NCBI RefSeq assembly: GCF_036345015.1
Contig: NZ_CP084098.1
Coordinates: forward strand, 3,237,326 to 3,301,325
Direction of reading: 5' to 3'
DNA: 64,000 nucleotides
Source: Cyanobacterium sp. Dongsha4
Lineage (GTDB): Bacteria > Cyanobacteriota > Cyanobacteriia > Cyanobacteriales > Cyanobacteriaceae
Part shown: positions 1 through 64,000 of the stretch, one piece after another
How the letters are laid out: the number at the start of each line of letters is the position of its first letter
Numbering within the stretch: the stretch's first letter is position 1
Made by a program: the position numbers and the translations under genes
Notes under the pieces: generated by a model
Told to the model about the DNA's origin: nothing
Databases searched by the model: none
What the model saw: the letters and a program-made list of their open reading frames with translations, nothing else

Positions 1-1546
1 TTTCTTGAAAAATTTGCTCAGGATTCTCTCTTAAAATAAAAGGTTTTATTTCTGATTCTAGCCATGTTTTTTGTTTAATTAATTCCGATTGATTATTACT
101 ATTTTCTCGGATTATATTAACAATACTTGAACCTAAATTGACGATACCGCTATAGGAACGAAAATTAATACTTAGGTGCTTAGGCTTAATTTGTTCGTTA
201 ATTTGATTGATTTGATAATAATTTTGATATGATTGATAAATATTATTTTTTATTTTATTCCAACTAAAACCACTAGGGTTAATTATTTGGGCTGGATCGC
301 CTGTAAAAAATATTTTTGGTAAGCTATAACCATCATTATTTAAGACTAATAATTTTAGTAAAAATTTAACTTGAATTTGAGTCAAATCTTGAATTTCATC
401 GCAATAAATTTCTTGATATTCCCCTTGATAATCTTCTGGTATTTGTTTTAATAGGTAGTGAGTATAATCTAATTCATCCCAATATTCATGAGATTCTAAC
501 CAGTGCTGATAGTTTATAACTAGCTGATAAACTTGTTGATAGTTTATATCTCTTCTTAAAGTACTATGATTAATTAATTCTTGATATTGTTCATAAGTAA
601 TGAGATTATTTTCTAAATTAATTGCTTCTAATGAGCCTTTTAATAAATGTCTAATTTCTTCCCATAAAGATATTGGACTAAGGTTATTTATTTTCTGAAT
701 TTGGTGTTGATAAAAATGATTAATAAAACGATACAAGTTAATTTTATTTTCAGGCTTAAATCTCTCAATATTTAATTTATGTTTTTCACTAAAAATTTGA
801 CATAAATTCTGATAATATATATTAATAAAATTATCTAATTTTTCAGGATAAATGCGCTTAATTATATTCTGTGCATAGTTAGTTAATGAGCGATTATAAG
901 TGACATATAAAACTTGATAAGACGATTCATCATTTTTTTGAGTATGGGCATTATGAAGAGCTAAATAAAGTGCGATCGAAGTTTTTCCACTTCCGGCACT
1001 GCCTGTTAATAAAGTAGGTAAATTAGGCTTTTCTGTAATGATTTGATACTGTTGAGATGATAAAATTAAGTCTGGATCTGTTTGACTTTCAGGGTTAATT
1101 GTAAAAGAGAAAAAATCACTTTCTTGATGAGTGAAATAACTATAATTAATACTTAAACTATTATCACGCCAAAGATGTTCTTGTACAATATTTTCCTGTA
1201 ATTCTTCACGGCTTAAATTTTCAATATCTTCTATGCTATATTCTCCAGCACCATCTATAGGAAACTTACCTCTATCCAAATCATCATGGGAGATAAAATC
1301 AACGATTTTAATAACAGAATTATCTTGATTATCTCTTAATAAAGTTGCAATAATTCGATAGTTTAAATTATATCTAATACGAAAAATTTTTAGATTACTA
1401 TTAATATCTAATTCCCTAATTTGACGGTGGGGAATACTATTATGAGTAATTCTTCTTACTTTAAATAAAAAACGACTGCGCTCTTTGGGGCTTAAAAATC
1501 TAATCTTATTCCAAACTCGAACGGAAAATAAAATTGATATAGTCAC
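1..1546 (-). CDS. SF1 (UvrD/Rep-type) helicase with RelE/ParE-like N-terminal domain, partial
   Basis: This is the N-terminal part (about 515 residues) of a superfamily 1 ATP-dependent helicase; the frame stays open to the left window edge, so the C terminus lies outside. Walker A GSAGSGKTS begins near residue 182, the Walker B-type DEIQD near 383, followed by FTGDPAQI (motif III) and a NFRS motif IV. Residues 1-95 do not belong to the helicase core: the pattern with an RIRYNLNYRII strand followed by VIKIVDFISHDD resembles the RelE/ParE toxin fold, so this looks like a toxin-fold/helicase fusion (inference). The start is taken as GTG at 1546 because no ATG fits upstream of the N-terminal domain. 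It precedes no obvious partner gene in this window. Role is probably DNA repair or defence; helicase assignment is firm, the N-terminal domain less so. Confidence 0.85.
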   Translation of the reverse strand, partial: MTISILFSVRVWNKIRFLSPKERSRFLFKVRRITHNSIPHRQIRELDINSNLKIFRIRYNLNYRIIATLLRDNQDNSVIKIVDFISHDDLDRGKFPIDGAGEYSIEDIENLSREELQENIVQEHLWRDNSLSINYSYFTHQESDFFSFTINPESQTDPDLILSSQQYQIITEKPNLPTLLTGSAGSGKTSIALYLALHNAHTQKNDESSYQVLYVTYNRSLTNYAQNIIKRIYPEKLDNFINIYYQNLCQIFSEKHKLNIERFKPENKINLYRFINHFYQHQIQKINNLSPISLWEEIRHLLKGSLEAINLENNLITYEQYQELINHSTLRRDINYQQVYQLVINYQHWLESHEYWDELDYTHYLLKQIPEDYQGEYQEIYCDEIQDLTQIQVKFLLKLLVLNNDGYSLPKIFFTGDPAQIINPSGFSWNKIKNNIYQSYQNYYQINQINEQIKPKHLSINFRSYSGIVNLGSSIVNIIRENSNNQSELIKQKTWLESEIKPFILRENPEQIFQE

Positions 1547-1667
1547 GGGAAATCAGAATTAAAAATAATGAAGAATTAAGGGCTTATAGAATCTCTTAAC
1601 TCTTAACTTACTTTTCAATAATGACATTCAGAAAATAAGTAAATTACAAAAAGTAATAAAATTTAAC

Positions 1668-1697
1668 AAAAAAAAGGGTCAAACCAATGTTCAACCC
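1668..1697 (-). terminator. Rho-independent terminator of groEL
   Basis: On the minus strand a 9-bp stem (GGGTTGAAC / GTTTGACCC with two G-U pairs) and 4-base loop at 1697-1676 is followed by eight T residues (1675-1668). It lies about 50 bases past the groEL stop. A second, weaker hairpin (ACAGGTA/TACCTGT, 1717-1733) lies between. Confidence 0.75.
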
Positions 1698-1750
1698 CTA
1701 CAATATAAAAGATGAAACAGGTATCTTACCTGTCAATAAGTTTTAAGGAA

Positions 1751-3466
<1,716 letters not shown>

Positions 3467-3493
3467 TTAGCACTCTTAGGTCATGACTGCTAA
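3467..3493 (-). promoter_or_regulatory. CIRCE element (HrcA operator) upstream of groEL
   Basis: TTAGCACTC, nine spacer bases, GACTGCTAA: the classical CIRCE inverted repeat TTAGCACTC-N9-GAGTGCTAA with a single mismatch in the right arm. It lies 49-75 bases upstream of the groEL start, where HrcA binding would block transcription. Confidence 0.9.
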
Positions 3494-3600
3494 TACGGTT
3501 ATCAGCACCTTTTCTCTGATTAATTAATGAGCAATTAGTATTAGAGTTTTAGGAGATTGGGATGTTAGGGGAAAATTTCTTTTTTATCTTTTTTTATCTG

Positions 3601-3640
3601 AACTCTGAACTCCGAACTCCGAACTCCGAACTCCGAACTC
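3601..3640. repeat. Tandem heptamer repeat (AACTCYG)n
   Basis: Five consecutive copies of AACTCYG plus a partial sixth between groEL and ndhD. Shorter runs of the same unit occur near 32064-32083 and, on the other strand, near 40241-40266. Such heptameric short tandem repeats are common in cyanobacterial intergenic DNA; no function can be read from it. Confidence 0.85.
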
Positions 3641-3684
3641 AAATTATTGCCCTTTGCCTTTTTTTAATCTAATCTATTCACTGG

Positions 3685-5196
3685 TTATAAATTATGACTA
3701 AAAGTGTGACGATTACTCATCACAAAAGAAGCATTTTCTTCTCCACCATAGAAAATGAGGGAGGCTTGGGTTTCACTCCAACGGCTAATAAAATGGGGTT
3801 GTAAACCAAAAAGAATGATTAAAACCGCTAAAATCAGAGCAGGAATTCTCTCAGTCCATAAAACTCTAGGTAAATTGCTTAATTCGGGGGTTAAGCGTCC
3901 AAAAAAGACTTTATTCACCATTAATAAGAAATAAACTGCCGTCAAACCTGTACCAATGAGACAGAGTAATGTAGGAATGGGGAAAATAGGGAAGCTACCT
4001 CTGAATACCAAAAATTCAGAAATAAAGCCAACCATGCCCGGAATACCGCAACTAGCCATGACTGCTAATATCATTAAACTACCAGTGACAGGTAAACCTC
4101 TTTCGGGATTGAGTAAGCCCCTTAAATAATCCACATCACGGCTACCTGTTTTTTTATAGACAATACCCACCAAAATAAATAACATGGCACTGATTAAACC
4201 ATGACTCACCATTTGTAAAATAGATGCTTGTAAACTTAATCTAGTGGTGGCAGAAGCGGCAAGTAAAACATAAGCCATGTGGGCAATGGATGAGTAGGCT
4301 ACTACTTTTTTCATATCCTTTTGCGCGATCGCACACATAGCACCATATAAAGCACTAATTCCCGCCAAGAAAGCTAAGTAAGGGGCAATCACCAACCAAC
4401 CTTCAAGGAAGAAACCCACCCCGAAACGTAATAAGCCGTAAGTGCCTAGTTTTAATAACACCCCTGCTAATAAAACTGAGACAGGTGTACTAGCTTCAAC
4501 GTGAGCATCAGGAAGCCAAGTATGAAAGGGAAAAATGGGGATTTTGATGAATAAGCCAATTAAGAGAGGAATTAAGAGTAAAATTTGAGTAGCCACAGGT
4601 AAACCATGAGATTTTAAAGGCTCAAAAGCAAAGGTTGGCTCTCCACTAAACCAAACTAAACCTAAAAAAGAAATTAAGACGAGGAATCCAGATAAAGCAG
4701 TATAAAGTAAAAACTTCATTGCCGCATAACCTCTTTTTGCTCCCCCCCAAACCGCAATGAGAAAATATAAAGGTACAATTTCTACTTCATAAAAGAGGAA
4801 AAATAACAATAAATTTTCTGCTAAAAATGCCCCGGCAACTCCTCCTGTTAAAAGTAAAATCATTCCATAATAGAAACGAGGTCTTTGAATATCTTTAGGA
4901 GAGATATAAATAGCAATTAAAGTTAATAAACTGTTGAGAGAAATAAGGGGTAAAGATAAACCATCAACTCCCAAATCATAGCCCAAACCGAGCCAATTTA
5001 GCCAAGAAATACTTTCAGTAAACTGACTATCAAATAAGTTAATGTCAAAATTAATCCCAATGATGATATTAATAATCAGAGTTGCGATCGCAATATTTAA
5101 AGCAATATTACGATAAATAAGAGTATTTTTAAAGCTAGGTAAAAAACAAATAATTATTGCCCCAAAAATAGGCAACCATATTAAGGAACTAAGCAT
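3685..5196 (-). CDS. ndhD: NAD(P)H-quinone oxidoreductase subunit 4 (NdhD, CO2-uptake type)
   Basis: A 503-residue polytopic proton-pumping subunit of cyanobacterial NDH-1 in the thylakoid membrane. It has about 14 membrane segments and the antiporter-like Proton_antipo_M core, including FFLFYEVEIVPLYFLIA, HTWLPDAHVEASTPVS and the KKVVAYSSIAHM loop. It follows ndhF after 150 bases on the same strand, as in the ndhF4-ndhD4 and ndhF3-ndhD3 pairs of the CO2-hydrating NDH-1 complexes. No cupA, cupB or other ccm gene is adjacent. In Synechocystis the cupB gene is separate from ndhF4-ndhD4, so a D4 assignment is favoured (inference). The family call is firm; the paralogue number is not. Confidence 0.93.
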   Translation of the reverse strand: MLSSLIWLPIFGAIIICFLPSFKNTLIYRNIALNIAIATLIINIIIGINFDINLFDSQFTESISWLNWLGLGYDLGVDGLSLPLISLNSLLTLIAIYISPKDIQRPRFYYGMILLLTGGVAGAFLAENLLLFFLFYEVEIVPLYFLIAVWGGAKRGYAAMKFLLYTALSGFLVLISFLGLVWFSGEPTFAFEPLKSHGLPVATQILLLIPLLIGLFIKIPIFPFHTWLPDAHVEASTPVSVLLAGVLLKLGTYGLLRFGVGFFLEGWLVIAPYLAFLAGISALYGAMCAIAQKDMKKVVAYSSIAHMAYVLLAASATTRLSLQASILQMVSHGLISAMLFILVGIVYKKTGSRDVDYLRGLLNPERGLPVTGSLMILAVMASCGIPGMVGFISEFLVFRGSFPIFPIPTLLCLIGTGLTAVYFLLMVNKVFFGRLTPELSNLPRVLWTERIPALILAVLIILFGLQPHFISRWSETQASLIFYGGEENASFVMSNRHTFSHNL

Positions 5197-5346
5197 ATTA
5201 AATAATTAATAGTTGATGGTTAATAATTTTGAGAAAAACTTTTTAATTAAACATTTAGCAGATAATATCTATATGGTTTTGTAATGAGGACTTTAGCTCT
5301 TTTTTAAAGGAATGACTAAAGAAATTTATTATTGATCAATCTCTCA

Positions 5347-7236
5347 TTAAAATGATCCCCAATAGTTAAGAATATTATTCCATTGTCCGCTTAGAATAGA
5401 CCACATTAATAATACCACTCCTACAATGATGGTTAAGATATAGAACTGAGATTGACCAGAAGTATTATATTTAAGGGTATTGCCTCCGAAAATAGTTACT
5501 AAACTAATCAGGTTAACTACTCCATCAATAATGTAGCGATCGCACCATGTGGTAAACTTAGCTAAATTAGAGACAAAAGCCACAACTGTAAATTGATAAA
5601 TCTTGTCTAAATAGAAATCATAGGCAAGTAAATCTTGAATGACTCGCACGGATTTTTCCACAGGGCGATAAAAACCTTTTCTGAGGGGAATTAAAAAGCC
5701 GATAACACAACCCAACAAACCAGAGGCGATAATTAAAGGTAAGGCATAACTAACCACCATAGCAGTATTGTTTAAAATAGGAGCATTAGGACTTAACCAG
5801 AGAGAATAATCAAAAGGTAGAATTGGAGCAAGTAAAGTAATAATGGTGAGAGAAACCATTGGAATTGCTAACTGCCAAGGAATTTCAGGAGCTCGACGGG
5901 TTTTAGGTTGAGTTTTGCCCAAGAAAACAGTCCGAAACACACGGGTAAAGTTAAGGGCATTAATCAAATTAACTAACAAAAGAATACCTAATAACCACCA
6001 AGAAACCTCTAAACTACCATTAAACCAGCGATGGAAAGTAATTAACATTCCTGAAGGTAATAAAGCAATAATTCCTGCACTGCCTGTCATATAAGCAAGG
6101 GTTGTACTGGGCATTTTAGACCAAATTCCCCCCATTTCCGTAATATTTTGGCAACTGGTAGTCAGAATAATTGAACCTGCACTCATGAATAATAAAGCCT
6201 TGGCAACCCCATGACAGAATAAAATCAAAAAGGCAATATCCACATGACCCAATCCCACCGCAATAAAGACTAAACCTAGATAAGCACTGGTAGAATGGGA
6301 AAAAGTCCTTTTAAGATCTATTTGTGCTAAAGCAATTAATGAACCTCCAATGGCAGAAATCGCCCCAATTACCACCAAAGTGTGAGAAGCCACAGGAGAA
6401 AGAGTGAATACTGGCTCTAATTTAATTAATACATAAGCTCCAGCCGAAACTACGATCGAATTTCTCATAATACTAGCTGGATTAGGACCTTCCATCCCCT
6501 CATCTAACCAGAGATTTAAAGGGAATTGAGCGCATTTGCCTGTGGGGCCTGCAATTAAGGCTAAACCAATTAAAGTCGCTGTCAAACCACTAACAGAGGG
6601 ATTTTCGGCCCATTCTTTCAACTGAGAAAAACTTAATCCCGCTCCATCACTAGATAAAGCAACAATACCCATTAACAACAGAATATCCCCAACTCTTTTG
6701 GTAAGAAAGGCATCTCTAGCCGCCGTAACAACAAGGGGTTGTGCATACCAGAAACCCACTAATAGATAAGTAGAAAGGGTTAACAACTCTAACAAACCAT
6801 AACTGAGTAAAAGGGAGTCACTGATGGCAATACCCCCTAAAGCCGCTTCAAAAAAGCCCATTAAACCAAAAAATCGAGCTAATGACCAATCTTTCTCCAT
6901 ATAGCCCATGGCAAATATTTGCGCCAGTAAACTAATAATGGTAACTAACTCTAATGCACCACTACTGACAGGAGAAATTTCGATGGCTAAAGACAAATCT
7001 AATTCAGCAATACTAAACCAAGGAAAAACAACACTTTGAGAGGGAAAATTACCAATATTAAAAAAGATGATACTGCCATGAAAAAATGATAGTAAGGTCA
7101 TTAATATATTCAGATAGGCCGCCGGGCGAGGTCCTGTTTTGCGAATAAATCCTAATGCCCAAGGCAGACTAAAAATAGCCCCTAACAATCCATATAAGGG
7201 GATAAACCATATATGCTGAATCAGAAAATTAATCAT
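5347..7236 (-). CDS. ndhF: NAD(P)H-quinone oxidoreductase subunit 5 (NdhF, CO2-uptake type)
   Basis: This 629-residue membrane protein is the large distal antiporter-like subunit of NDH-1. Recognisable segments are the RKTGPRPAAYLN motif near the N terminus, a lysine/histidine-bearing central region (GPTGKCAQFPLNLWLDEGMEG, SHSTSAYLGL) and a C-terminal amphipathic extension. It is shorter than respiratory NdhF1 (usually 650-690 residues) and agrees in length with NdhF3/NdhF4 of the CO2-uptake complexes. It is the first gene of a two-gene ndhF-ndhD unit that points away from folC across a 305-base intergenic region likely to hold both promoters. Confidence 0.93.
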   Translation of the reverse strand: MINFLIQHIWFIPLYGLLGAIFSLPWALGFIRKTGPRPAAYLNILMTLLSFFHGSIIFFNIGNFPSQSVVFPWFSIAELDLSLAIEISPVSSGALELVTIISLLAQIFAMGYMEKDWSLARFFGLMGFFEAALGGIAISDSLLLSYGLLELLTLSTYLLVGFWYAQPLVVTAARDAFLTKRVGDILLLMGIVALSSDGAGLSFSQLKEWAENPSVSGLTATLIGLALIAGPTGKCAQFPLNLWLDEGMEGPNPASIMRNSIVVSAGAYVLIKLEPVFTLSPVASHTLVVIGAISAIGGSLIALAQIDLKRTFSHSTSAYLGLVFIAVGLGHVDIAFLILFCHGVAKALLFMSAGSIILTTSCQNITEMGGIWSKMPSTTLAYMTGSAGIIALLPSGMLITFHRWFNGSLEVSWWLLGILLLVNLINALNFTRVFRTVFLGKTQPKTRRAPEIPWQLAIPMVSLTIITLLAPILPFDYSLWLSPNAPILNNTAMVVSYALPLIIASGLLGCVIGFLIPLRKGFYRPVEKSVRVIQDLLAYDFYLDKIYQFTVVAFVSNLAKFTTWCDRYIIDGVVNLISLVTIFGGNTLKYNTSGQSQFYILTIIVGVVLLMWSILSGQWNNILNYWGSF

Positions 7237-7541
7237 GCTTATTGAATAGTATGTTTATGTATTAAAATAACTTTATCTACTTTTCTTGATGAATCGATTT
7301 TACAGCAATTTGTTAAGAATAAATAGACCTGAGTTCAGAGCGTGAAGTTTAGGTTATGAAGTAAATTTTGTCAGAAATGCGAATCAATTTTGTTATGTTT
7401 AAAATCAATTATTAACCCTAAATTATCAATTATAACCTAGTAATGTTTTGAATAAGTGCAACAAAGATAGGGGATGTTGCGTTTAACAATAATGATACAA
7501 TTATTTATTAAGTTTTATTAACAAAAACAAATAACTGAAGT
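7237..7541. other. Divergent intergenic region ndhF / folC
   Basis: No gene or RNA is recognised in these 305 AT-rich bases. Both flanking genes start here, so promoters are expected, but no clear boxes or operators could be singled out. Confidence 0.5.
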
Positions 7542-8792
7542 ATGGGAAATCAAATTGAGGATTTGTTACAACCTTTTCAAAGATTTGGGATTAATTTGGG
7601 ATTAAAAAGAATTAAAAATTTATTAGCTTTGCTAGATAATCCTCAAGAAAAAGTGCCTATAATTCATGTAGCTGGAACTAATGGCAAAGGCTCTGTTTGT
7701 GCTTATTTATCGTCAATTTTAACCGCTTCAGGATACAAAACAGGACGCTATACTTCTCCTCATTTAGTTAACTGGACGGAAAGAATTTGTCTTAATGAAA
7801 AACCCATAGAAGAAGACATTTTAATAACAATTTTAGAAAAAATAAGATCAGTTATTAATCCTAATGATCCTGAATGTCCCACTCAATTTGAAGTTATTAC
7901 GGCGGCGGCTTGGCTTTTTTTTGCTAATTCAGAGGTTGATGTGGCAGTGATGGAAGTGGGTTTAGGAGGAAGACTTGATGCTACTAATGTATGCGATCGC
8001 TCTTTAGCTAGTATTATCACTTCTATCAGTCGAGAACATTGGCAAAGATTGGGGGATACCCTCAGTAAAATTGCCACTGAGAAAGCAGGAGTTATTAAGG
8101 AGAAATGCCCTGCAGTGGTGGGAAATCTCCCAGAAGAAGCCGTTGAGGTAGTCAAAAATCGAGCAGAAGAATTAAACGCTCCCACAATTTGGGTAAAATC
8201 AGCCCAAAAATTATCCCCTAATCAAGCTGAATATGAAGGGGTTAACTATCCTTTAGCTTTAGCGGGAGATATACAGTTACAAAACTCAGCAATTGCGATC
8301 GCAACTATCAAAATATTACAAGAAAAAGGTTGGCAAATCCCTACATCTGCCATAGAAGAAGGCATGAAAAACACCCGTTGGCGAGGAAGAATTGAATGGG
8401 TGAAGTGGCAACAACGAGATTTACTAATTGACGGAGCTCATAATGTAGCTTCTGCAAAGGTTTTAAGACAATATGTGGATACCTTGCATAAACCCACTAC
8501 TTGGGTCATGGGAATGTTAAACACAAAAGACCACGAAGGTATTTTTAAGCAATTATTACGTCCTGAAGATCAACTTCATTTAGTACCCGTACCAGATCAT
8601 AGCACCGCCGAACCCGAAGAATTAGCAATATTAGCAAAAACCATTCAACCCCAATTAAAACAGGTACAAACTTACGGAGATTTATACACTGCCCTAGATT
8701 CTGTTACCAACAATCAGGAAACTGCAACTACATCTATTGTCCTTTGTGGTTCTTTATATTTACTAGGATACTTTCTTGGTAAGTTAAGGTAA
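7542..8792 (+). CDS. folC: Folylpolyglutamate synthase / dihydrofolate synthase FolC
   Basis: Adds glutamate to dihydropteroate and to folates in an ATP-dependent Mur-ligase-type reaction in the cytosol. The 416-residue protein shows the P-loop GTNGKGS at residues 45-51, the YTSPHLVNWTERI omega-loop segment just after it, GLGGRLDATN near residue 140 and DGAHN near residue 297. Length is normal for the bifunctional bacterial enzyme. It is transcribed alone, with weak hairpins downstream. The ATG at 7542 gives the usual N terminus beginning about 44 residues before the P-loop. Confidence 0.95.
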   Translation: MGNQIEDLLQPFQRFGINLGLKRIKNLLALLDNPQEKVPIIHVAGTNGKGSVCAYLSSILTASGYKTGRYTSPHLVNWTERICLNEKPIEEDILITILEKIRSVINPNDPECPTQFEVITAAAWLFFANSEVDVAVMEVGLGGRLDATNVCDRSLASIITSISREHWQRLGDTLSKIATEKAGVIKEKCPAVVGNLPEEAVEVVKNRAEELNAPTIWVKSAQKLSPNQAEYEGVNYPLALAGDIQLQNSAIAIATIKILQEKGWQIPTSAIEEGMKNTRWRGRIEWVKWQQRDLLIDGAHNVASAKVLRQYVDTLHKPTTWVMGMLNTKDHEGIFKQLLRPEDQLHLVPVPDHSTAEPEELAILAKTIQPQLKQVQTYGDLYTALDSVTNNQETATTSIVLCGSLYLLGYFLGKLR

Positions 8793-8811
8793 GGGAAAAG
8801 AGGCAAAGCAC

Positions 8812-8839
8812 AAACCCCTCTTTATCTTCAGGGTTTTTT
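8812..8839 (+). terminator. Weak terminator after folC
   Basis: AAACCC pairs with GGGTTT around a 13-base loop and runs into six T residues. Short stem and large loop make it a modest candidate. Confidence 0.4.
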
Positions 8840-9233
8840 CAAAGTCAGGGCAAAATTATCTTGCCCTCACCCCCAACCCCTCTCCCACAGTAGAGGGGAG
8901 CGTTTTTTCTTAATAATTGATTAATTAATACTTAAAAACTCCTGTATCTGTTACTATTTGTTAGTTTCAAAAATAGACATTTTTGAGAATGAAAAAACCC
9001 TGCTTTATCTTCAGGGCTGTTTCATTTTAAAATTTTTGGTTAAGAGGGAGTAATGACTAACGAGTAATAAGTAATGATTTTTGATAATTTAAAATGATTA
9101 ATTAATTGTTTCAAGATTTTCTTTTATTACTTAAAATCTGTAAGCCAAACATCCCCCTAATCCCCTAATACCCCAATACCCTAGGCCCAGATTTCCCCCT
9201 CATCATTCTCCAAAAAAAACTTTTTAAGATAAA

Positions 9234-9253
9234 ATATGAATATTTGTTCATAT
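9234..9253 (+). promoter_or_regulatory. ArsR/SmtB-like palindromic operator
   Basis: ATATGAATA-TT-TGTTCATAT is a 9-2-9 inverted repeat with one mismatch. It starts 34 bases before the metal ATPase start and probably overlaps the promoter. The shape and the TGAACA-like half site resemble operators of ArsR/SmtB zinc or cadmium sensors (established for SmtB/ZiaR). No such regulator gene is in the window. Confidence 0.6.
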
Positions 9254-9267
9254 ATTAAGGTTTTATC

Positions 9268-11190
9268 ATGGGAAAACATTGTTGCACACAAAACAATAGC
9301 AGTCATAATCATCACCATGAAAGAGAAGATGTAAATCTAAAAAAAGAGGTTATATCTGTCATCGTTGTCAGTGTTTTATTTATTTTGGGTTTTGGTTTTG
9401 AAAATCAATTACATAACACGATTTATTCTTTCGGAGAATATTTAGTTTTTATACCTGCTTATCTTCTTGCTGGTTGGAATGTTTTGATGAGTGCAGGGAA
9501 AAATATTGTTAAAGGTAAATTTTTTGATGAAAACTTTTTAATGACTGTTGCAACTTTAGGGGCGTTTGCTATTCATAAACTCCCTGAAGCAGTGGCAGTG
9601 ATGCTATTTTTCAAAATTGGTGAATTATTCCAAGAATTGGCGGTAAATCGTTCCCGTAAATCCATTAAATCTTTATTAGAAATTCGTCCTGATTATGCTA
9701 ATCTTCAAGATGAGGATGGTATAAAAAAAGTTAATCCTGAACAGGTCAACATAGGCGATTTCATTGTTGTTAAACCTGGAGAAAAAATACCTTTAGATGG
9801 AGAAATATTAGAAGGTGATTCTCAGGTAGATACGTCGGCTTTAACTGGAGAATCTGTACCCCGCATGGTGAGAAAAGGAGAAACAGTATTAGCAGGAATG
9901 ATAAATCAAACAGGGGTGTTAACTCTTAAAGTAACTAAACTTTTTGCAGAATCTTCCATTACTCGAATTTTAGATTTAGTGGAAAATGCTAGTAGTAAAA
10001 AAGCTCCTACACAAAAATTTATGAGCAAATTCGCTCAATACTATACCCCAATAGTTGTTTTTACTTCTTTAGCTGTTGCTTTGATACCACCATTATTGAT
10101 ACCTAATGCTAGTCATGGTGAATGGGTTTACCGTGCTTTAGTATTATTAGTTATTTCTTGTCCTTGTGGATTAGTAATTAGTATTCCTTTGGGTTATTTT
10201 GGAGGGGTTGGCAGAGCGGCAAAAAAGGGAATTTTGGTAAAAGGAGCAACTTATCTCGATTCTTTGTTACAGGTGAAAACCATAGTTTTCGATAAAACTG
10301 GTACTTTGACAAAGGGGGTATTTCAGGTAACGAATATAGTTCCTTATAATGGTTTTACGAAAGAAGAATTATTAGCTTTTGCTGTAGGGGTAGAAACCTA
10401 TTCTTCCCATCCCATTGCTGAATCTATTCGCCAAGCCTATGAGGGAGAAATTGACGATTCTATTATCGATAATTATCAGGAATTAGCAGGTTATGGTGTC
10501 TCTGCTATCATTGACGGAAAACGAGTCATTGCGGGGAATGATAAACTATTGCATCAAGAAAATATTTCTCATGATACTTGCAATGTTACAGGCACTGTTG
10601 TCCATTTAGCGGTAGATAATAATTATGCAGGTTACATTTTGATTGCTGATCAAATTAAAGAAGATGCTACGTTTGCCATTTCTCGGTTGAAAGAGTTAGG
10701 AATAGAAAAAACTGTGATGTTAACTGGAGATAATAAGGTTATTGCTTCAGAAATTGCCAAAAATTTAGGGTTAGATTCCTATCAAGCAGAATTGTTACCC
10801 GAAGACAAAGTTACAGCTTTAGAAAATCTCATTTATCAAAGTAAAGAAAAAGAAAAAGTTGCGGTGGTGGGAGATGGTATTAATGATGCCCCTATTATTG
10901 CAAGGGCAGATGTGGGTATGGCAATGGGGGGTTTAGGTTCTGATGCTGCGATCGAAACTGCTGATATAGTAATTATGACGGATGCTCCTTCTAAAGTACC
11001 AGAAGCGATCGAAGTTGCAAGAAAAACTCATAATATTGTTTGGCAAAATATTGTATTTGCTTTAGCTGTAAAGGGCTTATTCATTGTTTTAGGAACTTTT
11101 GGGGTTGCAAGTCTTTGGGAGGCTGTCTTTGCCGATGTAGGAGTTGCTTTGGTTGCTATTTTCAATGCGACTAGAATCATTAATAACTGA
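9268..11190 (+). CDS. Heavy-metal P1B-type ATPase (Zn/Cd/Pb exporter type)
   Basis: Pumps a soft metal cation across the membrane using ATP. The 640-residue protein starts with a Cys/His-rich tail (HCC, then HNHHHE) instead of a ferredoxin-like HMA domain. It then has the TGES actuator motif near residue 193, the membrane CPC metal site at residues 298-300, the phosphorylated Asp in DKTGT at 342, and GDGINDAP near 535. The last membrane helix has an ADVG motif, as in Zn/Cd/Pb pumps of the ZntA/CadA class. A palindrome typical of ArsR/SmtB sensors lies just upstream, so metal induction is likely. Zn/Cd specificity is an inference; cobalt is an alternative. Confidence 0.92.
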   Translation: MGKHCCTQNNSSHNHHHEREDVNLKKEVISVIVVSVLFILGFGFENQLHNTIYSFGEYLVFIPAYLLAGWNVLMSAGKNIVKGKFFDENFLMTVATLGAFAIHKLPEAVAVMLFFKIGELFQELAVNRSRKSIKSLLEIRPDYANLQDEDGIKKVNPEQVNIGDFIVVKPGEKIPLDGEILEGDSQVDTSALTGESVPRMVRKGETVLAGMINQTGVLTLKVTKLFAESSITRILDLVENASSKKAPTQKFMSKFAQYYTPIVVFTSLAVALIPPLLIPNASHGEWVYRALVLLVISCPCGLVISIPLGYFGGVGRAAKKGILVKGATYLDSLLQVKTIVFDKTGTLTKGVFQVTNIVPYNGFTKEELLAFAVGVETYSSHPIAESIRQAYEGEIDDSIIDNYQELAGYGVSAIIDGKRVIAGNDKLLHQENISHDTCNVTGTVVHLAVDNNYAGYILIADQIKEDATFAISRLKELGIEKTVMLTGDNKVIASEIAKNLGLDSYQAELLPEDKVTALENLIYQSKEKEKVAVVGDGINDAPIIARADVGMAMGGLGSDAAIETADIVIMTDAPSKVPEAIEVARKTHNIVWQNIVFALAVKGLFIVLGTFGVASLWEAVFADVGVALVAIFNATRIINN

Positions 11191-11206
11191 CGTTATGTAC
11201 TTATTT

Positions 11207-11233
11207 AACCTGAGTTTTGCTTTGAGAATATCG
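11207..11233 (+). repeat. Dispersed repeat, AACCTSAGTT family
   Basis: AACCTGAGTTTTGCTTTGAG followed by AATATCG, immediately after the metal ATPase. It is one of at least six copies in the window (15705, 22871-23133, 23829, 52161, 61708). No inverted partner end is obvious for this copy. Confidence 0.6.
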
Positions 11234-11432
11234 AATAAGGACAGGTTTCGGGTTTTCAGGTGTCAAATGAGATGCTTATAAATGACCTTAGTTTTGATTC
11301 TATCTTTGTCAAACAATAAATAAAACTTATCTAAACCTAAGCAAACTTCTATTTATATTATATTGCTATAAACAAAAAATATTATTAGACTAATAATAGT
11401 TAAGTAAAGCTAATTAATCAGGTAGAAAGATA

Positions 11433-11720
11433 ATGTTTAACTTTAATTTGTTAGTTTTGATGAATTCCCCCTTTAATTTTATTAAGAAAAGATTAGAAAA
11501 TTTAGAAATTAGCACTAAAGAAACTGCAGAAAAAATAGTTAATTTAATTCCTAATACTTGCCCTTTTGCTAGGGAAATTAGACTTTTTAACCGTTCCATC
11601 TTTAAAATTCCACCTTTGTGTAAATTAAATCCCTTTTATGAAGATTTAATGATGTTACGTTTTAGAGCATTATCTTTTTTGTGTGAAATGGGAGAAGATA
11701 TAACTCCTTATTGTCAATAA
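11433..11720 (+). CDS. Mo-dependent nitrogenase C-terminal-like protein (PF06967 type)
   Basis: A 95-residue protein of a cyanobacterial family named after a domain once noted beside nitrogenase. Its hallmark is the C-terminal stretch CPFAREIRLF, IPPLCKLNPFYE, LRFRALSFL and the end GEDITPYC. Several conserved cysteines are visible. The biochemical role is unknown; no nitrogen-fixation gene is present here, so the name should not be read as function. A second possible start, ATG at 11460, would remove nine residues. It sits between metal-handling genes, which may be coincidental. Confidence 0.8.
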   Translation: MFNFNLLVLMNSPFNFIKKRLENLEISTKETAEKIVNLIPNTCPFAREIRLFNRSIFKIPPLCKLNPFYEDLMMLRFRALSFLCEMGEDITPYCQ

Positions 11721-11782
11721 AATATCTCTTTTTTCTCTAATCAATGTTTACTAATGAAATTATCAAAAGATAAGAAAAAATT

Positions 11783-11953
11783 ATGCAAATATGTAAAACC
11801 TGTAAAGGTTCAGGGGTTAAGTTGGTCAAAACTTCCACACCTACTTATAAGGGTGTTGTTGAATATTATCCAGAAAAATGTCTGGATTGTAACGGTAAGG
11901 GGTACATTTTATCATCACCTTCATCAACCAAATGTTTAACCGTTAATCATTAA
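11783..11953 (+). CDS. Small DnaJ-type zinc-finger protein
   Basis: A 56-residue open frame with two CxxCxGxG-like motifs, CKTCKGSG near residues 4-11 and CLDCNGKG near 33-40, the pattern of a DnaJ/chaperone-type zinc ribbon with four cysteines for one zinc. It is not the longer frame at the same place, which shows no motif. Its last 18 bases overlap, tail to tail, the end of the multicopper oxidase gene. It lies 62 bases after the nitrogenase-C-like gene and could be co-transcribed. Function unknown; similar mini zinc-finger proteins are known in cyanobacteria. Confidence 0.65.
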   Translation: MQICKTCKGSGVKLVKTSTPTYKGVVEYYPEKCLDCNGKGYILSSPSSTKCLTVNH

Positions 11954-13405
11954 ATTGCCCATCATACCTAAATCTTCATGGTCTAAAATATGGCAATGAT
12001 AGACTGTTTTACCAACAAAGTCACGAAAAGCAATACGAATACGCACCGTTTCACCCGTTTTTACTAATACCGTATCTCGCCAAGCCAGTAAATCTTCTGG
12101 TTTTCCGTTACGACTGATAACTTGAAAAGCATTATTATGAATGTGAAGAGGATGATCCATTACTCCTGTATTGATGATTTCCCAATCTTCTACGGTATTG
12201 ACTCTTACTTGTGTATGGATGCGATCGCTTCTATAAGCCAAACCATTAATTAGAAAAGCCATACCCACACTGGGATTCATCCCGTGATTGAGTTCAAAGG
12301 TTCTTACAGTTTGAGGTTCAGGTAAAGGAGAAACCGCCACTAATTCATTGGGGATAGAAGAAGATTGCCCAGAAGATTCATAATTAACCGTAGCTAATAC
12401 CATCGGAGTGTTATCCCTACTATCTCCGTTTCTCATGCCCATACCGCCCATCATACCTACACCGCCCATCATGCCCATGCCGCCACGATTATAAGGTAAA
12501 TTTAACAAACGATATTCCTTTGCAGGTTGATTACCCTTAATTAAAACTTCCGCACGTTGCCCCGGCGTTAATAGTAATTCCTTAACCTCTATGGGCTTAT
12601 TTAAACCTCCACCATCAGTAGCAATTTGATAAAAAGAGTGATTTTCCAACGCTAAACGATAAAAACGAGAGGGAGAAGCATTGAGAATACGTAAACGTAA
12701 TAATCCTGTTTCTGGAAAAGAAATACGGGGATTCACTTGCCCATTGACAGTAATAATATTACCCTCCCTTCCTGTCATTAAAGACATATGAGCAGAATTA
12801 GCAACTCTACCATTACTATCTACAGCAAAATCTTGTAATACCAAAAATTCTTCCTTAGCACTTTTGATTTCAGGAATTTCATCTAAATCCCCTCGTACAA
12901 TAAATAAACCTGCTAAACCACCAAATAATTGTTCAGCCACAAAACCATGAAGATGAGGGTGATACCAAAAAGTTCCCGAAAGGTGATTATTAGGTATTTG
13001 AAATTGATAAGTTACTTTTTCTTTGGGCTTAATGTGAAGAAAAACATTGTCTGCATTACCCTGAATGGGAATATGTAAGCCATGATAGTGAATATTTGTT
13101 GGTTGAGAGAGACTGTTAGTAAAGTGAATACGAACTTTATCTCCGGGTTTTACTTCCAAGCGAGGTGCTGGAATTTTGCCATTATAAGTAAGTAAAGAAG
13201 CCTTGGTATTTCCTATGTTAACGAGATTCTCTTTGGCTTCTAAGTCTAACTCTAATAAACCATTAGAGCTTTTATAAACATCGAAAACATTAGAAGAAGG
13301 TAAGGGTTGACTGGAAATATTCTGATTAAATTTGTTAGTAAAGAAAATAGTACCGACACTAGCCGTACCAAATAAAATCAACTGACGACGATTTATTTTA
13401 ACCAT
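11936..13405 (-). CDS. Multicopper oxidase (laccase/CueO-like)
   Basis: A 489-residue three-cupredoxin-domain oxidase probably acting in the periplasm. The N terminus has an RRQLILFG stretch before a hydrophobic segment, compatible with Tat export of a folded copper enzyme. All four copper-site motifs are visible: HYHGLHI near residue 107, WYHPHLHG near 147, HPLHIHN near 416, and HCHILDHEDLGMM at the C terminus. A Met-rich loop (GGMGMMGGVGMM) lies before the third domain, as in cuprous oxidases such as CueO. It follows the DUF411 gene by 39 bases on the same strand; together they look like a copper-tolerance operon. Confidence 0.93.
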   Translation of the reverse strand: MVKINRRQLILFGTASVGTIFFTNKFNQNISSQPLPSSNVFDVYKSSNGLLELDLEAKENLVNIGNTKASLLTYNGKIPAPRLEVKPGDKVRIHFTNSLSQPTNIHYHGLHIPIQGNADNVFLHIKPKEKVTYQFQIPNNHLSGTFWYHPHLHGFVAEQLFGGLAGLFIVRGDLDEIPEIKSAKEEFLVLQDFAVDSNGRVANSAHMSLMTGREGNIITVNGQVNPRISFPETGLLRLRILNASPSRFYRLALENHSFYQIATDGGGLNKPIEVKELLLTPGQRAEVLIKGNQPAKEYRLLNLPYNRGGMGMMGGVGMMGGMGMRNGDSRDNTPMVLATVNYESSGQSSSIPNELVAVSPLPEPQTVRTFELNHGMNPSVGMAFLINGLAYRSDRIHTQVRVNTVEDWEIINTGVMDHPLHIHNNAFQVISRNGKPEDLLAWRDTVLVKTGETVRIRIAFRDFVGKTVYHCHILDHEDLGMMGNLMING

Positions 13406-13444
13406 GACTTAATTATTCCGAAATTCTGATAATATAACTTTTGG

Positions 13445-14002
13445 TTAATAGGAATGATAGTTTTTAAATACCTGCACTTCTCCTTTTTTATTGAAAGCTA
13501 AGACTTGAAAAGGTTGTTTGATGTTTTGTGCTTCCATTCCGGGAGTTCCAATAGGCATGGCAGGTACAGCTAAACCAGAAAATTGAGACTTTGTGGATAG
13601 AAAACTTTTAATGTCATCGGCGGGAATATGTCCTTCCATTGCGTAACCGTCAATAATAGCTGTATGACAGGATGTTAATTCTGTAGGAATTTTATACTTT
13701 TGTTTGATCGATTCTAAGTCATTAGTTTTTATATCTTTAACGATAAAACCATGTTTTCTGGCGTGTTCTATCCAGCCACCGCAACAACCACAATTGGGAC
13801 TCCGATAGACGGTCATTTTTCTAACTCCTGAGTAAGAAGGCTTTGTTTCTCTATCCCAAACGCTCTTTATTATTGAATTGTTGACAACTTCATCAGCATT
13901 AGCAATGTTAAGGGGAGTGACATAAAATAAACCTCCTAAAAGTAAAGAAAACATTGATAAAAGACTTGAAGCGAGAATAATTTTAGTAGAAAACTTAAGC
14001 AT
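13445..14002 (-). CDS. DUF411 metal-binding protein
   Basis: A 185-residue exported protein of the DUF411 (CopG-like) family, commonly linked to copper resistance. After a signal-like hydrophobic stretch, the core has SPNCGCCGGW near residue 69 (three cysteines), LTSCHTA near 110 and GHIPADDI, the family signature. The tail reads GLAVPAMPIGTPGME, also typical. It is first in a two-gene unit with the multicopper oxidase. The promoter region upstream carries a MerR-type dyad. Role in copper binding or delivery is from family knowledge and context, not shown directly. Confidence 0.9.
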   Translation of the reverse strand: MLKFSTKIILASSLLSMFSLLLGGLFYVTPLNIANADEVVNNSIIKSVWDRETKPSYSGVRKMTVYRSPNCGCCGGWIEHARKHGFIVKDIKTNDLESIKQKYKIPTELTSCHTAIIDGYAMEGHIPADDIKSFLSTKSQFSGLAVPAMPIGTPGMEAQNIKQPFQVLAFNKKGEVQVFKNYHSY

Positions 14003-14049
14003 AATCAGTTCAATTCCAATTCACTAAAGGAAAAAATAGTTCTATTTAT

Positions 14050-14081
14050 ACGTTAAACCTTCTAGTAGGCTAGAGAGTCAA
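14050..14081 (-). promoter_or_regulatory. MerR-family-type promoter/operator for DUF411-multicopper oxidase
   Basis: Reading leftward, a TTGACT -35 box (14081-14076) and a TAACGT -10-like box (14055-14050) are separated by 20 bases, longer than usual as in MerR-activated promoters. Between them lies the dyad ACTCTCTAG-CCTA-CTAGAAGGT (22 bp, 7 of 9 positions paired), the same geometry as ZntR/CueR sites. The regulator gene is not in the window. Confidence 0.55.
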
Positions 14082-14208
14082 TTACTTTTAAGCTAGTTTA
14101 CAGGTTTACTGTTTAGGTTTGGGTAGAGGGTAATTAAGATTTAAGAATAGATTTGAGTTTGGGATAAAATAAATGGTTAAAAATTAAGTATTATTTGTTA
14201 CGAAATTA

Positions 14209-15162
14209 ATGCACGTACATAATTTAGAACAATGGCAACATTCTCATGATTTTCTGATAAATCAGGAAAAATCGGAGAAAAAAACCCAGATAGTGATGAT
14301 TTTGACGGCAATAACCATGGTGGTGGAGATTATTACGGGTTTACTGTTCGGTTCGATCGCACTTTTGGCGGATGGTTGGCACATGGCGACTCATGTTGGT
14401 GCTTTTGCTATCACTTTATTTACTTATCGATATGCGAGAAAAAATGTTAATAATCCTAAATTTACTTTTGGTACAGGTAAGGTAAATGTACTAGGAGGGT
14501 TTGCTAGTGCCGTGGCGTTAGGGGTAATTGCTTTAGTTATGGCGTTAGAGTCGGGAATGCGTCTATTTGAACCACGTCCGATATATTTTAATCAGGCCAT
14601 TGCAGTGGCAATTATTGGTTTGATCGTTAATTTAGTTAGTGCTTGGTTACTACAAGACGATCACCATCATCATGATCATCATACCCATGAACATCATCAC
14701 CATCAAGATCATAATCTTCAAGCGGCTTATGTACACGTTTTGGCAGATGCTTTAACTTCTATCCTCGCAATTGTTGCTTTGTTTGGAGGCAAAATTTGGG
14801 GTTGGATTTGGCTTGATGCAATTATGGGTTTTGTCGGTGCAGGGGTGATTACAAAATGGGCTTATCATCTCATTAAAGATACTAGCTCAATTTTATTAGA
14901 TGGAACTGCGGATCAAAAAACTCGCCTAGCGGTAATTAATGCTATTGAAGGGGATGCGGATAATCGGGTGGTTGACTTGCACCTATGGTATTTAAGTCAA
15001 AATAGTGTAGCTGTGATGATTTCTATTGTTACCCATGAGATGCGATCGCCCAACTATTATAAAAATCTCCTTAAACATATTCCTTCTTTGACTCATATTT
15101 CTGTGGAAGTTAATCCCTGCGAAGGAGAGCCTTGCATCAAGTATGACCTCAGTTTAGTCTAA
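14209..15162 (+). CDS. dmeF: CDF-family cation efflux protein, DmeF type
   Basis: Cation diffusion facilitator that exports divalent metals (Co/Ni in characterised DmeF) by proton antiport. The 317-residue protein begins MHVHNLEQWQHSHDF, the N-terminal signature of DmeF. It has about six membrane segments, with the first metal-site motif in ALLADGWHMATH near residue 58 and the second in HVLADALTS near 177. A long His/Asp loop (residues about 147-168) separates the two halves. The C-terminal cytosolic domain ends CEGEPCIKYDLS. It is divergent from the copper genes across 206 bases. Co/Ni specificity is from the family. Confidence 0.9.
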   Translation: MHVHNLEQWQHSHDFLINQEKSEKKTQIVMILTAITMVVEIITGLLFGSIALLADGWHMATHVGAFAITLFTYRYARKNVNNPKFTFGTGKVNVLGGFASAVALGVIALVMALESGMRLFEPRPIYFNQAIAVAIIGLIVNLVSAWLLQDDHHHHDHHTHEHHHHQDHNLQAAYVHVLADALTSILAIVALFGGKIWGWIWLDAIMGFVGAGVITKWAYHLIKDTSSILLDGTADQKTRLAVINAIEGDADNRVVDLHLWYLSQNSVAVMISIVTHEMRSPNYYKNLLKHIPSLTHISVEVNPCEGEPCIKYDLSLV

Positions 15163-15220
15163 CATTCATAAAAATTCTCTTCAACCTCCATTGCCCATTG
15201 CCTATTCACAATTGACAATA

Positions 15221-15532
15221 TTAAGTTCTATTATCAATCATTTTAAGAGTCCAAAAAACCACTAAGCCAATAATCATGTAACCTAAAACTATTAGAGAAG
15301 GAGTAAGTCTATCTAGGATTTTATCTGAATCTGAAAATGTGGCAATACCCACCAGAAAATATGCGAAAAAACTAATTATCAACCAAAATAACAATAATAT
15401 GAAGGATAGCAAAAATGGAATGATTTGATGAGAAGAAAGTTTTAAACCTATAATGTACAGACCGAAGAATATGTTGCTCAAAAAGGCAAAAATTCCTCCA
15501 GATAAAGAAATTAAGTGTATCAGTCTAAACAT
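15221..15532 (-). CDS. Hypothetical three-helix membrane protein
   Basis: I do not recognise this 103-residue protein. It has three predicted membrane segments (about residues 5-30, 38-65 and 80-97) and short polar loops, one with DSDKILDRLTP. It is convergent with dmeF, 58 bases away, and no clear operon partner exists. Composition is like that of other small cyanobacterial inner-membrane proteins. Whether it is expressed cannot be judged from sequence. Confidence 0.55.
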   Translation of the reverse strand: MFRLIHLISLSGGIFAFLSNIFFGLYIIGLKLSSHQIIPFLLSFILLLFWLIISFFAYFLVGIATFSDSDKILDRLTPSLIVLGYMIIGLVVFWTLKMIDNRT

Positions 15533-16123
15533 ATAAGAACCTTGAATAATTTAATTTTGACCTAATTTTAAGTATCGGTACTCTAACATTAATAGACATC
15601 GATCGAATTTAAGCTAAAAATCAATTCTTATTTAGAAAAAATAAATATTAACCCTGTTCTCTGCCGCCTGATTTAAAAGTTTGATATAAAGTCAAGGTAA
15701 TCTTAACCTCAGTTTGGTTTAAGAATATCGGGTAAGTATCAGGTTGTTGGAAAATTAGGGAGAAACGAGTTCGGAGAGTTCGCACCTTTGGCTCTTACAC
15801 TCCCCTCGGTAGTGAACGGGGTTTTGAATTCTTAATTATCAACTATTTACCTTTGCCCCTTGCCCTTTGCCCTTTTCCCTATCACTCATAGATAAAAATT
15901 TATCCCGAACTCAGGTTAATCTTAATTTCAACTTTCTACATATTTCTTTTTTGGTTGACAATCTTTATTAAAATAAAGCAATTGGTAACTAAAAGTTGAC
16001 AATATAAATTGAGAGAGAATAAAATCAAAAGACTTCTTGCTTTGTCTAGGGAGAGGCAAAAGTTATAAAAATCGACTATTTTCCTGTAGAAATAGATCTA
16101 AAGACTATTTGAGATGAAAAAAT
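15533..16123. other. Long intergenic region made of dispersed repeats
   Basis: No gene is seen in 591 bases. The centre (15705-15917) is a MITE-like unit described separately. The flanks are plain AT-rich DNA, including the likely ruvC promoter in the last 150 bases. Confidence 0.55.
15705..15917. repeat. MITE-like element with inverted ends
   Basis: The left end AACCTCAGTTTGG and the right end, read inverted, AACCTGAGTTCGGG form imperfect terminal inverted repeats about 210 bases apart, both preceded outward by AATCTT/AAGATT. Inside are TATCAGGTTG, a TACACTCCCC..GTGAACGGGG module and a CCTTTGCCCTTGCCC run that recur elsewhere in the window. Confidence 0.55.
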
Positions 16124-16606
16124 ATGATTTGGTTAGGAATTGATCCGGGATTAGCGATTATTGGTTGGGCGATTTTGTCAGGAGATGAAACTTGTTTACC
16201 AGAAATTATCGAGTATGGAATTATTGAAACCAGTAAAAATATAACAACAGGAGAGCGTTTAGCGGAAATAGAGACAGATTTTGTTAGTATTATTAATGAA
16301 TTTCAACCAGAAGGGATTGCTATTGAAATGCCTTTTTTTAACCGTCAAATTAAGGCGGCAGGAGGAGTCTTACAGGCTTTAGGGGTTATTAATTTGGTTT
16401 GTTTTCGAGATGCTCATTTGACTCCTATTTTTCTTCATCAGTCTAGTTGGAAAGCTCATTTAGGTAATGGTAGAGCAAAAAAAGCAGAAATTGCTTCTAC
16501 CTTACAACAGTTATTTGATTTACCTGATTTACCTATTGATGATAGTGTTGATGCGATCGCGATCGCATATAGTGCTTGTTGTGGTTTAAGGAATATGATT
16601 GATTAA
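16124..16606 (+). CDS. ruvC: Crossover junction endodeoxyribonuclease RuvC
   Basis: Cuts Holliday junctions symmetrically during recombination repair. The 160-residue protein keeps the four acidic catalytic residues of the RNase H fold: Asp7 in GIDPG, Glu68 in AIEMPFF, and Asp140/Asp143 in IDDSVDAIAIAY, matching E. coli positions 7, 66, 138 and 141. It is slightly shorter than E. coli RuvC at the C terminus. The usual FFGKN loop is changed to FFNRQ, as expected for the divergent cyanobacterial branch. It stands alone, without ruvA or ruvB. A double HIP1 site lies within the last codons. Confidence 0.93.
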   Translation: MIWLGIDPGLAIIGWAILSGDETCLPEIIEYGIIETSKNITTGERLAEIETDFVSIINEFQPEGIAIEMPFFNRQIKAAGGVLQALGVINLVCFRDAHLTPIFLHQSSWKAHLGNGRAKKAEIASTLQQLFDLPDLPIDDSVDAIAIAYSACCGLRNMID

Positions 16607-16645
16607 GTATTGTCATTTTTTCTTCCCCCTTCTGAAATTCAAATT

Positions 16646-16683
16646 GAGAGTATCAATTAGGTAATGTTATGATATAGACTGAT
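16646..16683 (+). mobile_element. IS1-family terminal repeat (left of psb27)
   Basis: A 38-bp sequence starting GAGAGTATCAATTAGGTAAT, identical apart from one base to the inverted sequence at 17627-17664 and close to the end of the IS1-family copy near 57061. The remainder of the IS is missing on this side. Confidence 0.8.
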
Positions 16684-16784
16684 TTTGCTTTTCTAAAATG
16701 AAACAGCCCTGCCCTTGTAAGGGGGATAAAGGGGGGTTTGCCCCTTGCCCTTTAAACTTAAACTTTTCCTAATTTGTAATTGAA

Positions 16785-17192
16785 TTAATAACCTTTTTTA
16801 ATAGCAAATTCTACTTGTTTAAATTCTTGTAAAAGACGTTTTTTCAACTTTTCAGGCATCGGGCGATTTCCATAAGAAGTATAATAACCTGCTAAAGAAT
16901 TGAGGGCGGTTTGCATAGTGGTAAAAGACTTTAAACCGCTATATTTATTATTTTTACGGTAGCGAGAAACGTAATCATTAATCTGTTTACGGGCAAGGGT
17001 TTGATTTTCTCTTTTTACTTCAATAGAAGCGTCTGCAGGTGTTTCAATAACCTGGGTTAAACTTTCAATAACGGTTAAAGTATCGTCAGTGTATTTACCT
17101 GTAAGTGCGATCGCACCTTGACTAAAACTAAATAAAGCAATAGTAACAATTAAAACTAAAGAGATTATTTTACGTAGATATGATTTAATCAT
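16785..17192 (-). CDS. psb27: Photosystem II assembly protein Psb27
   Basis: Psb27 is a small lumenal protein that binds CP43 in assembling photosystem II before the manganese cluster forms. The 135-residue protein has an N-terminal signal sequence and a mature four-helix part with TGKYTDDTL, INDYVSRYR, SFTTMQTALNSLAGYYTSYG and EKLKKRLLQEFKQ, all diagnostic. Cyanobacterial Psb27 is usually a lipoprotein, but the signal peptide here ends SFSQGAIALTG with no cysteine anywhere in it, so lipid attachment seems lost; cleavage after AIA is plausible. The GAIA codons are a HIP1 site. The gene lies between inverted IS1-family ends. Confidence 0.93.
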   Translation of the reverse strand: MIKSYLRKIISLVLIVTIALFSFSQGAIALTGKYTDDTLTVIESLTQVIETPADASIEVKRENQTLARKQINDYVSRYRKNNKYSGLKSFTTMQTALNSLAGYYTSYGNRPMPEKLKKRLLQEFKQVEFAIKKGY

Positions 17193-17426
17193 GATTATGG
17201 GAAATTGTGTTTTATCCCTTAAAATTTTATCTCAATTATGACCATCTTCACGGTAATAGTTTTCCAAAAAAAAGCTAAAAGGCATTTACTTAAATTTTTA
17301 CGAACAAGTCTAGCAAAGTGAGGAGAAAGGGAGATAAGAAGAGGAATTGGGGTGTTAGAGCATCTGTTAGAAGTTAGATAAATGAACAAAAAGTCAAAAT
17401 AAAAGCAATAAAAGTTAATAAATAAT

Positions 17427-17664
17427 AGACATTCCACTGCAATACAGAATTACTGTTTCTAGTTTCATCCACATAGGTTTACCTCGCTCGATCTTATCAG
17501 TAGTGAACTGATAGTTACAGTGCTTACATTTAAACCTTTGTTGACCACGAGCAAAACCGTTTTTGATGATTTTAGTATTATGACGTCGAGGGCATTGATG
17601 AGACATGGTTAATTAATGATGATAGGATCAGTTTATATCATAACATTACCTAATTGATACTCTC
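17427..17664 (-). mobile_element. IS1-family fragment (5' end of transposase, terminal repeat)
   Basis: A truncated copy of the same IS as at 56283-57061. It holds the terminal repeat (17627-17664) and, at 17606-17427, the start of the InsA-like zinc-finger protein (MSHQCPRRHN, then FKCKHCNYQF). The match to the other copy stops abruptly at 17427 after about 60 codons. One cysteine of the first CxxC is changed to Arg, so the fragment is inactive. Confidence 0.8.
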
Positions 17665-17886
17665 CAAGAGAATAAACATTTTAAAATACAGTCAACCTCA
17701 AAAAAAACTATCAAAGCAGATTTACAAGAATTAGTGAAATTGATCGCAGAAAAACAAGTTAATATTAATTTTCCCATCACCTTAACGAAAGCAATACAGG
17801 AAAAATTAGGCAATAATTTAAAGGAAATAGAGATTCAATCAGAAACCTCGCAATATTATTCTTTAAAAGAAAAATTACCAGAATAA
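17665..17886 (+). pseudogene. 3' remnant of a hypothetical gene cut by the IS end
   Basis: An open frame of 73 codons without a start codon begins exactly at the outer IS1-family boundary and ends at TAA 17884-17886, ten bases before lhgO. The residues (KADLQELVKLIAEKQ, then INFPITLTKAIQEKLG) look like real protein rather than chance. I do not recognise the family. The likely reading is the tail of a gene whose front was lost upon IS insertion. Confidence 0.5.
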
Positions 17887-17896
17887 CAACTTAAAC

Positions 17897-19084
17897 ATGA
17901 CTTACGATATAGCAATTATAGGGGGAGGCATAGTTGGTTTAGCCACTGCCATGAATTTACAACAAAAATATCCTCAGAAAAAAATTATCCTTGTAGAAAA
18001 AGAAAATCATTATGCAACCCATCAAACTGGCCACAATAGCGGAGTTATTCATTCGGGAGTTTACTATCAACCCGGTAGCTACAAAGCAAAGTTAACCACT
18101 CAAGGAAATCGAGCCTTAGTTGAATTTTGTCAAACCCACAATATCAAATATGATGTCTGTGGAAAATTAATCGTTGCCTGTAAAGAAAAAGAATTATCTC
18201 AATTAGAAAATCTCTATCAACGAGGATTACAAAACGGCATTGCCGTCACTAAAATTTCAAGGGAAGAAGCTAGAGAAATTGAACCTTATGTTAATTGTAT
18301 TCAAGCCATAAAAGTACCTACTGCAGGGATTGTTGACTATAAGGAAGTAGCAAAAAAATACGCAGAAATATTCTGTGATAGTGGTGGGGAGATTCGCTTA
18401 AATACAAAAGTTGTTAATCTTAAATATCAAAATTCTCAACATATTATCATCACAAATCAAGGGGAAATAACCTCAAAATATCTAGTTAATTGTGCAGGGT
18501 TATACAGTGACAAAATCGCTATATTAGGTGGTGTCAATCCAGAAATGAAAATTATCCCTTTTAGGGGAGAATACTATGAGTTAAAGCCCGAAAAAAGGTA
18601 TTTAGTTAAACATTTAATCTACCCTGTGCCTAATCCAGATTTTCCCTTTTTGGGAGTGCATTTCACCCGTTTAGTTGACGGCAATATTCACGCAGGCCCC
18701 AACGCCGTATTGTCATTAAAACGAGAAGGATACAAAAAAACAGATTTTGCTTTGGGAGAATTTTGGGAAACTATTACTTACTCAGGATTATGGAAATTAG
18801 CGAGTAAATACTATGAAGAAGGAATAGAGGAAATTATCCGCTCATTTAGTAAAACAGCTTTTGTTAGGAGTTTACAAACCCTAATTCCTGAAGTACAAGA
18901 AAATGATATTATTCCCTCTCCTGCAGGGGTAAGGGCGCAAGCATTAAATCAAGATGGTACTTTAGTACAAGATTTTGCTTTATTACCGACAGAAAATGCT
19001 CTTCATGTTTGTAATGCTCCCTCTCCTGCGGCTACGGCATCTTTAAAAATCGGAGAAGTCATTTCTCAGAATGTCGCTTTTTGA
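17897..19084 (+). CDS. lhgO: L-2-hydroxyglutarate oxidase (LhgO)
   Basis: FAD-dependent oxidoreductase of the DAO family that oxidises L-2-hydroxyglutarate to 2-oxoglutarate at the membrane. The 395-residue protein has the dinucleotide-binding GGGIVG at residues 9-14, the glutamate EKE about residue 35 that binds FAD ribose, and the family signature QTGHNSGVIHSGVYY near 48-62. PSPAGVRAQ near residue 332 and PSPAATASL near the end close the FAD site. Length is normal. The remnant gene ends only ten bases upstream, so lhgO may once have been second in an operon. Confidence 0.92.
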   Translation: MTYDIAIIGGGIVGLATAMNLQQKYPQKKIILVEKENHYATHQTGHNSGVIHSGVYYQPGSYKAKLTTQGNRALVEFCQTHNIKYDVCGKLIVACKEKELSQLENLYQRGLQNGIAVTKISREEAREIEPYVNCIQAIKVPTAGIVDYKEVAKKYAEIFCDSGGEIRLNTKVVNLKYQNSQHIIITNQGEITSKYLVNCAGLYSDKIAILGGVNPEMKIIPFRGEYYELKPEKRYLVKHLIYPVPNPDFPFLGVHFTRLVDGNIHAGPNAVLSLKREGYKKTDFALGEFWETITYSGLWKLASKYYEEGIEEIIRSFSKTAFVRSLQTLIPEVQENDIIPSPAGVRAQALNQDGTLVQDFALLPTENALHVCNAPSPAATASLKIGEVISQNVAF

Positions 19085-19323
19085 TTCGATTAGCAATTAG
19101 TAATTAAGACAAGGCAATAGGGAATAGGAAATAGGCAATAGGCAATAGGCAAAAGCGTTTAATTAACCTCCCCCTCTCACCTCATCACCTGCCACCTGAA
19201 ACCTGAAACCTGACACCTAACCCCAACACCCTCAACACCCTATTTACAAAATGTTAGATATTGCCGTACCTAATCGCTGTATTTTAGAGATAAAGAGTTT
19301 AATTTAAAATACTGTTGTAGAAT

Positions 19324-20166
19324 ATGTTAGATAAAATTTTATATGCCGATTCTGGCAATGGTCACACTCAGGAAATGCTGAAAATTTTACTCGATATACC
19401 AGCATTTAAAAACAGTGAAATAAATATTCTCCATGTTATTCCCCCTCAAGTTTCTGCGGATGCTTTAGCTGAAAAATGGGAAGAAGGTGGAAAAATACTT
19501 TCTGAAATCGTTAAAAATGTTAATCTTGATCCCTCTAAGGTTGCTACTATTTTAAAACAAGGCGATCCTAAAGATACGGTTTGTAAGACGGCACAAGAAA
19601 TTAATGCAGACTTAATTTTAATGGGCTCTCGTGGTTTGAAACGTTTAGAGTCTTTTTTGGAAAACTCTGTTAGCCAGTATGTATTCCAATTGAGCGATCG
19701 CCCCATGTTACTTGTGAAAGATGATATATATGTAAGGAAAGTAAAAAGGGTAATGTTAGCCTTAGATAAATCCGAGTCTTCTTCCTACGCCCTTGAAATG
19801 GCGTTATATCTTCTCAGAGATTATCGTGAGGCAGAGTTGTATTTAGTCAGAGTGAATCCTGATATGAATGCCGATTTAGACTTATCGACGGCGGAAATGG
19901 AGCAAAATCCTGTTTTAGCTTCTGCTTTACAACAAGCGAAAAGAATGGGAATTTCTGCTAAATGTATTGTGAAAGGAGGAAAACCAGCACAACAAATTTG
20001 CAAATTAGCCGATGATAATAATATTGATTTACTCTTATTAGGATCTCCAGATCGTCGTCCTTCTATTGCTAAAAGTTTAGTTGATTTAGACCGTTTATTG
20101 GGTACTTCTTTATCTGATTATGTCAGGGTTAATGCAAATTGTCCTGTTTTATTAGTCAGAAAATAA
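19324..20166 (+). CDS. Tandem universal stress protein (two UspA domains)
   Basis: A cytosolic protein of 280 residues made of two UspA folds. The first half ends with GSRGLKRLESFLENSVSQYV and RPMLLVKD; the second with LLLGSPDRRPSIAKSLVD and NCPVLLVRK. The G-S-x-G-type phosphate-binding loop of ATP-binding Usps is present in the first domain (MGSRG) but altered in the second (LGSPD). This two-domain arrangement is common in cyanobacteria. It is preceded by 239 bases of repeat-rich DNA after lhgO and appears monocistronic. The exact stress signal is unknown. Confidence 0.88.
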   Translation: MLDKILYADSGNGHTQEMLKILLDIPAFKNSEINILHVIPPQVSADALAEKWEEGGKILSEIVKNVNLDPSKVATILKQGDPKDTVCKTAQEINADLILMGSRGLKRLESFLENSVSQYVFQLSDRPMLLVKDDIYVRKVKRVMLALDKSESSSYALEMALYLLRDYREAELYLVRVNPDMNADLDLSTAEMEQNPVLASALQQAKRMGISAKCIVKGGKPAQQICKLADDNNIDLLLLGSPDRRPSIAKSLVDLDRLLGTSLSDYVRVNANCPVLLVRK

Positions 20167-20277
20167 ATTAAAAATAAACTTACTTTTAATCAGAAATTAG
20201 CAATTAGTAATTAGCAATTATAAAATAATAATATATAAATTTAATAACTCGTAATTCCTTCCAAATTTAAAATTATC

Positions 20278-20874
20278 ATGAGTATAGGCGATCGCATCAA
20301 TGAATTCATGGGTAAAACCCGTTATGTGGTTTCCCGTATCTTTGTTCATCTTGAGGGAGAAGAAGTAGCCCCTTTTTTGGGTATTTTAAACCAAAATGCC
20401 CGTAGGGCAGTAGATGCCGATGGTGAAATGGACACTATGGGAGAATGTCTAGTCAACATTTGCGAAGGTCTATTGCAATACGAATTTTACTGGAAAAGTG
20501 CTTCTAATGAAGGGGATGTATTTTGGAATGAAGGAGATGCAGGAGATTATGTAACGGAGTTATTTACCGATTCTGCTCAACGGTATCTTAGTCAACCAGA
20601 CTTAGAAGACGATGAAGAAGATGACGGTTTATCCCTCCCCGTAACCGATAATATTATTGTTATGATCACAGTAGCTTTTGAGGGAGAAGTGCCAGAAATT
20701 GAAACGGATTTAGCCCAGAGAGATAGTTTAAAAGATGGATTGAAAGCCCTAATTAGCTTACATTATAAACAAAGATATAGAGCGATCGCAATTCATTTCT
20801 CTCCTGCTAGACTGGGAGAACAACTTAACTCCGATCAAATCTTAATCAATTTTTCTGAATTAATCCCCCTGTGA
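20278..20874 (+). CDS. DUF1517 family protein
   Basis: A 198-residue soluble protein conserved in cyanobacteria and plastids. The C-terminal half holds the DUF1517 hallmark: DNIIVMITVAFEGE, ETDLAQRDSLKDGLKAL, then HFSPARLGEQL and the end NFSELIPL. The middle has an acidic stretch (DLEDDEEDDG near residues 115-124). Biochemical role unknown. It is followed after 28 bases by a lipoprotein gene on the same strand; DUF1517 proteins often neighbour exported proteins, so a shared envelope job is possible (inference). Confidence 0.85.
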   Translation: MSIGDRINEFMGKTRYVVSRIFVHLEGEEVAPFLGILNQNARRAVDADGEMDTMGECLVNICEGLLQYEFYWKSASNEGDVFWNEGDAGDYVTELFTDSAQRYLSQPDLEDDEEDDGLSLPVTDNIIVMITVAFEGEVPEIETDLAQRDSLKDGLKALISLHYKQRYRAIAIHFSPARLGEQLNSDQILINFSELIPL

Positions 20875-20902
20875 TCAAGAAAAAATAACACTATAAAAAA
20901 CA

Positions 20903-21784
20903 ATGTTTAAGCGAATTGTAGCCCTATTTTTAACAATCTTCCTTTCTTTTGGGACTTTTGCTTGTGGCGCTCCTAATAGTGAAGCCGTTAGCAACTCCAA
21001 CAATTTTAATAACAATACCAATATTCCTAGTAATAACATTGCTAGTGGTAAATATCCCGTACAACAAGCAACATTTAATGATATAGACGGTGAATATACC
21101 CTCATGTTGTTAAATACTCCAGCCGGTAGCAGTCCTGTTTTTCGTACCACTAACCTACAAATGGCTCGTTTAACGGATGAAGAAATCAAAGAAGGACAAA
21201 GTACCTACGCTGAAATTAAGGGAAACGAAGCAATAATGCACCTCACAGAGGATTTTCGCATTGAATATGTCCACAACGAAACTCAAACTGTCACCAATCC
21301 AGATACAGGCAGACAGGAAACCGTTATTGTTAGACGAGAATCCAATTTTTGGACTCCTTTTGCAGGGGCGATGGCAGGACAAGCCCTAGGTAGTTTATTA
21401 TTTACCCCTAGATATTATGTTCCTCCTGTCTATTCTGGTGGCAATTTATCAGGTATTGGTGGCTATGGAAGCACTTATAATCAGGCCGTGCAAAGCTATC
21501 GTAGTAACTATAATTCTGCCCCCACAGTGGAAAAAAATCGTCAATCTTTCCGCTCTACAGGCACTCTTAAAAATAGTTCTGGTAATACTATTAATCGGGT
21601 CAATAGTAATAATAACAAAGCTACTGGGTCAGGTTTTGGCTCAAGTGATTTGAAAAACAGTGGTAATTCTAGCAAATATAAACAGCCTAGCAAAAATAGC
21701 TTTGGCAGTAATAAATCAAGTGGTTATAGAAGAACTACTCCCGCTAGAAGAAGTGGGGGATTCGGTAGCCGTCGTCGTCGTTAA
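20903..21784 (+). CDS. Hypothetical lipoprotein, Asn/Ser-rich with Arg-rich tail
   Basis: I do not recognise the family of this 293-residue protein. The first 21 residues form a lipoprotein signal ending GTFAC, with Cys21 as the predicted lipidated residue. An Asn/Ser-rich linker follows, then a compact region (about residues 50-135, with DGEYTLMLLNTP, EDFRIEYVHNET and WTPFAGAMAGQALGS). The final 120 residues are low complexity (Gly, Ser, Asn) and end in RRSGGFGSRRRR. The basic tail could bind polymers or membrane surface. It is probably co-transcribed with the DUF1517 gene. Confidence 0.75.
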   Translation: MFKRIVALFLTIFLSFGTFACGAPNSEAVSNSNNFNNNTNIPSNNIASGKYPVQQATFNDIDGEYTLMLLNTPAGSSPVFRTTNLQMARLTDEEIKEGQSTYAEIKGNEAIMHLTEDFRIEYVHNETQTVTNPDTGRQETVIVRRESNFWTPFAGAMAGQALGSLLFTPRYYVPPVYSGGNLSGIGGYGSTYNQAVQSYRSNYNSAPTVEKNRQSFRSTGTLKNSSGNTINRVNSNNNKATGSGFGSSDLKNSGNSSKYKQPSKNSFGSNKSSGYRRTTPARRSGGFGSRRRR

Positions 21785-21887
21785 ACTCTCTGAGTAGGGA
21801 ATGAGTCGGGAAAGAGGTATCAGGTTGCAGGTTTCAGGTGGTAGGGGTTGAATATATTCAACCCTTACAGTATTAGGGGGTAGTTAA

Positions 21888-22775
21888 TTAAATTATTAGA
21901 AAAATAACCATTGGTATAGTAATAAAACTCATTAGAGTGGAAAGAATTATTGTCCTAGATACCATTGTTATATCCCCTCCAAATTCTTGCATCATCACCG
22001 CCGTATTAATAGCCGTAGGCATGGCAGTTTGTAAAACCAATACTTGTAAATCTAAGCCCTCTAAACCCATTGTTTTCCCCACTCCATAAGCAATTAAAGG
22101 TGCGATCGCAAGTTTACCTAAACTAATTAAAAAGTGAATAAAATCAAACTGAAAACGAGTATTTGTTAACTGCATCCCCAAAATTAAAAGAGCGATAGGA
22201 ATAGAAGACATCCCCAACCACTCAATGCTTTTCCCCAAATTAAACGGCAGAGTAATATGGGCTAAATGAAGAGAAACTCCTAATATCATTGCCCAAATCA
22301 AAGGAAGGCGAAAAGTCATTTTTATGCCCTTGATAATTGATTCCCCCTTCAAAACCGCAGGTAAAACGCCAAATAAGACAATACTTGAACCAATCATATA
22401 AATTACCGCTCTTTCTAATCCCCCTTCTCCTAAAGCAAATGCGGTAATTGAAAGCCCCATATTCCCATTATTAGGACATAACAAAATTGCGAACAAACTG
22501 CGACGATTTTCTGACGATAACTTAATAACTTTACCAATTAAGATTATTCCACCATACAAAATGACAGAAATAACACCATAGGCAAATAAAAAACGAAAAG
22601 TAACATCTCCCCCCACAGAATTGCGATAAAAGCTATCTGTCACTAAAGCCGGTGCGAGAATATAAACCGTTAATTGCGAAAGAGTAGAGCGCTCTAAACT
22701 CAATTTTTTTCCTGCAACATAACCAATGATAATAATAAAAGCAACAGGTAAAACAGATTGAAGAATTATATTCAT
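21888..22775 (-). CDS. AEC-family transporter (auxin efflux carrier-like permease)
   Basis: A 295-residue inner-membrane protein with about ten membrane helices in two five-helix halves. Typical features are the N-terminal VLPVAFIIIIGYVAGKK, the first-half CPNNGNMGLSITAF motif (the conserved N-x-x-N-M-G region) and the second-half QTAMPTAINTAVMMQEFGG. The family exports carboxylates or related solutes; bacterial members include malate/malonate carriers, and substrate cannot be predicted here. It is convergent with the lipoprotein gene and has no partner. Confidence 0.88.
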   Translation of the reverse strand: MNIILQSVLPVAFIIIIGYVAGKKLSLERSTLSQLTVYILAPALVTDSFYRNSVGGDVTFRFLFAYGVISVILYGGIILIGKVIKLSSENRRSLFAILLCPNNGNMGLSITAFALGEGGLERAVIYMIGSSIVLFGVLPAVLKGESIIKGIKMTFRLPLIWAMILGVSLHLAHITLPFNLGKSIEWLGMSSIPIALLILGMQLTNTRFQFDFIHFLISLGKLAIAPLIAYGVGKTMGLEGLDLQVLVLQTAMPTAINTAVMMQEFGGDITMVSRTIILSTLMSFITIPMVIFLII

Positions 22776-23214
22776 AACAAAAGTTAAAGTAAATAAGGCA
22801 AAAATTTTTGATTTTTATGAGCCTTGAGTGCATCTAAGTTTACTGATGAGGTAAGCAAAAGGGAAATATAAACCTGAGTTGAGATTTCAGAGTTAAAGTT
22901 AATACAAAAACAGTTAATATTCAAAAAATCAAGCCGTCAAACCCGTCACCTGAAACCTATCCAAATGGGATATTCTAACATTGCTGAATAAAAACATGAA
23001 ACACAGAAAAAACTAGGTAAAAATATAAAGCCAGAGTCTGTATAAAGGGTTGGTTTGCCTCTTGCCTTCAACTTACAACAAAAAATCATAGCTCCAATCA
23101 CCAACGCCGATATTCTTAATATCGAACTGAAGTAATATAAGAGTTTGAATCAGTTTCAAAAATATGAGGTAAAAGTAAAATAAGAACATTTTTCGCCAAA
23201 TTAAACCAATCTAA
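22776..23214. other. Intergenic region with inverted dispersed repeats
   Basis: No gene in 439 bases. It contains a pair of inverted AACCTSAGTT-family ends (22871 and 23133), a CACCTGAAACCTAT module, GGGATATTCTAAC near 22968, and GTTTGCCTCTTGCCTT near 23050. The GNAT promoter must lie in the last 80 bases. Confidence 0.5.
22871..23133. repeat. MITE-like element with inverted AACCTSAGTT ends
   Basis: Left end AACCTGAGTT (22871-22880); right end, inverted, ACTTCAGTTCGATATTAAG with AATATC (23109-23133). The 263-base unit matches the organisation of the element at 15705-15917, although inner sequence is not conserved. Confidence 0.4.
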
Positions 23215-23700
23215 ATGATAAAAGTTATTGACGCAGATTTGAACATACCCGCTCATCGAGAAGCCGTAGTGGAGTTGATGAATACCTATGCCCTTGATTA
23301 TATGGGAGGAGGAGAAGAATTATCAGATTTTGTTAAAAACAATTTAGCTAATGAATTAGCACGAAGAAAATATATTTATACTGTTTTAGCTTTTGTGAAT
23401 GATAATCCTGCAGGGTTAATTATTGCCATTGAGGGTTTTTCAACTTTTGCTTGTAAACCTTTATTGAATATTCATGATGTGGTGGTTGCTTCTGCTTATC
23501 GTCGTCGGGGTATTTGTAAGTTATTGTTACAAAGAATAGAAGATATTGCCCTAAAATTGGGATGCTGTAAACTTACCCTAGAAGTATTAGAAGGTAATCA
23601 AGTCGCTCAAGCGGTTTATAAGTCTTTTGGTTTTGACGGTTATCAGTTGAATCCTGATATGGGCAGGGCATTATTTTGGCAGAAAAAGTTAAATTCTTAA
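23215..23700 (+). CDS. GNAT-family N-acetyltransferase
   Basis: A 161-residue acetyl-CoA-dependent transferase. The acetyl-CoA loop is seen in VVASAYRRRGICKLLLQRIE (the R-R-x-x-G pattern near residue 98-103), followed by LEVLEGNQVAQAVYKSFGF, the C-terminal GNAT motif B. The N-terminal part contains DYMGGGEELSDF. Closest remembered relatives act on small molecules rather than ribosomal proteins, but substrate is unknown. It stands alone between repeat-rich gaps. Confidence 0.87.
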   Translation: MIKVIDADLNIPAHREAVVELMNTYALDYMGGGEELSDFVKNNLANELARRKYIYTVLAFVNDNPAGLIIAIEGFSTFACKPLLNIHDVVVASAYRRRGICKLLLQRIEDIALKLGCCKLTLEVLEGNQVAQAVYKSFGFDGYQLNPDMGRALFWQKKLNS

Positions 23701-23828
23701 GTAACACTGCAAATTATAACTGTTATAAGCTAAAACCCATTAAACTTACTTAACTTCTTTCATTAATTCTTAAAAATGATTTAAACGCTTACCTGTCGCC
23801 CTTTGCCTACCTTCACTGATAATTTTAT

Positions 23829-23842
23829 ATCGAACTCAGGTT
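23829..23842 (-). repeat. Dispersed repeat, AACCTSAGTT family (solo end)
   Basis: Inverted copy AACCTGAGTTCGAT directly before the 3' end of rluE. It follows a CCTGTCGCCCTTTGCC module at about 23792-23807, as in the other elements. Confidence 0.5.
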
Positions 23843-23844
23843 AT

Positions 23845-24462
23845 TTATAGATTGTCTAATATTTTTATTTCTGAGGTAGTTAATTCTCTGTATTCTCCTA
23901 TATTTAAACCCTGTAAAGTTAAAGATAGTTGTTGGGTAATGCCGATTTTTACTCTTATTAATCGTAAAGTAGGATAACCTATCGCCGCAGTCATTCTTCT
24001 TACTTGACGATTTCTACCTTCTGTTAAAGTTAATTCTAACCAAGCAGTGGGGATATTTTGACGGTAACGAATGGGGGGATTTCGAGGGGGCAATTCTGGC
24101 TCTGATTTTAACATTGATGCTGTTGCCTTTTTTGTTTTTTTCCCTTTGATAATAACTCCTTCTTCTAATTGTTTTAATGATTTTGCGGTAGGGATATTTT
24201 CCACTTGTGCCCAATAGGTGCGAGGATGGGCAAAACTAGGTTCACAAAGACGATGTTTTACTCTGGGATTATCTGTTAATAAAAGCAATCCTTCACTGTC
24301 TAAATCCAGTCTTCCCACTGAGTAAATATAGGGTATATTAATATAGTCTTTGAGAGTTTGTCTTTGGTTTTTATGAGGACTATCATCGGTAAATTGACAT
24401 AGAACATTATAGGGTTTATAAAACAAAATATACTTATATTTCATGGCTTGATTCAATATCAA
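23845..24462 (-). CDS. rluE: 23S rRNA pseudouridine synthase RluE-like
   Basis: Isomerises a uridine in 23S rRNA (U2457 in E. coli). The protein has [15 protein letters not shown] at the N terminus, the catalytic aspartate in [15 protein letters not shown] (Asp53), and [17 protein letters not shown] with [10 protein letters not shown] near the C terminus, all of the RsuA/RluB/E/F family. It lacks an S4 domain, which fits RluE. An internal ATG at 24444 ([12 protein letters not shown]) is the more usual start and would shorten the product from 205 to 199 residues. It is divergent from the DUF2079 gene, with only 24 bases between the annotated starts. Confidence 0.9.
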
Positions 24463-24486
24463 TAAATATTTTTTACTGTTAATTTA

Positions 24487-25884
24487 ATGAAGATTTTATT
24501 CGCAAAATATAACAATATAATAACATATATATTAGTTAGTTTTTTTCTTTTATTTATTGCTAGTAGCTTTCGTCATATTTTATTTAATTCCCATGCTTTT
24601 GATTTAGGCATTTTTGATAATGGAATTTATCTTATTTCCCAAGGAAAAAATCCCTATGTTTCTTTCAGAGAATTGCATATTTTAGGGGATCATGCCGCTT
24701 GGATTCTTTATTTTATCGCTCCTCTTTATTTTATTTTTCCTTCTGTTTATTGGCTCTTTTTTATTCAATCTCTAGCAAGTGCGATCGCACTTCTCCCTAT
24801 TTGGAAACTGAGTAAATTAAATAATTTAAGTGATTCTAAAGCTAGGACTATCTGCTTAATTTATATTTTATATCCTTTAATATTCAATGTTAATCTATTT
24901 GATTTTCATCCAGAAGTTATTGCTTTACCTTTATTTTTTGTCGCTATTTTAGCAGTTAAATTAGATAAAGTTATTTGGTTTATTATCTCTATTTTACTTA
25001 TTTTAGGATGTAAAGCAGTTTTAGCTTTAAATATAGTAATGATGGGGATATGGTTAATTCTTATTTATCATAAAAAAAACTATGGTGGGATCGCAATTTT
25101 TAGTGGTATTTTTTGGTTTATTATTGCCACTCAATTAATTATTCCTGCTTTTAGTGGAGAAGAAGCGGCCGCAGTCAGTCGTTATGCTTTTTTAGGAGAT
25201 TCTGTTAGTGAAATAGCCCTGAATTTAATTCTTAAACCCCAAATTATTTTATCTCATCTTTTTACTTTAGCTAATGCAGAATATTTACTACTTTTATTCT
25301 TACCAGTAATTCCCGTTTTAGCTTGGCAAGAAATACCTAATTTAATTCCTGCTATTCCCACTCTTTTTCTCAATCTTCTTACTGAATATCAACCTCAAAA
25401 AGACTTAGTACATCAATATTCTTTGCCTATAATTCCTTTTTTAATCTTGACTATAATTGCTAGTTTAGCTCATCATAAAACATGGTTTTATCAAAGTATA
25501 AAAATTAGAATTTGGTCATTAATTTTATTTTTAGCCTTAGCTAAATATATTTATTTTTTACCTAATGGTTTATATTTAAAAAACTTACATACATGGAAAG
25601 CTAGTAATGAAGCTATTAGTCTGATAAATACCTCAAAAAGTGTTTTTACTGCTCCTCAATTTGCTCCTCATTTAACTCATCGTTTAACTTTAGATCTTGC
25701 GATCGATTCTATTGACTATAATCAAGTTAATAAATTTCATTATGTACTCTTAAACTTAGACAATCCTACTGGATATAGTTCTCAAGAAGATATTAAAAAT
25801 CTAATTAATTTTTTAGAAAAAAATAGAAAATTTCAGTTGAAATATAATCAAGACAATATATTTTTATTTGAAAACACTAAATAG
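24487..25884 (+). CDS. DUF2079 polytopic membrane protein
   Basis: A 465-residue membrane protein with about ten helices, of the DUF2079 family common in cyanobacteria. Signature segments are FNSHAFDLGIFDNGIYLI near residue 33, the following GDHAAWILYFIAPLYF, and FDFHPEVIALPLFF near 139. The layout resembles GT-C fold glycosyltransferases (acidic residues in the first external loop), so sugar transfer from a lipid carrier is conceivable, but no activity is established. It ends in a soluble tail with YNQVNKFHYVLLNLD. Monocistronic. Confidence 0.82.
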   Translation: MKILFAKYNNIITYILVSFFLLFIASSFRHILFNSHAFDLGIFDNGIYLISQGKNPYVSFRELHILGDHAAWILYFIAPLYFIFPSVYWLFFIQSLASAIALLPIWKLSKLNNLSDSKARTICLIYILYPLIFNVNLFDFHPEVIALPLFFVAILAVKLDKVIWFIISILLILGCKAVLALNIVMMGIWLILIYHKKNYGGIAIFSGIFWFIIATQLIIPAFSGEEAAAVSRYAFLGDSVSEIALNLILKPQIILSHLFTLANAEYLLLLFLPVIPVLAWQEIPNLIPAIPTLFLNLLTEYQPQKDLVHQYSLPIIPFLILTIIASLAHHKTWFYQSIKIRIWSLILFLALAKYIYFLPNGLYLKNLHTWKASNEAISLINTSKSVFTAPQFAPHLTHRLTLDLAIDSIDYNQVNKFHYVLLNLDNPTGYSSQEDIKNLINFLEKNRKFQLKYNQDNIFLFENTK

Positions 25885-26034
25885 AAAAAAGAAGAAAATT
25901 TAACTAGACAAAAACACTTAAATCTTGTAAAATTTTAAAATGTTATAAGCAAAAAAACCGTAAGGGATCAAAAATTTATTAACCCTAAAAGTTTAATAAA
26001 ATATTATTTTTTCTCACTCATCAAAATACAAGCA

Positions 26035-26922
26035 ATGAAACAGTTTTTAGAATCAGAAATTATCTCTACCTATGAAGAAGCAAAAATAGTTATTTTACCA
26101 ATCCCCTATGAAATTACTACTACCTATCGTAAGGGGTGTGAATATGGGCCTGATGCGGTATTAACTGCCTCTGATCAACTAGAATGTTATGACGAAGAAT
26201 TAGGAATGGAAACTTGTTTTCATGCCCCCATTTTTACCCATGACTATATCGCCGATACCCGTATCAACAACAATCTAACAGCAGATGATATGTTGAAAGT
26301 CACAACAGAAACCGTGACAAAATTGATCGAAGATAATAAATTTGTTATTGCAGTGGGAGGAGAACACGCTATCACAACAGGAGTAGTTCAAGCCTATCAA
26401 CAAAACCTTGATGAACCCTTTACAGTAATACAGATAGATGCTCATGGAGATATGAGACATGAATTTGAAGGCTCAATTCATAATCATGCTTGTGTGATGA
26501 GAAGAATATTAGAATTAGGCTTACCGACATTACCAGTGGGAATCAGAGCAATTTGTCAAGAGGAAGCGGATTTAATCAAAGAAAAAAATATACCCGTAAT
26601 GTGGGCGAGAAACATTTATTTTAATCCCCATTGGATGGCAGAAGCTATCAGTAACATCAAAACTAAAAAAGTATTCATCACCATTGATTTAGATGGAATT
26701 GACCCTAGTTTAATACCCGGAGTTGGTACTCCTGAACCCGGTGGCATGGATTGGTATCAACTATTAGCTTTTATGAATTTAATTTTTTCGAGCTTTGATG
26801 TAATTGGTTGTGATGTTATGGAATTAGCACCAACAAAAGATTCTGTTGTTTCTGAATTTACTGCGGCTAAACTAATCTATAAATTAATCGGCTACTGGCA
26901 ACACAATAACTCAAGAAGTTAG
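26035..26922 (+). CDS. speB: Agmatinase-type ureohydrolase SpeB
   Basis: Metal-dependent hydrolase that converts agmatine to putrescine and urea. The 295-residue protein has all metal ligands of the arginase/agmatinase family: His111 in GGEHAIT, Asp135/His137/Asp139 in DAHGDMRHEF, and Asp218/Asp220 in TIDLDGIDP. GVGTPEPGGMDWYQ near 229 completes the active site. The length and lack of an extended tail favour agmatinase; related cyanobacterial ureohydrolases act on guanidine, so substrate is probable rather than proven. No nickel-insertion genes or guanidine riboswitch are seen nearby. Confidence 0.88.
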   Translation: MKQFLESEIISTYEEAKIVILPIPYEITTTYRKGCEYGPDAVLTASDQLECYDEELGMETCFHAPIFTHDYIADTRINNNLTADDMLKVTTETVTKLIEDNKFVIAVGGEHAITTGVVQAYQQNLDEPFTVIQIDAHGDMRHEFEGSIHNHACVMRRILELGLPTLPVGIRAICQEEADLIKEKNIPVMWARNIYFNPHWMAEAISNIKTKKVFITIDLDGIDPSLIPGVGTPEPGGMDWYQLLAFMNLIFSSFDVIGCDVMELAPTKDSVVSEFTAAKLIYKLIGYWQHNNSRS

Positions 26923-27385
26923 GATGATGGGGTGAGAGGTTTCAGGTGTTAGGGGTGATGGGGGAGAAAAGCAGAGAGGGGGAAATTTATTGAATACTGT
27001 TGCTTTGTCTTAATTGCTATATTTAATTTTTATCTAATTTTAAAATATATAAGGTTATTTTCTAGTGAGATGACACTTCATCAGTATATTAAATTATTTC
27101 CTTAGTTAGTGAAAGAGAAAATAGTTAATAGCTTTACTATTGTTCGGGATAAAAAATATTTTATACTCTAACCAAAACTTCTTAAACTATCGTTAACCTT
27201 GTTTTAAATTAACCTTAAACTAAATAAAATTTTAGTGTTATAGATAACATAAAAAAAAGAGAAATATCATAATTGTCATAGTAAAAAAAGATAAGAAAAA
27301 ACAATTATTTAAAAATATTAAAAGTAGAGCAATTTGTTTTAGAATTTAAGCTGTAAATAGTTTTCTATGGTATAGCATTAATCTA
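26923..27385. other. Intergenic region upstream of pstS with Pho box
   Basis: No gene in 463 bases. The first 70 bases hold a GAGAGGTTTCAGGTGTTAGG repeat module. The later part is AT-rich and carries the Pho box at 27181-27221, about 165 bases before pstS. Confidence 0.6.
27181..27221 (+). promoter_or_regulatory. Cyanobacterial Pho box (four direct octamers)
   Basis: CTTAAACT, GTTAACCT, TTTAAATT and CTTAAACT follow each other with 3-base spacers (11-base period). This is the known arrangement for the SphR/PhoB response regulator in cyanobacteria (consensus near YTTAAYYT, normally three copies). It places pstS under phosphate control. Confidence 0.85.
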
Positions 27386-28414
27386 ATGACTGATTTTCAA
27401 ATTAGAAGAAGAGATTTTTTATACGGTTTAGCAGGTTTATCTGGTAGCGTTATTGCTAGTCAGTTACCTTTCGAGTCTGCTTCTGCTCAAGCCATGAGAT
27501 TAAATGGTGCTGGTGCGTCTTTTCCTGCTCCTTTATATCAACGTTGGTTCGTGGAATACAACAAGGTAAATAGAAATGTGCAAGTAAACTATCAATCTGT
27601 AGGTAGCGGTGCAGGTGTTAAACAATTCATGGGTGGCACTGTGGACTTTGGAGCTAGTGATGTAGCGATGAAAGATGATGAAATTTCCCAAGTCAAAAAT
27701 GGTGTGGTACTTTTACCTGTGACTGCTGGTAGTGTTGTAGTTGCCTATAACAATAAAGATGTATCTAGTCTTAAACTTTCTCGTCAGCAATTAGTTGATG
27801 TTTTCTTAGGTAAAATTAAGGATTGGAAACAACTAGGAGCTTCTAAAAGTAAGCCTATAAAAGTTATTCATCGCTCTGACGGTAGTGGCACAACTGCTGT
27901 ATTTACTTCTCATTTAAGTGCCATTAGCAGTGAATGGAAAAGTAAAGTTGGTGAGGGTAAAACTGTTCAATGGCCTGGTGGTATTGGTGCAAAAGGTAAT
28001 GAGGGTGTTACTGCTACTATTATGCAAACTGATGGTGCGATCGGTTATATTGAATACGGTTTTGCCAAAAATAATAACTTGAAAACTGCCCAGTTACAAA
28101 ATAAAGCGGGGAAATATGTTTCGGCTACTTTAGAAAATGCTAGTAAAACATTATCTCAAGTAACTTTACCTGCTAACTTAAGAGCATTTATTCCCGATCC
28201 TGCAGGAGATAGTTCTTATCCTATCGTCACTTATACTTGGATTTTAGCTTATAAAAAATATTCAGATGCGAAAAAGGCTGAGGCTTTGAAAAATGTCCTT
28301 AAGTGGTGTGTTAGCAAAACTGGTGGACAGAAATTTAGTTCTCAATTAGGTTATGTACCTTTACCTGATAATGTAATTCAAAAAGTAACTCAGGCAATTA
28401 ACACTATTGGTTAA
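27386..28414 (+). CDS. pstS: Phosphate-binding periplasmic protein PstS
   Basis: Binds phosphate in the periplasm for the Pst ABC importer. The 342-residue protein starts with a twin-arginine signal, RRRDFLYGLAG, ending near SASAQA at about residue 35. The mature part has NGAGASFPAPLYQRW, the phosphate loop SVGSGAGVKQF, DFGASD, and HRSDGSGTTAVF, all classic PstS segments. It is followed by no pstC, pstA or pstB, so the permease must be coded elsewhere or this is an extra binding protein. A Pho box upstream indicates induction on phosphate starvation. Confidence 0.95.
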   Translation: MTDFQIRRRDFLYGLAGLSGSVIASQLPFESASAQAMRLNGAGASFPAPLYQRWFVEYNKVNRNVQVNYQSVGSGAGVKQFMGGTVDFGASDVAMKDDEISQVKNGVVLLPVTAGSVVVAYNNKDVSSLKLSRQQLVDVFLGKIKDWKQLGASKSKPIKVIHRSDGSGTTAVFTSHLSAISSEWKSKVGEGKTVQWPGGIGAKGNEGVTATIMQTDGAIGYIEYGFAKNNNLKTAQLQNKAGKYVSATLENASKTLSQVTLPANLRAFIPDPAGDSSYPIVTYTWILAYKKYSDAKKAEALKNVLKWCVSKTGGQKFSSQLGYVPLPDNVIQKVTQAINTIG

Positions 28415-28450
28415 TAGTTTTAAAAGGTTGGGATTGGGAGTTTTAGGGTT

Positions 28451-28490
28451 TCACCTTTGGCTCGTACACTCCCTTTGATTGTGAACGGAG
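28451..28490 (+). repeat. Dispersed GTGAACGGAG module
   Basis: TCACCTTTGGCTCGTACACT followed by CCCTTTGATTGTGAACGGAG. Close relatives lie at 15782-15820, 40271-40310 and (inverted) 61633-61672. All are intergenic; no function visible. Confidence 0.7.
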
Positions 28491-28566
28491 TTCAGGGTTC
28501 GGATTTAGTATTCATTATATACACTGTTCTCTGTTCCCTTTTTTAGTTCCTTATTCTTAATTTTCA

Positions 28567-29550
28567 TAACGGTACTTAGACAAAAATTAAGCCCAAATAA
28601 ACCCTAAACTTGCTTTGTATAAGCTAAATACTCCCACGTTATCTTTTAACCATTGAAAAAAGCGAAAAGACACTGCTGTCCGAAACGCCTCTAAACCTTC
28701 TGCAAAAGTATTTAAGGGTTTATTCCCCCATTGTCTCCTTAGCCCTCCTGTCAAACGATGCCATTGAATAAAAGTATAAGCACAAAATACCAATATTAAA
28801 TGTCTCATTACACTTCTTTGTATTTCTCACTTGGTATTCTGATAAACCTAACCATCTAATTTTTCCAATAAATTAGTATTGTTGCCATAACCACCATCCA
28901 TTAAAATTATTTCAGGACAATAATTTCGGTTTAAACATTTTTCAATTAGATTAAAGGCAATTTCAGGTTTTTTTGAAATTGTGGGTCGTCTTTTCCTTCT
29001 GGGAAATTTTCCGCTTTTTCATATAATTCAACATCTAGGGGAAAACTCCTGACTCCATCATAAATATGAGTAGTGACGATGACATTGCCATTATCAGTTT
29101 TGCCAATTGGACCAATATATTGTCTTCCAACACAATCAGTAAAATTACCACTCTTACGATGACCTGAATCATCGATAATTAAAGAGAAATATCTACTTAT
29201 TTTAGTTTGACGACAAGAAGCTATTATTTCTAATCTTTGATCATTGACCTCATCATAATTCCATGTGGACTCTGTTAGAAAATGATGTAATTTATGATAA
29301 GTAATATCAAGATTATTATTGGCAATTTGAGTGATATTTTTTCTTTGAGAATCTCCTAATAAACCGCGCAAATAATTTCTAAACTCTCGTTTTTGTGCCT
29401 TTGTTTTTAAGACAGGATCTATTTTTTGACACCAGCGATTAAAACATGGGGGCATTGATGAAGAGGTGATTTCTTTCATTTTGACCTAAAAACACTATCA
29501 TATAATCATTATAAGTCAATTCTTAACATCTTTTTGTCTAAGCACCGTTA
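28567..29550 (-). mobile_element. IS701-family-like element, decayed
   Basis: The 984-base element has inverted ends TAACGGTACTTAGACAAAAA (left) and, inverted at right, TAACGGTGCTTAGACAAAAA, with one mismatch. It codes a broken DDE transposase. No matching target duplication is seen, in line with rearranged flanks: the right flank is a cysteine desulfurase fragment, while the left flank is pstS downstream DNA. Confidence 0.8.
28587..29479 (-). pseudogene. IS701-type transposase, internally deleted and frameshifted
   Basis: The N-terminal 177 codons (29479-28946) carry FNRWCQKIDPVLKTKAQKR, the first catalytic Asp segment LIIDDSGHRKSG and GRQYIGPIGKTDNG. The frame ends near 28946 at KLPLI. A second open piece (28808-28587) supplies the family C terminus, with IQWHRLTGGLRRQWG and FRFFQWLKDN. 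Normal members have about 380-400 residues, so the middle part is missing or out of frame. Confidence 0.8.
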
Positions 29551-30090
29551 GTCATCAAAAAAGATTATCATTTACAACCCCTCATTTATGGCGGTGGACA
29601 TCAAAACGGTATTAGATCAGGTACATTAAATGTATCAGGGATAGTGGGATTGGGAGAGGCTTGTTATTTACGACAGTTAGAAATGCAAGAAGACGAAAGC
29701 GCGATCGCATCTTTCCGAGATCACTTACAATCATTATTACAAGAGAAAATCCCGAATTTAGTGGTAAATGGAGACACAGAAAACCGACTAGCTGGAAATC
29801 TGCATATATCCATCCCTAATGTGCCAAATAGTGCTGTTATTGCTCGAATCAGGGATAAACTAGCCATTTCTACTGGTTCGGCTTGTAGTAGTGCCACCAT
29901 TTCTCCTTCTCACGTTTTAAGAGCGATGAATTTATCTGATGATTTAATCGAAGGTGTGTTGAGAATCGGAATAGGAAAATTCACTAGCGATATGGAAATA
30001 GAAAAAAGCGCAGAGATTCTAACTAATGCCGTTGAAAAAATTTTCCAGTTAACAAACATCTATGATACGGATAAATTTACTCCCATTTAA
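29551..30090 (+). pseudogene. Cysteine desulfurase (NifS/IscS-like), C-terminal fragment
   Basis: The fragment begins right at the IS edge and gives 179 codons of a class V aminotransferase fold: LIYGGGHQNGIRSGTLN (binding the PLP phosphate region), then STGSACSSAT with the reactive cysteine near the catalytic loop, and LRIGIGKFTS. About 200 residues, including the PLP lysine region, are missing. The 5' part is not on the other side of the IS, so the gene was rearranged as well as cut. ATG at 29644 could give a truncated product, surely not an active enzyme. Confidence 0.85.
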
Positions 30091-30201
30091 CAAAAATAGA
30101 AAGTGCCGAGAAATGTGGAGGATAAGTATTAGATTAGCCCTCAACGAATCGCACTATTGCCTATTGTCACCAATTAAGCTAAAACACTATTTCCGTAAAC
30201 T

Positions 30202-31530
30202 CTAATTAAATATTTCTTTCAAAGTATCAACAAAAGTAGGATAAGAAATTGATATTGCTTCTGCACGATTAATGATTGTATTACCTTTTGCATTCAAAGC
30301 TGCGATCGCAAGACTCATGGCAATACGATGATCAGTATAACTGTCAACCTCCGCTCCTTGCAAAAAATTTCCCCCCGTAATTTCCAAACCGTCGGGTAAT
30401 TCGGTGATTTTTGCCCCCATTTTACCTAATTCTAACGCCATTACTGCAAGGCGATCGCTCTCTTTTACCCTCAATTCTTCTGCATCTTTAATAGTGGTAG
30501 TGCCTTCCGCAAAACAAGCCGCCACCGCAAGAATAGGAATTTCATCGATTAAACGGGGAATAATCGCCCCTGAGAGGGTACAGGCTTTTAATTGGCTCGT
30601 TTTTATCCTTAAATCAGCTACAGGCTCTCCTGCAGTCTCTCTTTCGTTGATAATGGTAATATCTGCCCCCATCATCTCCAATGCTTCTAATATACCCGTA
30701 CGAGTGGGATTAATGCCCACATTAGTAATGGTTAACTCCGAATCAGGCGTAATTGCCCCTGCTACTAACCAAAATGCCGCCGAACTAATATCCCCCGGTA
30801 CTATAACTGTTTGTCCTCGTAAGGGTGTCCCCCCTTCAATGGTGACGCTATTTGTCTCCCTATCAATCTCTAATTTACCGCCAAAAGCGTGTAACATTCT
30901 TTCGCTATGATCTCTTGATAAAGCAGGTTCAGTAACAGTGGTTTTGCCTTCACTCATCAACCCTGCCAACAGAATACAGGATTTAACTTGAGCCGAAGCA
31001 ATGGGGGAATGGTAGTGAATGGGTTTTAAATTTTGTCCAACTACTGCTAAAGGGGCGTTTTGATGGTTGTTTCTACCGTAGATAACTGCTCCCATTTCTT
31101 GCAAAGGCTTGATTACTCTTGACATGGGGCGAGTTTTGAGAGAATCATCCCCTGTCACACTAAAAAACTTTCCTGATTGGGCGGCTAATAATCCCAACAT
31201 TAAACGCATAGTCGTGCCTGAATTTCCTGCGTCTAAAACATCGAAAGGCTCTTGTAATCCTTTTTCTCCTACTCCGATAACTCTTACTTCTTCGCTATTT
31301 AATTCTGATATTTTTGCCCCCATTGCTTGAAAACATTTCGCTGTACTACGGGGGTCTTCTCCTAATAACAATCCTTTAATTATAGTTTCTCCAGATGCGA
31401 TCGCACCTAACATTAAAGCCCGATGAGAAATAGACTTATCTCCGGGGATAGTAATATTACCTTGTAGAAATTGAGCTTGATGAGAAATTACTAACTGACT
31501 TGAATTTTGGTTATGAGTAAGGTTAATCAC
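30202..31530 (-). CDS. aroA: 3-phosphoshikimate 1-carboxyvinyltransferase (EPSP synthase)
   Basis: Transfers enolpyruvate from PEP to shikimate 3-phosphate in the chorismate pathway. The 442-residue protein has [10 protein letters not shown] near residue 30, [12 protein letters not shown] near 101, the TRPMS segment near 133, and LRVKESDRL near 355, then DHRIAMS near the C terminus. All belong to the catalytic site of the two-domain fold. It is transcribed alone, towards the desulfurase fragment, with 112 bases between. Another shikimate gene, aroQ, is at 48264. Confidence 0.96.
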
Positions 31531-31655
31531 AAGTTATAAGAGAAAATAGCCATTGAACAGGAAGTTATCTTATCACATTTCTACAACAAAAATTTCTAGG
31601 TGTTAGGTATCAAGTGGCAAGTTTGACGACTTAATTTTTCAAATATTTAATGAGA

Positions 31656-31997
31656 TTAATCATTAGGGATATATTTAACTCGACATTGCAAAATTTTCTC
31701 TAAAACAGCGCCTTCAGAGGAAATATCACCACTATTTTGAGATAGATATTGATAAACAGCATCGGCACTACAACCACAATAAGCATTAGCATCACTAGCA
31801 GTTTTTCCCTGTGCCTGAAGATTTTGGCTACACTGTTGAATAAAGTCCTGTTTATTCTGAGGATTTGTAACATTTAAGGGAATATTTGAGTCTGATTCCG
31901 ATGTATTTTGAGCATAAGAGGGGGTAACAAAAAAACCCATAAAAAGGGAATTAATAACTATTAACGGAAAAATTCGGCTACATCTTGTCTTGCTCAT
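31656..31997 (-). CDS. Hypothetical secreted four-cysteine protein
   Basis: A 113-residue protein with an N-terminal signal peptide (hydrophobic FPLIVINSLFMGFFVTP, cleavage near SYAQ). The mature part has FIQQCSQNLQAQGK, ANAYCGCSADAVYQYL and ILQCRVKYI: four cysteines that could form two disulfides in the periplasm. I do not know its function; similar small cysteine proteins are widespread in cyanobacteria. It lies just downstream of frr and pyrH on the same strand (87 bases after frr) and may be read through from them. Confidence 0.65.
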   Translation of the reverse strand: MSKTRCSRIFPLIVINSLFMGFFVTPSYAQNTSESDSNIPLNVTNPQNKQDFIQQCSQNLQAQGKTASDANAYCGCSADAVYQYLSQNSGDISSEGAVLEKILQCRVKYIPND

Positions 31998-32084
31998 AAT
32001 CTGATCAAAATATAATTAAAAATGCTCTCCCCACTCCCTACTCCCTACTCCCCTACTTTTAAAAACTCCGAACTCCGAACTCGT

Positions 32085-32636
32085 TTAAATATTAGTTAGC
32101 TCTTTCTCTTTAACTTTTAATATATCATCAATTTTTGCGGTATATTTGTCAGTAACTTTTTGAATTTCATCTTGTAAATCTCTCGATTCATCCTCAGAAA
32201 TTTCACTAGCTTTTTCTTGTTTTCTGACTTTGTCGATCGCATCTCGGCGAATATTACGAATAGCCACTTTACCTTCTTCTGCGTACTTAGAAGCTATTTT
32301 TACAAACTCCTGACGACGCTCTGCGGTTAAAGGGGGAATATTCAAACGAATAACTTGCCCGTCATTATTGGGAGTTAAACCAATATCAGACATAGAAATA
32401 GCTTTTTCTAACAGAGAAATACTACCCTTATCAAAAGGTTGAATCATCAAAGTGGTAGCATCAGGGGTACTAATATTCGCCAATGATTTTAAGGGAGTTT
32501 CCGCCCCATAATAATCCACCATAATTTTATCTAATAAACTGGCATTAGCGCGACCAGTACGGATAGTATTTAAGTCTTGCTGTGTTTTTTCAACACTCTT
32601 GAGCATTAAATTTTGAATTTCATCAATTAACGTCAC
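32085..32636 (-). CDS. frr: Ribosome recycling factor
   Basis: With EF-G, it splits post-termination ribosomes. The 183-residue protein has the hallmark [19 protein letters not shown] near residue 27, then [14 protein letters not shown] and [30 protein letters not shown]. The final third is a coiled three-helix bundle segment. Length matches the family (about 182-185). Its start overlaps the end of pyrH by 14 bases, a conserved bacterial operon order with translational coupling. Confidence 0.97.
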
Positions 32637-33345
32637 AGAAACCTCCTACAATAGTTCCTACTTTTTCTCCTTTTACTGCACGGATTATATTACCACGCTC
32701 GAAAAGATTAAAAACAACAATGGGAATATTATTTTCCTTACAAAGTGCGATCGCAGTTCCATCCATAACCCGTAAATCGTTGGTTAAAACATGATTATAG
32801 TTTAAACTTTCATAACGACGAGCATTAGGATTAGTTACAGGATCACTATCATAAACTCCATCAACTTTAGTAGCTTTGAAAATGACTTGAGCGTCAATTT
32901 CCGCCGCCCGAAGTGCCGCAGTGGTATCAGTGGTAAAAAAAGGATTACCCGAACCTGCACCGAAAATAACCACCCTACCCAATTCTAAATGACGAATGGC
33001 TCTTCTCCTAATGTAAGGTTCAGCAACCTCCTGCATTGCGATCGCAGTTTGCACCCTAGTAGGGACATCCATTCTTTCTAAAGCATCCTGCAAAGTCATA
33101 GCATTCATCACCGTAGCAATCATACCCACATAATCCGCAGTGGCGCGATCCATACCCTTAGCAGAAGCCTGAACTCCTCTAAAAATATTACCACCTCCAA
33201 CTACGATCGCCACTTGGACATTTTGAGCCACCACTTGAGCAATATCCTCAGCGATTTCGGCAACAACTTTGGGATCGATGCCGTAGCCTAAGTTTCCCAT
33301 TAAGGCTTCACCGCTTAATTTTAACAAAATCCGTTGGTAAGTCAT
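32623..33345 (-). CDS. pyrH: Uridylate kinase (UMP kinase)
   Basis: Phosphorylates UMP to UDP. The 240-residue protein of the amino-acid-kinase fold has KLSGEALMG near residue 9, [10 protein letters not shown] near 48, the [13 protein letters not shown] segment and [15 protein letters not shown] near 140. Length is normal. It leads the pyrH-frr operon. The upstream region is shared with the divergent phycocyanin operon. Confidence 0.97.
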
Positions 33346-33671
33346 TCCTCGGTTGCCTTCATATTCGATAAATTTTCTTCAGTTAAGATACCAGTTTTTG
33401 ACTACCATAAATTAGTTTTTTTATTAACAACTTACGATATGGATAACCAATATCCTCTCCGAATAATTAATAGGTTTTAATTTTCATTGACAAAACGCAA
33501 TAAAACTTTACTAAATTCTAGGGAAAACTGCACGGAGTTTGCACAAAGATTCTGTTTAAATAATCACCAACGTTGAACAAAGTAGAAACAACATTTAAAA
33601 ATTCAGTAATTGCAACCACTGAAAAACCTTTTTAACAAATAAAACAAAATTCATTAATCACATCGTTAATT
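33346..33671. other. Divergent region pyrH / cpcA; long phycocyanin leader
   Basis: No coding sequence, and in particular no trace of cpcB, which normally precedes cpcA. A possible sigma70 promoter is TTGACA (33487-33492) with TACTAA 16 bases further. If used, it gives a leader of about 150 bases for cpcA. Confidence 0.6.
33487..33514 (+). promoter_or_regulatory. Candidate cpcA promoter
   Basis: Perfect TTGACA -35 hexamer, 16-base spacer and a weak TACTAA -10 hexamer. Position fits a leadered phycocyanin transcript; the poor -10 leaves it uncertain. Confidence 0.35.
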
Positions 33672-34160
33672 ATGAAAACACCTTTAACCGAAGCAGTATC
33701 CAGTGCTGATTCTCAAGGACGCTTCTTAAGCAGTACCGAAATTCAAGTGGCTTTTGGACGTTTTCGTCAAGCTACAGCAAGTTTACAAGCCGCTAAGTCT
33801 TTAACTGAAAATAGCGGCAGATTAATTCAAGGAGCGGCTCAAGCTGTATATCAAAAATTCCCTTATACCACCCAAATGCAAGGAGCAAACTTTGCCGCAG
33901 ACCAAAGAGGGAAAGATAAATGTGCAAGAGATATTGGCTACTATCTCCGTATGGTTACATACTGCCTCGTTGCCGGTGGTACTGGCCCTATGGATGAATA
34001 TTTAATTTCTGGTATTGAGGAAATTAACCGCACTTTTGATTTATCTCCTAGTTGGTACGTTGAAGCCCTCAAATACATCAAGGCAAATCACGGCTTAAGT
34101 GGTGACCCTGCTGTAGAGGCTAATTCTTACATTGATTATGCTATTAACGCTTTAAGTTAA
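33672..34160 (+). CDS. cpcA: C-phycocyanin alpha subunit
   Basis: The light-harvesting alpha chain of phycocyanin in phycobilisome rods. The 162-residue protein matches CpcA throughout: [20 protein letters not shown] start, [20 protein letters not shown] with chromophore-binding Cys84, [16 protein letters not shown], and [13 protein letters not shown] near the end. It carries the usual globin-like helices. It leads cpcC and cpcD. The beta gene, which almost always precedes it and forms the alpha-beta heterodimer, is absent. Thus cpcB must be elsewhere if this alpha chain is functional. No frame damage is visible. Confidence 0.97.
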
Positions 34161-34232
34161 AGCTAATTCATGTCTTTTTAATTAATTTATTTAATCCCAA
34201 ATACAACAAATACTTAAGGAGGAAAAAACATC

Positions 34233-35093
34233 ATGGCTATTACTGCCGCCGCATCTCGTTTAGGTGTATCTGCATTTAACGACTTCAAACCCGTAGAATT
34301 GCGCCCTAACTGGACAAAAGAAGAAGCTCAAGTTGCCATTAATGCTGTTTATAAGCAAGTTCTTGGTAACGACTATATCATGAAATCCGAGCGCCTTTCC
34401 AATGCAGAATCTTTATTATGTAATGGTTCAATTACAGTTCGTGATTTTGTGCGTATGGTAGCGAAATCTGAACTTTACAAAAATAAATTCCTTTACAACA
34501 ACTTCCAAACCAGAGTCATCGAACTCAATATTAAGCACTTACTCGGAAGAGCTCCTTATGATGAGTCTGAAGTGATTGAGCATTTAGACTTATATCAAAA
34601 TGAAGGTTATGAGGCTGATATTGACTCTTATATTGACTCTGAAGAATATAGTCGCAGTTTCGGGGAAAATGTTGTTCCTTACTACAGAGGATTCAATACT
34701 CAACCTGACCAAAAAACTGTCGGTTTTACCCGTATGTTCCAATTATATCGTGGCTATGCCAACAGCGATCGCGCCCAAGTTGGTGGAAATAAATCCCGTT
34801 TAGCATCCGAATTAGGACGTAATAGCGTTTCTGCGGTAGTAAATCCCTCTGGAAGCGGTGAAGGTTGGGCATATCGTCCATCTACTAAAGGTGTTACTCC
34901 CAATCAAACCTTCAGAAATTCTACCCGTGAAGGACGTGTTTATCGTATTGAAGTAGCGGCGATGAATTTACCCCGTTATCCCAAAGTGCGTCGTATTAGC
35001 CGTGAGTGGTTAGTACCTTACGAAGACTTATCCACCACTTTACAGAAAATCCAAAAAATGGGCGGAAAAGTAGCTAGTATTACTTTAGCGTAA
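34233..35093 (+). CDS. cpcC: Phycobilisome rod linker polypeptide CpcC
   Basis: Linker that joins phycocyanin hexamers in the rod. The 286-residue protein has an N-terminal PBS-linker domain (about residues 20-150, with [18 protein letters not shown] and [17 protein letters not shown]) and a C-terminal CpcD-like domain (about 228-286, ending [15 protein letters not shown]). The central basic [15 protein letters not shown] is also typical. A strong Shine-Dalgarno AAGGAGG (34216-34222) sits ten bases before the ATG. It follows cpcA after 72 bases. Only one rod linker is encoded here, where many operons have two. Confidence 0.95.
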
Positions 35094-35122
35094 TTATTCA
35101 ACTATCATGGAGGTTAAAAAAA

Positions 35123-35392
35123 ATGTTAAGTACATTAGTTAGTGGTAGTTCCTATTCTCCTGCTAAAAATCGTGTTTTCGTCTATGAAGTCACAGGCTTA
35201 AAGCAAAGTGGAGAAAACGACAAAAATAACTATGCTTTCCGTAAAAGTGGCAGTGTGTTTATTCAAGTGCCTTATGCTCGTATGAATGAAGAAATGCAAC
35301 GCATTAATCGCATGGGAGGCAAAATTATCAATATTAGTCCCCTTGTTATCTCTGAAGGCGGAAACGATGATAACGGTAATTCCGAAGAATAA
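35123..35392 (+). CDS. cpcD: Phycobilisome rod-capping linker CpcD
   Basis: Small cap that ends the phycocyanin rod. The 89 residues form one CpcD domain: RVFVYEVTGLKQSGEND, SGSVFIQVPYARMNEEM and INRMGGKIINISPL. The C terminus has an acidic GGNDDNGNSEE tail. A GGAGG ribosome site (35109-35113) lies nine bases before the ATG. It is third and last in the operon, ending before a strong terminator at 35420-35448. Confidence 0.95.
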   Translation: MLSTLVSGSSYSPAKNRVFVYEVTGLKQSGENDKNNYAFRKSGSVFIQVPYARMNEEMQRINRMGGKIINISPLVISEGGNDDNGNSEE

Positions 35393-35419
35393 ATAATTTA
35401 TCTCGAATAAATTAACATT

Positions 35420-35448
35420 AGCATGGGCTTTTTGTCCGTGCTTTTTTT
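35420..35448 (+). terminator. Rho-independent terminator of cpcA-cpcC-cpcD
   Basis: A nine-pair stem (AGCATGGGC / GTCCGTGCT, two G-U pairs), loop TTTTT, and a run of seven T residues, 28 bases after the cpcD stop. Confidence 0.9.
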
Positions 35449-35523
35449 CTGTTCATCATCTATATTATTAAACAGTTTCATTCTTATTCTAAATAACGAT
35501 ACTTCAAGATATAATCAATTTAT

Positions 35524-38500
35524 TTAACCTAAGTTCGGGTTCAGATCAAACCCTTCAATAATCCCCTCTGATTGATGAATAATATTTCTTAGTTCATCGA
35601 GTAAATTTGTATCTACATTCTTCCATAACTTTCTCTGATGTGCCTCTATCAATCTTTCTCCCATGTCTCTTAATGCCCAAGGATTTTTTTCTTGAATAAA
35701 TTGCCTTACCTTCTCATCTAATAAATAACTTTGGGCAACCCCAGTAAACATAAAATCAGGTACAGACTTAGTTGTAGCGGAATAAGCAAATAAATAGTCC
35801 ACTGTTGCACTCATTTCAAATGCCCCTTTATAACCATGTCTCATTACCCCTGCTATCCATTTAGGATTAATAACTCTACTGCGATATACTCTGGCAATCT
35901 CTTCTTGTAAATGTCTAACTTTAGGGTTATCTGGTTGGGAATTATCACCAAAATAAACCGTTGGGTTTTCCCCTTGTAAATGTCTGACGGCGGCGGTTAA
36001 TCCTCCCTGAAATTGGTAATAATCATCGGAGTCTAATAAGTCATGTTCACGATTATCTTGATTATGCAAAACTATCTGTAATTGTTTCAGTCTTTGTTCA
36101 AAGGCTTCGGGTTGAGATATTCCTTTTGTGCCTGTGTAAGCATAGCTACTCCAGTTTAGATATGCCCTTGCTAAATCTTCATCACTATGCCAATTCTGGG
36201 CTTCTATAAGTCCTTGTAATCCAGCCCCATAAGCCCCCGGTTTTGAACCAAAGAGCCGATAGGTTGCTCTCTCTCTTGCCTGTTTTTCCTCTAATCCTTG
36301 TTTGATCCAATATTGGGTATCTTTTTCTACCTGTTGGGCAAGGGGATTATTTTCTTTTTCTTCTTTGAGGCTTGACAAATATTGATTAATTTTATAGAGT
36401 AATTCCATTATGTTGGGGAATCCGTCTCTAAAAAACCCAGAAACTCTCACAGTAACATCAATTCTAGGTCTGCCTAACACTTCGAGGGGAATTACTTCAA
36501 AATCCACAACTCTACGGCTTACCCCATCCCATACGGGTTTAACTCCCATTAATGCCATTATTTGAGCAATATCATCTCCCCCTGTGCGCATGGTGGATGT
36601 ACCCCAAACGGAAATTGCTAGGGTGCGGGGATATTCTCCATTTTCTTGGGTATATCTTTCGATGAGAGTTTCGGCGGCTTTTCTGCCTACATCCCAAGCG
36701 GTTTCACTAGGAATCGCTCGAATATCAACGGAATAAAAGTTTCTGCCTGTGGGTAAAACATCGCTTCTACCTCTAGTGGGTGCGCCTGATGAGCCACTGG
36801 GGATATATTTCCCTTCTAAGCCTTTGATAAGGTTATCTATTTCTTGCTCTGTTTTTTTTAAGTTAGGTAGGAGTTTATTTTTGATCCAGTCAAGAGATTT
36901 TTCTGTATGTTTTCCTAGTTTTATTTTTTCGGTTTCTTGTCCTTTTATTATTCTTTCTATTAATTCATTGGCGATGTTTTCTAAGTAGTCTTGCTCCCCC
37001 CTAACCCCCCTTAATAAGGGGGGAATTTCAGGGTGATTTTCTTTTGTTAATAAGAGGGAAATTTTATTGGTTTCTAAATCGGTTTTGATAGCTTCTATTA
37101 ATCCTAAGTTATTATAACTAGAAAAACGTGCGATCGCACTTATTAAATCTCTTAATTGTCTTCCCTCTGGACATTGTCCAAAAATATGTAACCCATCTCT
37201 AATTTGAGCTTCTTTTAACTCACATAAATAACCATCAGCAACCGTTAAAAATTCTGTTAAACTATCTCTATTTACTTCTTTTATACCTAAATCTTCATTT
37301 AGTTTGGTTTCTTTGATTAAATTTGAGATGCGATCGCAGATTATTTTTAGCCTACTAGGATTGAGACTTTGGGCTTGATAATATTCATCAATTAAAGCCT
37401 CCAATTCTAATAATTCTCCATACAATTCAGCACGGGTTAAAGGGGGAGTTAAATGATCTAAAATTACTGCATTTGCCCTTCTTTTTGCTTGTGATCCTTC
37501 CCCCGGATCATTAACAATAAAAGGATAAAAATGGGGAAGTGTGCCTAAAGCAATTTCGGGATAACAATTATTAGATAAAACTAAACTTTTTCCCGGTAGC
37601 CATTCTAAATTTCCGTGTTTGCCAACGTGAATAATTACATCTGCTTGAAAAACATTTTTTAACCAATAATAAAAGGCTAAATAATTATGAGTTGGCTCTA
37701 AATCTGGAGCGTGATAATTGAGACTAGGATCTAAATCATAACCCCTTGATGGTTGTACTCCGACAAATATTTTGCCTAATTGAATCCCAGAAACAGGAAA
37801 AAATTTTTCTCCGCTTATTGAGGAGGTTTGGGAAGAATCAAAATTTTTGATTAAAGAGGTAAGAGAGTCATCACAATCCCCCCATCGATTAGTAATTTGT
37901 TGTTGAATTTCTAGGGGTAAAGTATGAAAATATTTTTGATATTCTTCTAAAGTTAAATACTGATTAATTTTCTTTTGAGATGTCATTTCTAAATCATTTG
38001 TTGCCCCTTCAATTAACTGAAAAATTAGCTTATCTCCATTTTCGGGTATATCTTGAATATCATAATTATTTACTTTTAACGCCTGTAAAATATGAATACA
38101 ACTAGCAGGAGTGTCTAACCCCACTCCGTTCGCAATTCTTCCATCTTTATTTGGATAATTTGCTAAGATTAAAGCTACTTTTTTATCTGCGTTTTTTTTC
38201 TTTTTTAGTTTTATCCAATTTTTAGCTAATTGAGCAATATAATTAACTCTGTTTTCTTGAGGTTGATAAATAACAATGTCAGTTTCTAATTGAGGGTGTT
38301 TAGTAGCCACTGACTTAAAAGAAATTGCCCTAGTGATTATTCTTCCATCCACTTCAGGTAAAGCAACATTCATGGCAACATCTCTGGGAGATAAGCCTTG
38401 AAAACTATTTTGCCAATATTCTTCTGTACTTCCACTTAATATTACTTGAAGGACTGGTATATCTAAGGTTTCCCATATTTTCGTGTTAGATTCTGCTCCT

Positions 38501-38775
38501 ATTTTTGCGACTGAAAAGCTGGTAGTATTTAAAATTAAATCTACTTGATATTTTTGTAAAATTGTGATTAATTCACCTTGAATATCAGCTTCTCTAAGGG
38601 ATGATAAATAAATAGCTATACTACTTAAATTTTGTTTTTTTAATGCAGAGGATAAAGAATCAATAGGTTTTGTGTTGCCTGACAAAAAATGAGCTCTGTA
38701 AAAAATAATTGCAACATCGATTTTTTGCTTATTTTCTTCTTTTTTATTGGTATTTATTGAATAAGATTGGTTCAC
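35524..38775 (-). CDS. cobN: Cobaltochelatase subunit CobN-like, N-terminally short
   Basis: Large subunit of the ATP-dependent cobaltochelatase that inserts cobalt into hydrogenobyrinate diamide; it is a relative of ChlH. The 1083 residues include VGVQPSRGYDLDPSLNYHAP, VGKHGNLEWLPGKSL, ISVWGTSTMRTGGDDIAQ and the C-terminal VMRHGYKGAFEMSATVDYL. CobN usually has about 1240 residues; this ORF begins only at the region with VAIIFYRAHFLSGNT, so 150-200 residues of the usual N terminus are missing and the preceding 114 bases to cinA contain no coding frame. A palindromic repeat is translated in frame near residues 583-595. Activity is uncertain. Confidence 0.88.
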   Translation of the reverse strand: MNQSYSINTNKKEENKQKIDVAIIFYRAHFLSGNTKPIDSLSSALKKQNLSSIAIYLSSLREADIQGELITILQKYQVDLILNTTSFSVAKIGAESNTKIWETLDIPVLQVILSGSTEEYWQNSFQGLSPRDVAMNVALPEVDGRIITRAISFKSVATKHPQLETDIVIYQPQENRVNYIAQLAKNWIKLKKKKNADKKVALILANYPNKDGRIANGVGLDTPASCIHILQALKVNNYDIQDIPENGDKLIFQLIEGATNDLEMTSQKKINQYLTLEEYQKYFHTLPLEIQQQITNRWGDCDDSLTSLIKNFDSSQTSSISGEKFFPVSGIQLGKIFVGVQPSRGYDLDPSLNYHAPDLEPTHNYLAFYYWLKNVFQADVIIHVGKHGNLEWLPGKSLVLSNNCYPEIALGTLPHFYPFIVNDPGEGSQAKRRANAVILDHLTPPLTRAELYGELLELEALIDEYYQAQSLNPSRLKIICDRISNLIKETKLNEDLGIKEVNRDSLTEFLTVADGYLCELKEAQIRDGLHIFGQCPEGRQLRDLISAIARFSSYNNLGLIEAIKTDLETNKISLLLTKENHPEIPPLLRGVRGEQDYLENIANELIERIIKGQETEKIKLGKHTEKSLDWIKNKLLPNLKKTEQEIDNLIKGLEGKYIPSGSSGAPTRGRSDVLPTGRNFYSVDIRAIPSETAWDVGRKAAETLIERYTQENGEYPRTLAISVWGTSTMRTGGDDIAQIMALMGVKPVWDGVSRRVVDFEVIPLEVLGRPRIDVTVRVSGFFRDGFPNIMELLYKINQYLSSLKEEKENNPLAQQVEKDTQYWIKQGLEEKQARERATYRLFGSKPGAYGAGLQGLIEAQNWHSDEDLARAYLNWSSYAYTGTKGISQPEAFEQRLKQLQIVLHNQDNREHDLLDSDDYYQFQGGLTAAVRHLQGENPTVYFGDNSQPDNPKVRHLQEEIARVYRSRVINPKWIAGVMRHGYKGAFEMSATVDYLFAYSATTKSVPDFMFTGVAQSYLLDEKVRQFIQEKNPWALRDMGERLIEAHQRKLWKNVDTNLLDELRNIIHQSEGIIEGFDLNPNLG
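36991..37028. repeat. Palindromic dispersed repeat inside cobN
   Basis: Contains the perfect 8-bp hairpin CCCCCCTT-AAT-AAGGGGGG (37005-37023), read through in cobN as PPLLRGVRGEQ. The sequence belongs to the common cyanobacterial intergenic CCCCCTTATTAAGGGGGG class and is related to GGGGGGATAAAGGGGGG at 16721-16737 and 40371-40388. Confidence 0.75.
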
Positions 38776-38889
38776 TTTTTATTTTAAAAATTTTGAATAA
38801 TTGCAATTAAAGTTTAAAATTATATTCTACCATTAAATTATTCTTAAACATAAAATTTATTCATAACCAATTACTACTTTTTTGTTATT

Positions 38890-40185
38890 ATGAGTGCGGA
38901 AATTATTTGTATCGGGACAGAATTATTGTTAGGTGACATTCTGAATAGCAATTCTCAATTTTTAGCCCAAGAATTAGCTATTTTAGGTATTCCCCATTAT
39001 TTTCAAACGGTTGTTGGAGATAACTTAGGCAGAATTCATGAGGTGATTAACATTGCGTCCCAACGTTCTTCTATTCTTATTTTTACGGGGGGTTTAGGTC
39101 CTACCCCCGATGATCTTACCACAGAAGCGATCGCATCTTTTTTTCAGGAAACTTTAGAAGAAAAATCAGAGATTATTGAAGATATTAAAGTAAAATTTGC
39201 CCAAAGAGGGCGAAAAATGACAGATAATAACCGTAAACAGGCTCTATTACCAAAAGGAGCTGACATATTACCTAATGTAACAGGAACAGCCCCCGGCATG
39301 ATTTGGCAACCTTTTTCAGATAATGTCAACCATCCACAACAAAAATTAACGATTTTAACATTTCCCGGAGTGCCTTCAGAAATGAAACAGATGTGGCGGG
39401 ATACTGCTGTTCCATTTTTACAGAGTCAGGGATGGGGGAAAGAAATTATTGTCAGTGAAATGATGCGGTTTCGGGGCATAGGAGAATCAGCATTGGCGGA
39501 AAAAGTTAATCATCTCTTTTCCTTGACGAATCCTACCGTTGCCCCTTATGCCTCTCATGGAGAAGTAAAATTAAGGGTTTCTACGAAGGCAAAAAATGAA
39601 GCTGAGGCGAGAAAAATAATTAATCCTATTGTAGAAGAAATAAAAGCGATCGCTCTTGAAGATTATTATGGCTCGGATGAAGATACCTTAGAAGGAGTTG
39701 TGGGTAAATTGTTAACTGTAAGAGGAGAAACCGTAAGCGTTGCGGAATCTTGTACTGGCGGTGGTTTAGGGGCTATGTTTACGGCTTGTGGGGGGAGTTC
39801 CGCTTATTTTTATGGGGGTATCATTGCTTATAGCAATCAAGTCAAAATTCGTCAATTGGGAGTATCAGAGGCGGATATAGAGCAGTTTGGAGCAGTTTCT
39901 GAAACGGTAGCACAACAGATGGCAAAAGGTGTTAAAAATCGATTACAAACCCATTGGGGTATTGGAATTACGGGCATAGCAGGCCCTGATGGTGGCACTG
40001 AGAGCAAACCTGTAGGATTAGTGTATGTTGCGATCGCGCAGCCCCACTCTGTGACTGCATCTCCTTCATCAGAGACAATTAGTTATGAATTAAAATGGGG
40101 CATTAATCGGGATAGAGAGACTATTCGCCATCTTACCTGTTGTTTTGCCCTTGATCAATTGAGACGAAAACTTTTAAGTAACTAA
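38890..40185 (+). CDS. cinA: CinA-like protein (NMN deamidase / competence-damage family)
   Basis: A 431-residue cytosolic protein with two domains: N-terminal MoaB-like (CinA_N) with ICIGTELLLGDILNSNSQF and FTGGLGPTPDDLT, and C-terminal CinA/PncC domain with SVAESCTGGGLGAMFT near residue 284 and GITGIAGPDGGTESKP near 358. The PncC-type domain deamidates nicotinamide mononucleotide in pyridine nucleotide salvage. It is divergent from cobN with 114 bases between. Length is usual for the two-domain cyanobacterial form. Confidence 0.95.
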   Translation: MSAEIICIGTELLLGDILNSNSQFLAQELAILGIPHYFQTVVGDNLGRIHEVINIASQRSSILIFTGGLGPTPDDLTTEAIASFFQETLEEKSEIIEDIKVKFAQRGRKMTDNNRKQALLPKGADILPNVTGTAPGMIWQPFSDNVNHPQQKLTILTFPGVPSEMKQMWRDTAVPFLQSQGWGKEIIVSEMMRFRGIGESALAEKVNHLFSLTNPTVAPYASHGEVKLRVSTKAKNEAEARKIINPIVEEIKAIALEDYYGSDEDTLEGVVGKLLTVRGETVSVAESCTGGGLGAMFTACGGSSAYFYGGIIAYSNQVKIRQLGVSEADIEQFGAVSETVAQQMAKGVKNRLQTHWGIGITGIAGPDGGTESKPVGLVYVAIAQPHSVTASPSSETISYELKWGINRDRETIRHLTCCFALDQLRRKLLSN

Positions 40186-40568
40186 GGATTGTGAGGAAAG
40201 AGGTTTCAGGTATTAAGGTATTAGGGGAAACAAGTGATGAGTTCGGGGTTCGGAGTTCGGAGTTCAGAGAATTCGCTACGCTCGTAAACTTCTTTTAGTC
40301 GTGAACGGAGTGTTCGGAGTTTTTAATTATTCACCCCAACACTATTTACCTTTGCCCTCCCCCCTCAAGAGGGGGGATAAAGGGGGGTTTACCCTTTGCC
40401 TTTTTAACTTATTCACTAATTGAGACGGCTATCTTTGACAACTTGTCTATTGATTTAAACATTTATTTGAGATATATAAACAATACCCTTAAATGTAAAT
40501 CTTGACTATTCATAAAAGATTCTACATTATCAACTATTTAACTCATTAATAATTCATTTAGATAGCCA
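40186..40568. other. Intergenic region of stacked repeat modules
   Basis: No gene in 383 bases. It holds AGGTTTCAGGTATTAAGG, a (TTCGGAG)n run at about 40241-40266, the GTGAACGGAG module (40271-40310), CCTTTGCCC, and GGGGGGATAAAGGGGGG (40371-40387). The last 100 AT-rich bases should include the promoter of the following gene. Confidence 0.6.
40271..40310 (+). repeat. Dispersed GTGAACGGAG module
   Basis: ATTCGCTACGCTCGTAAACT then TCTTTTAGTCGTGAACGGAG; same family as 28451-28490 and the inverted copy at 61633-61672. Confidence 0.7.
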
Positions 40569-41063
40569 ATGAAAATTAGCCATAATAAATTTTTAAACTT
40601 TAATTCCATTATTTTTCTTAGTGTATTTGTTGGACTAAATACATTATTGAATAGCTCTCTAGTTTCAGTTAGAGCAGACTCTTCTCATCAACATGAAATG
40701 AAGATGTCAGCCGAAAATGGACATGATCATAAAACTCTTGATGTGTCTAACCTGAAGGACAATCCATCAATAGAAATAGAGATTTTTCCAGATAAAATTA
40801 AAGGATGGAATCTATACTTAAATACTAAGAATTTTGAATTTATCTCTCCTAATTTAGAAAATAATAACCCCAATCAAGGTCATGCTCATTTGTACATTAA
40901 TGGAGTAAAAGTAAGTAGAATTTATGGTAATTGGTACTATATATCTGAACTTCCTGAAGCGGAAAATGAGATTGAAGTTACTCTTAATACCAATAATCAT
41001 CACGATTTAATTTATAATGATGAGATTGTAGGCGATCGCATCTTAATTCATAATAAAAAATAA
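40569..41063 (+). CDS. Hypothetical exported His-rich protein
   Basis: I cannot name this 164-residue protein. The N terminus is a signal peptide (IIFLSVFVGLNTLL, cleavage near VRADS at about 37). The mature start is rich in His and Met (SHQHEMKM, NGHDHK), then comes a beta-rich domain with IEIFPDKIKGWNLYLNT, NQGHAHLYINGVKVSRIYG and a tail NNHHDLIYNDEIVGDRI. These patterns recall copper-trafficking periplasmic domains (inference). It is ten bases upstream of csaB, so they may be co-transcribed, although no functional link is obvious. Confidence 0.7.
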   Translation: MKISHNKFLNFNSIIFLSVFVGLNTLLNSSLVSVRADSSHQHEMKMSAENGHDHKTLDVSNLKDNPSIEIEIFPDKIKGWNLYLNTKNFEFISPNLENNNPNQGHAHLYINGVKVSRIYGNWYYISELPEAENEIEVTLNTNNHHDLIYNDEIVGDRILIHNKK

Positions 41064-41073
41064 CTTATAGTCA

Positions 41074-42117
41074 ATGAGAAAAGCAATTATTTGTGGATAT
41101 TATGGTCAGGGAAATGCAGGAGATGAAGCCTTATTACTGGCTATTTTATCCCGTTTAAATAATAATATTACTCCCATTATTTTGTCTGGTAATCCACAAA
41201 AAACAAGTCAAGATTATGGAGTAATTAGCTATTCTCGTCTTCAAATTATCAAAGAAATATTAAAACTAACAAAAAAAGATTTATTTATCTGGGGAGGAGG
41301 AAGTTTAATTCAAGATATTACCAGTGTTAAAAGTGCTATTTATTATTTAACCTTAATGGCATTAGCACAATTAAAAGGGGTTAAAACTATTGCCTATGCT
41401 CAAGGAATTGGACCGATTAAAACCCCCTTCATTCAATGGTTAACTAAAATTATCCTAAAAAGATGCGATCGCATCAGTGTCAGAGATCAAAAATCAGCTA
41501 AACTATTGGATCAATGGGGCATAAAATACTTAATTGCTCCTGATCCAGTATGGGCTTTACCTAGTAAAAAAACAAAAAAAATAGAACTTTTACCTGCTCC
41601 AAGAATTGCTGTTAATTTACGCTCTCATCCTAGTTTAACCATTGCCAAAATAGAAACTATATCCCAAGTTTTAAGAAAAATAAATGAGAAAACTAATGCG
41701 AGTATAATTTTACTTCCTTTTCAAATATCAAAAGATTTAGAAGTTTGTGAAAAAATAGCTCAACAATTAACAACTAACTACCAGATTTTAACATTAGAAA
41801 ATGCTCAAGAATTAAAAGGATTATTTTCTCAGATAGATATGCTCATAGGAATGCGTCTTCATAGCTTAATCATGGCTGGAAGTGAAAAGTGTAAATGTTT
41901 TGCTCTTAGTTATGATCCCAAAGTAAACAATTTAATGAGCGAAATAAATATCAAAGGATACGATTTAGAAAAATTACCAACTAATATCGATGAAATTTTC
42001 CAAGAATTTTTAAACACCTATAACAATCCTAATCCGATTTCCTCTCAGCAAATTCAAAAATTAGCAGAAGATGCCCTCAAACATCAACAATTAATAGATT
42101 CAGTTATTAGCCATTAA
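41074..42117 (+). CDS. csaB: Polysaccharide pyruvyl transferase CsaB
   Basis: Adds a pyruvyl ketal to cell-wall polysaccharide, which in bacteria anchors S-layer proteins. The 347-residue protein shows ICGYYGQGNAGDEALLLAIL at the start, LFIWGGGSLIQDITSVKSA near residue 70, AYAQGIGPI near 108, and MRLHSLIMAG near 262, all CsaB hallmarks. The GT-B-like fold binds PEP. The next gene, 202 bases on, is a WecG/TagA glycosyltransferase, so the two may act on the same surface glycan. Confidence 0.92.
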   Translation: MRKAIICGYYGQGNAGDEALLLAILSRLNNNITPIILSGNPQKTSQDYGVISYSRLQIIKEILKLTKKDLFIWGGGSLIQDITSVKSAIYYLTLMALAQLKGVKTIAYAQGIGPIKTPFIQWLTKIILKRCDRISVRDQKSAKLLDQWGIKYLIAPDPVWALPSKKTKKIELLPAPRIAVNLRSHPSLTIAKIETISQVLRKINEKTNASIILLPFQISKDLEVCEKIAQQLTTNYQILTLENAQELKGLFSQIDMLIGMRLHSLIMAGSEKCKCFALSYDPKVNNLMSEINIKGYDLEKLPTNIDEIFQEFLNTYNNPNPISSQQIQKLAEDALKHQQLIDSVISH

Positions 42118-42319
42118 TATTCAAACTCCTTACTTTATTGAACAGGAAATAAAAGATAAATATGAAGAAAATAGACTCTTATAGGTAAAAATTGATATTA
42201 ATTTTGGTTTTGCACAGAGTATCTAAAAAACAGTTTTTTCCATTCAATGATAAAATAGTGACTCAAAATCCTGTTAGTTCAAATCATTATTTATCCTAAC
42301 TATTTAACATTGCTATTTT

Positions 42320-43027
42320 ATGAAGACTTTTCCTGTTTTAGGTTTACCCATACATTTGAGTGAAAACTATCAAGATTTATTAATTAGTCGTATCGAAAAT
42401 AATATCCCCACTCACGTTGTCACCATGAATTCAGAAATGGCGATGATGGCACAAAAAAACACAGAATTAGCCACTGCCATTAACAAAGCGGATTTAGTTG
42501 TGCCTGATGGTTCAGGAGTGATATTTTATTTAAAACGTAGAGGACAAAAACAACAAAGAATAGCAGGGATTGAATTAGCCGCTTCTCTCATTGAGGCAAT
42601 TGGCAAAAAGGGTAAAGACTACCCCATCTGTTTCTATGGAGGAGCAAAAGGAGTAAGTGAAAGAGCCGCCCAGGCATGGAAGAAAAAAGTAACTTCCGCC
42701 CATATCATTTACAATCACGGTTATTTATCTGGACAAGAATTAGATAATTGGTGCGAAACCATCAAGAAAGTGCAACCTAAATTAATTTTAGTTGGCTTAG
42801 GTGTACCAAGACAAGAATTATGGATTATGAATCATCGTCACCTAGCCCCGAATGCTGTATGGATTGGAGTTGGAGGAAGTTTCGACATTTGGGGGGGAGT
42901 TAAAGAAAGAGCCCCAGAATTTTTCTGCAATAACAATTTAGAATGGTTATACCGCCTTTATCAAGAACCATCACGTTGGCGCAGAATGTTAGCCTTACCG
43001 AGATTTTTCATTAAAGCTATGATTTGA
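42320..43027 (+). CDS. WecG/TagA/CpsF-family glycosyltransferase
   Basis: A 235-residue GT26 enzyme that transfers an aminosugar-like residue (ManNAc in TagA, ManNAcA in WecG) to a lipid-linked intermediate on the inner membrane. Characteristic stretches are HVVTMNSEMAMMAQKN, VVPDGSGVIFYLKRRG with the catalytic Asp, CFYGGAKGVSERAAQ and LVGLGVPRQELWI. The sugar donor is unknown. It sits between csaB and an acyltransferase, consistent with an envelope glycan and lipid cluster. Confidence 0.92.
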   Translation: MKTFPVLGLPIHLSENYQDLLISRIENNIPTHVVTMNSEMAMMAQKNTELATAINKADLVVPDGSGVIFYLKRRGQKQQRIAGIELAASLIEAIGKKGKDYPICFYGGAKGVSERAAQAWKKKVTSAHIIYNHGYLSGQELDNWCETIKKVQPKLILVGLGVPRQELWIMNHRHLAPNAVWIGVGGSFDIWGGVKERAPEFFCNNNLEWLYRLYQEPSRWRRMLALPRFFIKAMI

Positions 43028-43106
43028 CTCAATAAAACCTAATCAGTCATTGGGAGAAATTAAGAATTAAAATGGGAGATTGCTATTCAGTAATTATTCA
43101 TTGTAT

Positions 43107-43931
43107 ATGTCAAATCAATATTCGGGCTGGTCATTAACAGCTAGAAACCCCGAGGTTATCGAAAAATTAATGCCTTTATGGGGTTTTTTATATAAATATT
43201 ATTTTCAGGTAAAAACCAGTGGTTGGGAAAATGTACCAGAAGGGCAGGTGTTATTTGTTGGTTCTCATAATGGTGGTTTAGCCGCCCCTGACATGACAAT
43301 GATGTTGTATGACTGGTTTCGTCGTTTTGGTACTCAACGTCTTGCTTATGGCTTAATGCACCGTAACGTGTGGAGTGCCTATAGTAGTCTTACTCGTTTA
43401 GCCGCCCAAACAGGAGCTATTCGCGCCCATCCCAAAATGGCGATCGCAGCTTTGGAGAAAAAAGCCAGTGTTTTAGTATATCCGGGGGGTGCAGATGATG
43501 TATTTCGCCCCTATACAGAAAGACAAAAAATAAAATTTGTTGGCAGAAAAGGATTTATTAAATTAGCCTTAAAATATCAAGTCCCCATTGTACCTCTTAT
43601 TGCGAAAGGAGCACACGAAACTATTTTTGTGGTTGCTAATATCTATAAAGAAATCAAAAAATTAAATCAACAGGGTTTATTCCCATGGATGTTTGATATT
43701 GATCCTCAAGTGTTTCCTATATACTTCGGATTGCCTTGGGGATTAGCCGTTGGCCCCTTACCCAATATTCCCTTGCCTTTACAAATTACCACGAGGGTTT
43801 GTCCTCCTATCTATTTCCCTCGCTACGGAGAAGAAGCAAGTTGCGATCGCCTTTATGTTCAGGAATGTTATGATTTAGTCGTCAATACCATGCAAAAAGA
43901 ATTAGATTTACTTTATCTAGGGATTGATTAA
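43107..43931 (+). CDS. Lysophospholipid/diacylglycerol acyltransferase-family protein
   Basis: A 274-residue membrane-associated acyltransferase. The catalytic His/Asp block is seen in GSHNGGLAAPDMTMM near residue 51, and a second acceptor-binding motif in LVYPGGADDVFRPY near 131. GFIKLALKYQVPIVPLIAKG follows. This pattern fits the PlsC/DGAT2-like family; the related Synechocystis slr2103 makes acyl-plastoquinol and triacylglycerol, while others make phosphatidate, so the acceptor is open. An in-frame TTG at 43080 would add nine residues, but ATG at 43107 is the likely start. Confidence 0.85.
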   Translation: MSNQYSGWSLTARNPEVIEKLMPLWGFLYKYYFQVKTSGWENVPEGQVLFVGSHNGGLAAPDMTMMLYDWFRRFGTQRLAYGLMHRNVWSAYSSLTRLAAQTGAIRAHPKMAIAALEKKASVLVYPGGADDVFRPYTERQKIKFVGRKGFIKLALKYQVPIVPLIAKGAHETIFVVANIYKEIKKLNQQGLFPWMFDIDPQVFPIYFGLPWGLAVGPLPNIPLPLQITTRVCPPIYFPRYGEEASCDRLYVQECYDLVVNTMQKELDLLYLGID

Positions 43932-43992
43932 AAATGATGTCAGGGAAGTAGGCTATAGGTAATAGACAACGGTAAAATATCTAACTCTGAAC

Positions 43993-45594
43993 TCATCTTA
44001 TGCCCGTTGATTCAAGATGTTTGACTAAAGTCTCCTCCGTCAACGCCGTTTTTAAATGTTGCCAAGGTAAAACCTGCCCTACTTGCCAATTTTGGTGAAC
44101 ATAATAATCTAACGGCGGAATTTCTCCCTTTAACTCTTTAAATGCCCGTTTATAACTACCGAGAGTATCCCCATAATTACGAGTTAATTCTAACAATTTA
44201 CTCAAGCGGCGATCGCCTCTGGAAATTAAACCTTGAATAATAGACCAATTATAACTTTCTGGACGAAAATCTACCCCAATTTTACCCAAATTTTTCTGTA
44301 AATATTGTAATCGCTTCTTACTATCTTGATTGACTCCAAACCACTGAAAAGGAGTATGAGATTTAGGCACAAAAGTACTGCATCCCAAAGTAATTTTCAA
44401 TCGAGGAGCGACTTTTTTAACCGCCTTCATCATCTCAATAGTTGCATCTAAATCACCATAATCCTCATGGGGTAAACCCACCATCCCATAAAATTTAATC
44501 GCCCTTAATCCTCCTGCTTGGGCATTTATGGCCGCCTCAATAATTTCCTCATTTTCCAGCTTTTTATTAATAATATCCCGAATTTTAGCACTTCCACTTT
44601 CAATGGCAATAGTGATAGATTTTGTATCTCGTTTCTTCAGAAAATTTGCCAATTTTTCCGTCACAGTATTAGTTCTTACCGATGCAATACTAACCCTAAC
44701 ATCATCAAATTCAGATTTTCCTAAATAATCAATCAACCCTGAAAACTCAGGATGTTGCGTCACAGAAGCCCCCAATAAACCCAGACGATTAGTTACTTTC
44801 AAACCCCTTTCAATGGCAGGAATTAAAGACTTTTCCAAACTAGCCGTGCGAAAAGGCAAAGTTAGATAACTCGCTAAACAAAAACGACACATTTCTGGAC
44901 AACTTCTCACCACCTCCACCATATAAATATTTTCCCAAGCGGCTTTTTCTGTCACCACTGTAGAAGCAGACAGAATATTTCCCCGATAAGTTTGCTTTTC
45001 CACAAAGGAAGGAATATCAGAATTAAGAGGTTTAATATTATCAATTTTTCCATCCTCTTGTTGATAATTAACCTCGAATAAATTAGGGATATAAATACCT
45101 TCTATTTTTGCCAAATAATGTAACTTAGAAAAACGACTTTCTTGTCTTATTTCTTGATAAGAATTAATAAAATTATCCAATAACAATTCTCCATCACCCA
45201 AAAGAATAACATCAAAAAAATCTGCAAAAGGTTCGGGATTAGCCGTAAAAACGGGACCCCCTCCAAAAATTAACGGATGATTCTCATTTCTATCTTTAGC
45301 ATAAATAGGAATACCTAACAACTCTAATAAATTCAGAATATTAACATAGTCTAATTCCCAAGAAAAAGAAAAACCAACCAACTCAGGATTGCGGGGTAAA
45401 CTCTCATTAATATCTGTAAATAAACGACTAACATCCACATCAGGACGAGAACAAAAATTTGCCCATACTAATTGATAACCTAAGCTAGTTATTCCTACAG
45501 TATATTCATTAGGAAAAGCAAAAATTAAAGGAATAGCATTAATATCTTTAGATGCAGGAGTAAATAATAATTTTTCTTGTGAAAAAATGCTCAT
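43993..45594 (-). CDS. Radical SAM protein, TIGR03960-like
   Basis: A radical SAM enzyme with a cobalamin-binding-like N-terminal domain. The iron-sulfur motif CPEMCRFC lies in the centre (about residue 233), after LIFGGGPVFTANPEPFADF, which is typical of this family. C-terminal segments include KFYGMVGLPHEDYGD and GCSTFVPKSHTPFQW. ATG at 45594 gives MSIFSQEKLLFTP, the family start; an upstream frame to 45678 would add 28 residues of unlikely composition. Function unknown; these proteins often sit near tRNA or ribosome modification genes. It is transcribed alone. Confidence 0.88.
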   Translation of the reverse strand: MSIFSQEKLLFTPASKDINAIPLIFAFPNEYTVGITSLGYQLVWANFCSRPDVDVSRLFTDINESLPRNPELVGFSFSWELDYVNILNLLELLGIPIYAKDRNENHPLIFGGGPVFTANPEPFADFFDVILLGDGELLLDNFINSYQEIRQESRFSKLHYLAKIEGIYIPNLFEVNYQQEDGKIDNIKPLNSDIPSFVEKQTYRGNILSASTVVTEKAAWENIYMVEVVRSCPEMCRFCLASYLTLPFRTASLEKSLIPAIERGLKVTNRLGLLGASVTQHPEFSGLIDYLGKSEFDDVRVSIASVRTNTVTEKLANFLKKRDTKSITIAIESGSAKIRDIINKKLENEEIIEAAINAQAGGLRAIKFYGMVGLPHEDYGDLDATIEMMKAVKKVAPRLKITLGCSTFVPKSHTPFQWFGVNQDSKKRLQYLQKNLGKIGVDFRPESYNWSIIQGLISRGDRRLSKLLELTRNYGDTLGSYKRAFKELKGEIPPLDYYVHQNWQVGQVLPWQHLKTALTEETLVKHLESTGIR

Positions 45595-45875
45595 ATAACG
45601 ATAATAAAAAATACAAAAATTTGTTCTATAACTATAATAAAATAATACGATAGCGTTTCCCATCTTTATGGGGTACATTCTTTATTTGTAAGTTTCCCTT
45701 ATTAAGAGGGATGTAGGCGGATCGAGATGTACTTCATTTAACAAAAAATTGCTATCAATTATATTTAATAAATCAATTAATAATTGCAAACAGAAAATGA
45801 ATAAAAAATAAAATCTAATCCTGAATAACAAATAATATTTTTAGTTTGAGAAGTAAATTATTGAGGATGAATCTA

Positions 45876-46127
45876 TCACCAAAAATTTTTTAAAATTATA
45901 ACCAAAATGAAATTTTGCAAAGCTATTATTAATAATAAACCTATAATAATTAATGCAAAATACCGAACAATAAGACTAATCAATGCTTTTTGAATGGCAG
46001 TATTTACCGTTTCTTCTAAACCCTCATTTGTCATTACTTTATAGACAATTTTTTCTACCTGAGCATCCAGTTTTTCCGACAAGTTTCGAGGTTTTCTCTT
46101 TCCTCTTCTTAAATTATCTTCATTCAT
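45876..46127 (-). CDS. Hypothetical small membrane protein
   Basis: An 83-residue protein that I cannot place. The first half is charged and helical (KRKPRNLSEKLDAQVEKIV); the second half has one long or two short membrane segments (residues about 53-80). It could be a membrane-anchored coiled helix. No operon partner is nearby. Composition agrees with surrounding genes. Confidence 0.5.
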   Translation of the reverse strand: MNEDNLRRGKRKPRNLSEKLDAQVEKIVYKVMTNEGLEETVNTAIQKALISLIVRYFALIIIGLLLIIALQNFILVIILKNFW

Positions 46128-46281
46128 TATACAAAAATATTATATCCATTATCAACTTCAAAAAAAAGATAATTTTTTATTAATTTAAACACAAAATATC
46201 AATAAAATATTTGACTTATCAGTAATTCCTCATTTCTCAATTTTAGCCCAAAAAACTTAAATTAACTTTAAACTATTTGAA

Positions 46282-47901
46282 CTATTGACTAGCACTAGCA
46301 ACTAATTCTTTTCTCTTTTGAGAGTAAAAAGAAGCTGATTCTTTACCTTGAGTACATTCTTTAGTAAATTCAATTAGGTGATGACCTACTAAGCCAATAC
46401 GAATCATAGTCTCTATATCCAATTTTTTTAATGCAGGAATAGCCATATCCCAAAAAATTTGACGATAACTACTTTTTAAACCTACCTGCCAAACTAAATT
46501 GCCCATTATATGCAATCCTTTCTTAATATTTGCCCAAGAAACCCTTTCTGGACTATTCGGAACTTCGATACGATTAGGATAAGTATTTTCAGCATTATAA
46601 GCAAATCTTTGATATAAATATTTTGGCTCATAAGCAGTTGAAATACAACGTTTCCACATATTTAAAACCTCCTCATAGGGCATCAAAAAATCGATATTAG
46701 ATTCTCTTGATTCGTCTTCAATAATTCGCCCTTCAGCTTTTAAACGATTCCATAGGGGAGTTTTTGGTAGCGCATAAAGTAGATTAATTGTCAAGATAGG
46801 AATTTGAGAAGCATTGATAAACTCAAGAATATTATCTGCTGTCTGTGGTGTATCTGTATCAAAACCGATAATAATACCAGAAACAACTTCTAAGCCATAG
46901 CTATTGAGGGTTTTTACCGCATCTAAAATGGGCATACTTAAATTATGTTGTTTAGAAATAGCTTTTAATGCCGATACTTCAGGAGTTTCTATGCCACAAA
47001 AAACGGTTGTGAAATAGGCTTCTCTCATCATTTCTAATAATTTTGGGCTTTGTGCAATATTGAGGGTAGCTTCACAGGTAAATTCTATGGGGTAGCCATT
47101 TTCTTTTTGCCATTTGATTAAATGAGGTAATAATTCCATTAAGGCACGGCGATTACCTACGAAATTATCATCTACAAAATAAATCGCCCCCGGATTTCCA
47201 GAAGCAAGAATAGCATCTAACTCCGTTATTATTTGCTGGGGGGTTTTTAAACGAGGAGAATTTCCGTATAATTCTGGAATATCGCAAAATTCACAGTTAT
47301 AAGGGCAACCACTAGAAAATTGTATGTTAGCAATAAAATATAGTGATACATCAATTAAATTATAAGCAGGAATCGGAAATTGATCTAAAGGTAGTCTATG
47401 CTTCGTTTCAAAAATAATCTGTTTTTCAGGTCTTTTTTGATAATTATCAATATATTCAATAACCTTATCTGTTGCGTCTCCTAATTCTCCTAAATGAAGA
47501 ATGTCAAAGTCAGGGTAATATTCTGGACATCCAGAGACAGAAGGGCCACCCAGAATGGTAATCTTATCAAATTTATGGGCTAGTTCATTGATTTTTTTGA
47601 TTCGAGGTTTTTGAATGTGCATTCCACTGACAATGATTGCATCCGCCCATTGATAATCTGCCTCTGTTACTGATTTAATATTTTCATCAATTAATCTTAC
47701 CTCCCATGTTTGCGGTAAATAAGAAGCAACCACCAGTATTCCTTGAGGAGGCATAAAGCCTTTTACCCCCGGCATCAGAGGATAAGCATGATGAAAAGTG
47801 CCAAATGAGCGACTATATTGAGGAAAAATACATAAAACTTTTTTTTTGTTTTTGGGAATGTATTGAGTTGTGTTGGTTTTTGGATGAGCAGTTGCAGTCA
47901 T
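46282..47901 (-). CDS. B12-binding radical SAM protein with DUF4070 tail
   Basis: A 539-residue enzyme. Residues 20-150 form a cobalamin-binding fold (VLCIFPQYSRSFGTFHHAYP, then ITILGGPSVSGCPEYYPDFD). The radical SAM core begins with SSGCPYNCEFCDIPELYG (CxxxCxxC) near residue 197, and the C-terminal 150 residues resemble DUF4070. The architecture matches a large group of B12-dependent methylases or similar enzymes, including hopanoid-type ones; no substrate is known. The ATG at 47901 gives a Lys/Thr-rich lead before the fold, and it is monocistronic. Confidence 0.88.
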   Translation of the reverse strand: MTATAHPKTNTTQYIPKNKKKVLCIFPQYSRSFGTFHHAYPLMPGVKGFMPPQGILVVASYLPQTWEVRLIDENIKSVTEADYQWADAIIVSGMHIQKPRIKKINELAHKFDKITILGGPSVSGCPEYYPDFDILHLGELGDATDKVIEYIDNYQKRPEKQIIFETKHRLPLDQFPIPAYNLIDVSLYFIANIQFSSGCPYNCEFCDIPELYGNSPRLKTPQQIITELDAILASGNPGAIYFVDDNFVGNRRALMELLPHLIKWQKENGYPIEFTCEATLNIAQSPKLLEMMREAYFTTVFCGIETPEVSALKAISKQHNLSMPILDAVKTLNSYGLEVVSGIIIGFDTDTPQTADNILEFINASQIPILTINLLYALPKTPLWNRLKAEGRIIEDESRESNIDFLMPYEEVLNMWKRCISTAYEPKYLYQRFAYNAENTYPNRIEVPNSPERVSWANIKKGLHIMGNLVWQVGLKSSYRQIFWDMAIPALKKLDIETMIRIGLVGHHLIEFTKECTQGKESASFYSQKRKELVASASQ

Positions 47902-48067
47902 TTCAGCTATTAAATGTTGAGGATAAATAAATTTTTTTAATAATAACGAAAATTAGATGATTAAAAATAGTTTTGCTCAAATCAAAGTTTAAGAAAAGTT
48001 GCATTTCCCAAAATGAAGGGCTATGATGGTTATATTGAACAAATTAACATGGGAGTCTTCTTGATCA

Positions 48068-48205
48068 ATGGAGCAAGTAGATAAAATCTTAGAAAAACTC
48101 AAAGAATGGACTCAAAAAGTTATAGAAGCCTTGTTCGGTCCAGAAAGTCAACCAGAGGCGGAATTAATCCCCATTCCAGTTAAAGATTATCCTCGACGAT
48201 ATTAA
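48068..48205 (+). CDS. Small conserved cyanobacterial protein (45 aa)
   Basis: An open frame of 45 codons: MEQVDKILEKLKEWTQKVIE as a likely amphipathic helix, then ALFGPESQPEAELIPIPVKD and a basic end, YPRRY. Very short proteins of this pattern (helix, GPE-rich acidic turn, PIPV, arginine end) occur in several cyanobacteria as I recall, but the function is unknown. It lies 58 bases upstream of aroQ on the same strand. Confidence 0.6.
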   Translation: MEQVDKILEKLKEWTQKVIEALFGPESQPEAELIPIPVKDYPRRY

Positions 48206-48263
48206 TAGCAACTCTTACAAAGACTTAAATAGTTCACTAATATTGTTTAGATAGTTAGATAAA

Positions 48264-48710
48264 TTGTCCAACCATAATATTTTAGTATTGCATGGTCCTA
48301 ATCTTAATTTGCTCGGTCTTAGAGAGCCTAGCATATATGGCCATCAAACTCTGAAAGATATAAATGATATGTTGAGATTAGACGGTGAAAAAATGCAAGT
48401 AAGTGTTTCTTGTGTGCAGTCTAATCATGAAGGTGTTTTAGTTGACCAAATACATCAGGCTCTAAGTAAATATCAAGGAATCCTGATTAATGCTGGTGCA
48501 TTTACTCACACCAGTGTGGCTATTCGAGATGCTCTAACAGGTGTAGCAATTCCTACGGTTGAAGTTCATTTGAGTAACATTTATCGTCGAGAGGAATTTC
48601 GTCATCACTCTTATATAGCCCCTGTGGCGATTGGCCAGATAAGTGGTTTTGGTGTCGATAGCTATCGCTTGGGCTTAAGGGCTTTGGCGGATTATCTTCA
48701 GAAGAGTTAA
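48264..48710 (+). CDS. aroQ: Type II 3-dehydroquinate dehydratase
   Basis: Dehydrates 3-dehydroquinate to 3-dehydroshikimate. The 148-residue dodecameric enzyme has [16 protein letters not shown] with the catalytic tyrosine near residue 25, [24 protein letters not shown] and [17 protein letters not shown] with the catalytic histidine. The start is TTG at 48264, since no ATG lies upstream in frame and the beta strand begins soon after. It continues the shikimate set with aroA elsewhere in the window. Confidence 0.96.
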
Positions 48711-48867
48711 TAATTGAGGTTGCGTAAAATATAAAATCAATTGTCAACTTTCATGACTCAGGTATTTTTAATCGCTAATCATAAATTGCTAATTGCCCCT
48801 TATATCTTTCCAAATCTACTGATTTATACAAGAAGTTTAATAAAATAACCGAGTTTGAGAATGGATG

Positions 48868-49671
48868 TTAGTTATCAAGGGTGAGGAAGTTTTCCAAGGC
48901 AATTACCATTTTAGGAGGCCAACGTCTAACTTCTTTAAGCCACTCTACATTTTTATAACGGCTATCCATACCTACTGTTGCCACCCAATTACTTTCGGCT
49001 TCTCCTTGTTTACCTTCTTCCCATAAAACAGCAGTTAAAGCGGCTCTCATGTCGGGAAACATTGGATATTTACGTACTATATTTCGCATTTTGGTTAAGG
49101 CTTCCTGTTTTCTGCCTAGCTGATATAGGGCAAGGGATTCATTGGCACTGGCAAAGGCAAAATTAGGGGCTAATTCGGTGGCTTTATGATAGTATTTTAC
49201 AGCTTCATCCCAGTTTTCTAGTCCTGCATTGGCATTACCGAGGTTATTATATGCCATTGCATCCTCTGGATCTAATTCTAATACTTTTTGATAATCTGCG
49301 ATCGCATCTTGATATTTTCCTAAACCTTCATAAGCAACTCCTCTATTTAAGTAGGGGTCTGGTGCATCGGGAGCTAATTTGATAGACTCGTTATAATCAT
49401 CAATAGCTTCGGCAATTTTATTTTGACTAACTCTAGCATTGCCTCTATTACTCCAAACAGCAGGGTTAGAAGGGAATTGATTAATTAATTCAGTCCAAAA
49501 TTTTTCTGCTTGAATAAAATCTCCTTTTTCTGTTGCCTCAATGGCTTGACGGGCGATTTCTTCTCCTGCTTGTAATTGTGCTTCTGTGGGCAGATTAATA
49601 TTTTCTTCAGCAATTACAGGGGAAATAAATAGAGATAAGCAAATTAGTAAAGTAATAAAAAATCTGATCAT
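48868..49671 (-). CDS. Exported TPR-repeat protein
   Basis: A 267-residue protein with an N-terminal signal (FFITLLICLSLFISPVIA, cleavage after about residue 21). About four to five tetratricopeptide repeats follow, e.g. NPAVWSNRGNARVSQNKI, DPYLNRGVAYEGLGKYQDA and AMAYNNLGNANAGLENWDEA. The C terminus ends WPPKMVIALENFL. TPR proteins of this size in cyanobacteria take part in photosystem assembly or envelope complexes; the partner is not evident. It is 51 bases from the phosphatase gene on the same strand, downstream of it. Confidence 0.88.
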   Translation of the reverse strand: MIRFFITLLICLSLFISPVIAEENINLPTEAQLQAGEEIARQAIEATEKGDFIQAEKFWTELINQFPSNPAVWSNRGNARVSQNKIAEAIDDYNESIKLAPDAPDPYLNRGVAYEGLGKYQDAIADYQKVLELDPEDAMAYNNLGNANAGLENWDEAVKYYHKATELAPNFAFASANESLALYQLGRKQEALTKMRNIVRKYPMFPDMRAALTAVLWEEGKQGEAESNWVATVGMDSRYKNVEWLKEVRRWPPKMVIALENFLTLDN

Positions 49672-49722
49672 AATTTCTATTGGTAATTTGATATTGATTG
49701 CAATTCTAAATCATTTGTAAGA

Positions 49723-50604
49723 TCATTGGTTAATAATGCCTAATATTTGTTGATGAATTTCTTGATTAAAAGCTATTACTAAACCATCTATTTTCATATC
49801 ATTAATATTTCTAAAAGGTTGAAAATCACTACCATCAAAATGAGATGCGATTGCACCTGCTTCCTTTGCCACAAAAGCTAAACTAGCACTATCAATTAAA
49901 TTACCCTTATCAAGGACAAAACCAGCTAAATCTCCATTAATTAAGTCTAAATAATCAGGAATATTTTCAGGGGGATTATAGTTAGTGGCACTGCACCAAG
50001 TATCAAATATAGGGTTTAATTTAGTCTTTAAAGAGGTTAAAGCAAAACTTAAATAGATTTTATGGGAATTTAAAGATGTTAATTTTAAAGGCTTTGCAAA
50101 CTCTAGATTATTATCAATAGTTCCCATAAAAGCACCTTTTCCTTTTAGGGCATAAAAGTAGTGTTTTCTTTTGGGTTGTAAAACAAATACTGCCTCATAT
50201 TGTTTATTTTTGATAATGTTTAAAATAATAGAAAAACAAGATAAATTATCTAAATAAGCCCTAGTGCCATCAATAGGATCTAAAGTAATTAATAATTCCT
50301 CATCATCCCCTAAATTTGTTCCTCGGAAATATTTAGTATTGTAGGATTTGGCATATTCTTCGCCAAAAAATTTTAACTCAGGAAATTTTGCTAATAAAGC
50401 TAATTCAATGGCAGTTTGAATCGTTAAATCAGCATCCGTTAAAGCAGTGGCATAAAAATTCTCACCATAGTCTTTATCCGGTTGAGTTTGTATTTTTGAC
50501 TGAATATTACACGCATATTGCCCTGCTAGTTTCAGGATGGGAAGTAAAGTTTTTATGATTTCTAGGGGTTCGATAATCATGAACTCAGAGTTACAATGCA
50601 ACAA
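49723..50604 (-). CDS. Inositol monophosphatase-family phosphatase
   Basis: Mg-dependent phosphomonoesterase of the IMPase/CysQ/FBPase superfamily, 293 residues. Metal-site residues lie in FFGEEYA (near residue 79), LDPIDGTRAYLD (near 112), and the distal Asp in NLIDSASLAFVAKEAGA. The substrate might be 3'-phosphoadenosine 5'-phosphate, inositol phosphate or another sugar phosphate. ATG at 50604 is annotated; ATG at 50580 gives MIIEPLEIIKTL and may be the truer start. It lies 28 bases past glcD, on the same strand, so it is likely co-transcribed. Confidence 0.87.
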   Translation of the reverse strand: MLHCNSEFMIIEPLEIIKTLLPILKLAGQYACNIQSKIQTQPDKDYGENFYATALTDADLTIQTAIELALLAKFPELKFFGEEYAKSYNTKYFRGTNLGDDEELLITLDPIDGTRAYLDNLSCFSIILNIIKNKQYEAVFVLQPKRKHYFYALKGKGAFMGTIDNNLEFAKPLKLTSLNSHKIYLSFALTSLKTKLNPIFDTWCSATNYNPPENIPDYLDLINGDLAGFVLDKGNLIDSASLAFVAKEAGAIASHFDGSDFQPFRNINDMKIDGLVIAFNQEIHQQILGIINQ

Positions 50605-50632
50605 CTAAATATTAACCAATTCATAGCAATTC

Positions 50633-52099
50633 TTAAAATGCGATCGCACCTTTGTATTCAGTTTTTTGAGCGTTAGCAGACTCACCGCAAGTGCGAGGAG
50701 TAGGAAAAATTTTAGTAGGGTTAGCCAAACCTTTAGGATTAAAACTACTTCTAACATATTGCATCGTTTCCAAATCCGTTTCCGTAAACATATCACTCAT
50801 ATAACATTTCTTATCGCTACCAATGCCATGTTCACCAGAAATACTACCACCAACACGGACACATAATTTAAGGATTTCTCCCCCCAACTCCTCTACTGTT
50901 TCAAAAGCACCCTCAATCGCCCCATTGTAAAGGATTAAAGGATGCAAATTACCATCACCTGCATGGAAAACATTAGCGATACGATAACCATATTTTTCGC
51001 TTAATTGATTGATCTCGGCTAACACTTGAGGTAACTTAGAACGAGGTACAACCCCATCCTGTACAAAATAATTAGGGCTAATTTTACCCATAGCCGCAAA
51101 AGCGGCTTTTCTACCTTTCCATAACTTTAAGCGAGTTTCTTGATCATTAGCAGAGGTTATACTATCTGCACCACACTGACGGCAAATTTCCGCAACTTTC
51201 TCTTTATAGTTTTTCACCTCCACCTCTAAACCATCTAACTCCACTAATAAAATAGCTTCGGCATTGCGAGGATAGCAGTCAGTCGCCACGACATCTTCCA
51301 CCGCATTGATACTAAAATTATCCATCATCTCCATACCTGCGGGAATGATACCAGCTTGAATAATATCAGCAACAGCTTTTCCTGCATCTTCCACACTTTG
51401 AAAATCTGCTAAGACAACACAAATAGACTCAGGAGTTTTGAGAATTTTCAAGGTAATTTCTGTGGCAATGCCTAAAGTACCCTCTGAACCCACAAATAAG
51501 CCTGTTAAGTCAAAACCCGGCATTTCTGGAACTTTACCGCCGATTTTGAGAATTTCTCCTTCTGCAGTGACGATGGTTAAACCTAAAACATGATTAGTCG
51601 TTGTACCATATTTGAGACAATGAACCCCCCCAGAATTTTCCGCCACATTACCACCAATAGAGCATATAATCTGACTAGAAGGATCAGGAGCATAATAAAA
51701 ACCTGCACCACTAACCGCTTGTGTTACCCAATTGTTGATGATACCGGGTTGCACAATAATGCGTTGATTATCATAATCAATATCTAAAATTTGACGCATT
51801 CTTGCAGTAACGATTAAAACGCAATCTTCCACAGGTAATGCTCCTCCCGATAAGCCTGTACCTGCCCCTCTAGCTATCCAAGGAGTTTCGTATTGATTAC
51901 AGATTTTGACAATCTCTGCTACTTCTTCTGTGGTTTTAGGTAAGGTGACTAAAGCAGGGCGTTGACGATATTGAGGTAAACCATCGCATTCATAGGTAAG
52001 AAGTTCATCTTTTCGTTTGACAACTCCATTTTTACCTAAGACAGATTCTAGTTTTTTAATAATGGGTTGCCACTTATTGTCAATGGAAGATAAAAACAT
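50633..52099 (-). CDS. glcD: Glycolate dehydrogenase FAD subunit GlcD
   Basis: Oxidises glycolate to glyoxylate in the photorespiratory bypass; GlcD works with GlcE and GlcF in some organisms. The 488-residue protein has the PCMH FAD-binding domain with RGAGTGLSGGALPVED near residue 77 and SIGGNVAENSGGVHCLKYG near 147, then FHAGDGNLHPLILYN near 371 and GEHGIGSDKK near 414, all of the FAD-linked oxidase C-terminal domain. No glcE or glcF is adjacent, typical for cyanobacteria. Start ATG is at 52099. Confidence 0.95.
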   Translation of the reverse strand: MFLSSIDNKWQPIIKKLESVLGKNGVVKRKDELLTYECDGLPQYRQRPALVTLPKTTEEVAEIVKICNQYETPWIARGAGTGLSGGALPVEDCVLIVTARMRQILDIDYDNQRIIVQPGIINNWVTQAVSGAGFYYAPDPSSQIICSIGGNVAENSGGVHCLKYGTTTNHVLGLTIVTAEGEILKIGGKVPEMPGFDLTGLFVGSEGTLGIATEITLKILKTPESICVVLADFQSVEDAGKAVADIIQAGIIPAGMEMMDNFSINAVEDVVATDCYPRNAEAILLVELDGLEVEVKNYKEKVAEICRQCGADSITSANDQETRLKLWKGRKAAFAAMGKISPNYFVQDGVVPRSKLPQVLAEINQLSEKYGYRIANVFHAGDGNLHPLILYNGAIEGAFETVEELGGEILKLCVRVGGSISGEHGIGSDKKCYMSDMFTETDLETMQYVRSSFNPKGLANPTKIFPTPRTCGESANAQKTEYKGAIAF

Positions 52100-52160
52100 A
52101 GCTTATTTATAAAGTTGGGTGAGAGGTAAAAAATTTGAATACTTTTTAAGTTTCTATAAT

Positions 52161-52185
52161 AACCTCAGTTTGGTTTAAGAATATA
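52161..52185 (+). repeat. Dispersed repeat, AACCTSAGTT family
   Basis: AACCTCAGTTTGGTTTAAGA followed by ATATA, identical over 25 of 28 bases to the left end of the element at 15705. It lies just before the MITE-like sequence at 52218. Confidence 0.75.
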
Positions 52186-52217
52186 GGATAAGAGCTAGTT
52201 TAATTCATTAAAGAATT

Positions 52218-52405
52218 TAGCGGTACTTAAACTAAAAATATCAAAATATGAGTCTCAAATCCTTATGAATCAAAGATTTTACATCAATTGATAACTTTTC
52301 CTTTGATAGTAGGAGTTTCAGCCATTTTTATCGTGTTTACCTAAATCCTTTACCCTGACTGTATTTTAGGCTATTTTTGTACAAAAATTTCTCAAAGTAC
52401 CGCTA
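52218..52405. mobile_element. MITE-like insertion with IS701-like ends
   Basis: TAGCGGTACTT at the left and its perfect complement AAGTACCGCTA at the right enclose 188 noncoding bases. The GGTACTT core and the following A-rich stretch resemble the terminal repeats of the IS701-type element at 28567. It cuts the ATPase pseudogene; the last codons of its ORF are read from the insertion. Confidence 0.65.
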
Positions 52406-53888
52406 TTTTTTCCTGCCAGTAGTTAACTTCTTCTTCTTGGGGTAAATCACATAAGCCATAAGCCACCAGTTGACGAGTTGCTTTTGTTATCCCCGTAATC
52501 GTCACCAAGTTGAGGATACCAATGACTTTTAATACCCTTAAACTATCCTCATCCAAACTTTTACTATCGGCGATTAAGTCGTGAATTTCTATCCATCTTT
52601 GCAAATTGGGGCGCGATGTTAACCCCATTCCTGCTGATTCGATAAAATAATCATAGACTCGATCGAGTTTTAATGTCGGTAGGTTATCTTTATCTATAAT
52701 CGTTTCCGTGAGAAAATTTTTTAAGGAAAAAGGCTCATCAGATGTGATAAAAGTAAATAAGGTGCGATCGTTTTGAGCATAACGCATACACAGAGTTGGT
52801 AAAACCAAAGCTGTCAGAGGATGCAAAGGGTAAATGTTTTCTAAGATTGACTTATCAATTTTTTCTACGGATAAAGTCTGATAAAGACTATCAAACCATT
52901 GTTGACTATAATCTACAATCCTATCGTAATTAAAAAGATGATAACTTGAGTGTTGAAAAAATCCCTCTTGCCTTTTGCCTCTTGTCTATCTCCATAGGCA
53001 TCTTTTATTTCCTTACCAACATTAATCGCTTCCCCCATTAACCGCATCATTTGCGCTATCGATTCAGTAAAGGGAATATCCTCAAATCTACCTTGAATTT
53101 TTTTTTGCCCATTCATTGCGTTGTATTTTACCTAATCTTTGCCCATATTCGGTAAAGGCTTGATGAAGAATCCCTAAAATATAGACTCGATTGCCGTTAA
53201 TTGACTCTAATTCTGCTAATTGTTGTAATAAATATACATCTTCTGCTCCTTGATTGTAAACGGCGTATTCTAAATTTTTTCCTAACTCGTCAATAATAAA
53301 AATTAAGTCAGTTTTAGCTTGACTAATTATGTCTTTTATTAAGGCAATAATTGCACTATTATTAACAGTTTTTCCTTGCTTTATTAACTCATTAAAAGCC
53401 TCTAATTGTTCTTGAAAAAGAGCTTTATTTTTAAGTTTAAAGTTATCTAATCCTATGGATAAAGCCCGAATAATAGTATTGGTAATAGATTCTCTTTGAC
53501 TAACTGCGATCGCCCTTATAAAACCTTGTTTTGGTAAATTATTTATTAACTGTTTATAGTCTTTAATTAACTCATTTTCTTCCTGTAAAATTGATTCAAT
53601 AGGAGAAAAAGTTGATTGATAAATGTGACTATTATTAGGGGATAATAAACAACTTAAATAATGACAAAAAGCAGATTTACCAGTACTATAAACTCCTGTT
53701 AAAGTCCAACAATTACTATTATTTTCCCTAGTTAAACCTCGTAAAACTCGCCCTAAAACATCAATGGCTTTATCGGTTAAAATATAGCCTTTTAATACTT
53801 CTTCATCGTCAACATCTCTTTATAAGTTAATTGATCTAGTGTAACGTCTTTCTAGGGTAAAATAATTAGCTAGTGTAAGATTATTCAT
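52392..53888 (-). pseudogene. Large P-loop ATPase of defence-island type, multiply disrupted and truncated
   Basis: Pieced together, the frame encodes the first 500 or so residues of a large ATPase: RRYTRSINL at the start, Walker A GVYSTGKSAF, Walker B LIFIIDELGKNLEYA, IQGRFEDIPFTES, and a domain with PLHPLTALVLP and QNDRTLFTF. The latter resembles ATPases of BREX and phosphorothioation-type clusters (family inference). Four lesions are visible: TAA at 53822-53820 after 22 codons, a frameshift at the T9 run 53098-53106, a frameshift near 52975 with an inserted GGCAAAAGGC repeat, and loss of the C terminus at the MITE. It is inactive. Confidence 0.75.
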
Positions 53889-54016
53889 AAAAACTGTAAA
53901 TTAAAAAAAAGTAGGTTAGGTTTCGTACCTCAACCTAACAAATAAACTAGGTGATGTTTTCAATTATAGTAAATTTTGGGTTGCACTTCCTTTAAGCTAA
54001 CTTGCATTACATATAG

Positions 54017-55687
54017 TTAATTAATAATTTCTAATAATTTTTCATGAATTTTAACCATTGCTAATGTGTCTAATTGACAGTATTCCTTTAAGTTTTTTAT
54101 CATTTCACTTTTTTTATTTTTATTAGAACAAATAATCATTGAATCCCAAATAGCTTGGGCAACATCACCTCTTTGAATTTCCAATTTATCATAGCTTAAA
54201 TCTCGAACTAAAACAGGAAGAACTTTTTTGATTGAAGTTGAACCATAGAATTTTGGATGTTGATAGTATTGTTTAAATATTTCTTCTAAATCCCAAAGTC
54301 TTTCCACCATACATAATAATTCTTGCTTATATTGAGGAAAATCTTGTGCTAATTTTTTTAGAATATTACTTTCAAAAGATTGATGATAAACAATAATTGT
54401 ACCAGTAGGTTCAATATGATTAATTAAAGATTCTATTACAGATGGTCGGGGATCTGAATTATCTGTGTGTAAATATTCATAATGTTCTAAACTTTTGTCC
54501 TTGTGTAAAATATGACAACTATATTGGAAGATAAATTGCTCATAAGGTTTTAATCCTTCAAATCTGGGGATAGCGGGATTCTGAGTTTCTATGTCAAAGA
54601 AATGTAAAGGATATTGTAAGGTAGAGATAATATTTTGAATTTCGTCAAAATCTATATTTGGTTGATTGTTGCTAATTAAATCAACATATTTTTTTTGGTT
54701 AGGAGTAAGTTTTATTTGATTATTAATATCTTTAATAGCAAATATTTCTCTTTCTACTAATTGATTTAATTTTTCTGTAGATAAACGTGGAATAGTAAAA
54801 ATTGAGCCTTCGGGGATATTTTGCCAACAATTACTTTGAAAAGAACAAGGCTGAGGATTAATACAATGTTTTCCAATAGCAATTAAGGGGTTTTTAAAAC
54901 TATTTAGTATTTCTTTAAATTGATTTATTTTAGATTCAATATTCAGTTCTGATAATCTTTGATCGACCTTATCTGATACATCTTCTATGACAAAAAGATT
55001 TTCTAAATTAGGGAAAAAACAAGTTTTTGTATTAATGTGCATTACTTTTACTTTATTAATAGGTAATGAGCAATTAATTAATACATATTTTTGAATAGCA
55101 ATATCATCAATATATTCATCTTTAATAGAGCCTGAAGATTTTATTTCAATTAAATCCCATGAGGCATTTTTTGTTTTTTGCAAAATATCACAGCGAACCA
55201 AAATATCATTAAATAGAAACGCTGCTTCAAATAAACAATCAATATTTGAATGAAGAAATTTTTGGGTTTTTTCAAGGGCTTCCGATGATTTTCCTTCTAT
55301 TAAATAACCACTAGAAAATCTTTTTCGAGCATATTCTTGAACTTCAATTCCTTGTTGTATAATTCTCTGTTGTGCCAGTGGTAAAGATTCTATCATAGAT
55401 GAATCATTTATTTCTAACCACATTTTTTTAGGACATCTTAACCCAGACATAAATAATGATTTCGTTAACAGTTGAGTCTGGGTTTTTTCCTTGAGAATAT
55501 TTTGACTCGTCAAGTCAAGTAATGCAAGGGCAGGAATCCAAACACCCATTTCATTTTCTTGTTTTTGAAAACATACTTCTTGATGAGTTGAATAATTTGC
55601 GATCGCAAGTATTTTCCCTTTTGTTGTTTGATTATTAATAAGTGCGGAAGTGATTTTTCCTAATATATCTCTACTTAATTGTTCCAT
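54017..55687 (-). CDS. DUF2779 nuclease-like protein (RecB-type and RNase H-type domains)
   Basis: A 556-residue protein of the DUF2779 group often found in mobile or defence contexts. The core begins near residue 75 with LLTKSLFMSGLRCPKKMWLE; a second Cys group CINPQPCSFQSNC near 275-290 could form an iron-sulfur cluster as in RecB-like nucleases. YPLHFFDIETQNPAIPRFEG near 359 resembles an RNase H-like exonuclease start (DIE), and ends with LKEYCQLDTLAMVKIHE. The first 74 residues are not part of the usual family. It lies between the ATPase wreck and the BrnT toxin gene. Target unknown. Confidence 0.75.
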   Translation of the reverse strand: MEQLSRDILGKITSALINNQTTKGKILAIANYSTHQEVCFQKQENEMGVWIPALALLDLTSQNILKEKTQTQLLTKSLFMSGLRCPKKMWLEINDSSMIESLPLAQQRIIQQGIEVQEYARKRFSSGYLIEGKSSEALEKTQKFLHSNIDCLFEAAFLFNDILVRCDILQKTKNASWDLIEIKSSGSIKDEYIDDIAIQKYVLINCSLPINKVKVMHINTKTCFFPNLENLFVIEDVSDKVDQRLSELNIESKINQFKEILNSFKNPLIAIGKHCINPQPCSFQSNCWQNIPEGSIFTIPRLSTEKLNQLVEREIFAIKDINNQIKLTPNQKKYVDLISNNQPNIDFDEIQNIISTLQYPLHFFDIETQNPAIPRFEGLKPYEQFIFQYSCHILHKDKSLEHYEYLHTDNSDPRPSVIESLINHIEPTGTIIVYHQSFESNILKKLAQDFPQYKQELLCMVERLWDLEEIFKQYYQHPKFYGSTSIKKVLPVLVRDLSYDKLEIQRGDVAQAIWDSMIICSNKNKKSEMIKNLKEYCQLDTLAMVKIHEKLLEIIN

Positions 55688-55764
55688 AAATTTACGACTC
55701 TTTGGTTAACAAATAGTTTATAACATTTTCATTTTTACCTAATGGTTTGTTGTAAAATATAAAC

Positions 55765-56049
55765 ATGAGTCAATTATTATTTCAGTGGAATAAAGAGAAG
55801 GATTTAATCAATCAAAAAAAGCATGGTATTTCATTTGAAGAAGCAAAATCAGTATTTTATGATGATAATGCAATTCAATTTTGGGATGAGGCACATTCTG
55901 AATTAGAAGATAGATTTTTATTACTTGGTATGAGTTCAAAAATGTGATTATTATTAATAGTGCATTGTTACCGAGAGGAAGAATCCGAAATAAGGATAAT
56001 TTCAGCGCGTAAAGCAACGAAAAAAGAAAGTCAACAGTATAGGGGATAA
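55765..56049 (+). pseudogene. brnT: BrnT-like toxin gene with an in-frame stop
   Basis: BrnT toxins are ribonucleases neutralised by BrnA. The frame starts FQWNKEKDLINQKKHGISF and, before the stop, has EDRFLLLGMSSKM; after the stop it continues without a shift with ESEIRIISARKATKKESQQY, the family C terminus. The TGA at 55945-55947 probably replaced a codon such as CGA or AGA. Either the toxin is dead or rare readthrough produces it. The antitoxin-like gene follows after six bases and is intact. Confidence 0.8.
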
Positions 56050-56055
56050 AAAACC

Positions 56056-56262
56056 ATGAAACCAGAATATGATTTAACTAAAATGAAAAGTTGCCCGAAT
56101 CCTTATGCAAAAAAACTAAAGCAACAAGTAAATTTACCTTTAGAAATTGAAGTGATAGAATATTTTGAAAAAAAGGCACAAGAAAAAGGTATTTCTTATC
56201 AACAACTAATTAATTTATATCTTCAAGATTGTGTCAAAAGCAAACGTGAAATATCTTTTTAA
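56056..56262 (+). CDS. brnA: BrnA-like antitoxin
   Basis: A 68-residue partner of BrnT. It begins MKPEYDLTKMKSCPNPYAKK, the usual BrnA start, followed by a ribbon-helix-helix-like part (LPLEIEVIEYFEKKAQEKG, SYQQLINLYLQDCV). It lies six bases after the toxin frame, as a toxin-first pair. The gene is intact although its toxin is broken, the expected order of loss in a toxin-antitoxin pair. It would bind and repress its own promoter. Confidence 0.82.
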   Translation: MKPEYDLTKMKSCPNPYAKKLKQQVNLPLEIEVIEYFEKKAQEKGISYQQLINLYLQDCVKSKREISF

Positions 56263-56282
56263 AGCAAAATGATTAAAATTAG

Positions 56283-57061
56283 GAGAGCTTCAACTAAGTA
56301 ATGTTAATCTTTGATTTATTAACGAATCGATCGTTCCATTTACTCTAAATTTTGCAAATAGTCCCATTGTTAAATCCACCATTTCTTTTGATTTTGATAC
56401 TACTTTTGTTTTTCTATGAAAGATTATCGGAATTATTTCTTTCTATGGCTAAAGTTTCCCTTTTTGTCATCACATGATCAGCATCTGGATGTTGAGATAA
56501 TAACTCTTGGTACGGTTTCTAATTATCAGTACAGTAGACTGTTACATCCCATTTTCGTAATCTAATTAAAAGTTTTTTGAGGGTTTCACTATCACGGTTT
56601 CCCAATTCCCAGTCGATAAGTCTGTTAGTGTTACGGTCATAAGCTTTCCAGATCCATAACTTGTTTTTTTTGACTCTATAAAATGCCAAAGTTCATCTAG
56701 TTCCACAACGAACGCTTCGCAGGGTTCAGGCTTTTCATAATTTTCTAGTGCCAAAGCTCTAATCCAATTTAGAATAGTCTGAGCAGAAACATTGAGGAGC
56801 TTTGCCATCGAATTCATAGACATTCCACTGCAATACAGAATTACTGTTTCTAGTGTCATCCACATAGGTTTACCTCGCTCGATCTTATCAGTAGTGAAAT
56901 GATAGTTACAGTGCTTACATTTAAACCTTTGTTGACCACGAGCAAAACCAAAACCGTTTTTGATGATTTTAGTATTATGACATCGAGGGCATTGATGAGA
57001 CATGGTTAATTAATGATGATTAGGATCAGTCTATATCATAACATTACTTAATTGATACTCT
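56283..57061 (-). mobile_element. IS1-family insertion sequence, decayed
   Basis: The 779-base size agrees with IS1. The ends are imperfect inverted repeats: right, read inwards, AGAGTATCAATTAAGTAATG; left GAGAGCTTCAACTAAGTAAT. The 5' part is near identical to the fragment at 17427-17664. The element sits inside the DUF4007 gene: the frame changes from RYWCYTFK to IS end sequence at 57061. No clean 8-9 base target duplication was found. Confidence 0.85.
56290..57003 (-). pseudogene. IS1-type transposase (InsA-InsB), frameshifted
   Basis: The intact first part (57003-56566) has MSHQCPRCHNTKIIKNGFGF and KCKHCNYHFTTDK (zinc finger), the helix-turn-helix MAKLLNVSAQTILNWIRAL, then CEAFVVELDELWHF, the catalytic start of InsB. 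The frame ends at GNWETVIVKPSKNF. Further InsB-like residues (LIRLRKWDVTVYCTDN, HPDADHVMTKRETLAIERNN) are found in another frame, with stops. A frameshift and a stop are therefore present. Confidence 0.8.
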
Positions 57062-57278
57062 TCTTAAAAGTATAACACCAATAACGGAGCGATCGCACCA
57101 TATTTTTCCCCACTCCTAATTTAACAGGTGCATCTTCCTCATTAAAAATTTTACCTTCAATCGAAGCCATATCAAAACCCTTCTTTAACCAACCCCAACG
57201 GGGATGAAAAGTCTCATGACGGGCAAAAGTAGGAGTTACGGGATTGTCTAAGAGATTTAACTCCAAATTAGTCTGCAT
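57062..57278 (-). pseudogene. DUF4007 family protein, 5' fragment cut by IS
   Basis: The first 72 codons of a DUF4007 protein: NPVTPTFARHETFHPRWGWL, KGFDMASIEGKIFNEEDAPV and LGVGKNMVRSLRYWCYTF are the family N terminus. The IS1-family copy follows directly, and the remaining roughly 200 residues are not found beyond the IS. DUF4007 genes often lie in phosphorothioation- or BREX-like defence clusters (family context). A second sign of an abandoned defence system, beside the ATPase wreck. Confidence 0.8.
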
Positions 57279-57440
57279 AATTAAATATTATTTTGGTATG
57301 TTTTTATATTTCTATTAAAATAATATTATGCCTTTTCCCTTCAAGATTCAATTATGCAACGCCAAAATCTCAATCACTACCCTCTTGAAAATCATCCCGT
57401 AGCACAAAACTAAACAGAGACAGTTCTTTAATTTGATTTA

Positions 57441-58073
57441 TCAATCCCCTAATCCTTTAACCCTTTTTTGTGCATTATAAGACTTAAACCACAAAGGAAT
57501 AACTACCCAAGCAATTACAGCCAATAAAGCCACAATACCAAACTGTGCTAAATAGCTAACTAATTGATCAAGGGGAACAATTCTACCCACAAAATAAGCT
57601 AGAGTAACGATAATTGCCCCCCAAACTGTTGCCCCCATAAAGTTATAAAATAGGAACTTAGGATAGGGCATTTCCACAATACCAGCAATAGGTCCAGCAA
57701 AAATCCTGAGAAGAGTGATAAAACGTCCAAAAAAGACTGCTTTTGCGGCATTATCGACAAATTTACTTTTCGCTTTTTCTACCTCTGTTTCAGGCAAACG
57801 GAAAAAACGAGCCAATTTCAGTAAAAACGGCCATCCCCCTATTCTACCAATCCAATAACCACAATTATCCCCTGTAACCGCACCTGCGATCGCAGTTAAT
57901 AATACTAACCAATAATTTAACTCTCCACTACCCGCTAAAAAACCGCCCACAATGGTAATAGTTTCACCCGGGATAGGAATACCAGTATTTTCGATCGCAA
58001 TTCCTGCAAACACAGCCCAATAACCGTAAAGGTGGGCTAATTCTTTAATTTGTTCTAAGGATAAAAATTCCAT
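57441..58073 (-). CDS. DedA-family membrane protein
   Basis: A 210-residue inner-membrane protein of the DedA/SNARE-associated (VTT) superfamily, involved in lipid (undecaprenyl phosphate, phosphatidylethanolamine) translocation and membrane homeostasis. Seen are IENTGIPIPGETITIVGGFL near residue 29, GDNCGYWIGRIGGWPFL near 69 and FVGRFITLLRIFAGPIAGI near 109 (the F-x-x-R-(F/x)-x-P-x-x-R type). ATG at 58073 (MEFLSLEQ) is preferred over the upstream 58112 start, whose residues come from a repeat. It is 104 bases downstream of terD on the same strand. Confidence 0.9.
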   Translation of the reverse strand: MEFLSLEQIKELAHLYGYWAVFAGIAIENTGIPIPGETITIVGGFLAGSGELNYWLVLLTAIAGAVTGDNCGYWIGRIGGWPFLLKLARFFRLPETEVEKAKSKFVDNAAKAVFFGRFITLLRIFAGPIAGIVEMPYPKFLFYNFMGATVWGAIIVTLAYFVGRIVPLDQLVSYLAQFGIVALLAVIAWVVIPLWFKSYNAQKRVKGLGD

Positions 58074-58177
58074 TAGTGAATAGTAAATAGTGAATAGATT
58101 AAAAAAGGGCAATGGTAAATAGTTGATAGTAAATAATTAATAAATCCTAACTCCTAACCCCGAACCCTGAACTAAAA

Positions 58178-58753
58178 TTAATTGTATCTGTCTAAAAGGG
58201 CTTGTAATCCCCCTTGAAAACCAGAGCCAACAGCATTAAGTCGCCATTCTCCGTCTTTTCTGTACAATTCTGCCATAATTACCGCAGTTTCCACTGAGAA
58301 GTCTTCTGTCAAATCGTAGCGCAAAACTTCTTCTTTCGTTTGTACATCCACTAGACGGATATAAGCATTAGTAACTTGACCAAAATTTTGTTTTCTCTTG
58401 TCAGCTTCGTAAATTGTCACCGTTACCACTATTTTAGATACATCTACAGGGACTTTACGCAAATCAACAATTAAACCTTCGTCGTCTCCCTCTCCTTCAC
58501 CAGTGCGGTTATCTCCTAAAAGTTTAACAGATTGATCAGAATCGGGACTAACTAGGTTATTGTAAAAAATGAAGTGTTTATCGGAAACTAATTTGTCATT
58601 GTCTCCTAATAGAAAAACAGATACATCTAAATCAAAATCACCGCCAGTATCTGTAACATTGACATCCCAACCTAAACCGATAAATCCTGCAACTAGGCTA
58701 GGGGCAACTTTAGCTAAGGAAATTCTTTCGCCTTTTTTTAGTGAAATAGTCAT
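58178..58753 (-). CDS. TerD-family calcium-binding protein
   Basis: A 191-residue Ca-binding beta-sandwich stress protein. TerD hallmarks are SLKKGERISLAK at the start, LGWDVN near 30, GGDFDLDVSVFLLG near 36-50 (Ca-coordinating Asp triad), GDNRTGEGEGDDEGLIVDL near 80-97 and KRKQNFGQVTNAYIRL. In Ter clusters such proteins confer tellurite or phage resistance; single TerD proteins are common in cyanobacteria and may be general stress proteins. It is divergent from lpxD with only 11 bases between starts, so promoters overlap the neighbour's reading frame. Confidence 0.9.
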   Translation of the reverse strand: MTISLKKGERISLAKVAPSLVAGFIGLGWDVNVTDTGGDFDLDVSVFLLGDNDKLVSDKHFIFYNNLVSPDSDQSVKLLGDNRTGEGEGDDEGLIVDLRKVPVDVSKIVVTVTIYEADKRKQNFGQVTNAYIRLVDVQTKEEVLRYDLTEDFSVETAVIMAELYRKDGEWRLNAVGSGFQGGLQALLDRYN

Positions 58754-58764
58754 ACTTTAATTTT

Positions 58765-59799
58765 ATGAAATTTAGTGATCTTATTCATCAATTATCCCCT
58801 CAACATCATAGTTTTGACTCTCATCCCCATCTTAATCCTGAGTTAACAAATATCGCTCCCATCGATCAAGCGGACGTAAATAGTCTCAGTTACATTGAAG
58901 GTGATAAGTTTGCGAATATGATAGCCATTACGAAGGCTTCTGCTCTTATTCTACCACTAGATTCTGCACTACAAACTCAAGCTACAGAAAAAGGAATTGC
59001 TTGGTTAGCGTCTCCTTATCCTCGTCTTACTTTTGCCCAAGGGATTGATATATTTTATAAACCTTATAAGCCTTCTGCTCAAATTCATTCTACGGCGGTA
59101 ATTGCTGATGATGTGCAGTTAGGGAAAAATGTCTCTATTGGTGCCCATGTAGTCATCGAAAAAGGGTGTAAAATTGGTGATGATGTATGTATCTTTCCGA
59201 ATGTAGTTGTTTATCCTGATGTTACTATAGGCGATCGCACCTTACTTCATGCTAATTGTACCATTGAAGAGAGAACCCACATCGGGAAAGACTGTGTTAT
59301 CCATAGTGGTGCGGTAATTGGTGGAGAAGGATTTGGTTTTGTGCCTACTCAAGAAGGGTGGTACAAAATGCAACAATCTGGCTATGTCATCCTTGAAGAT
59401 GGAGTGGAAATTGGTTGTAATAGTACAATAGATCGTCCTGCGGTAGGTGTTACGAAAATTGGTAAGAATACAAAATTAGATAATCTTGTCCACGTCGGAC
59501 ACAATGGGGATATAGGAGAAAATTGTGCTTTTGCCGCTCAAGTAGGTTTGGCAGGAGGCGTGAAAATTGGTAATCGGGTTATTTTGGCTGGCCAAGTTGG
59601 TGTTGCCAATCAAGTACAAATAGAAGACGGTGCGATCGCATCCGCTCAAACAGGAATACATCATAATGTTAAAGCAGGAGAAACAGTTTCAGGCTCACCA
59701 GCAGTAAGCAATAAATTATACTTAAAAGTTTCAGCTATTTATAAAAAATTGCCTGAAATTTATAAAAATGTCAAAGAATTGCAGAAAAAACTTAATTGA
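58765..59799 (+). CDS. lpxD: UDP-3-O-acylglucosamine N-acyltransferase LpxD
   Basis: Third enzyme of lipid A formation; adds an N-linked hydroxyacyl chain. The 344-residue protein has an N-terminal uridine-binding domain (residues 1-100) and a left-handed beta helix of hexapeptide repeats, e.g. IHSTAVIADDVQLGKNVSIG and VIGDRT-like turns. The catalytic His is in LVHVGHNGDIGENC, near residue 250, and a C-terminal helical tail (AIYKKLPEIYKNVKELQ) completes the trimer. Length is usual. It stands head to head with terD. Confidence 0.93.
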   Translation: MKFSDLIHQLSPQHHSFDSHPHLNPELTNIAPIDQADVNSLSYIEGDKFANMIAITKASALILPLDSALQTQATEKGIAWLASPYPRLTFAQGIDIFYKPYKPSAQIHSTAVIADDVQLGKNVSIGAHVVIEKGCKIGDDVCIFPNVVVYPDVTIGDRTLLHANCTIEERTHIGKDCVIHSGAVIGGEGFGFVPTQEGWYKMQQSGYVILEDGVEIGCNSTIDRPAVGVTKIGKNTKLDNLVHVGHNGDIGENCAFAAQVGLAGGVKIGNRVILAGQVGVANQVQIEDGAIASAQTGIHHNVKAGETVSGSPAVSNKLYLKVSAIYKKLPEIYKNVKELQKKLN

Positions 59800-59802
59800 C
59801 TT

Positions 59803-59825
59803 TTCTACAGTAGTTATGATAAATT
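59803..59825 (+). repeat. Dispersed repeat TTCYACAGTRGTTATGATAA
   Basis: Six bases after the lpxD stop; the same 23-base stretch (two substitutions) recurs at 61492-61514 downstream of the SF2 helicase gene. Both are followed by CAGGT or AAAGGC modules. Confidence 0.7.
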
Positions 59826-59962
59826 TTCTTTGAAAAAAGGTATCAGGTGGCAGGTGTCAGGTAAAAAAAATTTAAAAGTTTATAAATTATTATTATAAAT
59901 TATTATTAAATAACTCTCTTTTCCCTGTTCCCTACTCTAACTAAAAATTTACACAACGAGAA

Positions 59963-61432
59963 GTGAAAGAGCCAATGATAACAGGGCAAAATATTGATCA
60001 ATGGGAAGTAATTAACTGGCAAAAATTAATTCAGATATTTTCAGCAAAACAGATACATAAAGTAGCTGAAAAAAGAAGTAAATATAGCGTTTATCCCCTT
60101 AATAAATATCCTCAATACCCTCCAGAATTAATTTTAAGAGATTATCAAAATCAAGCAGTTATTAACTGGATGAAAAATCAAGGGAGAGGTACATTAAAAA
60201 TGGCAACAGGTAGCGGAAAAACTATTACAGCCTTAGCCATTGCTACAGAATTATATCAACATATAAACCTAGAAGTATTACTCGTTATTTGTCCTTATCG
60301 TCACCTAGTTTTACAGTGGGAAAAAGAAGCTAAGAAGTTTAATTTATCTCCTCTATTAGCCTTTCAAAGTGTTTATAATTGGCAAAGTGACTTATCGCAA
60401 CAACTCTATCAAATTCACCAAAAAAAACAAAATTTCTTGACTATAATTACAACCAATTCAACCTTTATTAGTGAGAGATTTCAATCTCAATTACCTTTTT
60501 TTCCCTCAAAAACTCTTATAGTTGGTGATGAAGCCCATAATTTAGGTTCGCCTCGATTTGTTTCTTGTTTGCCTAAAAACATCAGTTTAAGACTTGCCCT
60601 ATCCGCAACTCCAGAAAGACATTTTGATAACGATGGCACAGATTTATTAATTGATTATTTTGGAGCAGTTTTACAGCCTGAATTTACTTTAGCAAAAGCA
60701 TTAAAAAAACAAGCATTAGTTAAATATAATTATTATCCTATTTTAGTAGAATTAAATCAGTATGAAGCGTTAAAATATGCCAAATTGACAAAAAGAATTG
60801 GTTGGATATTATCGGAGAATAATAATTTGGAAGATAATCCCCAATTAAAATCACTATTATTACAGAGATCCCGTTTAGTTGCTACTGCTGAAAATAAATT
60901 AGTTGCCCTCAAAGAATTAATGCAAAATCATCGAGATATGAAGGCAACTTTGTTTTATTGCGGAGACGGCAGTATGAATAATAATGAAAAGCAATTAGCT
61001 GCAGTGACACGTATTTTAGGAAAAGAATTAAATTATCGAGTTAATACTTATACCGCAGAAACACCGGTAGAGGAAAGAGAGATGATTAAACAACAACTGA
61101 TTACAGGGGAATTGCAGGGAATTGTCGCTATTCGTTGTCTTGATGAGGGAATAGATATACCGATGATAAATAATGCGGTGATTTTAGCTAGTAGTAGTAA
61201 TCCTCGACAATTCATTCAAAGAAGGGGAAGAATTTTACGTCCTTATAAGGGAAAACAAGAGGCTAATTTATTCGACATGATTGTCATTCCTCCTATTTTA
61301 GAAAGAGATATTTGGCAAGTAGAAAAAAGTTTGATGAAAAAAGAATTAGGGCGATTAATTGAGTTTGCAAAATTAGCAAAAAATGCTGATGAAGCTCATA
61401 AGGTTTTGAATCTTATTCAAGAAAAATTTTAG
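59963..61432 (+). CDS. SF2 DEAD/DEAH-box helicase, XPB/restriction-type
   Basis: A 489-residue helicase with LRDYQNQAVINWMKNQGRG (Q-motif-like), Walker A KMATGSGKTITAL near residue 78, LIVGDEAHNLG (DEAH) near 191, LSATPERH near 216, and the C-terminal motif VI FIQRRGRILRPYKGK near 410. It resembles XPB-like helicases, including a group annotated as phosphorothioation-dependent restriction enzymes, so it could be the last intact piece of the defence island upstream; this is inference. It could also be a repair helicase. Monocistronic, after a repeat-rich gap. Confidence 0.85.
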   Translation: MKEPMITGQNIDQWEVINWQKLIQIFSAKQIHKVAEKRSKYSVYPLNKYPQYPPELILRDYQNQAVINWMKNQGRGTLKMATGSGKTITALAIATELYQHINLEVLLVICPYRHLVLQWEKEAKKFNLSPLLAFQSVYNWQSDLSQQLYQIHQKKQNFLTIITTNSTFISERFQSQLPFFPSKTLIVGDEAHNLGSPRFVSCLPKNISLRLALSATPERHFDNDGTDLLIDYFGAVLQPEFTLAKALKKQALVKYNYYPILVELNQYEALKYAKLTKRIGWILSENNNLEDNPQLKSLLLQRSRLVATAENKLVALKELMQNHRDMKATLFYCGDGSMNNNEKQLAAVTRILGKELNYRVNTYTAETPVEEREMIKQQLITGELQGIVAIRCLDEGIDIPMINNAVILASSSNPRQFIQRRGRILRPYKGKQEANLFDMIVIPPILERDIWQVEKSLMKKELGRLIEFAKLAKNADEAHKVLNLIQEKF

Positions 61433-61491
61433 ACATAATTTATAACAATATTTTATAATCAACATCTAATTAAAAATATAATAATTAGTTC

Positions 61492-61514
61492 TTCCACAGT
61501 GGTTATGATAAATT
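61492..61514 (+). repeat. Dispersed repeat TTCYACAGTRGTTATGATAA, second copy
   Basis: TTCCACAGTGGTTATGATAA with the following ATT, 21 of 23 bases identical to 59803-59825. Confidence 0.7.
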
Positions 61515-61632
61515 AAAGGCAAAAGGCAAAGTTAAAAAACCAAGAGGCAAAGGGCAAAACCCCCTTTATCCCACCTCTCGAGGGGGGAGAGCAAAGGTGA
61601 ATAGTTGAGAATTAAGAATTAAGAATTAAAAA

Positions 61633-61672
61633 CTCCGTTCACGACTGAAAGAAGTGTACGAGAGCAGCAAAT
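61633..61672 (-). repeat. Dispersed GTGAACGGAG module, inverted
   Basis: The complement of CTCCGTTCACGACTGAAAGA with AGTGTACGAG: read on the minus strand it matches the copies at 28451 and 40271. Confidence 0.7.
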
Positions 61673-61707
61673 TCTCGTCTTTCCTAACACCTGACAGCTA
61701 ACCTTAT

Positions 61708-61734
61708 GGGATATTCTTAAACTGAACTGAAGTT
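61708..61734 (-). repeat. Dispersed repeat, AACCTSAGTT family (inverted)
   Basis: Minus-strand AACTTCAGTTCAGTTTAAGA then ATATCCC, the right-hand end type of the MITE-like elements. Confidence 0.65.
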
Positions 61735-61808
61735 ATTCAATAATTGCAAGAGTGCTTACTCTAACTAATAATTTATATACTCAAAGTAAAAGTAATAGTG
61801 TCTAATAA

Positions 61809-62918
61809 TTATCTACTTTTTGGATCTAAACTATCTCTTAAACCATCCCCTAATAAATTAAAAGATAAGACCGTTAAAATAATTAATAAAGCAGGGGGAA
61901 AAATTAACCAAGGCTGTAAAACTAAAACAGAAGCATTTGTCGCTAAAGATAGTAAATTACCCCAACTAGGATCTGGTTGTTGAATACCTAAACCAATTAA
62001 ACTTAATACTGATTCAGCAACGATAAAACTAGGTATAGAAAGGGTTGCAGAAATGATTATATAAGTAGCAGTTTGGGGCAGTATATGTTTAACAATTATA
62101 TAGAATGAATTAGCACCGATCGCTCTTGCTGATTGTACGAATTCTTGTTCTTTAATGGCTAAAACTTGTCCTCTAATGACTCTAGCCAATCCAGACCAAC
62201 CAATAAAAGAAGTAATCATAACTATTAATAAAAATCTTTGAGCACTGCTTAAACTGGGGGGTAAAATGGCGGCTAAAGCTACTAATAAATAAATCCCCGG
62301 AATGGTCATTAAAACTTCAACTAAACGCATTAAAATACTGTCAATTATTCCGCCAAAATAACCAGCTATTCCGCCTATAAACATCCCTAAAGGAAATGAA
62401 ATAAGGATACCTATAATACCAATAAATAAACTAATTCTTCCCCCATATAAAATACGACTAAATTGATCTCTACCTTGTTCATCTGTGCCTAATAAATTTA
62501 TTTTTCCTTCTCCTGTTGTGCCAAACAATTTACGGTTGATGGTAAATCCTGAAAAAATTTCTCTTTCTTCAAATTTAGGGGGCAATGGTAATTTAAGGGC
62601 AAAAAGTTGATAGGGTTCAGTTTTTGGGAATAACCGCAAGGGAGAAGGTTTGCTATAATCTATTTCTAAGATGCGATCGCCCGTTTGTAAATCTGTTGCA
62701 CCTTGGATAGTAGGATAAACATGAGGCCCGATGAATTGTCTCTGTGAATTACGCCAATAAATAGTAGTTGGAGGTAATAATGAGCCGTTTTCCTGAACTG
62801 AATAGGGATTATAAGGGGCGATAAAGTCTGCTCCAATTACCATAAAATAGAACAATAGGAGAGTAACCGCCCCCAATTTAGCAAGGGGATTTTTTCTTAA
62901 TCGGCGCCACCAATTCAT
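61809..62918 (-). CDS. Peptide-type ABC transporter permease (OppC/DppC-like)
   Basis: A 369-residue inner-membrane permease. The N terminus reads MNWWRRLRKNPLAKLGAVTL before a first membrane helix, then a long periplasmic insert (residues about 40-135) larger than in E. coli OppC. NLLGTDEQGRDQFSRILYGG near 141 is typical, five further helices follow, and the ATPase-contact loop EFVQSARAIGANSFYIIVKH is near 257. The C terminus has LNLLGDGLRDSLDPKSR-like sequence. The partner permease, ATPases and binding protein are not in view; the cargo could be peptides or nickel. Single gene here. Confidence 0.92.
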   Translation of the reverse strand: MNWWRRLRKNPLAKLGAVTLLLFYFMVIGADFIAPYNPYSVQENGSLLPPTTIYWRNSQRQFIGPHVYPTIQGATDLQTGDRILEIDYSKPSPLRLFPKTEPYQLFALKLPLPPKFEEREIFSGFTINRKLFGTTGEGKINLLGTDEQGRDQFSRILYGGRISLFIGIIGILISFPLGMFIGGIAGYFGGIIDSILMRLVEVLMTIPGIYLLVALAAILPPSLSSAQRFLLIVMITSFIGWSGLARVIRGQVLAIKEQEFVQSARAIGANSFYIIVKHILPQTATYIIISATLSIPSFIVAESVLSLIGLGIQQPDPSWGNLLSLATNASVLVLQPWLIFPPALLIILTVLSFNLLGDGLRDSLDPKSR

Positions 62919-63062
62919 GTAATAACCAAATAAATAATAATTAAAGTTTAAATATAACCAGTATTGTCAATGTTAGCGAAAAATAACTGACACATCGCTT
63001 ATTTTAAGATTAAAATAAAAATTTTCTACTCATATTTATAATTCTGAAGAATCTAAGAATTT

Positions 63063-63452
63063 ATGCAATTAACAAGTCAAGAAATTAGTTATTATCGAGA
63101 TCAATTATCTGATTGCGAACCAGCGATGAAATCCCTCGATATAATAGAGGATGCGGAAGGAGACTTAGAGGATGCCGCCACTTCCATTGCTTTGGCTATT
63201 GGGCAAACTCCTGATAGGGTTGATTGGTTGGATGGTTGGGCAAAGCGTTGTCGAGTTGCTATTTGTGAAGTTAGTTTCCGCTCTGATTTAGAAGATAATT
63301 ACATTGAAAATGCGGTTAAGTATCTGTTGGAAAAAAAAATTTGTCCCCCTTTATTAATAACTCCTTTACTAATTTATGTGGTCAAAAACGGAATTGAGCA
63401 ATTTTGTGAGCCTCTTTCCTATAAGCTGGGCAACGATAACGAAACCCTGTAG
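63063..63452 (+). CDS. Conserved cyanobacterial hypothetical protein
   Basis: A 129-residue soluble protein. Clear features are an acidic helical region (DIIEDAEGDLEDAATSIAL near residues 26-44) and WLDGWAKRCRVAICE near 55-69, then a hydrophobic FLIT-like segment PPLLITPLLIYVV near 95. It resembles short cyanobacterial proteins of unknown function. No partner; the next gene begins 135 bases on. Confidence 0.65.
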   Translation: MQLTSQEISYYRDQLSDCEPAMKSLDIIEDAEGDLEDAATSIALAIGQTPDRVDWLDGWAKRCRVAICEVSFRSDLEDNYIENAVKYLLEKKICPPLLITPLLIYVVKNGIEQFCEPLSYKLGNDNETL

Positions 63453-63586
63453 CATTTTGTTTATATTGTCTGTAAGTTTGTAAATAATCACTAAAAATAG
63501 TGGTAATTCTCTCTCAGATAGTACTAGGTTTTTTTTAATTGCTACTATATAAAATAGTCTATTAATCAAGCAGTAACGGTTGAAGA

Positions 63587-64000
63587 ATGTCGAAATCAAA
63601 ATCAATTAGCATTGAAGTTGGTCAAATTTTTAGCTTACAGGTTGCACCGGGAAATATTATTAAAGGAGAAAATAGTCTCAGTAATAGTGGAAATGCGATC
63701 GCATCTTTTGGTCAAATGCCCTTAGTGGTGGGAGGAGAGAAAACTATAAAATTAATTGAAACTTATCTTGAACCTATTTGTAAGAAATTTAATTTAAAAC
63801 CTCGTTACGCCAGTTATTTTCCCGATTGTAGTGAAACATCTTTAAAACGTCTCGAAAAGGCAGTCAAAACCCATGAAGCCGATTTCATTATCGGTGTGGG
63901 GGGTGGAAAATCCCTTGATAGTGCAAAATTATTAGCTCACAATTGCCATTTACCAGTAATTACTATTCCTACCTCTGGGGCTACTTGTGCCGCTTGGACT
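63587..64000 (+). CDS. Iron-containing alcohol / glycerol dehydrogenase-family protein, partial
   Basis: The first 138 residues of a metal-dependent dehydrogenase; the frame is open at the right edge. The NAD-binding signature GVGGGKSLDSAKLLAH lies near residue 103, and ITIPTSGATCAAWT near the end matches the glycerol-dehydrogenase-like TxPTxxxT loop. The N-terminal LQVAPGNIIKG is also usual. A HIP1 site lies in the first 40 codons. It could be glycerol dehydrogenase or a related polyol enzyme. The ATG at 63587 gives an N terminus of expected length. Confidence 0.85.
   Translation, partial: MSKSKSISIEVGQIFSLQVAPGNIIKGENSLSNSGNAIASFGQMPLVVGGEKTIKLIETYLEPICKKFNLKPRYASYFPDCSETSLKRLEKAVKTHEADFIIGVGGGKSLDSAKLLAHNCHLPVITIPTSGATCAAWT

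Follow-up and report, generated by a model that had tools for sequence, protein, structure and literature searches.

The three-gene phycocyanin operon at positions 33346-35448 of the window, that is, of the 64-kb stretch of DNA analysed here (C1:3237326-3301325 of genome G000; 4.32 Mb, 5 contigs, 100% complete), is well supported as the remnant of a cpc2-type operon by the phylogeny of its rod linker and by its L-box promoter. On this evidence cpcB2 and the first linker gene were lost, whereas cpcA2, the gene for the second linker and the cap gene remain behind their L-box promoter. We consider it probable that this remnant works from an RcaC-box promoter, which would set the levels of CpcC and CpcD and add a minor amount of CpcA2, for which the main cpcBA operon would supply the CpcB partner. 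CpcA and CpcB are almost always encoded together, and a conserved, selected cpcA without a cpcB is therefore a ready-made case for asking whether two alpha isoforms can share a single beta chain within the phycobilisome. The arrangement also shows a chromatic-acclimation system coming apart: the pigment, the sensor and the beta gene have been lost, and what is left are the linkers and the response regulator together with the site it binds. No report of such an arrangement was found in the open papers searched, most subscription papers being outside that search.

Gene content of the operon and the main cpcBA pair

The first gene of the operon, cpcA2 (33672-34160, + strand), is complete and encodes a phycocyanin alpha isoform of 162 amino acids in which the bilin-site region KCARD is retained; the product matched the C-phycocyanin alpha model NCBIfam TIGR01338 over residues 2-162 with 311.7 bits (cut-off 269.45). 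It is followed on the same strand by cpcC (34233-35093), which encodes a 286-residue rod linker of the CpcI2 type, the second linker of cpc2 operons, with the domains PBS_linker_poly (PF00427) and CpcD (PF01383), and by cpcD (35123-35392), which encodes an 89-residue rod-cap linker (NF058509, 127.9 bits; cut-off 80). All three genes, named from curated models, are intact. The operon contains this one linker gene and no first linker of the H2 type, and no further CpcC was found in the genome. A hairpin resembling an intrinsic terminator, with a 9-pair stem and a following T run, lies at 35420-35442 (+ strand). The consensus scan saw one terminator-like hairpin against 1.7 expected in shuffles, which taken by itself is not above chance, and the feature is accordingly supported by its position rather than by its score.

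On the 5' side the neighbouring gene is a divergent pyrH ending at 33345, which leaves a gap of 326 bases to cpcA2. Searching this gap by tblastn with 104 CpcB proteins detected neither cpcB nor a remnant of it, the best match covering 16 residues (E 0.02). The initial observation of an intact cpcA followed by one rod linker and a cap, with cpcB missing in front and leaving no trace in the leader, is thus confirmed by the curated models and the gap search. Elsewhere in the window, an ORF that resembles part of a transposase (28946-29479) was seen by eye; a PstS-like gene flanks it on one side and, on the other, a fragment similar to the C-terminus of a NifS-type aminotransferase, into whose gene it may have inserted.

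A search of the whole genome for cpcB and cpcA found a single cpcB and a second cpcA, both approximately 170 kb from the window operon. The cpcB gene (C1:3100670-3101185) is directly followed by cpcA1 (C1:3101256-3101741), and together they form an ordinary cpcBA pair (C1:3100670-3101741) with no adjoining linker gene. Because this pair holds the only cpcB of the genome, the window operon is not a split operon, and it is not a mere duplicate either. The proposal that cpcB was moved away from cpcA2, leaving a true split operon, would account for the presence of one cpcB only; it is very probably wrong, since the single cpcB is accompanied by cpcA1 in a complete, ordinary pair common to all family genomes, and cpcA2 is not the family cpcA. 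We give still less credence to a recent duplication of the main-operon cpcA or to an assembly artefact. The genome does hold a second cpcA next to a cpcB, as a duplication would require, and the two CpcA proteins are 84% identical, but cpcA2 is no copy of cpcA1: dS between the two genes is about 1.15, and cpcA1 forms a starred family clade from which cpcA2 is excluded. An assembly error is unlikely because the sister species G001 shares the arrangement, gene order and proximal leader included, in a different genomic context. Of the 26 differences that separate CpcA1 from CpcA2, 22 are fixed in the genus, mostly within residues 57-82 close to the bilin site, and the two isoforms are thus kept distinct.

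In whole-genome searches the window cpcC was the only peripheral rod linker gene found (PF00427), and the window cpcD the only free CpcD (PF01383). The remaining matches to the CpcD-domain and rod-linker models were a 402-residue ORF and a small ORF beside apcAB, which from size and context would be PetH and ApcC, together with a 929-residue three-repeat protein and a 264-residue ORF, on the same grounds probably ApcE and CpcG. A CpcB query, which picks up CpeB-like genes (about 50%) in g2, g4 and some g5 genomes, found no beta subunit of phycoerythrin, the green-light alternative in CA3, in G000 or G001.

Linker phylogeny, promoter and origin of the operon

A tree built from 117 linkers places the window CpcC within a starred clade of nine (support 100/97) that is made up solely of second linkers from L-box operons of the cpc2 type (cpcB2A2-H2-I2-D2). 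These sequences come from Mastigocoleus, Okeania, a Calothrix, a Richelia, a Xenococcaceae MAG and G002, the latter a 67%-complete MAG of a different genus within the same family. CpcA trees were weakly resolved; in these, cpcA2 lies outside the starred and supported family cpcA1 clade, and its own place is poorly resolved.

G002 carries a full cpcB2-A2-C-C-D operon in addition to a cpcBA pair of the family type, and the remaining family genomes in which cpcA was detected have cpcBA only, their rod linkers being encoded elsewhere in the genome and sharing 40-45% identity with the window CpcC. G001, the sole other species of the genus examined, has cpcA2-cpcC-cpcD in one place and cpcBA elsewhere; cpcB2 is absent there too, and both G000 and G001 have one cpcB per genome, within the main pair. 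Both cpcB2 and the first rod linker have been lost in the genus. At the other cpcA loci examined (80 named ones, plus those in genomes of the family and the order), cpcB immediately precedes cpcA, the sole exception among the 80 named cyanobacterial loci being a second copy that is truncated where its contig ends. The surroundings of the operon differ between G000 and G001, homology ending approximately 197 bases 5' of cpcA2, which suggests that either the cpcA2-cpcC-cpcD unit or its neighbours moved.

The stretch that forms the operon's promoter and 5' leader (33475-33671, + strand) is conserved in G001, with homology starting at about 33475, and the surroundings of the L box share homology with the promoter of the G002 cpcB2 gene. 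The L-box-like direct repeat CTGCACG-GAGT-TTGCACA (33528-33545, + strand), which has the pattern of an RcaC site, lies 126 bases 5' of the cpcA2 ATG. Located 3' of it is TTTAAAT (33555-33561, + strand), a candidate -10 element whose position is conserved in G001, G002 and the Okeania locus L062. Scored against TTGCACA-N4-TTGCACA over 14 positions, the window L box matches at 12, with both mismatches in the upstream half-site, and it is the sole site with at least 12 matches in the 64-kb window. It is kept in G001, where the core TGCAC and TTGCACA are identical and one spacer base differs, and the corresponding L box 5' of the G002 cpcB2 scores 13/14. Among the cpcB upstream regions checked, L boxes of 13-14/14 occurred solely 5' of cpc2-type operons, and one further member of the clade containing the window CpcC has an L box at 11/14.

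The leader can also be aligned beyond the L box itself. A blastn comparison with G002 returned 73 bp at 75% identity (E 1e-9), and the block consisting of CAATAAAACTTTAC, the L box and TTTAAAT can be aligned with the promoters 5' of cpcB2 in G002 and Okeania (L134, L062). The leader is thus what remains of the former promoter of cpcB2. The distance from the L box to the start of cpcA2 is 126 bases in the window versus 820 in G002, where cpcB2 lies between. With up to two mismatches allowed, the L-box pattern occurs at 25 sites in G000 and 31 in G001, and from the genome-wide site density about 0.002 chance occurrences would be expected per 326-base stretch on either strand. No claim of an L-box regulon is made for either genome from these 25 and 31 sites. 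That the leader is random noncoding DNA is ruled out by its conservation and by the L box, and the same conservation supports the earlier suggestion that it may act as an independent promoter.

Among described systems, the closest likeness is to the cpc2 (PC2) operon cpcB2A2H2I2D2 of Fremyella/Tolypothrix-type CA3, with which the window operon shares an L box 5' of a phycocyanin gene, an I2-type second linker and a terminal cap gene, and whose setting it shares through an RcaC orthologue in the genome and a separate, linker-free main cpcBA. Unlike that operon, the one in the window lacks cpcB2 and the first linker and has an imperfect upstream L-box half, and G000 is without a detected RcaE, RcaF or phycoerythrin beta subunit. 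The gene order cpcA-cpcC-cpcD is also that of the canonical cpcBACD operon of the Synechocystis and Arthrospira type, from which the window operon differs by the missing cpcB and by a main cpcBA that lies elsewhere and is linker-free. The second alternative of the preliminary description, a specialised additional operon, therefore proved apt, and linker phylogeny and the L-box promoter further show which kind of operon it is, namely one of the cpc2 type in truncated form.

RcaC and the proposed control of the operon

In PMC8256508, which cites Li et al. 2008, phosphorylated RcaC is described as binding L boxes and activating cpc2 under red light in Fremyella-type CA3, with RcaE and RcaF feeding RcaC. 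An RcaC orthologue is encoded in G000 (C1:4070021-4071916). It belongs to a clade (support 100/100) that consists of exactly G000, G001, G002 and G032, all four of which have an L-box operon. A 647-residue regulator of G008 was rejected as an RcaC, being 30% identical and placed on a far branch. While G002 carries an rcaC-rcaF-rcaE cluster, neither rcaF nor rcaE is found around the G000 rcaC, and searches of the G000 and G001 genomes found no orthologue of RcaE (best match 37%, confined to generic similarity in the kinase region) or of RcaF (best match 41%, of generic receiver similarity; the G002 and G032 proteins share 71%). The G000 RcaC retains the Asp of its N-terminal receiver and the His of the Hpt domain. 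In the C-terminal receiver, the two species of the genus both carry Glu (LEIEMP) instead of the phosphoacceptor Asp, and the RcaC branch is long, so that RcaC signalling may have changed or faded.

According to the mechanism that we favor, RcaC would act on the L-box promoter through a kinase other than RcaE or without light input. The resulting transcript would provide the only peripheral rod linker and cap found in the genome, and whatever drives the promoter would thus probably set rod length, that is, how many rods gain a second phycocyanin hexamer. CpcA2, made in a smaller amount, would pair with CpcB from the main cpcBA operon and replace part of CpcA1 in the outer disc. We infer from the sequences that the operon may at present be under light control, and likewise that RcaC may bind the L box today, that it may receive a signal and that alpha chains may be exchanged.

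There is a considerable chance, somewhat short of even, that the operon has the same origin but that the L box and RcaC control are defunct, the promoter being constitutive or answering to another regulator and cpcA2 being merely the first gene of a linker transcript. The failure to find RcaE and RcaF, the long branch and altered C-terminal receiver of RcaC and the imperfect upstream half of the L box would all fit such a loss of control, but it would leave unexplained why TGCAC and TTGCACA are conserved across both species despite a change in the spacer, why RcaC keeps the N-terminal Asp and the Hpt His under purifying selection, and why RcaC and the L-box operon co-occur. We put forward, only tentatively, that the operon may belong to a so far undescribed way of acclimating to light, chromatic or otherwise, that needs neither phycoerythrin nor RcaE. 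In it an orphan RcaC, served by another sensor, would switch rod length through the sole CpcC and CpcD and would exchange the alpha isoform while the beta chain stays the same.

Selection, predicted output and proposed partner of CpcA2

Between G000 and G001, dN/dS was 0.05 for cpcA2 (23 nucleotide changes), 0.04 for cpcC and 0.09 for rcaC; the value of 0.25 for cpcD rests on only 8 changes. These ratios indicate that the operon is under purifying selection. Between the two species, dS of cpcA2 is below that of rcaC. A codon index trained on just three genes gave 0.52 for cpcA2, 0.54 for cpcC and 0.76 for cpcA1 against a background of 0.42 (sd 0.06), and the codon bias of cpcD is likewise above the window background and well below that of cpcA1. 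Clear ribosome-binding sites precede cpcC, cpcD, cpcB1 and cpcA1, and no Shine-Dalgarno match was found upstream of cpcA2 in either species. The missing ribosome-binding site suggests that CpcA2 output would be modest relative to the linkers, which would limit the number of unpaired alpha chains.

The same missing site could be taken to mean that cpcA2 is a decaying passenger that yields no useful protein, only cpcC and cpcD being kept, and the lack of a dedicated beta partner, which would leave surplus alpha chains unpaired, points in this direction as well. We regard this as unlikely, given that cpcA2 is intact in two species with a dN/dS of 0.05 over 23 changes, that its dS is lower than that of rcaC, that its codon bias exceeds the background and that the bilin-binding region is conserved. 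The favored reading, in which a minor CpcA2 shares the CpcB of the main operon, would have a parallel in the phycobiliproteins of cryptophytes, in which a single beta chain is common to several alpha chains. The likeness is that alpha genes outnumber beta genes and that alpha isoforms are encoded away from beta, and the difference is one of separate origin, the cryptophyte alpha chains not being CpcA homologues and the window arrangement having arisen via gene loss from an operon.

A cpcD gene outside a cpc operon, within a few hundred bases of the CpcD-domain gene of petH type, was observed in nine family genomes (G003, G005, G006, G008, G009, G011, G012, G013 and G014).
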